Positions 1 to 33,325 of a stretch of 33,325 nt of DNA are shown here, piece after piece (position 1 is the first letter of the stretch; each line of letters starts with the position of its first letter). The translations under genes were made by a program, and so were the position numbers. The stretch spans positions 1-33,325 of the forward strand of contig CAMDBL010000020.1 of NCBI GenBank assembly GCA_945889015.1. Direction: 5' to 3'. The notes under the pieces are model-generated. The model did no database searches. It was not told the DNA's origin and saw nothing but the letters and a program-made list of their open reading frames with translations. The DNA is from Devosia equisanguinis (GTDB lineage: Bacteria > Pseudomonadota > Alphaproteobacteria > Rhizobiales > Hyphomicrobiaceae).

Positions 1-1429
1 GCTCCTGGTGCATGCGGATGGTGCCGTAGGTGCCGTTGTTGGAGACGAACACTTTCACCGGCACACGGTACTGCACGGCGGTGGCTAGCTCTGAGCCCGT
101 CATCAGGATGCCGCCGTCGCCGATCCAAGTGATGACCTGCCGGCCAGGCAGGCGCATCCCGGCCGCGACCGCACCCGGCATGCCTGCCCCCATCGCGCCG
201 CCGATCGAGCCGATCATCAGGTTTTCGGGTCCGAACACATAATGCTTGTGCAGCCAGCCGGAGAAATTGCCGGCGTCCGTGACGAACACGGCGTCGGCCG
301 GCAACTTGCCTTTGATCGCGCCGACGATGGCGCCCATGTCGAGCTTGCCGTCGGCGGGCGGTGTCCAGGGCTGGCCGCCCTTGGTGTAGTCCGAGAGCTT
401 TTTGATCCAACTAGCGCGCGCGGCCGGCGGCTTATCCACCTTCGCCTTCGCCAGCGCCTCCATGAACAGGATCGGATCGGCGACGACGGGATGGGCGGTC
501 TGGAACACCCGGCCGACGTGCTGGGCATCGTCGTAAACGTGGATCAGCGGCTGCTTGGGCACCGGCGCGCGCGGGAAGGTGTAGCCCTGCGTCGGCGTCT
601 CGCCGAGCCGCGTGCCGACCGCAACGATCAAATCGGCGTCGAGATAGTTGGCGAGCTGCGGCTTGGGGATCTTGAAGCCGAGATGGCCGGCGTAGAGCGG
701 GCTGGCGTTGTCGAAATAGTCTTGCCGCTTGAACGAGGCGGCGACCGGCACCTGCAGCGACTCGGCCGCCGCCTTCAGCGCCGCGCGTCCGCGCTCCGAA
801 CCGAGGCCGCCGCCGGCGATCAGCAAGGGACGCTCGGCCTTGGCGATCGCCGATACGATCTCGTCCATGTCCGCCGGCAGACCGGGACGCGGAATGCCGA
901 GCGGCTCGATCACCGGTGCGTCGGTCGTGTCCTCCAGCATGTCCTCGGGCAACACGACGACGACCGGGCCGGCGGTCGGCGCCATCGACACCTGGAACGC
1001 GCGCGCGACGATCTCCGGCAGGCGCTTGGCATCCTCCACCACGTAGACGGCCTTGGCCATGTCGGCGAAGGTCTTGGCGTAGTCGACCTCCTGGAACGCG
1101 TGACGGCCGATGTCGTGGCGCGGCACCTGCCCGACGAACAGGATGAACGGCACCGCGTCCTGCTCGGCAACGTGCACCGCGATCGAGGCATTGGTGGCGC
1201 CGGGGCCGCGGCTGACGAACGTGATGCCGGTGCGCCCGGTGATCTTGGCATCGGCGACGGCCATGAAGCCAGCGCCGGATTCATGCCGGGCGACGATCGT
1301 CTCGACCGAGTTGTGCGCATAGAGCGCGTCGAGCACGGAGAGATAGCTCTCGCCCGGCACGCAGAACACGCGGTCGGCGCCGTGGGCGGCGATGCAATCG
1401 ATCAGCAGGTCGGCGGCGCGGCGGGACAT
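1..1429 (-). CDS. Thiamine pyrophosphate-dependent enzyme, acetolactate synthase-like (3' end outside window)
   Basis: This is a TPP enzyme of the acetolactate synthase / benzoylformate decarboxylase superfamily. Reading from the ATG at 1429 gives 476 residues before the window edge, so roughly the last 70 of a usual ~550 are missing. The N-terminal pyrimidine-binding domain has the catalytic glutamate in ARHESGAGFMA (Glu50). The central domain (about 185-330) looks like the superfamily's nucleotide-binding type. The C-terminal domain shows the Mg-TPP motif, beginning WIGDGGILMTG and ending at SNNGTYG. An AGAGA ribosome site precedes the start. The substrate cannot be read from sequence; a biosynthetic IlvB is less likely because no ilvH follows the usual pattern here. 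It is the last gene visible in the minus-strand run after dgoK, dgoA and the DUF2798 gene, with a 140 nt gap before it, so it may have its own promoter. Confidence 0.85.
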   Translation of the reverse strand, partial: MSRRAADLLIDCIAAHGADRVFCVPGESYLSVLDALYAHNSVETIVARHESGAGFMAVADAKITGRTGITFVSRGPGATNASIAVHVAEQDAVPFILFVGQVPRHDIGRHAFQEVDYAKTFADMAKAVYVVEDAKRLPEIVARAFQVSMAPTAGPVVVVLPEDMLEDTTDAPVIEPLGIPRPGLPADMDEIVSAIAKAERPLLIAGGGLGSERGRAALKAAAESLQVPVAASFKRQDYFDNASPLYAGHLGFKIPKPQLANYLDADLIVAVGTRLGETPTQGYTFPRAPVPKQPLIHVYDDAQHVGRVFQTAHPVVADPILFMEALAKAKVDKPPAARASWIKKLSDYTKGGQPWTPPADGKLDMGAIVGAIKGKLPADAVFVTDAGNFSGWLHKHYVFGPENLMIGSIGGAMGAGMPGAVAAGMRLPGRQVITWIGDGGILMTGSELATAVQYRVPVKVFVSNNGTYGTIRMHQE

Positions 1430-1569
1430 GAGCGATCTCTCTGGCAGGGGACGGAGCGGCGGACCGCGGCAGGGGCGAGGCGGGTTGAAGGGGGGGGCAG
1501 GAAACCTAACAGCACGGCCACGGCAGGTGGAAGCCCGATGAGAAAGCCGAGCCGCGACCGCCGATCGAA

Positions 1570-1857
1570 TCAGGTCCGCCTCGCGACGGGGGCAGTGCCT
1601 TGGGACGATGCGGAGGGTGCACCGCGCGGCAACTCGGTCACGGCCAGCACGACGCGGCGGATCAAGGGCGACACGCCGACGACGAGCGGCAGCATGGTCA
1701 GCCAGGCGATGCCCCAGTTCTTGGTCCAATGCTGGAAAAACCCGTCGCCGAACCCGGTCATCGTGTGCGTGGCGATGGCGGTCGCGACCCCCGTGGTCAT
1801 CGCCGCCTGCAGAACCCCGTAAAGGAACATGCCAAAACGCGCCGGCAGTTTTCTCAT
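1570..1857 (-). CDS. DUF2798 family small membrane protein
   Basis: A 95-residue protein that resembles DUF2798 proteins, which are two-helix inner-membrane proteins of unknown function. It begins MRKLPARFGMFLYG, has one hydrophobic segment at about 7-28 and a second at about 47-65, and a short basic tail. An in-frame ATG lies 30 nt upstream at 1887, but the ATG at 1857 has a strong AGGAGA ribosome site six bases away, so I take 1857. It lies 63 nt after dgoA and 140 nt before the TPP enzyme on the same strand. Nothing in the context explains its role. Family recognition is by overall pattern, not by a catalytic motif. Confidence 0.75.
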   Translation of the reverse strand: MRKLPARFGMFLYGVLQAAMTTGVATAIATHTMTGFGDGFFQHWTKNWGIAWLTMLPLVVGVSPLIRRVVLAVTELPRGAPSASSQGTAPVARRT

Positions 1858-1920
1858 TTTCGTCTCCTGCTCGGCTGCCTTCGACAACCATGCTACCGAT
1901 CGCCTTGCGTCCCGCTCGTC

Positions 1921-2562
1921 TCACGCAGACAGGATGCCGCGGGCGGCATCCACCGCCCCGACCATCCGGCGCGCGTTGCGGGCGACCTCGCTCGCCCGCA
2001 TGCCCGGCTTATAGAGTGCCGACCCGATGCCGAACCCCGACGCCCCCGCGGCGAGATAGTCCGCCATAGTATCGACGTTGACGCCACCAACCGGAATCAG
2101 GCGGACCGTCGCGGGGAACACCGCGCGCCAAGCCGCCACCACCTTGGGCGGCAGCGCCTCACCCGGAAACAGCTTGAGGGCGCTCGCCCCTGCCGCCAGT
2201 GCCGCGAAACCCTCGGTCGGCGTGGCGACGCCAGGTATGCAGGCGAGGCCGGCGCGGCGGGCAGCCGCGATAACGTCCGGATCGGAATGTGGCATCACGA
2301 TCAGCTTGCCGCCGACACCGGCCACCGCCGCGACGTCGTCCGGCGACATCACGGTGCCTGCGCCGATCAGGCAGCGGTCGCCGAACCGTTGCGCCAGGCG
2401 GCCGATGGAGCGCATCGGCTCGGGCGAGTTCAGCGGCACCTCTATGATCGCGATGCCGGCGTCGGCGAGCGCCGCGCCGATCTCGAAGACCTCGTCCGGC
2501 GTGACGCCGCGCAGAATGGCGATGACCGGGGAGCGGGCAAGTGCGGTTTCGAGATCGATCAC
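1921..2562 (-). CDS. dgoA: 2-dehydro-3-deoxy-6-phosphogalactonate aldolase (KDPG/KDPGal aldolase family)
   Basis: A class I aldolase that splits 2-keto-3-deoxy-6-phosphogalactonate into pyruvate and glyceraldehyde 3-phosphate. It is 213 residues, normal for the family. Visible landmarks are AILRG near residue 15, the catalytic Glu41 in IEVPLNSPEP, the GAGTV strand at 67-71, the Schiff-base Lys130 in ALKLFPGE, and the phosphate-binding PVGGV and GFGIGSALY segments. The start is GTG with an AGGAAG ribosome site about eight bases upstream. It follows the kinase dgoK by 67 nt on the same strand; the kinase makes its substrate, which favours the galactonate over the gluconate version. No galactonate dehydratase (dgoD) is present in the window. 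Confidence 0.9.
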   Translation of the reverse strand: MIDLETALARSPVIAILRGVTPDEVFEIGAALADAGIAIIEVPLNSPEPMRSIGRLAQRFGDRCLIGAGTVMSPDDVAAVAGVGGKLIVMPHSDPDVIAAARRAGLACIPGVATPTEGFAALAAGASALKLFPGEALPPKVVAAWRAVFPATVRLIPVGGVNVDTMADYLAAGASGFGIGSALYKPGMRASEVARNARRMVGAVDAARGILSA

Positions 2563-2629
2563 GGTCGGGCTTCCTCGACTTCATCGGGCGGCTTCAGGCA
2601 AATGCAGCGGGCTTCATACCTCGATCAGC

Positions 2630-3547
2630 TCAGGCCACGAGACGGGCGGCGCGGGCGATCACCCCGTGCCCGGCCGTGACACAGTCCGCGGGCGCCACCT
2701 CCGCCGAAAGTCCGAGCCGCCCGGCGGCATCGGCGTAGAGCGCGGCGAGAGCGGAGTTGGCCACGACGACGATGCCGGAGCCCACGCCCGCACTGGAGCC
2801 ACCTTCATCCGGTAGCGGGGTCGCAGCTACGATCTCCGCCCCCACCAGCAGCCCCGAAAGATAGCCCGCGGCCTCGCGGGGCGCCAGCCGCTCGAACAGC
2901 CCGAGCGTGCGGGTGGAGAAAATGCGATGCAGAAGGCGACCGGGCGGTCCGCAATCGCCGCGCGCCTGCTCGACGCCGCGTGCGAAACCGCCTTCATCGA
3001 TCTCCTCTCCGTCCATCGTCCGGCCGAGGATGGTATGGCCCTTCAAGGCTGCAAAAACCTCGCCGGTCATGTAGGTGGAAAAGCCGGTGATGCAGCCGTC
3101 CGCGACGCTCACCCACTTGCTGTGCGTGCCCGGCAGCACGATCCGGCCGGAGCTGCGGCCGAGCGCCGCCAGTGCGCCGAGCACCTGCGTCTCCTCGCCG
3201 CGCATGACGTCGGGGATACCCTCGCCGTCGAGCATCGCCAGACCCGGCACGATGTGGACGCCGCGCGGCCCGGCCGTCGTGACGCGACGAAGCTGGGCGG
3301 CGAGGGCGCCGGCACCGGCCGGACATGCGACATAGGGCGCCTCCGCCCAGCCCTGCCGGCTGCCGATCATGCCCGACATCAACACCGGCTCCGCCGGCCA
3401 GCCCGAGATCAGGCCGTCGAGCACGGCGCCGAACCGTCCGGCGGCCGAAAGGATGCCCTCGCTGGAAACCCGCCGTTCGAGCACGCGTCCGTCCGGATCG
3501 AGCAGATAGGCGCGCAAGGACGACGTTCCCCAATCGATGCCGATCAC
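2630..3547 (-). CDS. dgoK: 2-dehydro-3-deoxygalactonokinase
   Basis: This kinase phosphorylates 2-keto-3-deoxygalactonate with ATP in the De Ley-Doudoroff galactose/galactonate route and feeds the aldolase directly downstream. About 305 residues, the usual DgoK size. The N-terminus IGIDWGTSSLRAYLL is the phosphate-binding strand of the sugar-kinase/Hsp70/actin fold as seen in DgoK. MSGMIGSRQGW, GEETQVLGAL, LPGTHSKWV and FSTYMTGE are characteristic DgoK segments. Two starts are possible. GTG at 3547 has GGAG eight bases upstream; TTG at 3565 adds six residues but has a poorer ribosome site. I prefer 3547. It is the first gene of the minus-strand run and is divergent from the flavoprotein gene at 3786. 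Confidence 0.9.
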   Translation of the reverse strand: MIGIDWGTSSLRAYLLDPDGRVLERRVSSEGILSAAGRFGAVLDGLISGWPAEPVLMSGMIGSRQGWAEAPYVACPAGAGALAAQLRRVTTAGPRGVHIVPGLAMLDGEGIPDVMRGEETQVLGALAALGRSSGRIVLPGTHSKWVSVADGCITGFSTYMTGEVFAALKGHTILGRTMDGEEIDEGGFARGVEQARGDCGPPGRLLHRIFSTRTLGLFERLAPREAAGYLSGLLVGAEIVAATPLPDEGGSSAGVGSGIVVVANSALAALYADAAGRLGLSAEVAPADCVTAGHGVIARAARLVA

Positions 3548-3785
3548 GTCGCGTTCTCCAGACAATCGTCCCGAAACCGGCGAGCTGCGAAGCCAGGACG
3601 CCCATGATCAAGTTTTCATATCGCGCCAACTGACATACAGTGCGTCGCTGCTGCCATGACGATCGTAGCGTCACCGCGCCGGGCTGAACGGTGTATCCCC
3701 GTAGTTCCTGGCGAGCACGCCGGAGGCGCGCCCGTGCTCTGGCGACATGGTGGTTTTTGCGCCCGGAGAGTGAGAAGAGCAAGTC
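3548..3785. promoter_or_regulatory. Divergent intergenic region between dgoK and the flavoprotein gene
   Basis: About 240 bases separate the dgoK start from the plus-strand flavoprotein start, so promoters for both directions must lie here. I see no clear operator and could not fix promoter boxes. Reading frames open across this stretch have no recognisable product and I take them as shadows. Confidence 0.4.
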
Positions 3786-4760
3786 ATGGCGATCAGAGCC
3801 GCCGTCGTCGGAGCAGGCCTTGCGGGCCTTGCGTGCGCGCGCACGCTGCACGATGCCGGCTGGGACGTCGAGGTATTCGAGGCGGAGGAGACCATCGGCG
3901 GGCGCATGTCGTCGATGCGGATCGGTCCGGCCGTGTTCGATCACGGCACCCCCTACGTCGTGCCGCGCCTGCCGCTGTTCCAGGGTTATGTCGAGGCCAA
4001 TGCCAAGCGCGGCTTCGCCGCCGCCTGGAACCCGCGCGACGGTTCGCAGGAGAGCGGGCTCGCCCGCATGCCCGCCTGGTACGTCGGCGTGCCGACCATG
4101 ATGAGCCTGCTACGGCCGCTGGCCGACGGCATGCGGGTCCATACCGGCCGCTCGGTCCACACGCTGAAGCGGGTTCAGAAGCAGTGGAACGTCTGGTTCG
4201 AGGACCAGACCGCCACGGGGCCGTTCGCCGCCATCGCCATCGCGATCCCAGCACCGAGGGCGTTGATGCTGCTCGGACCGCTGGACATCTTCGAGGAGGG
4301 CCTGGCCAAGGTGAGAATGGCGCCGTGCTGGTCGCTGCAGATCCATGTGGACAAACCGATCATGGGCGAGCGCGACATCCGGGCGGAGAGTTCGGAAAGC
4401 ATCCGCTGGATCGCCCGCAACAGCTCGAAGCCGCGCCGTCAGTCAAGTATCGACACGATGGTGGTGCAGACCTCGCAGACCTGGAGCCGCACCACCGAGG
4501 ACGACGATCCCGAGACGATCGCCGAGGAATTGTGGGCAGAGCTCTGCCGCCTGCTCGAGGTGCCCGCCGGCACGCGGCCGGTGGCCATGAAGGCGCACCT
4601 GTGGAAGCACGGCTTCGCCACCCGCCCGCTCGGCGAGACCTATCTCTATTCGACCGAGCACAAACTCGGCGTCGCCGGCGACTGGTGCCGCGGCCGCCTC
4701 GCCGAGCACGCCTACGGCAGCGGCGTCGGCCTCGCCAAGGCGATGCTGGGCTCGATGTAG
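3786..4760 (+). CDS. FAD-dependent amine oxidase-like protein (renalase-like)
   Basis: A 324-residue flavoprotein. The N-terminus has the dinucleotide-binding fold VVGAGLAGLACARTL (about 7-21), followed by an acidic residue ending the second strand (VEVFEAEETIGGRM) and the GGRM segment typical of amine-oxidase-type FAD proteins. The C-terminal GVAGDWCRG and GSGVGLAKAML form the second FAD-contacting region. The short length and layout match the bacterial renalase-like group, some members of which oxidise isomeric forms of NAD(P)H; a substrate here is inference only. The start at 3786 has AGAAGAG upstream. It is followed by hemW after a 65 nt gap on the same strand. Confidence 0.8.
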   Translation: MAIRAAVVGAGLAGLACARTLHDAGWDVEVFEAEETIGGRMSSMRIGPAVFDHGTPYVVPRLPLFQGYVEANAKRGFAAAWNPRDGSQESGLARMPAWYVGVPTMMSLLRPLADGMRVHTGRSVHTLKRVQKQWNVWFEDQTATGPFAAIAIAIPAPRALMLLGPLDIFEEGLAKVRMAPCWSLQIHVDKPIMGERDIRAESSESIRWIARNSSKPRRQSSIDTMVVQTSQTWSRTTEDDDPETIAEELWAELCRLLEVPAGTRPVAMKAHLWKHGFATRPLGETYLYSTEHKLGVAGDWCRGRLAEHAYGSGVGLAKAMLGSM

Positions 4761-4825
4761 GGGCGAAGGTGGGCGCGCCACGCGTGCCGCGTGCGTTCCA
4801 CCGAGCGATGCGCTATGCACCGGCC

Positions 4826-6115
4826 ATGTCTCAACTCCCCGCGACAGAGCCTGCGGCGTCCCTCGCGCCAGACGATGCCTCCCCCGGCTTCGGCGTCTAC
4901 GTGCATTGGCCGTTCTGCGCGCAGAAGTGCCCCTATTGCGACTTCAACAGCCACGTCCGCCACGGCGGCGTCGACGAGGCCCGCTATCTCAAAGCCTTCG
5001 TCGCCGAGCTGGAGAACACCCGCGCGCTGACCGGTCCTCGGCGCGTCGCGAGCATCTTCATCGGCGGCGGCACGCCCTCGCTGATGGCGCCCGCGACCAC
5101 CGCCGGCATCCTCGAGGCCATCGCGCGCCTGTGGAGCGTGGATGCGGGCGCCGAGATCACCCTCGAGGCCAACCCGGGCAGCGTCGAGGCCGGGCGTTTC
5201 CGCGGCTACCGCTCAGCCGGCGTCAACCGCGTCTCGCTCGGCGTGCAATCGCTCAACGACGATGAGCTGCACCAGCTCGGCCGCATTCACACCGTGGCCG
5301 AGGCCAAGGCCGCGATCGCCATTGCGCGCGCCACCTTCGAGCGGGTTTCGTTCGACCTGATCTATGCCCGTCCTCGGCAGACGCCGGCCGCCTGGGAGAC
5401 CGAGCTCGCCGAAGCGCTGGCTATGGCCGAGGGGCATTTGTCACTCTACCAGCTGACCATCGAGCCCGAGACCGCGTTCGCCAAGCTCCACGCATCCGGA
5501 AAGCTCGTGGTGCCGGGGGCGGACGACGCGCTGGCGCTCTACCAGATCACTCAGGAGATGACCGGGCTCGCCGGGTTGCCGGCCTACGAGATCTCGAACC
5601 ACGCCCGGCCGGGTCAGGAATCCCGTCACAATCTGCTCTACTGGCGCTACGGCACCTATGCCGGGGTCGGACCGGGCGCGCACGGTCGTCTGCCGGTCGG
5701 GAGCGAGCGTCTGGCCAGCGAAACGCTACGGCAGCCCGAGGCCTGGCTCGCGCAGGTGGAGCACGACGGGCATGGGCGCAGCGTGCTGGAGCCGTTGACC
5801 CGCGCCGAGCAGGCCGACGAGCTGTTGCTGATGGGACTGAGGCTGGGCGAAGGGGTCGATCTCGCTCGCCTCGCCGACATCGGTGGTGTCGCGCCGTCGG
5901 AGGACACCATCGCCGGCCTCGAGCGGCTCGACCTGATCGAGCGGTTCGCCGGCGGCCAGAAGCTGCGCGCGCGCGGGGCCGGCCGCTTCGTGCTCAACGC
6001 GTTGGTGGCCGAGATTTCGACGAGCTTCGTGCCGGCCGAGCAGGTTTCGGTGCCGTCACCGAGGCGAGGGGCGCCTCAGGCTGCGACAGCGGCTCGCTTT
6101 CGGCCAGTCCCGTGA
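4826..6115 (+). CDS. hemW: HemW, radical SAM heme chaperone (oxygen-independent coproporphyrinogen oxidase-like)
   Basis: HemW proteins bind heme and a 4Fe-4S cluster and are thought to deliver heme to respiratory enzymes; they were long misnamed coproporphyrinogen III oxidase. The radical SAM cysteines are in FCAQKCPYC (Cys31, 35, 38). The GGGTPSL glycine motif, the FDLIYARP segment and the HemW-specific HNLLYW motif are all present, which separates it from true HemN. Starts at 4808 and 4826 are both possible and neither has a strong ribosome site. The recognisable domain ends near GRFVLNALVAEIS; about 30 further low-complexity residues overlap the 3' end of the convergent LysR gene. At 429 residues it is about 40 longer than is usual for HemW. 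Confidence 0.93.
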   Translation: MSQLPATEPAASLAPDDASPGFGVYVHWPFCAQKCPYCDFNSHVRHGGVDEARYLKAFVAELENTRALTGPRRVASIFIGGGTPSLMAPATTAGILEAIARLWSVDAGAEITLEANPGSVEAGRFRGYRSAGVNRVSLGVQSLNDDELHQLGRIHTVAEAKAAIAIARATFERVSFDLIYARPRQTPAAWETELAEALAMAEGHLSLYQLTIEPETAFAKLHASGKLVVPGADDALALYQITQEMTGLAGLPAYEISNHARPGQESRHNLLYWRYGTYAGVGPGAHGRLPVGSERLASETLRQPEAWLAQVEHDGHGRSVLEPLTRAEQADELLLMGLRLGEGVDLARLADIGGVAPSEDTIAGLERLDLIERFAGGQKLRARGAGRFVLNALVAEISTSFVPAEQVSVPSPRRGAPQAATAARFRPVP

Positions 6116-7052
6116 TCGCCGCGACGCCCGGCGTCGCCTCGATGGCGCGGTCGCGCTCGGCCCTCAGCCAGTCACGGAACGCCCGTACCTTCGGCCGCCG
6201 CTCGTTGCCCTTGGGGCAGGCGAAATGGAAGCCGCGGCCGGTGTCGATCGCCAGGTCGAACGGCGCGATCAGGCGTCCGGTCCTCAGATCGTCCATCGCC
6301 AGCACGTTGTGGGCGAGCAGAACGCCGGCGCCCTCCACCGTCGCCTCGATGGCGTGATCGGCGCTGTTGAAGCGAAGCCCGCGGCTGAGATCGACACCCT
6401 CGATGCCGGCGGCGGCGAGCCACTGCGACCAGCCGGGCAGCTGCGCCCGCCCTGACAGCGAGTCGTCGTGGATCAGTGGCATCCGCAACAGATCGCGCGG
6501 CGCCCATAGGCCATGCTCGGCGGCGAAATGAGGACTGCACACCGGCAGCAGCCGCAACGCGAACAGCAGCTCGACCACGAGATCGGGATCGGGCGGGCCG
6601 CCGGTCTGCAGGTTGCGGATCGCGGCGTCGACGCCGTCGGTGGTGAAATTGGCGAAATCGAGCGTCGCCGAGATCCGTGTGTCGATCTCGGGCTCGGCCG
6701 CGACGAATCGGTAGAGACGGGGCACCAGCCATTTGGCGGTGAAGCCAGGGGGCGCGCTGATCACCAGAACCCGGTCGTTGCTGACCTGCTCCAGCGCCGT
6801 CACCGCCTGCCGGATCTGGCCGAAACCCGCATGCAGCCCCGGATACAGGAGCCGCCCAGCGTCGGTCAGCTCGATGCCTCGGGCACGCCGAACGAACAGC
6901 GCGAGGCCCAGCACTTCCTCGAGCCCGCGGATCTGGTGGCTGAGCGCGGCGGGCGTCACATGCAGTTCCTCGCTCGCCCGCGTCAGGCTGAGATGGCGCG
7001 CCGCGGCCTCGAACGCGCGCAGGGCGGACATTGGCGGCATCGGCTTAGACAT
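5994..7052 (-). CDS. LysR-family transcriptional regulator, GcvA-like
   Basis: A 352-residue LysR-type DNA-binding regulator. Residues about 7-66 form the winged helix-turn-helix, with the typical LysR helix TRASEELHVTPAALSHQIRG and LFVRRARGIELTDAG after it. Residues about 90-300 form the effector domain, with TAKWLVPRLYRF characteristic of the GcvA subgroup, which often controls amino-acid or beta-lactamase genes. The usual length is about 300; a proline/alanine/serine-rich tail of about 50 residues follows FRDWLRAE and is antisense to the end of hemW. The gene is divergent from the small gene at 7154, with palindromic TCTCA/TGAGA sites in the 101 nt between, the normal arrangement for LysR self-control and control of the neighbour. 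Confidence 0.9.
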   Translation of the reverse strand: MSKPMPPMSALRAFEAAARHLSLTRASEELHVTPAALSHQIRGLEEVLGLALFVRRARGIELTDAGRLLYPGLHAGFGQIRQAVTALEQVSNDRVLVISAPPGFTAKWLVPRLYRFVAAEPEIDTRISATLDFANFTTDGVDAAIRNLQTGGPPDPDLVVELLFALRLLPVCSPHFAAEHGLWAPRDLLRMPLIHDDSLSGRAQLPGWSQWLAAAGIEGVDLSRGLRFNSADHAIEATVEGAGVLLAHNVLAMDDLRTGRLIAPFDLAIDTGRGFHFACPKGNERRPKVRAFRDWLRAERDRAIEATPGVAAITGLAESEPLSQPEAPLASVTAPKPARPARSSSKSRPPTR

Positions 7053-7060
7053 GAGAAAAA

Positions 7061-7078
7061 CTCAAATCTCAGTTGAGA
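7061..7078. promoter_or_regulatory. Candidate LysR operator (CTCAA/TTGAG and TCTCA/TGAGA inverted repeats)
   Basis: Directly upstream of the LysR start, CTCAA at 7061-7065 pairs with TTGAG at 7073-7077. Nested in it, TCTCAGTTGAGA at 7067-7078 has two perfect 5-base arms around a 2-base centre. A further TTGAG/CTCAA pair lies at 7134-7138 and 7149-7153, flanking the ribosome site of the next gene. Repeated half-sites in a LysR divergent region suggest operators. This is inference from symmetry and position. Confidence 0.5.
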
Positions 7079-7087
7079 GAAGGTCGT

Positions 7088-7116
7088 TTGTTACCTCAGA
7101 TAAGTAGGGGTAAGTT
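7088..7116 (+). promoter_or_regulatory. Possible promoter for the small gene at 7154
   Basis: TTGTTA (7088-7093) and TAAGTT (7111-7116) are 17 bases apart and sit about 40 bases before the start codon. The matches to a housekeeping consensus are only partial, so this is a weak call. The candidate LysR site lies just upstream, compatible with activation. Confidence 0.3.
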
Positions 7117-7153
7117 ATCCCCACAAGACAAAGTTGAGATGAGGAGCACTCAA

Positions 7154-7357
7154 ATGTCAACCAGCCACAAGGCGGTGACGCAAGACTTCGACCGGTCGCG
7201 GATCGACGAGATCATCAAGGCGGCCCGTCGTGAGCGCAACGAGGCCATCGGCCAGCTGTTCGGCTTCGGCTTCACGGTCGTCAAGGACGCGGTTCAGGGT
7301 CTCGGCCGCGGCCACGGCGAGACTCGCGGCACGCTCGCAGGCGGTGCCAAGAGCTGA
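7154..7357 (+). CDS. Small protein of unknown function (67 aa), divergent from LysR
   Basis: I do not recognise the family. The start is fixed by an AGGAG ribosome site at 7142-7146, seven bases before the ATG; a longer in-frame start at 7073 has no such site and would cover the candidate promoter. The product is charged at first (residues 15-33, an amphipathic stretch containing KAARRERNEAIGQL), then has a short hydrophobic segment GFGFTVV and a glycine-rich tail with GRGHGETRG. It is probably soluble or peripheral. A strong terminator follows 52 bases after the stop, so it is a single-gene unit. The divergent LysR gene is the likely regulator. Codon use looks like that of the neighbours. 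Confidence 0.7.
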   Translation: MSTSHKAVTQDFDRSRIDEIIKAARRERNEAIGQLFGFGFTVVKDAVQGLGRGHGETRGTLAGGAKS

Positions 7358-7409
7358 CGCAGGATTTCCCGGAGGGCACCCTTTCCTCACTGACACCCCC
7401 CGGGACACG

Positions 7410-7450
7410 ATGGCGGGACGGAGCCCAGGCTCCGCCCGCCATTTTCTTTT
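7410..7450 (+). terminator. Rho-independent terminator
   Basis: A 15-base-pair GC-rich stem: ATGGCGGG, one bulged A, then CGGAGCC, pairs across a CA loop with GGCTCCG and CCCGCCAT, followed by the T-rich tract TTTTCTTTT. It closes the small gene ending at 7357 and insulates it from the DedA-family gene downstream. Confidence 0.9.
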
Positions 7451-7531
7451 CAGCCACGCTCGCAAGCAGGCGTTTGCCCTAGCCCCTCGCCGGAGTGGAC
7501 AGGCGATCCGAGGCCGTCTACCACCCGCAAC

Positions 7532-8113
7532 ATGATGAGATCCCTCTACGACTGGATGATGCGCAAGGCGACCGACAAGCGGGCGCCGCAGGCCCTGTTC
7601 TGGGTCTCGTTCATCGAAAGCTCGGTCTTCCCGATTCCGCCGGACGTGATGCTGATCCCCATGATCCTGGCCGAGCGGGCCAAGGCGTGGTGGTACGCCA
7701 CGATCGCGACGCTGGGCTCGGTGGCGGGCGGGGTGCTCGGCTACGCCATCGGCTACTACCTGTTCGAATACCTCGGCGAGCCGATTCTCAAGGTCTACGG
7801 CTACGCCGGGAAATTCGAGGATGCGCGGACCCTGTTCAACGAATGGGGCGTCTGGATCCTGATCGCGAAGGGCTGGACGCCCTTCCCCTACAAGGTGCTG
7901 ACCATCGCGGCGGGCGCATTCCACATGGCGCTGGTGCCGTTCATGGTGGCCAGCATCGTGGCGCGCGCCATGCGGTTCTATCTGGTCGCCGGCCTTCTCT
8001 ACTTCTTCGGCGAGCCGATCCGTGATTTCATCGAGCGCCGGCTGACGCTGGTGACGACCGTGTTCGTGGTCGTTCTCGTCGGCGGCTTCGTCGCCATCAA
8101 GTATCTAATCTGA
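7532..8113 (+). CDS. YqaA/DedA-family (SNARE-associated) membrane protein
   Basis: A 193-residue inner-membrane protein of the VTT/DedA superfamily, YqaA type. These proteins are linked to lipid scrambling and membrane homeostasis; the exact role here is unknown. Family marks are SSVFPIPPDVMLIPMI near residues 31-46, with the proline-rich re-entrant element, then GGVLGYAIGYYLFEY, and RAMRFYLVAGLLYFFGEP. Four to five hydrophobic segments are visible, the last at the C-terminus. Two adjacent ATG codons (7532 and 7535) are possible starts, with no clear ribosome site. dsbB follows after 22 nt and may be co-transcribed; both products are inner-membrane proteins. Confidence 0.88.
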   Translation: MMRSLYDWMMRKATDKRAPQALFWVSFIESSVFPIPPDVMLIPMILAERAKAWWYATIATLGSVAGGVLGYAIGYYLFEYLGEPILKVYGYAGKFEDARTLFNEWGVWILIAKGWTPFPYKVLTIAAGAFHMALVPFMVASIVARAMRFYLVAGLLYFFGEPIRDFIERRLTLVTTVFVVVLVGGFVAIKYLI

Positions 8114-8135
8114 CGCAACCGACGGCTGACCGCCC

Positions 8136-8663
8136 ATGACCTCGCCCGCCATCCGCATGACCGCCGGCACCGAGGCCTACCGGATCGGCGCGGCCATGCT
8201 GTTCGTCGCATTCGCCGTGATCTGCGCCGCGCTCGGTTTCGAGGTCATCGGCGGCTATGTGCCCTGCCCGCTCTGTCTACAGCAGCGCTATGCCTACTAT
8301 GCCGGCGTCCCGCTGCTGTTCCTCGCGCTGGTGCTGCTCAGTGCCGACGAGCGCCAATGGGCGGCTTTCATCTTCCTGGCCGTTTCGCTGTTCTTCCTCG
8401 CCAATGCCGGCTTCGGCATCTACCAGGCGGGAGCCGAGTGGAAATTGTGGGCCGGGCCTACGACATGCGCCACGGCACAGCCGATCGCCACGTCGGCAGG
8501 AGACCTTTTCAAGAACCTCGGGGAAACGAGCGTCATCCGCTGTGACGAGGCGGCGTGGCGATTCCTCGGCCTCTCGTTTGCCGGCTGGAACGTGCTGGTT
8601 TCGCTGCTGATCTTCGGCGGCTGCCTCAAGGCGGCGCACCTGACCGCTCCGAAAAATCACTGA
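8136..8663 (+). CDS. dsbB: Disulfide bond formation protein B
   Basis: DsbB re-oxidises the periplasmic thiol oxidase DsbA and passes electrons to quinone. The protein has 175 residues and four membrane segments (about 16-38, 53-70, 75-96 and 145-166). The first periplasmic loop carries the redox pair Cys44/Cys47 in VPCPLCLQQR, and the second loop carries Cys111 and Cys136, so both functional cysteine pairs are intact. The start at 8136 has a poor ribosome site; an in-frame ATG at 8157 is an alternative. It follows the DedA-family gene by 22 nt. No dsbA is in the window. No good terminator is visible after it, only a T-run at about 8692-8697 without a stem. Confidence 0.93.
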   Translation: MTSPAIRMTAGTEAYRIGAAMLFVAFAVICAALGFEVIGGYVPCPLCLQQRYAYYAGVPLLFLALVLLSADERQWAAFIFLAVSLFFLANAGFGIYQAGAEWKLWAGPTTCATAQPIATSAGDLFKNLGETSVIRCDEAAWRFLGLSFAGWNVLVSLLIFGGCLKAAHLTAPKNH

Positions 8664-8764
8664 AAACACATACATAACAACGGCTTGATTTTTTCCTCCG
8701 CGACGCACGCCGCCGCCGGACATGGCCTCCGCGCGCGGATGAATTTTCCTTCAGGCAAATACCC

Positions 8765-8777
8765 TGAGACGGTCTCA
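8765..8777. promoter_or_regulatory. Perfect inverted repeat TGAGAC-G-GTCTCA
   Basis: Two perfect 6-base arms around a single G. It has no T-tract, so it is more like a protein-binding site than a terminator. It lies about 50 bases left of the GAAC-N7-GAAC site. Confidence 0.4.
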
Positions 8778-8828
8778 CCTCTGTCGCAAAGTTGCCACGC
8801 CCGGGGGGTTAATTCTCCCTTGTTCGCG

Positions 8829-8843
8829 GAACACACAGTGAAC
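8829..8843. promoter_or_regulatory. Candidate LexA (SOS) box, GAAC-N7-GAAC
   Basis: GAAC at 8829-8832, seven bases, then GAAC at 8840-8843. This exactly matches the direct-repeat LexA site of alphaproteobacteria (GTTC-N7-GTTC on the other strand). It is followed by an A-rich patch and sits at the left edge of the unexplained island. One such match is expected by chance in a window of this size counting both strands, so the call depends on context. Confidence 0.4.
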
Positions 8844-8873
8844 CGGTAAACAAAAAGTAAAGGGGCGCCGGTT
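8841..8873. repeat. Short inverted repeat AACCGG...CCGGTT
   Basis: AACCGG at 8841-8846 pairs with CCGGTT at 8868-8873 across a 21-base, A-rich loop. It overlaps the second half of the GAAC-N7-GAAC site and marks the left edge of the island. Confidence 0.35.
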
Positions 8874-9150
8874 GACCAAGTTGCACAGTCTCCCGACATC
8901 CGAGTCGAGGTCGCAGCAGAGCCGGACCACCGGTGTTGTGCGTTCTGAAGCGACCAGGGCCACGGGCAAGGCAACCGGCACAAGCGCCGCGGCGTTCATC
9001 GCGGAAAGCACCCAAGTCCAGGTAGCAAGCGTCCAGGTTAGCCACGGTTTCAGTAAGCGTAGCGTCGGTAGCGTCAGCGTCCCGAGTTCAGTTGCGTCGC
9101 GTTCAGTCGAGTTGCGTTCGGTAGCGTCCGCGTATGGTTCGTCCCCCCCG

Positions 9151-9172
9151 AAGCGTGCTGGCCCGCACGCTT
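9151..9172. repeat. Perfect hairpin inside the GCGT island
   Basis: AAGCGTGC (9151-9158) pairs perfectly with GCACGCTT (9165-9172) across a 6-base TGGCCC loop. Its right arm supplies the only ACGC seen in the island. No T-tract follows. Confidence 0.6.
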
Positions 9173-9176
9173 CACA

Positions 9177-9242
9177 CCTTGAAGCGAGCCGCTCGTGCCT
9201 CTGTGTTCCAGCGTATCGCCGGGCGGCTCGCAGCCTTGAAGC
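9177..9242. repeat. Direct repeats CCTTGAAGC flanking an inverted repeat
   Basis: CCTTGAAGC occurs at 9177-9185 and 9234-9242. Between and overlapping them, GCGAGCCGC (9184-9192) is the exact inverse of GCGGCTCGC (9223-9231). This segment is less GCGT-rich than its surroundings and looks like a separate structured core. Confidence 0.5.
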
Positions 9243-9528
9243 CCAGTGAGTTGCGTTCCAGTCGTGTTGGTTGCGTATCGAAGTTCCAGTCGCGTCGGTT
9301 CCAGTTGCGTTCGCGTAGTGCCTCGCAGACGTCCCGTTCGGTCGAGTCGAGTGGCGTCGAGTTCGTGTCCGGCCATCGTGTCCTGCAGTGAGGCGTGCCG
9401 TGAGCATCCAGGTCGACAAGAGTGAGTGGCGTTCGTTGCGTGATGTGGTCCGCCTTGTCGTGCGTCCTGAGTTGTGCGGCGTCGTTGTGAGTGGCGTCAG
9501 TACGAGTGGCGTTGGTGTCAGTGGCGCC

Positions 9529-9547
9529 GGTGGCGGTGGCGGTGGCG
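9529..9547 (+). repeat. GGTGGC tandem triplet (possible two-tetrad G-quadruplex)
   Basis: Three GGTGGC units run head to tail, giving six GG pairs separated by single bases on the plus strand. Such a run can form a two-layer quadruplex and would favour RNA-DNA hybrids if transcribed rightward. Confidence 0.4.
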
Positions 9548-9740
9548 TAGGTTCGAGTTGTGCCGCGTCCAAGTCGCACACTGCCGAGTTGCGTCATCAA
9601 GAGTTGCGTAACCCGCCTGTCGCGTATCCGCGTGTCGCGTAGCTCTAGTCGCGTTCCCACGAGTTGCGTCCTCGTCGCGTCAGTCGCGTCGTCAGTAGCG
9701 TTCCGTTTGCGTTCGGTAGCGTCCATCAGCGTAGCGCGGC

Positions 9741-9995
9741 GGCTGCGGAGAGCTTCAGCGAGCATCCCGCAGCCCCGGTGACGGGATCAGAGACATTGGG
9801 AGACCGACGGCCGCGGCGGCCGGCGCTCCTCCCCTCGAGAAGGCAAGCGTATCTGGTGCGAGACAACCGTTCTCATGATGTGTCGCATTGCCGGTTCCGC
9901 GTAGCGACACGAATGCACTGGGTGCGCTTGCCGCCTCTCTCCCCGAGGGCCGGCGCGCATCGATCGAAACAATTTGCAACAGGATAGAGGCGCAC
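9741..9995. other. Gene-free stretch right of the island
   Basis: No gene is assigned. It contains an ATCCCG/CGGGAT inverted repeat at 9764-9769 and 9782-9787, and a GC-rich palindromic patch near 9810-9823. The frame of the following gene is open back to 9879, with a possible TTG start at 9888 discussed under that gene. The promoter of the downstream gene should lie here. Confidence 0.4.
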
Positions 9996-10226
9996 ATGTC
10001 CCGCGAGCACATCAATCCCATGCAGTGGCATCAGGCGATGGGCGTGGCCCGTCAGGTCAGCGCGCGCATTTTCCGCGACGGCGGTAGTGCCGCGGAAGCG
10101 CTGGCGGCGTTCGGCATCACGGCCAGCGCCGATCAGAGCCCGGATTGGAGCCGCGCGGTCGAGGTGATCGCCGAATCGCTCTGCGGCCAGGGGCAGGTTC
10201 GCCCGGCGATGAAGCGCGCGGCTTGA
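9996..10226 (+). CDS. Small conserved-looking hypothetical protein (76 aa)
   Basis: I do not recognise a named family. The ATG at 9996 has AGAGG five bases upstream. The product is soluble, with a helical stretch containing WHQAMGVARQVSARIFRDGG (about 9-28), then AEALAAFGI, then a second helix around SRAVEVIAESLC. The frame stays open upstream to a TTG at 9888, and the extra 36 residues (with GRRASIETICNRIEAH) look protein-like, so a longer 112-residue form is possible; the internal AGAGG site argues for the short form. It is convergent with the dehydrogenase gene at 10316. Composition is normal here, unlike the island just to the left. Confidence 0.65.
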   Translation: MSREHINPMQWHQAMGVARQVSARIFRDGGSAAEALAAFGITASADQSPDWSRAVEVIAESLCGQGQVRPAMKRAA

Positions 10227-10280
10227 TCTCCGGGTGCCGACGCAGAAATCGACGGGTGTCGACAGCGCATTGCGAGGTCT

Positions 10281-10305
10281 CGGCCTGAGCAGTCGTGTCA
10301 GGCCG
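10281..10305. terminator. Hairpin between convergent genes, possible bidirectional terminator
   Basis: CGGCCTGA (10281-10288) pairs perfectly with TCAGGCCG (10298-10305) across a 9-base loop, in the 89 nt between two convergent stop codons. There is no T-run on either side, so intrinsic termination is uncertain. Confidence 0.45.
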
Positions 10306-10315
10306 GCTCGCCGCC

Positions 10316-11239
10316 TCAGCGGGTCGGCACCGGCTTGTCGCCGCGATAGTCGTAGAAGCCGCGCTGCGTCTTGCGACCGAGCCAGCCGGCCTCGACGTAC
10401 TTCACGAGCAGCGGGCAGGGGCGGTACTTGCTGTCTGCCAGTCCCTCGTACAGCACCTGCATCACCGACAGGCACGTATCGAGACCGATGAAATCGGCGA
10501 GCTCGAGCGGGCCCATCGGGTGATTCGCGCCGAGCTTCATCGCCTTGTCGATCGCCTCGACCGTGCCGACGCCCTCATACAGGGTGTAGACGGCCTCGTT
10601 GATCATCGGCAGCAGGATGCGGTTGACGATGAAGGCCGGGAAATCCTCCGACACGGCGATGGTCTTGCCGAGCGTCTCGACGAAGCCGCGCGCCAGCGCA
10701 AAGGTGTCGTCCTCGGTGGCGATGCCGCGAATCAGCTCGACGAGCTGCATCAGCGGCACCGGGTTCATAAAGTGCATGCCGATGAAACGCTCGGGCCGAT
10801 CCGTGGATGCGCCGAGGCGCGTGATCGAGATCGACGAGGTATTGGAGGCGACGATCGCCGCCGGCTTCAGCTTGGGCGAGAGTTCGGCGAAGATCTTGCG
10901 CTTGACGCTCTCCTCCTCGGTCGCCGCCTCGATCACCAGATCGCACTCGCCGAGCCCTTCGAAGGCCGGCGCGTAGCTGATCCGCTTCATCGCGGCCTGA
11001 ACGTCTTGATCCTTGATCAACCCGCGCGAGACCTGACGGCCCATGTTCTTGGTGATGTTGCCGACCGCCTTCTCGTAGGCTTCCGGCCGCAGGTCGTTCA
11101 GGACGACCTCAAATCCGGCGAGTGACACCACGTGCGCGATGCCGCTGCCCATCTGGCCGGCGCCGATGATGCCGACCCTGCGAATCTTGTCCGGCAGCTT
11201 GGCCCTCGTCTCGGTAGAGGACTTCGATTGAGCGTGCAT
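10316..11239 (-). CDS. 3-hydroxybutyryl-CoA dehydrogenase
   Basis: This enzyme oxidises or forms (S)-3-hydroxyacyl-CoA with NAD(P) in short-chain fatty acid and polyhydroxybutyrate-related metabolism. The 307 residues comprise an N-terminal Rossmann domain with VGIIGAGQMGSG (about 22-33), then SNTSSISIT carrying the catalytic serine, the catalytic histidine in GMHFMNPVPLM, and the C-terminal dimerisation domain with NRILLPMINEA and DTCLSVMQVLY. The first 20 residues are an extra polar N-terminus without another methionine, so the start is not in doubt from alternatives, though it is longer than usual. It lies 59 nt downstream of etfA on the same strand, a common arrangement in alphaproteobacteria that joins beta-oxidation with its electron acceptor. 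Confidence 0.93.
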   Translation of the reverse strand: MHAQSKSSTETRAKLPDKIRRVGIIGAGQMGSGIAHVVSLAGFEVVLNDLRPEAYEKAVGNITKNMGRQVSRGLIKDQDVQAAMKRISYAPAFEGLGECDLVIEAATEEESVKRKIFAELSPKLKPAAIVASNTSSISITRLGASTDRPERFIGMHFMNPVPLMQLVELIRGIATEDDTFALARGFVETLGKTIAVSEDFPAFIVNRILLPMINEAVYTLYEGVGTVEAIDKAMKLGANHPMGPLELADFIGLDTCLSVMQVLYEGLADSKYRPCPLLVKYVEAGWLGRKTQRGFYDYRGDKPVPTR

Positions 11240-11298
11240 ATCGTTGTTGTCCTTGTTGTCCGAGCGGAGCCGTGCTGCCGGTCAATGTCTGGGAAGCC

Positions 11299-12243
11299 TC
11301 AGAGGCCGGCCTTCTTCAGCTCGGCCTCGACCTCGGGCAGGGCCTGGAACAGGTCCGCCACCAGCCCGTAATCCGCCACCTGGAAGATCGGCGCCTCGCC
11401 GTCCTTGTTGATGGCGACGATCACCTTGCTGTCCTTCATGCCGGCGAGATGCTGGATGGCACCCGAGATGCCGACGGCGATATAGAGCTCCGGCGCCACC
11501 ACCTTGCCGGTTTGGCCGACCTGGTAGTCGTTGGGCACGAAGCCGGCATCGACGGCGGCACGGCTGGCGCCGACCGCGGCCCGCAGCCGGTCGGCGACCG
11601 GCTCGATGTACTTCTTGAAGTTCTCGCCGTTGGCCATGCCGCGGCCGCCCGACACGATGATCTTGGCGGCGGTGAGTTCGGGACGGTCCGACTTCGACAG
11701 CTCGGCTTTCTCGAAGGTGGAGAGACCGACGATGCCTGAAGCGCTCGCCTTCTCGATCGGCGCCGAGCCGCCTTCCGGGGTCGCCTGGAACGAGGCGGTC
11801 CGAACGGTCATGATCTTCTTGGCTTCGGTCGACTGCACCGTCTGGATGGCGTTGCCGGCGTAGATCGGCCGCTCGAACGTGTCGGCAGACTTGACGGCGA
11901 TGACGTCCGAGATCTGCATCACGTCGAGCTTGGCGGCGACGCGCGGCAGCACATTCTTGGCGAACGCGGTGGAGGCGGAGACGAGAGCGTCGTAGCTGCC
12001 CATCATCGGCACCAGCAGCGCGCTCATCTCCTCGGCGAGGTGATTGGCGAGCTGCGGGGCCTCGACCAGGACGACCTTGGCGACGCCCTGGAGCTTGGAT
12101 GCGGCCTCGGCGACGGCGGCGCACTCGTTACCGGCGACGAGCACATGCACGTCGCTGCCCAGCGCGAGTGCCGCGGTGAGAGCCTTGGGAACGGCGCTGC
12201 CGAGCGCCTTGTTGTTGTGGTCGGCGAGAAGCAGAACAGCCAT
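11299..12243 (-). CDS. etfA: Electron transfer flavoprotein alpha subunit
   Basis: EtfA (FixB type) binds the FAD of the ETF heterodimer, which carries electrons from acyl-CoA and other dehydrogenases to ETF-ubiquinone oxidoreductase. 314 residues, normal length. The N-terminal domain starts [10 protein letters not shown]; the C-terminal FAD domain has [35 protein letters not shown] and [12 protein letters not shown], all typical FAD contacts. Its ATG shares one base with the etfB stop (TGATG), so the two subunits are translationally coupled, which fits 1:1 assembly. Confidence 0.96.
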
Positions 12244-12998
12244 CAGATCACTCCCGCCTCGTTCCTCAGCTTCGACACGAGCTCGGCGGCATCCGCCACC
12301 TTCACGCCCGACTTGCGCACCGGCGGCTCGGTCGTCTTCAGCACCTTGAGGCGCGGCGCGATGTCGACGCCGAGCTCCTCGGGCTTCTTGACGTCGAGCG
12401 GCTTCTTCTTCGCCTTCATGATGTTGGGCAGCGAGGGATAGCGCGGCTCGTTGAGGCGCAGGTCGGTGGTGACGATGGCGGGCAGCTTAACCTTGATCGT
12501 CTCGAGGCCGCCGTCGACCTCGCGCGTGATGGTGAGCTGGCCGTTCTCCGGCACCAGCTTGGACGTGAACGTCGCCTGGGCCCAGCCGAGCATCGCCGAC
12601 AGCATCTGTCCGGTCTGGTTGCAATCGTCGTCGATCGCCTGCTTGCCGACGATGATGATGTCGGGCTTCTCGGCCTCGGCCAGCGCCTTGAGGAGCTTGG
12701 CGACGGCGAGCGGCTCGACGGTCGCGCCCTCTGGCGTCTCGACCAGGATGCCGCGATCTGCGCCGATGGCGAGCGCGGTGCGGATCGTCTCTTGTGCCTT
12801 CGCTGGCCCGATGGAGACGGCGATGACCTCTTTGGCCGTGCCCTTCTCCTTCATCCGAACCGCTTCCTCGACGCCGATTTCGTCGAAGGGATTCATGGAC
12901 ATCTTGACGTTCGCCAGCTCGATGCCGGTACCGTCGGTCTTCACACGTATCTTGACGTTGTAGTCGACGACACGTTTGACCGCCACCATCACTTTCAT
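12243..12998 (-). CDS. etfB: Electron transfer flavoprotein beta subunit
   Basis: EtfB (FixA type), the AMP-binding partner of EtfA. 251 residues from the ATG at 12998; an upstream start at 13034 would add 12 residues absent from typical EtfB, which begins [16 protein letters not shown] as here. Family segments include [34 protein letters not shown] (adenine-nucleotide region) and the C-terminal recognition region around [20 protein letters not shown], whose lysines are the usual methylation site. It is first in an etfB-etfA-dehydrogenase run; the 269 nt upstream gap should contain the promoter, but I could not fix boxes. Confidence 0.96.
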
Positions 12999-13267
12999 AT
13001 GAGACTCGCTCCCCAGCAGCCCCCGAGCCGCCAACGCGCGGGTCGCGCGGGGCGTTGCACATCGCTCGTCGAGACCAATCGATTATTGCCCGGATCGCAA
13101 GCGATGCCAGGTTCTTCGCACGTGCGAAGGCGGAGCCTATGGAATGGTCACCGGCGAGTCAATGACCACTCGGGTCGCAAGCCTGCACGTTCAAGCAGCA
13201 AAAACCCCACCGCGACGCATACCGGTCAGCGGAAGGGGGCGCCCTCCGTGACGCCCTCGACCCGCCG

Positions 13268-13972
13268 TCAGGCGCTGGTGAGCCCCTTGTCGAACAGCGG
13301 CACCCCGGAGCGGCGCATGATGATCACCAGCACCGCGCCCGCGACCAGACCACCGATGTGTGCCCACCAGGCCACCGCATCGTTTCGCGGCAGCATGACC
13401 ATCGCGAGCTGAGTGAGGATCCACAAGCCCAGAACGATCAGGGCGTTGAGCCGCAAGGGCACGAATTTCAGGGCGAGCACCCAGATCCGCACGCGCGGAT
13501 GCAGGATGATATAGGCCGCGACGACGCCCGCCACCGCCCCACTGGCGCCGATCAGCGGGATCGCCGAGGCCGGCTGCATCCAGGCATGGGTCAGGCCCGC
13601 GACGATGCCGCAGAGCAGATAGAACACGAGGAAGCGCGCATGGCCGAGGCAATCCTCGATGTTGTCGCCGAACACCCAGAGAAACACCATGTTGCTGGCG
13701 AGATGGATGACGTCCCCGTGGAAGAACATGTAGGTGAGCACGGTGAAGCGCTCGGGCACGGGCACGATGGCGGCGACCGGCACCGCCGTTCCCATCGGCA
13801 GGTTGGCGTGGAGCAGCTCGCGCGGCACGATGGCGAAGCTCGCGATAGTCTGGTCGGACAGACCGGACGCCTGCAGCAGCAGCACCAGCACGTTGACGAC
13901 GATGAGACCGACCGTGACCCACTGGAAGCGGATCGAACGCAGCGGGTTCTCGTCCCAGACCGGCACGAACAT
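13268..13972 (-). CDS. Rhomboid-family intramembrane serine protease
   Basis: Rhomboids cut membrane proteins inside or next to the bilayer with a Ser-His dyad. In this 234-residue protein the dyad is Ser144 in IGASGAVAG and His205 in WWAHIGG, and the oxyanion/structural residues His90 and Asn94 are in HLASNM, so it should be active. Hydrophobic segments fall at about 18-35, 92-101, 112-130, 138-157, 164-194 and 204-217, consistent with a six-helix core. A longer frame exists upstream, but the ATG at 13972 has a GAGG ribosome site and homologues begin near this point. It sits between etfB and a GlxA-type regulator on the same strand. Its substrates are unknown. Confidence 0.9.
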   Translation of the reverse strand: MFVPVWDENPLRSIRFQWVTVGLIVVNVLVLLLQASGLSDQTIASFAIVPRELLHANLPMGTAVPVAAIVPVPERFTVLTYMFFHGDVIHLASNMVFLWVFGDNIEDCLGHARFLVFYLLCGIVAGLTHAWMQPASAIPLIGASGAVAGVVAAYIILHPRVRIWVLALKFVPLRLNALIVLGLWILTQLAMVMLPRNDAVAWWAHIGGLVAGAVLVIIMRRSGVPLFDKGLTSA

Positions 13973-14125
13973 CGCGTCACCCTCTATCGATTGCCGGCGT
14001 TGCCGCTGCCTTGACCGACGGCGCCCTAGAAACGTGCGCCGCTCTCTCGACTGAGGACTGTGGCAGAGCCTTGGCCCGCACCGCAAGCGCGATGCTCGCG
14101 CCCCCGGCCACCGGAGCATGCTGCC

Positions 14126-15223
14126 TCAGAGCCGATCACGCGACACGGCCCCCGGGGTTATCCCTGCCGCCGTCTCGAATTTCGCGACGACACCGCCCAC
14201 CATTGCGCGCCGGATCTGTGTCGGCAGCTGGAACTTGCGGCGGTAGGCGCCCGGGGTCATGCCGGTGAGCCGCTTGAACAGCGCCCGGAAATAGCGCGGA
14301 TCCTGATAGCCGATCTCGGCCGCGATGGCCTCGACCGGGCTGTAGGTCGTCTCCAGAAGCTGCTTGGCTTCCTCGATCCGCAACGCCTGCACGTAGGCGA
14401 GCGGCGACTGCCCGGTGGCATTCTTGAACCGGCGGTCGAAGGTGCGCTTGGGAAGCCCCGACCGCTGCACCAGCAAGGCGACCACGTCGTGCCGGTCGTA
14501 ATTGTCCGCGAGCCACGTCTGCAGCCGGTTGACGACGCAGTCGCGGTGATCGGCGTTCTGCACCAGCGAGGCGTAGGCCAGCTGACCGTCTCGATGCCAT
14601 TGATAGAGAAAGACTTTCGAGATGCGGATCGCTTCCTCGGTGCCGGCGTGGCGCGCGACCAGCAGCAGGCTCAGATCCTGCCAGGAGGACGCCCCGCCCG
14701 AGCAGACGATGCGATGTCCGGGACCGGCCTGCACGAGGATCCGCTCCTCCCTCAGCCGGACTTTGGGAAAGGCCTGGCGCATGAGGCGACCGTAGCCCCA
14801 GTGCGTCGTCGTCTCCAGGCCGTCCAGCAGCCCGGCCGCCGCCAGCACCAGCGAGCCGCCGCAGGCCGCATAGAGGAACGCGCCACGCTCGTACATGCGC
14901 CTGATCCAGTCGAGCAGCACGGGATCGAGCCGCTCGATGTCGGCGACGCTCTGCAGCAGCACGTTCGGCACGAACACGATGTCGGCGTCGCCGGTCTCGG
15001 CCACCGCTTCCTGGATTGAGATCGAGACGCCCGTGACGAGCTTCAGTTGTCCTGCGGCGGTGCCGACGAGGCGCGGCTCGAACAGTGGCGCTCCCGCCGC
15101 CGAGCCATGCAGCTGATGCCAAAGCCGGCCGACACCCCAGAGCGTGTCGAACACACCGAAAACCAGCGATGGCTCACATTCCGCGAAGACCGGAATGCTG
15201 ACGCGGCGGCATGCAGTCGGCAT
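14126..15223 (-). CDS. GlxA-family transcriptional regulator (DJ-1/PfpI domain plus AraC helix-turn-helix)
   Basis: A 365-residue regulator. Residues about 8-200 form a DJ-1/PfpI-like domain with the nucleophile-elbow-like YAACGGSLVLAAAG near 118-131. Residues about 235-335 form an AraC-type pair of helix-turn-helix units, with SGLPKRTFDRRFKNATGQSP and IGYQDPRYFRALFKRLTGMT-type elements. The best known relatives (GlxA, GbdR, CdhR) control choline, betaine, carnitine or arginine use. A GGAGG ribosome site lies six bases from the ATG. It is divergent from the methyltransferase gene at 15367 with 143 nt between, so that gene is the likeliest target. A short tail follows the DNA-binding domain. 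Confidence 0.9.
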   Translation of the reverse strand: MPTACRRVSIPVFAECEPSLVFGVFDTLWGVGRLWHQLHGSAAGAPLFEPRLVGTAAGQLKLVTGVSISIQEAVAETGDADIVFVPNVLLQSVADIERLDPVLLDWIRRMYERGAFLYAACGGSLVLAAAGLLDGLETTTHWGYGRLMRQAFPKVRLREERILVQAGPGHRIVCSGGASSWQDLSLLLVARHAGTEEAIRISKVFLYQWHRDGQLAYASLVQNADHRDCVVNRLQTWLADNYDRHDVVALLVQRSGLPKRTFDRRFKNATGQSPLAYVQALRIEEAKQLLETTYSPVEAIAAEIGYQDPRYFRALFKRLTGMTPGAYRRKFQLPTQIRRAMVGGVVAKFETAAGITPGAVSRDRL

Positions 15224-15366
15224 CGGAAACCTCCGTTGGCCCGAATGCCCCCATACCGGCCAGTCTGCCTCTCATGCGGCGCCCGCGCCAGCGCTAAGAC
15301 GTCGACGAGCCTGGCTTTCTCCCTCGAGCCCGGCTCCATCCGTCACCCAAAATGAAAGGGACTGAC
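15224..15366. promoter_or_regulatory. Divergent control region between the GlxA-type regulator and the methyltransferase
   Basis: 143 bases between two divergent starts. The arrangement suggests shared control by the GlxA-type protein. I see no clear long inverted repeat or promoter boxes. Confidence 0.35.
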
Positions 15367-16413
15367 ATGACCCTCGATATGGCAAAGCTCGAGCCTCTGC
15401 TGGGCAAGATGGTCGTCGAGCTCGGAGCCGCCTCGAACGGGGCTCTGGTCGTCATCGGCGACAAGCTCGGCCTTTACCGGGCGCTGGCCGCCGAGCCGAT
15501 GGCCACGTCCGCGCTCGCCGACCGGACCGGCACGCACGAGCGCTACGTCCGCGAGTGGGCCTCGGCCCAGGCCGCCTCCGGCTGCATCGAGTACGACGCC
15601 GCAACCGAGCGCTTCTCGCTGTCGCCGGAGCAGGCCGCGGTGCTCGCCGACGAGGAAAGCCCGGTGTTCATGGTCGGCGGCTTCCACAGCCTGCTGGCGA
15701 TCTACGCCGACGAGCCGATGCTGACCGCGGCCTTCAAAAGCGGCAAGGGCATCGGCTGGGGCGAGCACTGCAACTGCCTGTTCTGCGGCACCGAGCGGTT
15801 CTTCAAGCCGGGCTACAGTGGCCATCTCGTCTCGGAGTGGCTGCCCGCGCTCGAAGGCGTCATGAGCAAGCTCGAAACCGGCGCGCGCGTCGCCGATATC
15901 GGCTGCGGGCACGGCGCATCGACGCTGATCATGGCCGACGCCTTCCCCAAGAGCACTTTCGTCGGCATCGATTTCCACGAGCCCTCGATCGCGCATTCGC
16001 GCAAGGCGGCGGGAGGTCGGGCGAACCTGCAATTCGTGGTTGGACGCGCACAGGATTTCGGCGGCAACGACTACGACCTCGTCACCATCTTCGATGCCCT
16101 GCACGACATGGGCGACCCGATCGGCGCCGCCCGGCATATCCGAGAGGCGCTGGCGAAGAGCGGCACACTGATGATCGTCGAGCCGGCGGCGGGCGACAGC
16201 CTGGCCGAGAACCTGAACCCGGTCGGGCGGGTCTACTATGCGTTCTCGACCAGCATCTGCGTCCCCGCCTCGCTCGGCCAGGAGGTCGGGACGGCGCTCG
16301 GCGCGCAAGCCGGCGAGAAACGGCTGCGCGAGGTGCTGCGGGAGGCCGGCTTCACCCGCGTCCGCAAGGCGGTCGCCACCCCCTTCAACATGGTGCTGGA
16401 AGCGCGGCCTTAG
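15367..16413 (+). CDS. Class I SAM-dependent methyltransferase with N-terminal winged-helix domain
   Basis: A 348-residue predicted methyltransferase. Residues about 15-85 form a winged-helix, dimerisation-like domain (VVIGDKLGLYRAL, TSALADRTGTHERYVREWAS). The SAM-binding Rossmann domain follows with motif I VADIGCGHGASTL near residue 175, the acidic end of strand 2 in VGIDFHEPSI, and IFDALHDMGDP as motif IV. The segment GEHCNCLFCGTERFFKPGY between the domains resembles a conserved block in a family of unassigned bacterial methyltransferases (Rv2258c-like). I chose the ATG at 15367, which has AAAGGGA upstream, over 15352. The substrate is unknown. The divergent GlxA-type regulator probably controls it. 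The stop is 15 nt from the convergent adenosyltransferase gene. Confidence 0.85.
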   Translation: MTLDMAKLEPLLGKMVVELGAASNGALVVIGDKLGLYRALAAEPMATSALADRTGTHERYVREWASAQAASGCIEYDAATERFSLSPEQAAVLADEESPVFMVGGFHSLLAIYADEPMLTAAFKSGKGIGWGEHCNCLFCGTERFFKPGYSGHLVSEWLPALEGVMSKLETGARVADIGCGHGASTLIMADAFPKSTFVGIDFHEPSIAHSRKAAGGRANLQFVVGRAQDFGGNDYDLVTIFDALHDMGDPIGAARHIREALAKSGTLMIVEPAAGDSLAENLNPVGRVYYAFSTSICVPASLGQEVGTALGAQAGEKRLREVLREAGFTRVRKAVATPFNMVLEARP

Positions 16414-16428
16414 CCGGGCCGAATGGGC

Positions 16429-17010
16429 CTACCGGTTCTTGCCGGGCACCCAGAGCACGTCACCGGCGCCATTGTCGTTGACCGTGCGGCTGGCGACGAA
16501 CAGGAAGTCCGACAGCCGGTTGACGTATTTCAACACGGCATCGCTGACCGGCTCGTCGGGCAACGCCGCCAGCTCGACGATGATGCGCTCCGCTCGCCGG
16601 CTGACGGTACGGGCGACGTGGAGCGCCGCCGCCGCCGCCGAGCCGCCGGGCAGCACGAACGAGCGCAGCGGCTTGAGCTCGGCGTTGAGCTCGTCGATCT
16701 CGGCCTCCAGCCGGTCGACCTGTGCCTGGCTCACGCGCAGCGGCTCGTACTTCGGCTTCTCGCCACGGTCGGGGACGCACAGATCGGCGCCGAGGTCGAA
16801 CAGGTCGTTCTGGATACGCATCAGCATCGCATCGACCTTGGCGTCGCCGCCCGCCAGATGGATGCGCGCCATGCCGATGGCGGCGTTGGTCTCGTCGATG
16901 GTGCCATAGGCCGAAATGCGCAGCGCGGGCTTCGGCACCCGCTCGCCGGTGCCGAGCGCGGTGGTACCGTCGTCGCCGGTGCGCGTGTAGATCTTGTTGA
17001 GGACGACCAT
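16429..17010 (-). CDS. pduO: Cob(I)alamin adenosyltransferase, PduO type
   Basis: It transfers the adenosyl group of ATP to cob(I)alamin to make adenosylcobalamin, the cofactor of methylmalonyl-CoA mutase and related enzymes. 193 residues, normal for this class. The ATP-binding N-terminus is IYTRTGDDGTTALGTGERV (about 7-25). The five-helix bundle carries DLFDLGADL, the active-site region SFVLPGGSAAAAALH and VSRRAERIIVEL with its conserved arginines, and YVNRLSDFLFVASR. This separates it from the unrelated CobA and EutT types. It follows the HIG1-like gene by 46 nt on the same strand. No cobalamin riboswitch is visible upstream. Confidence 0.94.
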   Translation of the reverse strand: MVVLNKIYTRTGDDGTTALGTGERVPKPALRISAYGTIDETNAAIGMARIHLAGGDAKVDAMLMRIQNDLFDLGADLCVPDRGEKPKYEPLRVSQAQVDRLEAEIDELNAELKPLRSFVLPGGSAAAAALHVARTVSRRAERIIVELAALPDEPVSDAVLKYVNRLSDFLFVASRTVNDNGAGDVLWVPGKNR

Positions 17011-17056
17011 GCCCGAATCCCTCGGATGACGTTGACGTTCGATCGGCGGGGACCGG

Positions 17057-17272
17057 TCAGCGGCCGGCGTAGAGCGCCAGCATCAGCACCGCGAGAGCGA
17101 TGAATTGCAGGATCACGCGCCAGCGCATCAGCTGCTGGCTGAGATTGGTCTGCGATGTCTTGCCTTCGCCCGCGGTGCCGCTCGCCTGCGGATTGCGCGC
17201 GAGGTTGAGGATGCCGAGCACCAGCACCACCAGGACAGCACCGGTCGCCAGGAAGGTCAGATAGTAGAGCAT
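17057..17272 (-). CDS. Twin-transmembrane protein, HIG1-domain-like
   Basis: A 71-residue membrane protein with two helices, at about 3-24 and 52-68. The loop between ends in QQLMRWRVILQFIA, the arginine-rich hairpin typical of HIG1-domain proteins. In mitochondria such proteins (Rcf1/HIGD) associate with cytochrome c oxidase; bacterial members are commonly called twin transmembrane proteins and the respiratory role is inferred from that similarity. It is first in a two-gene run with the adenosyltransferase and is divergent from rsmI across 167 nt. Confidence 0.8.
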   Translation of the reverse strand: MLYYLTFLATGAVLVVLVLGILNLARNPQASGTAGEGKTSQTNLSQQLMRWRVILQFIALAVLMLALYAGR

Positions 17273-17439
17273 CGCTTCGATCCCAATCTTGCAGCGTCGC
17301 GACCGTGAAGCATCTTGGCTGGCGGCGCGTCGTCGCCGACATTCATAGTCGGGACGGCTCGCATCGGCAAAGTCTGTTGTAGGGACGCTGCCTTCCGTAC
17401 GATATGGCCTCCTGATCGGTGAATGGAAGTGCTGAACGC

Positions 17440-18408
17440 ATGACGGCGCACGACGAGGACCAGCCCGGAGACGAGCCGGCGAGCGATCCAGTGGCGAGCG
17501 GAGCCACGCCGCCGCTGGGGAGCGCCCTGTCGCCGAGCGTCGCCAACCGCCTCGCCGCGCTGCTGGCGGCGCCGCTCGCGCCGGGCCTCTACGTGGTCGC
17601 GACCCCGATCGGCAATCTGGGCGACATCACGCTGCGCGCGCTTGCCGTGCTGGCCGGCGCCGACACCGTCTATTGCGAGGACACCCGGCACAGCCGAGGA
17701 CTGTTCTCCGCTTTCGGCATCCGCCAGCGGCTGCGTTCCTATCACGATCACAACGCCGACGCCGAGCGGCCCCGCATCCTCGCCGAGCTGGCCGAGGGCA
17801 AGCGGATCGCGCTGATCTCGGACGCGGGCACGCCGCTGATCTCCGATCCAGGCTACAAGCTGGTGCGCTCGGCGATCGAGGCCGGGCACTTCGTCACCAG
17901 CCTGCCCGGCGCCTCGGCGCTGCTGGCCGCACTCGCCTCGGCCGGGCTGCCGAGCGACCGCTTCCTGTTCGCGGGCTTCCTGCCAGCCAAACAGGGCGCG
18001 CGACGGGAGGCGATCGCGGGGCTGGCCGGTATCGAGGCGACGTTGGTTCTGTACGAGGCGCCGGGACGGCTCGCCGATACGCTGGCCGATCTCGCGACGG
18101 GTCTCGGCCCTCGCGAGGCCGTGGTCGCACGTGAATTGACCAAGCTGCACGAGGAATGTCTGCGCGGGCTGCTGCCGGTGCTGGCCACCGATGTCGCCGC
18201 GCGCGAGATCCGAGGCGAAATCGTCATCCTGGTGGCGCCGCCGCCCGCCAGCTCCCGCGAGGTCGGCGACGAGCTGATCCGCGAGCGGCTCACGGCGGTG
18301 CTGGCCGAGGCTTCGCTGCGCGACGCCGCCCGCATCCTCGCCGACGAGCTGGGCGTGCCGAAGAAACGGGTCTACGATCTCGGGCTCGCGCTGAAAGTAC
18401 AGGATTGA
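17440..18408 (+). CDS. rsmI: 16S rRNA (cytidine-1402-2'-O)-methyltransferase
   Basis: RsmI methylates the ribose of C1402 in the decoding centre of 16S rRNA using SAM. 322 residues. After a polar, poorly conserved N-terminal extension of about 45 residues come the family blocks VATPIGNLGDITLRAL, YCEDTRHSRGL, ISDAGTPLISDPGYKLV, LPGASALLAALASAGLPSDR and FAGFLPAK, which form the tetrapyrrole-methylase-like fold. The C-terminal part ends with LGVPKKRVYDLGL. I place the start at ATG 17440, preceded by GGAAG; a GTG at 17419 has no ribosome site. The next gene, yraN, begins nine bases after the stop, an old and widespread pairing. Confidence 0.95.
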   Translation: MTAHDEDQPGDEPASDPVASGATPPLGSALSPSVANRLAALLAAPLAPGLYVVATPIGNLGDITLRALAVLAGADTVYCEDTRHSRGLFSAFGIRQRLRSYHDHNADAERPRILAELAEGKRIALISDAGTPLISDPGYKLVRSAIEAGHFVTSLPGASALLAALASAGLPSDRFLFAGFLPAKQGARREAIAGLAGIEATLVLYEAPGRLADTLADLATGLGPREAVVARELTKLHEECLRGLLPVLATDVAAREIRGEIVILVAPPPASSREVGDELIRERLTAVLAEASLRDAARILADELGVPKKRVYDLGLALKVQD

Positions 18409-18416
18409 GCGGGCGC

Positions 18417-18800
18417 ATGACGGGAAGCGACCACTCCGGTCCGGATGCCACCACGGAGCGGCGCAGCCGCTACCGTCGCGGTCTCTCCTCGGAATGGCTG
18501 GCGGCCGCCTATCTGCTGGTCCACGGCTACCGCATCGTCGCCCGCCGCTACCGCGCCTCGGCCGGCGAGATCGACCTGATCGCCGCGCGTGGAACGCTGG
18601 TCGCCTTCGTCGAAGTCAAGCGGCGCCGCGACGCCGTCGCCGCCGAAGCCGCCATCACGCAGCTGCAACGCCACCGCATCCAGCGCGCCGCCGACGTGTT
18701 CGTCGCCCGCCATCCGAGGTTTCGCGCGCACGAGCGCCGCTTCGACGTGATCTTCATCCTGCCGTGGCGCTGGCCCCGGCATATCGAGGGCGGGTTGTAG
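18417..18800 (+). CDS. YraN (UPF0102) family endonuclease-like protein
   Basis: A 127-residue protein of the YraN family, predicted from its core to have a restriction-endonuclease-like fold; the cellular role is not established. The nuclease core shows GEIDLIA (Asp) followed by VAFVEVKRR (Glu-x-Lys), the usual acidic and lysine residues. RGLSSEWLAAAYLLVHGYRIVARRYR near the N-terminus corresponds to the family's start, ahead of which lie about 20 variable polar residues. The start at 18417 lies nine bases after the rsmI stop, so the two are co-transcribed. Length is normal. Confidence 0.9.
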   Translation: MTGSDHSGPDATTERRSRYRRGLSSEWLAAAYLLVHGYRIVARRYRASAGEIDLIAARGTLVAFVEVKRRRDAVAAEAAITQLQRHRIQRAADVFVARHPRFRAHERRFDVIFILPWRWPRHIEGGL

Positions 18801-18860
18801 GCGGGCCGCCGCCGACGCTATCCTGCCGGGGCAATGCCGCTGACCAAGGGATGGGCCGCC

Positions 18861-19742
18861 ATGTTCTTCGAGGGCTTCACGCTGGAGCATGTCGCGGTTC
18901 GCGACGGTAATCTACGCCTGCGCCGCGGCGGCTCGGGACCACCGATCCTGCTGCTGCACGGCAATCCGCAGACGCACGCGATGTGGCACGCGGTGGCGCC
19001 CGAGCTCGCCAGGACGTACTCGGTCGTCTGTCCGGACCTGCGCGGCTACGGCGGCTCGATGAAGCCCGAGGCGAGCGCCGACCATGCGGCCTACGCCAAG
19101 ATCAACATGGCCCGCGACATGGCCGAGCTGATGAGCAAGCTCGGCCACGAGCGCTTCATCGTCGTCAGTCACGATCGGGGCAGCAGGGTGGCCCACCGGC
19201 TGGCGCTGGACTACCCCGACAAGGTGCTCAAGCTGACGGTGATGGACATCGTGCCGACGCTCGAGCACTTCGAGCGCGCCGACATGCAGTTCGGCCTCGG
19301 CTACTACCATTGGTTCTGGTTCGCCCAGCCGCATCCGTTCCCCGAGAGCCTGATCTCGGCCGCGCCCGAAATCTGGTTCAAGGCGCACACCACGCGCGAG
19401 CCCAAGGACGACGGCTTCTTTCATCCCGATGCCCTGGCCGACTATCTGCAGCATGTCCGCATGCCGCAGATGATCCGCGGCATGTGCGAGGACTATCGCG
19501 CCGCCGCCACCATCGACCTCGTCCACGACCGCGAGAGCCGCGCAGCGGGCCAGAAGATTCAATGTCCGATGCGCGTGCTGTGGGGCCGAAAGGGAAAGAT
19601 TCAGCAATGGTACGACGCAGTCGGCATCTGGCGCGACTATTGCGCGGCCGAGGTGACCGGCGGTCCGGTCAATTCTGGTCACTACCTCGCCGAGGAAGCC
19701 CCCGGCGAGGTGCTGGCGCATCTGAAGGCGTTTCTGGCTTAG
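18861..19742 (+). CDS. Alpha/beta hydrolase, fluoroacetate/haloacetate dehalogenase-like
   Basis: A 293-residue hydrolase closely resembling fluoroacetate dehalogenases such as Rhodopseudomonas RPA1163, as I recall that sequence. The nucleophile is Asp105 in SHDRGSR rather than the serine of esterases. The carboxylate-binding arginines (Arg106, Arg109), Asp129, the fluoride-pocket residues His150, Trp151 and Tyr212 (in MCEDYRA), and the catalytic His274 in SGHYL are all present. LLLHGNPQTHAMWH forms the oxyanion loop. These positions run collinearly with the characterised enzyme. Activity on fluoroacetate itself is inference; chloroacetate or another short haloacid is possible. An earlier ATG at 18834 would add nine residues; I prefer 18861, which has AAGGGA upstream and the FxGF-type start of relatives. 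It is convergent with the Bug-type gene. Confidence 0.85.
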   Translation: MFFEGFTLEHVAVRDGNLRLRRGGSGPPILLLHGNPQTHAMWHAVAPELARTYSVVCPDLRGYGGSMKPEASADHAAYAKINMARDMAELMSKLGHERFIVVSHDRGSRVAHRLALDYPDKVLKLTVMDIVPTLEHFERADMQFGLGYYHWFWFAQPHPFPESLISAAPEIWFKAHTTREPKDDGFFHPDALADYLQHVRMPQMIRGMCEDYRAAATIDLVHDRESRAAGQKIQCPMRVLWGRKGKIQQWYDAVGIWRDYCAAEVTGGPVNSGHYLAEEAPGEVLAHLKAFLA

Positions 19743-19760
19743 CCCGCCCCGATCCCGAGA

Positions 19761-20744
19761 TCAGTTCGCGCCGACGATGCCGTTCTTCTTCACGACCGCG
19801 CTCCAGCGCTCGATCTCAGAGGTGAAGAAGGTTTTCGCCCATTCCGGCGAGCGCTGATTCTTGGGGAAGACATAGACGCCCGCCGCATTGAAATCGGTGT
19901 TGAGCTTGGGATCGTCGAGCACCTTCCCCAGCGCACCGTTCAACGTTGCGATCACGTCGGGGGGCGTGCCCTTGGGGGCAAACAGCAGGTGATAGAACGA
20001 GATTTCCAGCGCCTTGCCGCCGAGACCGATCGAGGACAGGCTCGGCACGCCCGGCAGCGCCGGCGAGGGCTCTCCCGAGGTGACGCCGATCGGCTGCACG
20101 GTCTTGGCGTTGATCTGCGCCACGCCGAGCGTCATGCTGGCACAATGGACGTCGACGTGACCGGCGACGATGTCGTTCATCGACGGGCCGCCGCCGCGAT
20201 AGGCGACGTGATCGGCCGTGAACCCCAGCGTCGATGCCAGCATGACGCCGCACAGATGTCCGATCGTTCCGACGCCTGGATGGGCGACCTTGACCCGCCG
20301 TCCCGGCTCCTTGGCCCAGGCCTGGAACGCGGAGATCGTGCTCGCGGGAATGCCGTTCTTGGCGATCACGACGATCGGGCCCTGGTGGATCATGCCGACG
20401 GGCACGAGGTCCTTGCCCGGATCGAAGCCGAGCTTGGGGTAGAGCGCGGGGGTGATGGCGAGGCCGAGTTGATGCACCAGCAGTGTATAGCCGTCGGGTG
20501 CTGCCTTGGCGACGCGGCCCGAGCCAGTGCTGCCACCGGCGCCGGCGACGTTCTCGACGATGAAGGTCTGGCCGAGCGTGCGCGACATGTGATCACCGAT
20601 CTGACGCGCGGTGACGTCGGTCGGTCCGCCTGCCGCATACGGCACGACGAGGGTGATCGGCTTGCTCGGATAGGGCTGGGCGAAAGCGCTCCAGCCCCAA
20701 AACAGCGTGCTCAGTGCCGCGCACAGGCGTGCAATCGCATGCAT
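19761..20744 (-). CDS. Bug-family (tripartite tricarboxylate transporter-type) substrate-binding protein
   Basis: A secreted binding protein of 327 residues. A signal peptide covers about 1-22 and ends SAFAQ before PYPSKPITLVVPYAAGGPTD, the usual start of mature Bug proteins. Typical segments include VENVAGAGGSTG, ADGYT-like DGYTLLVH, VAYRGGGPSMNDIVAGHVD and LLFAPKGTPPDVI. Bug proteins bind small carboxylates or amides and are often orphans without TctAB membrane genes, as here. A GGGAGGA ribosome site precedes the ATG at 20744; the long frame further upstream is not used. The ligand is unknown; the neighbouring hydrolase and GMC oxidoreductase give only a weak hint of organic-acid use. Confidence 0.92.
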   Translation of the reverse strand: MHAIARLCAALSTLFWGWSAFAQPYPSKPITLVVPYAAGGPTDVTARQIGDHMSRTLGQTFIVENVAGAGGSTGSGRVAKAAPDGYTLLVHQLGLAITPALYPKLGFDPGKDLVPVGMIHQGPIVVIAKNGIPASTISAFQAWAKEPGRRVKVAHPGVGTIGHLCGVMLASTLGFTADHVAYRGGGPSMNDIVAGHVDVHCASMTLGVAQINAKTVQPIGVTSGEPSPALPGVPSLSSIGLGGKALEISFYHLLFAPKGTPPDVIATLNGALGKVLDDPKLNTDFNAAGVYVFPKNQRSPEWAKTFFTSEIERWSAVVKKNGIVGAN

Positions 20745-20881
20745 CGTGGTCGTCCTCCCGTGGACGCCCGATTCATGACGGGCATCTCGACGACCAGAGA
20801 ACATCGGCCACGCGGCAAAGGCAAGAGCTACGCGCCGGCTCCGTTGACCGACGCGGACTGTCAGATCTCGGCGCGGCGGTG

Positions 20882-21517
20882 TCAGGCGGCGACGCTCTCG
20901 TTCACCTGCTCGAAGTGGAACAGCTTGCGATGCTCCGCGGTGAGCTGGCCCTTCAGCGCCAGCACGCGGATCTCGAGGCCCGAGCCCTTGGCGAACAGAA
21001 CCGCGCTGAAGCCCGCCTCCAGAAGTGCCTTCTGCAGCGACTTGGGCGTGAATCCCGTCCTGTGGGAGTAGAAGTCCTGGCCGCTGCGCTCGATCTCGAC
21101 GCCGAAGCCATAGATCATGTCGCGGACCAGGATCGGGCCGGCCTTCGAGACGTAGATCACATCGTCGATGTCGAGATTTCGGTCGACGATCGCGCGGAAC
21201 AGGGCCTCCATGTCGGGCACGCGAACCTCGGCGAAGCCATCGGGTCTCAACACGTGCAGGAAACCCGCCAGCACATTCCTCACCTCGTGGGCGTGGTAGT
21301 GCTCGAGGTTGTGCGAGCAATAGATGCCGTCGTAGGTCAGGGACGGCAGCGTCGTCAGCTTGCGTGCATCGCACAGCACATCGGGGTTTCCGCGCGGGTC
21401 GATGTCGAGAAGATGGTGCTCCCAGCCCTTGTAATGAGACGGAATCGGAATTTCCTTGGAGTTACCGCCGACGTTGAGAACCTTGCGCGTATCGTCGGCT
21501 TTCGCCTGGAAAGTCAT
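20882..21517 (-). CDS. SAM-dependent methyltransferase (type 11-like)
   Basis: A 211-residue predicted methyltransferase. Motif I appears as VLNVGGNSKEIPIP near the N-terminus, the acidic residue after strand 2 is in LLDIDPRGNPD, and motif IV/post-motif elements are IYCSHNLEHYHAHEV and FLHVLRPDGFAEVRVPD, a pattern common in class I enzymes related to UbiE and glycan-modifying proteins. The ATG at 21517 has AGGA five bases upstream and is preferred over the one at 21538. The substrate is unknown. It lies 137 nt upstream of the Bug-type gene on the same strand and is divergent from the GMC oxidoreductase across about 300 nt. Confidence 0.8.
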   Translation of the reverse strand: MTFQAKADDTRKVLNVGGNSKEIPIPSHYKGWEHHLLDIDPRGNPDVLCDARKLTTLPSLTYDGIYCSHNLEHYHAHEVRNVLAGFLHVLRPDGFAEVRVPDMEALFRAIVDRNLDIDDVIYVSKAGPILVRDMIYGFGVEIERSGQDFYSHRTGFTPKSLQKALLEAGFSAVLFAKGSGLEIRVLALKGQLTAEHRKLFHFEQVNESVAA

Positions 21518-21820
21518 CACTGTCCTGCCCTTTTGCAAGCCGCACGCGACCGCTGGCGCCGAGCGTGGCGGTCTCCCCTACCGAATCACGATTCTCGCAG
21601 ATCGTCAGCCCTCTGCAAAGCGCCTTTACTCGAGCCGTCAGTCCGGCTACTCGCGTCCGCGCGAAAGAGTTGAGACCCGCAGGGAATGCATGGTCGGAGT
21701 GCCCGAACCTGCCGGCTCGCGGCAAGGCCGAACTGGCTCAGCATGCCGGTGTTCGGATAGAGATGACCGGAGCCGAGACCAAGCGTCCTCGGCCGCACGT
21801 CAGGGGAGGAGCAATTCCGC
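21518..21820. promoter_or_regulatory. Divergent intergenic region between the methyltransferase and GMC oxidoreductase
   Basis: About 300 bases with no supported gene. Promoters for both flanking genes should be here. It contains a small TGCCG/CGGCA hairpin near 21710-21724 and, at the right end, the GGGGAGGAG ribosome site of the oxidoreductase. A minus-strand frame covering 21586-21843 has no recognisable product. Confidence 0.4.
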
Positions 21821-23533
21821 ATGAGCGACGAACCGTCCCGCATCGCGCCGTCCGCCGGCTACGACATCGTCAGCGTCGGCGGCGGATCGGCCGGTTGCGC
21901 GCTGGCGAGCCGCCTTTCCGAGCGCTCCATGCTTCGGGTGTTGCTGCTCGAAGCTGGCCGCGACACGGCGCCGGGTGCGACGCCCGAGGACGTGCTCGAT
22001 ATCTATCCTGCCTCCTACTACAACAAGTCCTACATGTGGCCGACGCAGAAGGTGCATTGGCGGCGGCGTGACAACTCCCCGCTGGTCGGCATGGACCAGG
22101 GCCGGATCATGGGCGGCGGCTCGTCGGGCATGGGCATGGTAGCGCTGCGCGGCCTGCCCGACGACTTCGCCGAATGGGAGGCGATGGGGGCCAAGGGCTG
22201 GGGCTGGGCGGACGTGCTGCCCTACTACCGCAAGCTCGAGAGCGATCTCGATTTCGACAACGAGATGCACGGCGGTGGCGGCCCGGTCACCATCCGCCGC
22301 GTGCCCCAAGAGCAGTGGACGCCCCTGGCCCGCGCCGTGAAGTCGTTCGCGGACTCCCGGCAGATGGCCTACGTCGCCGACATGAACGGCGACTTCCGCG
22401 ACGGCTACTGCTCGCTGCCAATGAGCAACACGCCCGAGCACCGGGCCTCGAGCGCGATCAGCTACCTGACCGCCGACGTGCGCCGCCGGCCCAACCTCAC
22501 CATCGTGCCGTTCGCCACCGTCACGGACCTGCTGCTCGATGAAGGCAAGGTCGTCGGCGTGGAGGCCGAGGTGGCGGGCCAGAAGAAGAGCTTCATGGCC
22601 CGCGAGACGGTGCTGTGCTGCGGCGCCGTCCGCTCGCCCGCGATCCTGATGCGCGCCGGCTATGGTCCCGCCGCGGACCTGCGCGATCTCGGCATCCCGG
22701 TGCGCGAGAACATGCCGGGTGTCGGCGCCAACTTGTCGAACCACGCCATCCTGTTCATCGGCATGCACCTGAGGAAACCGCATCGCCAGTCCGACAGCCT
22801 CAGGTCGCTGCAGGTGACGGGCATGCGCTGGTCGTCGGGATTGGCGGGATGTCCACCGACCGACCTGTGCATGAACATCCAGAGCAAGTCGTCGTGGAAC
22901 CAGCTCGGCGGCCAGATCGCCAACATCGGGCCGGTGCTGTGGAAGCCTCATTCGCGCGGCACCGTCTCGCTGACCTCGGCGAGCCCGCACGACGCGCCCC
23001 TCATCGAATGCAACTTCATCGACGACGAGCGCGACCTGAAGCGGATGATGATGGGCTTCCGCCGCGCGGTGGAGATGGTCACGCACGAGGACGTGGCGCG
23101 GATCGGCGGGCGGCCGTTCCCGGTGCGGTTCACGGACAACCTGCGCCGGATGAACCAGAAGACGACGGTCAACAAGTGGAAAACGTCGGCGATCGCTCGA
23201 ATGCTCGACGTCGCGCCGCCGCTGAGCGACCGCATGCTGGCGACGCTGACCAGCGGCGTCAACGATCTGGCGGCGCTCGCCGCCGACGACGAGCGGTTGA
23301 AGGCGCACGTGCTCGCCAACATCGCCGGCACGTTCCATCTCGTCGGCACCTGCCGGATGGGCGCAGCGGACGATCCGAAAGCGGTCGTCGATTCTCGCGG
23401 GCGCGTCCGCAACGTGCCGGGCCTGAGGATCGCCGATGCCTCGATCATGCCGACGGTGCCGCGCGCCAACACCAACATCCCGACCATCATGCTCGCCGAG
23501 AAGATCGCTGCGGAGATGCTGTCGGCGGCGTGA
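21821..23533 (+). CDS. GMC-family FAD oxidoreductase (choline dehydrogenase-like)
   Basis: A 570-residue glucose-methanol-choline oxidoreductase, which oxidises an alcohol using FAD. Evidence in order: the dinucleotide fold DIVSVGGGSAGCALASRLSE at about 14-33, the GMC signature 1 region GRIMGGGSSGMGMVALRG, signature 2 around VLCCGAVRSPAILMRAG, and the C-terminal active site with the catalytic histidine in FHLVGTCRMG and the partner asparagine in ANTNIPT. A strong GGGGAGGAG ribosome site precedes the ATG. The substrate cannot be read from sequence; the family also handles sugars, polyethylene glycol and aromatic alcohols. There is no twin-arginine or Sec signal, so it should be cytoplasmic. 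Nothing next to it forms an obvious pathway. Confidence 0.93.
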   Translation: MSDEPSRIAPSAGYDIVSVGGGSAGCALASRLSERSMLRVLLLEAGRDTAPGATPEDVLDIYPASYYNKSYMWPTQKVHWRRRDNSPLVGMDQGRIMGGGSSGMGMVALRGLPDDFAEWEAMGAKGWGWADVLPYYRKLESDLDFDNEMHGGGGPVTIRRVPQEQWTPLARAVKSFADSRQMAYVADMNGDFRDGYCSLPMSNTPEHRASSAISYLTADVRRRPNLTIVPFATVTDLLLDEGKVVGVEAEVAGQKKSFMARETVLCCGAVRSPAILMRAGYGPAADLRDLGIPVRENMPGVGANLSNHAILFIGMHLRKPHRQSDSLRSLQVTGMRWSSGLAGCPPTDLCMNIQSKSSWNQLGGQIANIGPVLWKPHSRGTVSLTSASPHDAPLIECNFIDDERDLKRMMMGFRRAVEMVTHEDVARIGGRPFPVRFTDNLRRMNQKTTVNKWKTSAIARMLDVAPPLSDRMLATLTSGVNDLAALAADDERLKAHVLANIAGTFHLVGTCRMGAADDPKAVVDSRGRVRNVPGLRIADASIMPTVPRANTNIPTIMLAEKIAAEMLSAA

Positions 23534-23566
23534 GCGACCAACGCCCCCCTTGGAGCGGGGGACGGC

Positions 23567-24169
23567 TCAGATCGGCAAGTCGGCCAGGACCAGCGACAAA
23601 CCGGGCAGCCGCACCGGCACGAGAGCTTCGGCGCTGTTTCGCTCGACGCAGTTCGCATAGGCACCCGCCGAGGGATCAGGCGCCGTATGGACGGTCGTCG
23701 CCAGCGTCACCGCATCGACGACCCAATACTCGGCGATGCCCAGCCCGGCATAAACCGGCGCCTTGCGCAGCTTGTCGTCGGCAAGGCTGGAGTGTGAGAC
23801 CTCGATCAACAGCAGCACCTCGCGTGCCGGCACGGTCGCGGCCTTGTGGCCGTCCGGAAAAAGCAGAATGTCGGGCTCGACGTAGGTCTCCTCATCTGGC
23901 CGCCACCCGATCTCGATGGAATGCCGCCAACCAGGCCTGCGATGATCAACCAGCCACTGATGAATTTCGTCGCGCACGACCTCGTGCCGAATACCCTTGG
24001 GCGACATCGGAACCAGTTCCCCGCCGATCAGCTCGACCCGATCATGCTCGCCGAAGATGCCAGCCTCGATCAATTGCTCGAAGCGCGGCAGCGTCCAGCG
24101 AAGGCGCTGAAAATCCTGAGCACCTTGCGTCGTTGGGAGTTGCCCTGGCTGTCTGGTGATCTCGTTCAT
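23567..24169 (-). CDS. Uma2-family (DUF820) predicted endonuclease
   Basis: A 200-residue protein of the Uma2 family, which has a PD-(D/E)XK nuclease-like fold and is often found in many copies in cyanobacteria and some alphaproteobacteria; biological roles are mostly unknown. Core residues visible are Asp100 in VEPDILLF, Glu123 in LLIEVSHSS, and the lysine-containing helix DDKLRKAPVYAGLGIAEYWVVD-like segment, with GGELVPMSPKG marking the N-terminal half. The ATG at 24169 has GAGAG upstream; a longer frame to 24238 is unlikely. It is last in the minus-strand run after the membrane protein, with a 97 nt gap. Confidence 0.88.
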   Translation of the reverse strand: MNEITRQPGQLPTTQGAQDFQRLRWTLPRFEQLIEAGIFGEHDRVELIGGELVPMSPKGIRHEVVRDEIHQWLVDHRRPGWRHSIEIGWRPDEETYVEPDILLFPDGHKAATVPAREVLLLIEVSHSSLADDKLRKAPVYAGLGIAEYWVVDAVTLATTVHTAPDPSAGAYANCVERNSAEALVPVRLPGLSLVLADLPI

Positions 24170-24266
24170 CGCCGGCTCTCGTTCGGATGGCGCAGAATAC
24201 GGCAGCCCCGCCACTTCTTCAAATCGTTCGGCCCCCACCCGGTCGTGCCTCGGCTCTGACTAAGCC

Positions 24267-25277
24267 TCACACTTGTCCCAGTTGCGACCGCCAGCGCTCG
24301 CGCAGCGTCTGCCAGACCATCCGGCAGTGGTCCTCGGTCTCGATCGGGGCGATGGCGCCCAGCGCCGCGCCTTTCCAGGCCTCGACGAAGCCGCGGTCGG
24401 ACAGAACGGTCTCGATATGCACCGCCGTGGCCAGATGCACGGTCAGCGTCTCCTTGTCCTTCTGCGGCCGACGGGCCCGCGCCCGCCGCGCGGCGACGTC
24501 GGCCATCGCCTTCATCGCCCCTTTTTTCTTCTGCGCCTCGGCATCGGCCTCGTTGTCGCCGCGAGTGGAGACGACGAGCTCCAGGGCACGGATGTCGCGA
24601 TAGGGAAACTCGAGCAGGCGCTCGTACAGGATGTCGCCGGTGGTCAGGTCGATCGCGCCCTTGAACGCCGCGACGGTGTCCTTGCCCAGCGCGAACACGG
24701 TGACGCCCATCGGGGTGAACCGCACTTGGCCGTCCGTGCCGACCCGCCCGCCGACGAACGCGCCGGGAACCCGCTGGCGATCGGGAAAGCCCCGCAGGAT
24801 CAGCCGTTCTTTCAGGTCGGTATCGCCGACGAAGGCGAGCCGCTCGCCGGCACGGGCGATCAGCGTCGCGAGATCGTGCTCGCGCAGCCGATCGAGGCCG
24901 TGCTCGACCTCGGCGAGCGTTCCCTCTCGTTCCCGCTTCAACCACAGCAGAGCCCACCCGATCAGCACCACGCCGATCGCCACCGCCAGGGTCTCCAGCA
25001 TCACGAATTGCTTGTAGCCGGCCCCCCACGCCCACAGGGCACCGCCGATCAGCGACAGGCCGATCACGATGGCTCCGAACCGCCGCCACCAGACGAGGGC
25101 GTTGGCCCGCAGCATGGCCGCCAGCGTCTTGTCGAAGTTCTCCTCGAGATACTCGCGCCCCTCGCGCCGCCAGCGGGCGCGCTGCTCGACCAAGACGCGC
25201 GCGGCCTCCGCATCCGATGCGACGGGCTCGGAGGCGGGGAAAGCATCGGCCGGAACGGCTGGCGTCGATTCGGGCAT
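24267..25277 (-). CDS. Membrane protein of unknown function (336 aa)
   Basis: I do not recognise the family. The protein has a soluble acidic/alanine-rich N-terminus (1-65, with a probable helix around ARVLVEQRARWRREGREYL), two adjacent hydrophobic helices at about 68-86 and 92-112 with a very short turn, and a soluble C-terminal domain of about 220 residues. That domain has a charged helix after the membrane (KREREGTLAEVEHGLDRLRE), a beta-rich stretch (VGTDGQVRFTPMGVTVFALG) and a lysine/arginine-rich segment near 255-280. The two-helix hairpin followed by a large cytoplasmic domain resembles bacterial regulators or DUF3137-type proteins, but I would not name it. It lies 109 nt downstream of pheA, same strand. 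Confidence 0.7.
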   Translation of the reverse strand: MPESTPAVPADAFPASEPVASDAEAARVLVEQRARWRREGREYLEENFDKTLAAMLRANALVWWRRFGAIVIGLSLIGGALWAWGAGYKQFVMLETLAVAIGVVLIGWALLWLKREREGTLAEVEHGLDRLREHDLATLIARAGERLAFVGDTDLKERLILRGFPDRQRVPGAFVGGRVGTDGQVRFTPMGVTVFALGKDTVAAFKGAIDLTTGDILYERLLEFPYRDIRALELVVSTRGDNEADAEAQKKKGAMKAMADVAARRARARRPQKDKETLTVHLATAVHIETVLSDRGFVEAWKGAALGAIAPIETEDHCRMVWQTLRERWRSQLGQV

Positions 25278-25386
25278 GATTCAACCTCGCTCACGGAACA
25301 GCGTTCGCCATCACCGTAAGCGAATTAGCCCGGGCTCGTCTCCTGCGCCTTGACGAAGGGCAAACTTCATCTGGCTGGCAGAACGC

Positions 25387-26319
25387 TCAGCGCTTGCGCG
25401 GCAATCCCTGCCGGCCAGCCGCAGCGGCAGCTCGGGCCTCGATCCGGTAGGGGCTCGCGGGGTAAGTGCCGAGCACCTTCATCTCGCTCGAGAAGAACGA
25501 CAGCTCCTCCAGCGCGAGGCGCACGTTCAGGTCCTGCGGGTGCCCCTCGATGTCGGCGAAAAACATGGTCGCGGTGAACGCTCCGTCGAGCTGGTAGCTC
25601 TCGAGTTTGGTCATGTTGACACCGTTGGTGGCGAAGCCGCCCATCGCTTTGTAGAGCGCCGCCGGCACGTTGCGGACGCGAAAGAGGAACGTCGTCATCA
25701 CGGTGCCGGCGTCGCGCTCGGCATCCTCCGGCTCGGCTGCGAGGATGACGAAGCGGGTCGTGTTGTGGGCCTCGTCCTCGATGTCCTCCTTGAGGATGTC
25801 GAGGCCATAGATCTCGGCGGCAAGGCGGGACGCGATGGCGGCGATGGCCTTGTCGCCGCTTTGCGACACGAGCCTTGCAGAGCCCGCCGTGTCGGCCTCG
25901 GGGACAGGCGTGATGCCAAGCGATTTCAAAGTGTTGCGACACTGGCCCAGGGCCTGGGTGTGCGACAGCGCCTTCTTCACCGTCTTCAGCGTGGCGCCCG
26001 GCAGCGCCATCAGCTGGTGGCGGACGCGCAGGAAATGCTCGCCGACGATGTAGAGGTCGGCGTTGGGGAGCAGATGATGGATGTCGGCGACGCGGCCCGC
26101 GACCGAGTTCTCGATCGGGATCATCGCATACCGGCAGTCGCCGGACTTCACCGCGGCGAGGGCGTCCTCGAACGTCGGGCAGGCGACCGCCTCATAGTCG
26201 GGATAAACCTCGCTGGAGGCGAGATGCGAGTTGGCGCCGGCCTCGCCCTGATAGGAGATGCGGCGCGGGGCATCTTCACCGCTGCGGGCGGCGGCAGGCT
26301 TGCGGCTGCGATGGGGCAT
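25387..26319 (-). CDS. pheA: Prephenate dehydratase
   Basis: It converts prephenate to phenylpyruvate, committing to phenylalanine. A stand-alone dehydratase of 310 residues without a chorismate mutase domain. The catalytic domain (about 20-200) starts RISYQGEAGANSH, has IPIENSVAGRV, and ends with the essential Thr-Arg-Phe in NTTRFVIL. The regulatory ACT domain follows (about 215-290), with VPAALYKAMGGFATNGVNM and KLESYQLDG, matching the phenylalanine-binding motifs, so feedback inhibition is expected. It lies 106 nt downstream of kdsB on the same strand, a pairing common in this group of bacteria. Confidence 0.96.
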   Translation of the reverse strand: MPHRSRKPAAARSGEDAPRRISYQGEAGANSHLASSEVYPDYEAVACPTFEDALAAVKSGDCRYAMIPIENSVAGRVADIHHLLPNADLYIVGEHFLRVRHQLMALPGATLKTVKKALSHTQALGQCRNTLKSLGITPVPEADTAGSARLVSQSGDKAIAAIASRLAAEIYGLDILKEDIEDEAHNTTRFVILAAEPEDAERDAGTVMTTFLFRVRNVPAALYKAMGGFATNGVNMTKLESYQLDGAFTATMFFADIEGHPQDLNVRLALEELSFFSSEMKVLGTYPASPYRIEARAAAAAGRQGLPRKR

Positions 26320-26425
26320 GGGAACCTGACAGTCTCTGAGCGCGCTGGATCAGCGCGGTTGGGCTTGAGTGCTTCGGACGCGCGAGACGGCGGACCGCCT
26401 CGGGACGACGCGAAAACAGGAGTGC

Positions 26426-27178
26426 TCACGCGGAGGCGAGCAGCTTTCGGGCGCGCTCGAGATCGTGGGGAGTATCGACACCGAGCGGAACCGTGTCAAC
26501 GATCGCCACATCGATCCGCATGCCGTCCTCGAGTGCACGGAGTTGCTCGAGCTTCTCGCGCAGCTCCAACGGCGAGGGTCTCAGCGACACGAACCGCTCC
26601 AGCGCCGCGCGGCGATACCCGTAAATGCCGATGTGGTGATAGAGCGGCCCCTCGCCGGCCGGCGCCGTCGCGCGCGTGAAGTAGAGTGCGCGCAGCCGAT
26701 CGGCGTGACCGGCGACCGGCGTACCGATCACCTTGACGACGTTGGGATTGTCGCGCTCGGAGGCATCTGTGATCTCGGCGGTCAGGGTCGTGATCTGCGG
26801 GCCCCTGTCCCTCGAGGGATCGCGCAACGGCGTCAGGCACGCCTGTACCAGATGCGGCTCCAGCGTCGGCAGATCACCCTGCAGGTTGACGATCAGGTCG
26901 AAATCGCCGTCGGGATCGACCCGGCTGATCGCCTCGTAGACCCGGTCTGAGCCGGAAATGTGATCAGCCCGCGTCATCACCGCCTCGCCGCCGGCCTTGC
27001 GGATGGCGGCGCGGATCTCCTCGGCATCGGTCGCCACCACGACACGGCCGGCCTCGGCCGCCATCGCCCGGCGCCAGACATGGACGATCATCGGCTCACC
27101 ATGAATGTCGGCCAGCGGCTTGCCGGGAAGGCGTGTCGCCTGCATGCGGGCGGGAATAACGATCAGTGCGCTGGCCAT
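26426..27178 (-). CDS. kdsB: 3-deoxy-manno-octulosonate cytidylyltransferase
   Basis: KdsB activates Kdo with CTP to CMP-Kdo for lipopolysaccharide core synthesis, so the cell is a Gram-negative with Kdo-containing LPS. 250 residues. The nucleotide-binding loop is [19 protein letters not shown] (Arg11, Lys20), followed by [23 protein letters not shown] and [11 protein letters not shown], then [11 protein letters not shown] and [13 protein letters not shown]. The ATG at 27178 fits family starts; a GTG at 27190 would add four residues. It is divergent from cycM across 227 nt. Confidence 0.97.
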
Positions 27179-27327
27179 GCTCGCAGTCACTCCACGGTCG
27201 AGGCCCCGGCCGACCAGCGGCCGGTGACAATTCGTCTCGGTTGCTGGCAGTAAAACGGACGCGAGCCGGGTTGCAAGCGGAAGCGGAACCCATATAGTCG
27301 GGCCGAATTGACGCGGGTTTATCGAAC

Positions 27328-27358
27328 AGCCCCGCTCCGAGGCGATCGGAACGGGGCT
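27328..27358. promoter_or_regulatory. Stable hairpin in the cycM leader
   Basis: AGCCCCG at 27328-27334 and TCCGA at 27336-27340 pair with TCGGA and CGGGGCT on the other side of a 5-base loop: 12 pairs with one mismatch. No T-run follows, so it is not a clear terminator. It lies about 50 bases before the cycM ATG and could affect mRNA stability or translation, or be a bidirectional element between cycM and kdsB. Confidence 0.5.
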
Positions 27359-27405
27359 TGTCGTGTCTCAAACGTGCTGGTCTCAAACGGGCTGGGGAAC
27401 GACCA

Positions 27406-27954
27406 ATGGACAGTTTCGAGCTCAATAAGATCGCCGGCGGCGTGCTGTCGGCTCTATTGGCGATTTTCGGCACCAAGACGCTGATCGACGTGGCGCAGTC
27501 CGGCCACGACCACGGCCATCAGAAGGCCGGCTACACGCTGCCTGCACCGAAGGCAGCTCCTGCCGCTGCGTCGGCGGCGGCCCCCGCCGCGTTCGATCCG
27601 GCCAAGGTCACCGCGCTGTTGTCGAAGGCCTCCGTCGAGAACGGCCAGGCCACCTTCAAGAAGTGCACCGCCTGCCACACGCCCGACAAGGGCGGCCCCA
27701 ACCGCGTCGGCCCGAACCTCTACGGCATCGTTGGCCGCAAGGGCGGCAGCCACGAGGGCTTCGCCTACTCCGACGCCATGAAGGCGCATCCCGCCTGGAC
27801 CTACGAGGGCTTGGCGACCTTCATCCACAATCCGAAGGGCACCGTGCCCGGCACCAAGATGGTGTTCGCCGGCATCTCGGACACGAGCGAGCTCGCCGAC
27901 CTCATCGCCTACATGCGCACGCTCTCCGACAGCCCCGCGCCGCTTCCCAAGTAA
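27406..27954 (+). CDS. cycM: Membrane-anchored c-type cytochrome, CycM-like
   Basis: The product looks like CycM of Bradyrhizobium, a membrane-bound cytochrome c552 that carries electrons from the bc1 complex to the aa3 oxidase. Of 182 residues, the first 30 begin MDSFELNKIAGGVLSALLA and form an uncleaved anchor. A His-rich patch (HDHGH, 34-38) and an Ala/Pro linker follow. The class I cytochrome domain has one heme site, Cys87-Thr-Ala-Cys90-His91, then RVGPNLYGIVGRKGG, and the axial methionine in GTKMVFAGI. A GGGGAA ribosome site precedes the ATG at 27406. A strong terminator follows, so it is a single-gene unit. Confidence 0.93.
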   Translation: MDSFELNKIAGGVLSALLAIFGTKTLIDVAQSGHDHGHQKAGYTLPAPKAAPAAASAAAPAAFDPAKVTALLSKASVENGQATFKKCTACHTPDKGGPNRVGPNLYGIVGRKGGSHEGFAYSDAMKAHPAWTYEGLATFIHNPKGTVPGTKMVFAGISDTSELADLIAYMRTLSDSPAPLPK

Positions 27955-27983
27955 GGCGCAGGCAGCACTCACTGTCGAACATC

Positions 27984-28018
27984 CGACCCTGACGGCCCAG
28001 CCGTCGGGGTCGATTTGT
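27984..28018 (+). terminator. Rho-independent terminator of cycM
   Basis: CGACCCTGACGGC (27984-27996) pairs with GCCGTCGGGGTCG (28000-28012) across a CCA loop, 13 pairs including one G-T, followed by ATTTGT. It is 29 bases after the cycM stop. The near-perfect symmetry would also work on the opposite strand. Confidence 0.9.
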
Positions 28019-28155
28019 ATCCGCCACCTCTATTAAATCTCGGCAATGTCGGGGTGCGTGGCCTCGCCCAGCCGGAATTCGATGCTAGAAGATGCGACGA
28101 TGTCGCGGCTGGCGGTTGGCCGGCCCTCCCTCCCGTCAGGAGATCGAGACGACGC

Positions 28156-30030
28156 ATGGCTCTTGGACACCTGAAGCTGGCGGCGCGAGCCGCCCTCCCC
28201 CTCTTCATCGCGGCACTGATCGCCGCCTTGCCGGTCGCCGCCGGAACCGCTCATGCCGCCGAACAAAATCGGCACCACGCCCTCTCGCTGGTCGGCGAGC
28301 CGAAGATGCCGGCCGACTTCCAGCGGTTCGACTGGGTCAATCCGAATGCGCCTAAAGGCGGCTCCGTCCGCATCGCGGTCCGTGGCACGTTCGACACGCT
28401 CAATGCCTACAACATCAAGGGCAACAAGGCGGCGAGCCTGGGCCTCGTTCTCGATTCCCTGATGACCCGCTCGCCCGACGAGGCCTCGACCGAATATTGC
28501 CTCGTCTGCGAATGGGTGTCCTACCCTGACGATTATTCCGCGGTGACGTTCAAGCTCCGCGACGGCGCACGCTTCCAAGACGGCAAGCCGATCACGCCCG
28601 AGGATGTCATCTTCACCCTGGAGCAGCTGAAGCAGCACACGCCGTTCTATGCCCAGTACTACAAGAACGTGATCAAATCGGAGGCCGGCCCCGGCACCGT
28701 CACCTTCACTTTCGACGTCAAAGGCAACCGCGAGCTGCCGCAGATCATCGGCGAGATGCCGGTGCTGCCGAAGCATTACTGGACCGGCAAGGACACCCAG
28801 GGCAACGACCGCGATCTGTCGAGGACCACGCTGGAGCCGCCGCTCGGCTCGGGGCCCTACCGGATCAAGGCGTTCGAGCCCGGTCGCTTCATCGAGTACG
28901 AGCGCGTCAAGGACTGGTGGGCCAAGGATCTCCCCATCGCCAAGGGCCAGTGGAACTTCGACACTCTGCGCTACGAGTATTTCCGTGACCTGACCGCCGC
29001 GTTCGAGGCCTTCAAGGCCGGCGGCATCGACTTCTGGCGCGAGAACAGCTCCAAGCAGTGGGCCACCGCCTACGACTTCGATGCGGTCAAGAACGGTCTC
29101 GTCAAGAAGGAGGCGATCCGCACGCGCGAGGCGTCGCAGATGCAAGCCTTCGCCATGAACCTGAGGCGCCCCCAGTTCCAGGATCCGCGCGTGCGCCGGG
29201 CGATGATCCTGGCATTCGACTTCGAGTTCGCCAACAAGAACCTGTTCTTCGGCCAGTACGCCCGCGTGCAGCACTACTTCGGCGAGAAGGAGCTGCAGGC
29301 GACCGGTCTGCCGCAAGGCCGCGAGCTCGAGATCCTGAACGAGGTCAAGGCGCAGCTTCCGCCCGAGGTGTTCACGACCGCGTACAGCCTGCCGGTCAAC
29401 AACACCCCGGACGACGTACGCAACAACCTGCGTGCTGCGGCCAAGCTGCTGGCGGAGGCCGGATACCAGCCCAAGGGCGGCGTCATGACCAACGCCCAGG
29501 GTCAAGCCTTGAGGATCGAGATCCTGCTCGCCGATCCGCAGTTCGAGCGGGTTGCGCAGCCCTACGTCGGCCAGCTGAAGCTGCTCGGCATCCAGGCCAC
29601 GATCCGCACGGTCGACCCGGCCCAGTTCGAGCGCCGCAAGGACGAGTTCGATTTCGACATGATCATCGACAACTTCGGGCAATCGGCCTCGCCCGGCAAC
29701 GAGCAGCGCGAGTTCTGGAGTTCGCAGGCCGCCGACATGAAGGGCAGCCGCAACACGCTCGGCATCAAGAGCCCGGCCATCGACAAGCTGATCGACCACA
29801 TCATCTTCGCCAAGGACCGCACCGAGCTGGAGGCGGCGACGCGCGCGCTCGACCGGGCGCTGCTCTGGGGCCACTACGTGGTTCCGCAGTGGTACTCGCC
29901 GGACGACCGCATCGCCTGGTGGGACAAGTATGCTCGTCCCGAGAAGCTGCCCTCGCGTGCCGTCTCGTTCCTCGAGATCTGGTGGCAGGACGAGGCCCTG
30001 GCCCGCAAGCTCGCCGAGGCGAGGAAGTAG
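28156..30030 (+). CDS. yejA: Oligopeptide-type ABC transporter substrate-binding protein 1 (YejA-like)
   Basis: A periplasmic binding protein of solute-binding family 5, YejA type; YejABEF of enterobacteria imports oligopeptides and microcin C. 624 residues. A signal peptide covers about 1-35 (hydrophobic core ALPLFIAALIAALPVAA, cleavage near AHAAEQ). The mature part has DWVNPNAPKGGSVRIAV, the family signature around SVTFKLRDGARFQDGKPIT-like residues, LEPPLGSGPYRIK, RPQFQDPRVRRAMILAFDFE and WYSPDDRIAWWDKY. The ATG at 28156 lies in the right place for the signal peptide; frames further upstream are not coding. The next gene, a paralogue, starts 12 nt after its stop, so the two are co-transcribed with yejB and yejE. 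Confidence 0.93.
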   Translation: MALGHLKLAARAALPLFIAALIAALPVAAGTAHAAEQNRHHALSLVGEPKMPADFQRFDWVNPNAPKGGSVRIAVRGTFDTLNAYNIKGNKAASLGLVLDSLMTRSPDEASTEYCLVCEWVSYPDDYSAVTFKLRDGARFQDGKPITPEDVIFTLEQLKQHTPFYAQYYKNVIKSEAGPGTVTFTFDVKGNRELPQIIGEMPVLPKHYWTGKDTQGNDRDLSRTTLEPPLGSGPYRIKAFEPGRFIEYERVKDWWAKDLPIAKGQWNFDTLRYEYFRDLTAAFEAFKAGGIDFWRENSSKQWATAYDFDAVKNGLVKKEAIRTREASQMQAFAMNLRRPQFQDPRVRRAMILAFDFEFANKNLFFGQYARVQHYFGEKELQATGLPQGRELEILNEVKAQLPPEVFTTAYSLPVNNTPDDVRNNLRAAAKLLAEAGYQPKGGVMTNAQGQALRIEILLADPQFERVAQPYVGQLKLLGIQATIRTVDPAQFERRKDEFDFDMIIDNFGQSASPGNEQREFWSSQAADMKGSRNTLGIKSPAIDKLIDHIIFAKDRTELEAATRALDRALLWGHYVVPQWYSPDDRIAWWDKYARPEKLPSRAVSFLEIWWQDEALARKLAEARK

Positions 30031-30042
30031 GCGGAGATGACC

Positions 30043-31959
30043 ATGACGGAGATGACGCCGCCCGCGTTCATGCAGTCCCTCCCCCACGAAGGGAGAGGAC
30101 GCCGCGCCATAAGTCGGCGCGCGATCGACATCCTCTCGTGGGTCCGATTGGCGGGCGTCCTAGCGCTTGCGGTCGTGCTCGCTGCTATGCCGATAACTGC
30201 CCGTGCTCAATCGCCCGCGCACGGACTCTCCACCTTCGGTGATCTCAAGTATCCCGCAGGCTTCAAGCACTTCGACTACGTCAATCCGGATGCGCCCAAG
30301 GGCGGGCGGATGTCGATGATCGGACCGTCGGGGCGGACCACGTTCGACAGCTTCAACGCCTTCATCCTGCGAGGCGACGCGGCCCAGGGCCTCGAGCTGC
30401 TGTTCGACTCGCTGATGGTACGGGCAGCCGACGAGCCGTCCGCCGTCTACGGGCTGGTCGCCAGGGACGCCGAGGTTGCGGCCGACAAGCGCTCGGTGAC
30501 CTTCCGCCTGCGTCCCGAGGCCAGGTTCGCCGACGCGAGCCCGGTGACGGCGGCTGACGCCGTGTTCTCGTTCGAGACTCTGAAAGCCAAGGGCCACCCC
30601 GCGATCCGGATACAGTTGCGCGACGTGGTGAAGGCCGAGGCGCTCGATCCCGCCACGGTGCGCTACACGTTCCAGGGCGATCTCGTCCGCGACCTGCCGA
30701 TCATCGTCGCCGGCCTGCCCCTGCTGTCGAAGGCCTTCTACGCCACCCGCGAGTTCGACCAGACCACGCTGGAGCCACCGCTGGGCTCGGGGCCTTACGT
30801 CATCGGCGAGCACCGCCAGGGCGCGTTCGTCACCTACAAGCGCCGCCCGGAGTATTGGGCCAAGGATCTCGCCGTCAACGTCGGCCGCTTCAACTTCGAC
30901 GAGGTCCGCTACGAGTACTATCGCGACCGCACCGCCGAACTCGAGGGCTTGAAGGCCGGCAACTACGACCTGCGCGAAGAGTTCACCTCGCGCGACTGGG
31001 CGACGGCCTACGACATTGCCGCCGTCAAGGAGGGCCGCCTGCTGCGCGAGACGTTGCCGGACGCCAGCCCGTCCGGCGCGCAAGGCTTTTTCCTCAACAC
31101 GCGACGGGCGAAGTTCCAGGACGTGCGGGTCAGGAAGGCGCTCGACTACGCTTTCGACTACGAATGGTCGAACAAAAACCTGTTCTTCGGCGCTTACACG
31201 CGGACCACGAGCTACTTCGAGAATTCCGACATGAAGGCGTCCGGCAAGCCGTCGCCGGAAGAGCTGGCACTGCTCGAGCCGTTCCGCGCCAAGCTGCCGC
31301 CGGCGGTGTTCGGCGAGCCCTACACGCCGCCGGTGTCGGACGGCTCGGGCAGCGATCGCAAGCTGTTGCGCGAGGCCGCGCGTTTGCTGGACGAGGCCGG
31401 CTGGAAGGCCACGGGCGGCAAGCGCGTCAACGACAAGGGCGAGGGACTGGACATCGAGTTCCTGGTCAATGATCCGACCAGCGAGCGGCTGACCGGGCCT
31501 TACGTCAAGAACCTGCAGGCGATCGGCATCACCGCCAGCATCCGTCGCGTCGATCCGGCCCAGTACGAGCGCCGCAGCAAGGCGTTCGACTACGACATCA
31601 AGACCCAGCGCTACTCGATGCGCCTGACACCCGGCGTCGAACTGAAGAACTACTGGGGCAGCGAGGCGGCCAACGCGGAAGGCAGCTTCAATCTCTCCGG
31701 CATCAAGGATCCGGTGATCGATGCGTTGATCGACAAGGTCGTGGCCGCGCGGAACCGGACCGAGATGGTGACCGCGACGCGGGCGATCGACCGGGTGCTG
31801 CGCGCCGGGCACTACTGGGTACCGCACTGGTACAAGGCCTCGCATCACATGGTCTACTGGAGCCGCTTCTCGCGACCCGCGGTCAAGCCGCTCTACGACC
31901 GCGGCGTCGATACGTGGTGGTACGATCAGGCCAAAGCTGCGAAGCTGAAACCCAATTGA
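30043..31959 (+). CDS. Oligopeptide-type ABC transporter substrate-binding protein 2 (YejA-like)
   Basis: A paralogue of the preceding protein, with the same domain order. 638 residues. The N-terminal 25 are polar, then a membrane-spanning signal core (about 32-50, VRLAGVLALAVVLAAMP) ends at RAQS. Matching blocks include FDYVNPDAPKGGRMSMIG, LEPPLGSGPYVIG, DYAFDYEWSNKNLFFGAYTR and GVDTWWYDQ. I take the ATG at 30043, which has GCGGAG six bases upstream, rather than 30037. It differs from copy 1 in the ligand-facing segments (for example around TSRDWATAYD versus SSKQWATAYD), so it probably binds a different range of peptides and shares the permease. It is followed by a 79 nt gap holding a long hairpin and then yejB. 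Confidence 0.92.
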   Translation: MTEMTPPAFMQSLPHEGRGRRAISRRAIDILSWVRLAGVLALAVVLAAMPITARAQSPAHGLSTFGDLKYPAGFKHFDYVNPDAPKGGRMSMIGPSGRTTFDSFNAFILRGDAAQGLELLFDSLMVRAADEPSAVYGLVARDAEVAADKRSVTFRLRPEARFADASPVTAADAVFSFETLKAKGHPAIRIQLRDVVKAEALDPATVRYTFQGDLVRDLPIIVAGLPLLSKAFYATREFDQTTLEPPLGSGPYVIGEHRQGAFVTYKRRPEYWAKDLAVNVGRFNFDEVRYEYYRDRTAELEGLKAGNYDLREEFTSRDWATAYDIAAVKEGRLLRETLPDASPSGAQGFFLNTRRAKFQDVRVRKALDYAFDYEWSNKNLFFGAYTRTTSYFENSDMKASGKPSPEELALLEPFRAKLPPAVFGEPYTPPVSDGSGSDRKLLREAARLLDEAGWKATGGKRVNDKGEGLDIEFLVNDPTSERLTGPYVKNLQAIGITASIRRVDPAQYERRSKAFDYDIKTQRYSMRLTPGVELKNYWGSEAANAEGSFNLSGIKDPVIDALIDKVVAARNRTEMVTATRAIDRVLRAGHYWVPHWYKASHHMVYWSRFSRPAVKPLYDRGVDTWWYDQAKAAKLKPN

Positions 31960-32028
31960 GGAGTGAGGGGAGAGAAGTGAGGAGAGAGAGCTGTCTTTCT
32001 CACTCTTCACTCCTCTTCCCTCTTTTCT
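31958..32028 (+). promoter_or_regulatory. Purine/pyrimidine hairpin between the second binding protein and yejB
   Basis: A nearly pure purine run (31958-31990) is followed by a nearly pure pyrimidine run (31991-32027). GAGGAGTGA (31958-31966) pairs exactly with TCACTCCTC (32007-32015), and the inner parts pair imperfectly. In mRNA this gives a long hairpin inside the operon just before the yejB ribosome site (GGAAGGA at about 32029-32035). It could stabilise the upstream transcript or partly terminate it, giving more binding protein than permease. Confidence 0.6.
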
Positions 32029-32038
32029 GGAAGGACCG

Positions 32039-33169
32039 ATGGCCGCCTATCTCATCAAGCGACTGCTGCTCATCATCCCGACGCTGATTGGCATCATGAC
32101 GATCAATTTCGTCATCATCCAGTTCGCGCCGGGTGGACCGGTCGAGCGCGTCATCGCCCAGCTCTCAGGCACCGACGTGTCGGCGACCTCGCGCATCTCG
32201 GGTGGCTCCGGCGACGGGCTGAGCCAGGGCACCCAGTTCGGCCAGGGCAGCGCGGATGCCGCAACCTCGAAGTACCGCGGCGCGCAGGGCCTCGACCCCG
32301 AGTTCATCAAGCAGCTCGAGAAGCAGTTCGGCTTCGACAAGCCGGCGCACGTTCGCTTCTTCAACATGCTGGCCGACTACGCCGTGTTCAATTTCGGCAA
32401 CAGCTATTTCCGCGACGTCAGCGTGATGCAGCTGATCAAGGAAAAGCTGCCGGTGTCGATCTCACTCGGCCTGTGGATGACGCTGCTGACCTACCTGATC
32501 GCCATTCCGCTCGGCATCCGCAAGGCCGTGCGCGACGGCGAACGCTTCGACGTGTGGACGAGCGGCGCGCTCGTCGTCGGCTACGCGGTGCCGGGCTTTC
32601 TGGTCGCGGTCTTCCTGCTGGTGCTGTTCGCCGGCGGCTCGTTCTTCCAATGGTTCCCTTCGCGCGGACTGCTGTCAGACACCTACGCCAGCTACAGTTT
32701 CGCGCGCTGCGCGACGAGCCTCGGCTGCGTCACCGACTATTTCTGGCACTTGGTGCTGCCGATCACCGCGATGGCGCTCGGCGCTTTCACCACGATGTCG
32801 TTCCTGACCAAGAACTCGTTCCTCGACGAGATCCGCAAGCAGTACGTGGTCACCGCGCGGGCCAAGGGCCTCGACGACGGCCAGGTGCTCTACGGCCACG
32901 TGTTCCGCAACGCCATGCTGCTGATCATCGCCGGCTTCCCCGGCGCGTTCATCACCGCCTTCTTCGCCGGCGCGCTGTTGATCGAGACCATCTTCTCGCT
33001 CGACGGCCTCGGCCTGCTCGGCTTCGAATCGATCATCAACCGCGACTACCCCGTGGTGTTCGCCACGCTCTACATCTTCTCTCTCCTGGGCCTCGTCGTG
33101 AACCTGATCTCCGATTTCGTCTACACGCTGGTCGATCCCCGCATCGACTTCGAGAGCCGGGAGGTCTGA
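32039..33169 (+). CDS. yejB: Microcin C/oligopeptide ABC transporter permease YejB
   Basis: An inner-membrane permease subunit of 376 residues. The first helix is at about 8-30 (LLLIIPTLIGIMTINFVIIQ), followed by a long periplasmic region with the Gly/Ser/Gln-rich insert GGSGDGLSQGTQFGQG typical of YejB and absent from ordinary DppB. Five more membrane helices follow, and the coupling loop facing the ATPase is LDEIRKQYVVTARAKGLDDG with RNAMLLIIAGFP. The ATG at 32039 has GGAAGGA upstream. Its end carries the ribosome site of yejE, so the two are tightly coupled. The ATPase gene yejF is expected past the window edge. Confidence 0.95.
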   Translation: MAAYLIKRLLLIIPTLIGIMTINFVIIQFAPGGPVERVIAQLSGTDVSATSRISGGSGDGLSQGTQFGQGSADAATSKYRGAQGLDPEFIKQLEKQFGFDKPAHVRFFNMLADYAVFNFGNSYFRDVSVMQLIKEKLPVSISLGLWMTLLTYLIAIPLGIRKAVRDGERFDVWTSGALVVGYAVPGFLVAVFLLVLFAGGSFFQWFPSRGLLSDTYASYSFARCATSLGCVTDYFWHLVLPITAMALGAFTTMSFLTKNSFLDEIRKQYVVTARAKGLDDGQVLYGHVFRNAMLLIIAGFPGAFITAFFAGALLIETIFSLDGLGLLGFESIINRDYPVVFATLYIFSLLGLVVNLISDFVYTLVDPRIDFESREV

Positions 33170-33172
33170 GCC

Positions 33173-33325
33173 TTGGACACCCGCCTCGACGAGCCGACGC
33201 CGCCGCACGAGCCCTCTCGCCTGCGAGCGCAGCTGGCCGCAGCATGGGCGTCGGCGACCGGCCGCTTCGCCCAGTCGCCGATCAACCGCCGCCGCTGGGA
33301 CAACTTCCGCGCCCACCGGCGCGGC
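33173..33325 (+). CDS. yejE: ABC transporter permease YejE, N-terminal fragment
   Basis: The first 51 residues of the second permease subunit, cut by the window edge. The start is TTG at 33173, supported by GGGAGG eight bases upstream inside the end of yejB; no ATG in this frame lies nearby. A variable polar N-terminus leads to SPINRRRWDNFRAHRRG, the basic stretch that precedes the first membrane helix in YejE proteins. Confidence 0.85.
   Translation, partial: MDTRLDEPTPPHEPSRLRAQLAAAWASATGRFAQSPINRRRWDNFRAHRRG

Follow-up and report, generated by a model that had tools for sequence, protein, structure and literature searches.

Genes and features of the locus

The window, a 33,325-nucleotide stretch of DNA from Devosia equisanguinis, carries on its forward strand a GCGT-rich island between dsbB and the gene for a small conserved protein, here termed sp (Table 1). 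This position of the array is common to the Hyphomicrobiaceae and several other families of the Rhizobiales, and the closest relatives of the dsbB gene among named genomes are those of Hyphomicrobium, Filomicrobium, and other Hyphomicrobiaceae. Two small ORFs overlap the array, and a structured RNA domain of ~100 nt, R1, is located at its 3' end, ~60 nt 5' of sp in the window. Neither a sigma-70 promoter consensus nor an intrinsic terminator consensus was found in the window, and no tRNA or tmRNA was detected by ARAGORN.

Table 1. Features of the dsbB–sp interval, in window coordinates
Feature	Position	Strand	Evidence
dsbB, upstream neighbour and conserved anchor	8136..8663	+	Pfam DsbB, E 2.7e-27; position kept in 22 genomes
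Conserved promoter-like or transcript-start block (predicted function), GTTGCC..GGTTAATTCTCCCTTGTTCGCGGAACAC	8780..8846	+	Conserved columns in a 22-locus alignment
ORF1, small Arg/Ser/Val-rich protein, C-terminal segment PRSVLARTLHTLKRAARASVFQRIAGRL	8872..9391	+	Homologues in ~20 loci
GUNGCGU array	9051..9740	+	39 GCGT, 1 ACGC; 248:1 over 29 loci
Central hairpins (9150–9173 and a long stem at ~9184–9232), GCGU near the stem apex	9150..9232	+	Relatives, inverted repeats
ORF2, small protein, start (S/D)WRxLxxVVxxVL, Shine-Dalgarno-like GTGAGG	9400..9642	+	Homologues in ~21 loci
R1, 3' structured RNA domain, GCGU invariant in the apical loop	9836..9934	+	30-sequence alignment; 81.8 bits on +
sp, 76-aa conserved protein, three predicted helices	9996..10226	+	Homologues in relatives

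Strand bias of the GCGT motif in the island

The exact counts of GCGT and ACGC in the island coincide with those obtained by hand in the original prediction, and the contexts named there are likewise confined to one strand: in 9051–9740, GTNGCGT occurs 26 times and AGTNGCGT 15 times on the plus strand, and neither occurs on the other strand. The expectation of about five GCGT copies given in that prediction was too low, as a first-order Markov model of the island yields 17.5 ± 3.6. The maximum in 2000 simulations of this model was 31, compared to 39 copies observed, indicating that the excess is real and smaller than an expectation of five had implied. The base composition was also described too strongly for the island as a whole, in which A accounts for 11.9% and G+T for 60%, the figure near 70% having been given for parts of it. 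The spacing of the GCGT copies is irregular (5–58) and the copies fall in all three frames, as had been described.

Pattern searches of the source genome (4.8 Mb in 360 contigs) bore out the distinctness of the island: a triple cluster of GTNGCGT with short gaps matches 16 times genome-wide, and 15 of these matches lie inside the island. DNA similarity searches gave no second copy of the island in the source genome and only short matching pieces in relatives.

Growth by slippage, one of the origins suggested at the outset, was rejected for the GCGT array on account of the irregular spacing and the lack of a tandem family. A fast slippage locus of a different sequence is present in Hyphomicrobium, where a TTGAG pentamer tandem array lies inside the GCGT array at position 279 of the post-dsbB interval. 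It comprises 25 copies in one genome (L072) and 7 in another (L071), the two being otherwise 97% identical there.

Conservation of the motif and its strand in relatives

In 22 loci where dsbB is followed by an sp homologue, the 1.5 kb 3' of dsbB contains 19–46 GCGT and 2–13 ACGC, whereas a comparable GCGT strand bias was absent from dsbB loci without a nearby sp. GCGT is the most strand-asymmetric of all 4-mers over 31 loci (842 vs. 110). When near-duplicate loci were removed and the TTGAG pentamer repeat was collapsed, GTNGCGT was found 248 times in the sense direction and once in the antisense direction in 29 loci, and GTNGAGT 37 times and twice, respectively. Substituted versions of the motif are mostly rarer and far less biased, as shown by GTNGGGT (9:1), GTNACGT (9:7), and GTNGCGG (20:14). 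The N position accepts all four bases (GTTGCGT, 136; GTCGCGT, 41; GTGGCGT, 45; GTAGCGT, 44), and GTTGAGT is entirely one-stranded, with counts of 21:0 after collapsing the TTGAG array of Hyphomicrobium and 57:0 before.

In pairs of close loci, the retention of GCGT sites also exceeds that of control 4-mers (stratified z = 3.4, p = 4e-4). Most other positions in the array vary freely, indicating that it is the motif, and not the sequence, that is kept.

Motif excess over the coding content of ORF1 and ORF2

ORF1 is read in one frame from 8872 to 9143, where a run of seven C (9143–9149) shifts it into the frame that ends at 9391. This run could be an assembly error, a sign of decay, or a site of programmed frameshifting. 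Runs of five and six C also occur near this site in two relatives (L060 and L071, respectively), and the frame changes at the run in L060. Homologues of ORF1 were identified by HMM always on the plus strand, and their conserved C-terminal segment reads SPRxxLxxxFxxLRRxAR; the Pfam search with ORF1 gave no match. For ORF2, a mechanical listing of ORFs places the beginning at 9388.

Mismatches between homologues of ORF1 fall at codon position 3 in 23 of 46, 26 of 55, and 40 of 90 cases (p ~0.02 per pair), and those of ORF2 in 12 of 18 and 11 of 18, with a third pair at 6 of 16. This concentration at position 3 makes translation of ORF1 and ORF2 probable, with ORF1 being weakly constrained. Taken together with the homologues, the coding signal is weak to moderate for ORF1 and ORF2 and strong for sp, in which 25 of 40 mismatches are at position 3. 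The description of the island as a GT-rich non-coding transcript is therefore half right, since the array coincides in part with two small ORFs that have some coding signal, and a purely non-coding reading was dropped.

The encoded proteins and their usual codons do not, in turn, explain the composition. GTNGCGT occurs 6, 5, and 8 times within the ORFs of the window, compared to 0.9, 0.3, and 0.7 expected from synonymous shuffling with local codon usage (19 in total vs. ~2), and the observed numbers were never reached in 2000 shuffles. Codon use in the array ORFs is altered accordingly, with CGT at 52% of Arg codons compared to 10%, TTG at 56% of Leu codons compared to 6%, and AGT at 24% compared to 2%. 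Across the ORF1 loci, GCGT is distributed over the three frames as 103/87/68. No GTNGCGT excess of this kind was observed for sp or dsbB. These results indicate that selection for the motif operates at the nucleic-acid level, most probably on the transcript. An alignment of conserved proteins running through the region had been named at the outset as grounds for abandoning the prediction. This is borne out in part, as homologues of ORF1 and ORF2 do exist, but the frames and the synonymous shuffles show selection for the motif in addition to the coding constraint.

Structured RNA domains containing GCGU

R1 has an apical loop with the consensus GGUYnnGCGU. In an alignment of 30 loci, 96.2% of paired cells are standard pairs, and both sides have changed in 20 of the 23 pairs (RNAalifold was also run). 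The cells with both-side changes number 142, compared to 46 in shuffled alignments, and none of 500 shuffles reached 142; the compensatory changes on the transcribed strand thus exceed chance. A covariance model of R1 matched in 19 of 297 genomes of the order, each match lying just upstream of an sp match, and further weak matches were obtained in one additional family. Outside the order, a single truncated match (E 0.004) was taken as chance.

Of the central hairpins, the long one was present in 14 of 14 loci (mean z -4.3), and the first one (9150–9173) exhibits partial covariation, with both-side changes in five of its six pairs. GCGU is located near the apex of both R1 and the long hairpin. 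For the GCGU sites in general, the unpaired probability in predicted ensembles was 0.246, compared to 0.229 for control 4-mers (21 of 31 loci), showing no clear difference in accessibility from the controls. The covariance models of Rfam 15 gave no family at the gathering score and nothing relevant up to E 5.

Linkage of sp to the array

No family or fold match for sp was found in Pfam or NCBIfam, and no credible match in the PDB. The linkage between sp and the array is observed even where the layout differs. At a locus of another family (L150), the ~210 nt that immediately follow the sp match contain nine GTNG(C/A)GT sites on its strand, whereas just two lie upstream. R1 was searched for at this locus and not found; the array there contains a hairpin with a GCGU loop (AGCGUAUUUC), and this array downstream of sp accounts for all four triple clusters in the genome. 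The array and sp thus stay together despite the changed layout. Conversely, dsbB and sp adjoin with ~250 nt between them, and without the array or R1, in one family (f11; L156–L161), indicating that sp does not need the array. From this arrangement, the dsbB–sp pair may predate the RNA.

A proposed transcript as a multivalent platform for an RNA-binding protein

The bias concerns one strand and one motif, extends over all reading frames, accompanies covarying structures that bear the same motif, and follows one direction of transcription, which together suggest that the selected molecule is the transcript. In the reading we prefer, to which we assign a probability of roughly one in two, the array would be part of a dual-function transcript that serves as a multivalent platform for one putative RNA-binding protein; the result would be titration or autoregulation. 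A single sense-strand transcript would start after dsbB and span ORF1, ORF2, R1, and probably sp, and it would present dozens of GUNGCGU sites, less often GUNGAGU, together with two hairpins that have GCGU near the apex. A putative single sequence-specific RNA-binding protein would occupy these sites, and multiple binding would either titrate the protein, in the manner of CsrB and CsrA, or control both the translation and the stability of the transcript itself. The binding partner may be encoded at the locus, as sp or the Arg-rich product of ORF1. We infer that the single transcript is made, that the protein binds to it, and that titration or autoregulation follows. Among the possibilities listed in the original prediction, an array for a single-strand or RNA-binding protein is the one that the results favour, because the sense-strand motif is kept in dozens of relatives, in syntenic positions and beside covarying RNA domains.

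Four other explanations were weighed against this one. If GUNGCGU were the cleavage site of a MazF-like endoribonuclease, an mRNA rich in such sites would be destroyed first under stress. Precedents for motif-enriched mRNAs exist: the sraP mRNA of S. aureus is rich in MazF UACAU sites, for which early destruction under stress was proposed (Zhu 2009, in the account given by PMC5408214), UGG sites are enriched in hao/amo (PMC6186784), and MazF-mx cleaves GU^UGC. That the array overlies coding sequence in all frames would also fit. We nevertheless regard this explanation as unlikely, as the array covers non-coding parts too and, in L150, follows sp, any base is tolerated at N, unlike in GUUGC, and a mere cleavage substrate would not be expected to have a covarying domain whose structured loop holds an invariant GCGU. 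The coding sequence itself offers another explanation, in which ORF1 and ORF2 are ordinary small protein genes and the bias is a by-product of V-A-S, L-R-S, and S-V repeats. The homologues and codon-position signals of both ORFs agree with it, but GCGT occurs in three frames and above the synonymous expectation, codon choice flips to CGT, TTG, and AGT in the array ORFs, and ORF1 is broken by the 7-C run in the window and went unrecognised at several loci where the array is retained; such an origin is quite improbable.

The array could instead act as a sponge by base pairing with a small RNA that carries ACGCNAC, as the sites are short, repeated, and one-stranded, and apparent leaders elsewhere contain further short arrays. 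The occurrence of four bases at N and the alternation of C and A fit recognition by a protein better than pairing, and an unsystematic look revealed no ACGCNAC-rich RNA, so that a pairing sponge appears still less probable. An element acting at the DNA level, by binding of single-stranded DNA, as a replication or segregation mark, or as an orientation signal, would be consistent with the single main locus per genome and with a distance of ~103–113 kb from parB in two genomes. This distance is ~480 kb in a third genome, and a marker of replication position was rejected because the distance is not constant; the orientation marker suggested at first does not agree with one main locus per genome. 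In addition, RNA structure with compensatory changes is found on the same strand, and the orientation of the array follows the transcription of sp even where the array is 3' of it, making a DNA-level role very improbable. The simplest function of the array would be the multivalent binding of a putative sequence-specific RNA-binding protein, leading to titration or autoregulation.

Comparison with known RNA systems

The array resembles CsrB/CsrC and RsmY/RsmZ in having many short, strand-specific motif copies per RNA, with the number kept across species while the rest drifts, and in presenting some copies on structured hairpins. It differs from them in that the enriched motif is GUNG(C/A)GU and not the GGA of CsrA/RsmA, repeated GGA in hairpin loops not being found, and in that ~40 sites extend over ~1 kb, overlap ORFs, and have no Rfam match. 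The flaA mRNA of Campylobacter jejuni is a dual-function RNA, repressed by CsrA and titrating CsrA (PMC4894983). The likeness to flaA is that of a coding mRNA able to titrate an RNA-binding protein, titration being proposed here, whereas the motif is a different one and is laid over coding sequence in all frames. As the motif and the RNA are unrelated and the logic alone is similar, the array was not filed under the CsrB or flaA families. With sraP, as far as the account cited above extends, it shares the unusual enrichment of a single mRNA in one short ribonucleotide motif, but it reaches beyond the coding sequence and has a covarying RNA domain at its end.

Large structured bacterial RNAs such as OLE, GOLLD, and ROOL are long and conserved and lack homology to other families. 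The transcript proposed here shares these properties, whereas only ~100–200 nt of it are structured and conserved and the rest is a motif array. To our knowledge, sequence-specific bacterial RNA-binding regulators outside Csr/Rsm and Hfq/ProQ are few, and the search for them in alphaproteobacteria is open. With its dozens of motif copies, the conserved array RNA would hand over the ligand-binding site directly and would thus be a ready-made bait for the putative binding protein. It would, moreover, clearly exemplify an RNA motif superimposed on all frames of a coding sequence.

Motif arrays elsewhere in relatives

Targets would be expected for a sponge of the CsrB kind, and short arrays of the motif occur in relatives in apparent leaders or short transcription units. 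Upstream of genes in 1.6 Mb of one genome that has the RNA (G007), TTGCGT exhibits a sense bias of 90 vs. 48 and ranks fourth of 4022 6-mers, only Shine-Dalgarno-like words ranking above it. This was not replicated in 0.8 Mb of a second genome (G207; 34 vs. 30), and the control loci gave 10 vs. 9; genes in this test were called with a simple purpose-made gene caller. The leader arrays and the enrichment, with one of the two genomes positive, weakly suggest targets elsewhere. A more far-reaching proposal, that the Rhizobiales possess a previously undescribed post-transcriptional system in which a putative GUNGCGU-specific protein is titrated or auto-controlled by a dual-function transcript with ~40 sites spread over all three frames of its coding sequence, and has as targets some mRNA leaders with short arrays of the motif (those of the porin-like gene and the CcrM methyltransferase), is tentative and somewhat doubtful.

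Individual instances are as follows. In G007, a GTNGCGT array together with GAGTTGAGT lies directly 5' of the start codon of an ORF (L211, ~2069–2160) that we take to be porin-like from reading its N-terminus rather than from a family search. A short GTNGCGT array (L361, ~1500–1600 of the reverse-complemented locus; G038:C81:7926-7977, minus strand) lies just before the Shine-Dalgarno sequence in the leader of an ORF (P0003) that is presumably a CcrM-type DNA methyltransferase, again as read from the N-terminus and not from a family search. A GCGT cluster (L362, 1501–1550; G053:C1:4060172-4060221, plus strand) spans the apparent start codon of a gene that follows a pyruvate phosphate dikinase-like ORF; the searches for sp and R1 found neither in this genome (G053). 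At a further locus (L215, ~1999–2052, reverse strand), four GTNGCGT copies are followed by a terminator-like hairpin (GGGCTCACCCTTCGGTGAGCTC..TTTTTT), forming an sRNA-like unit.
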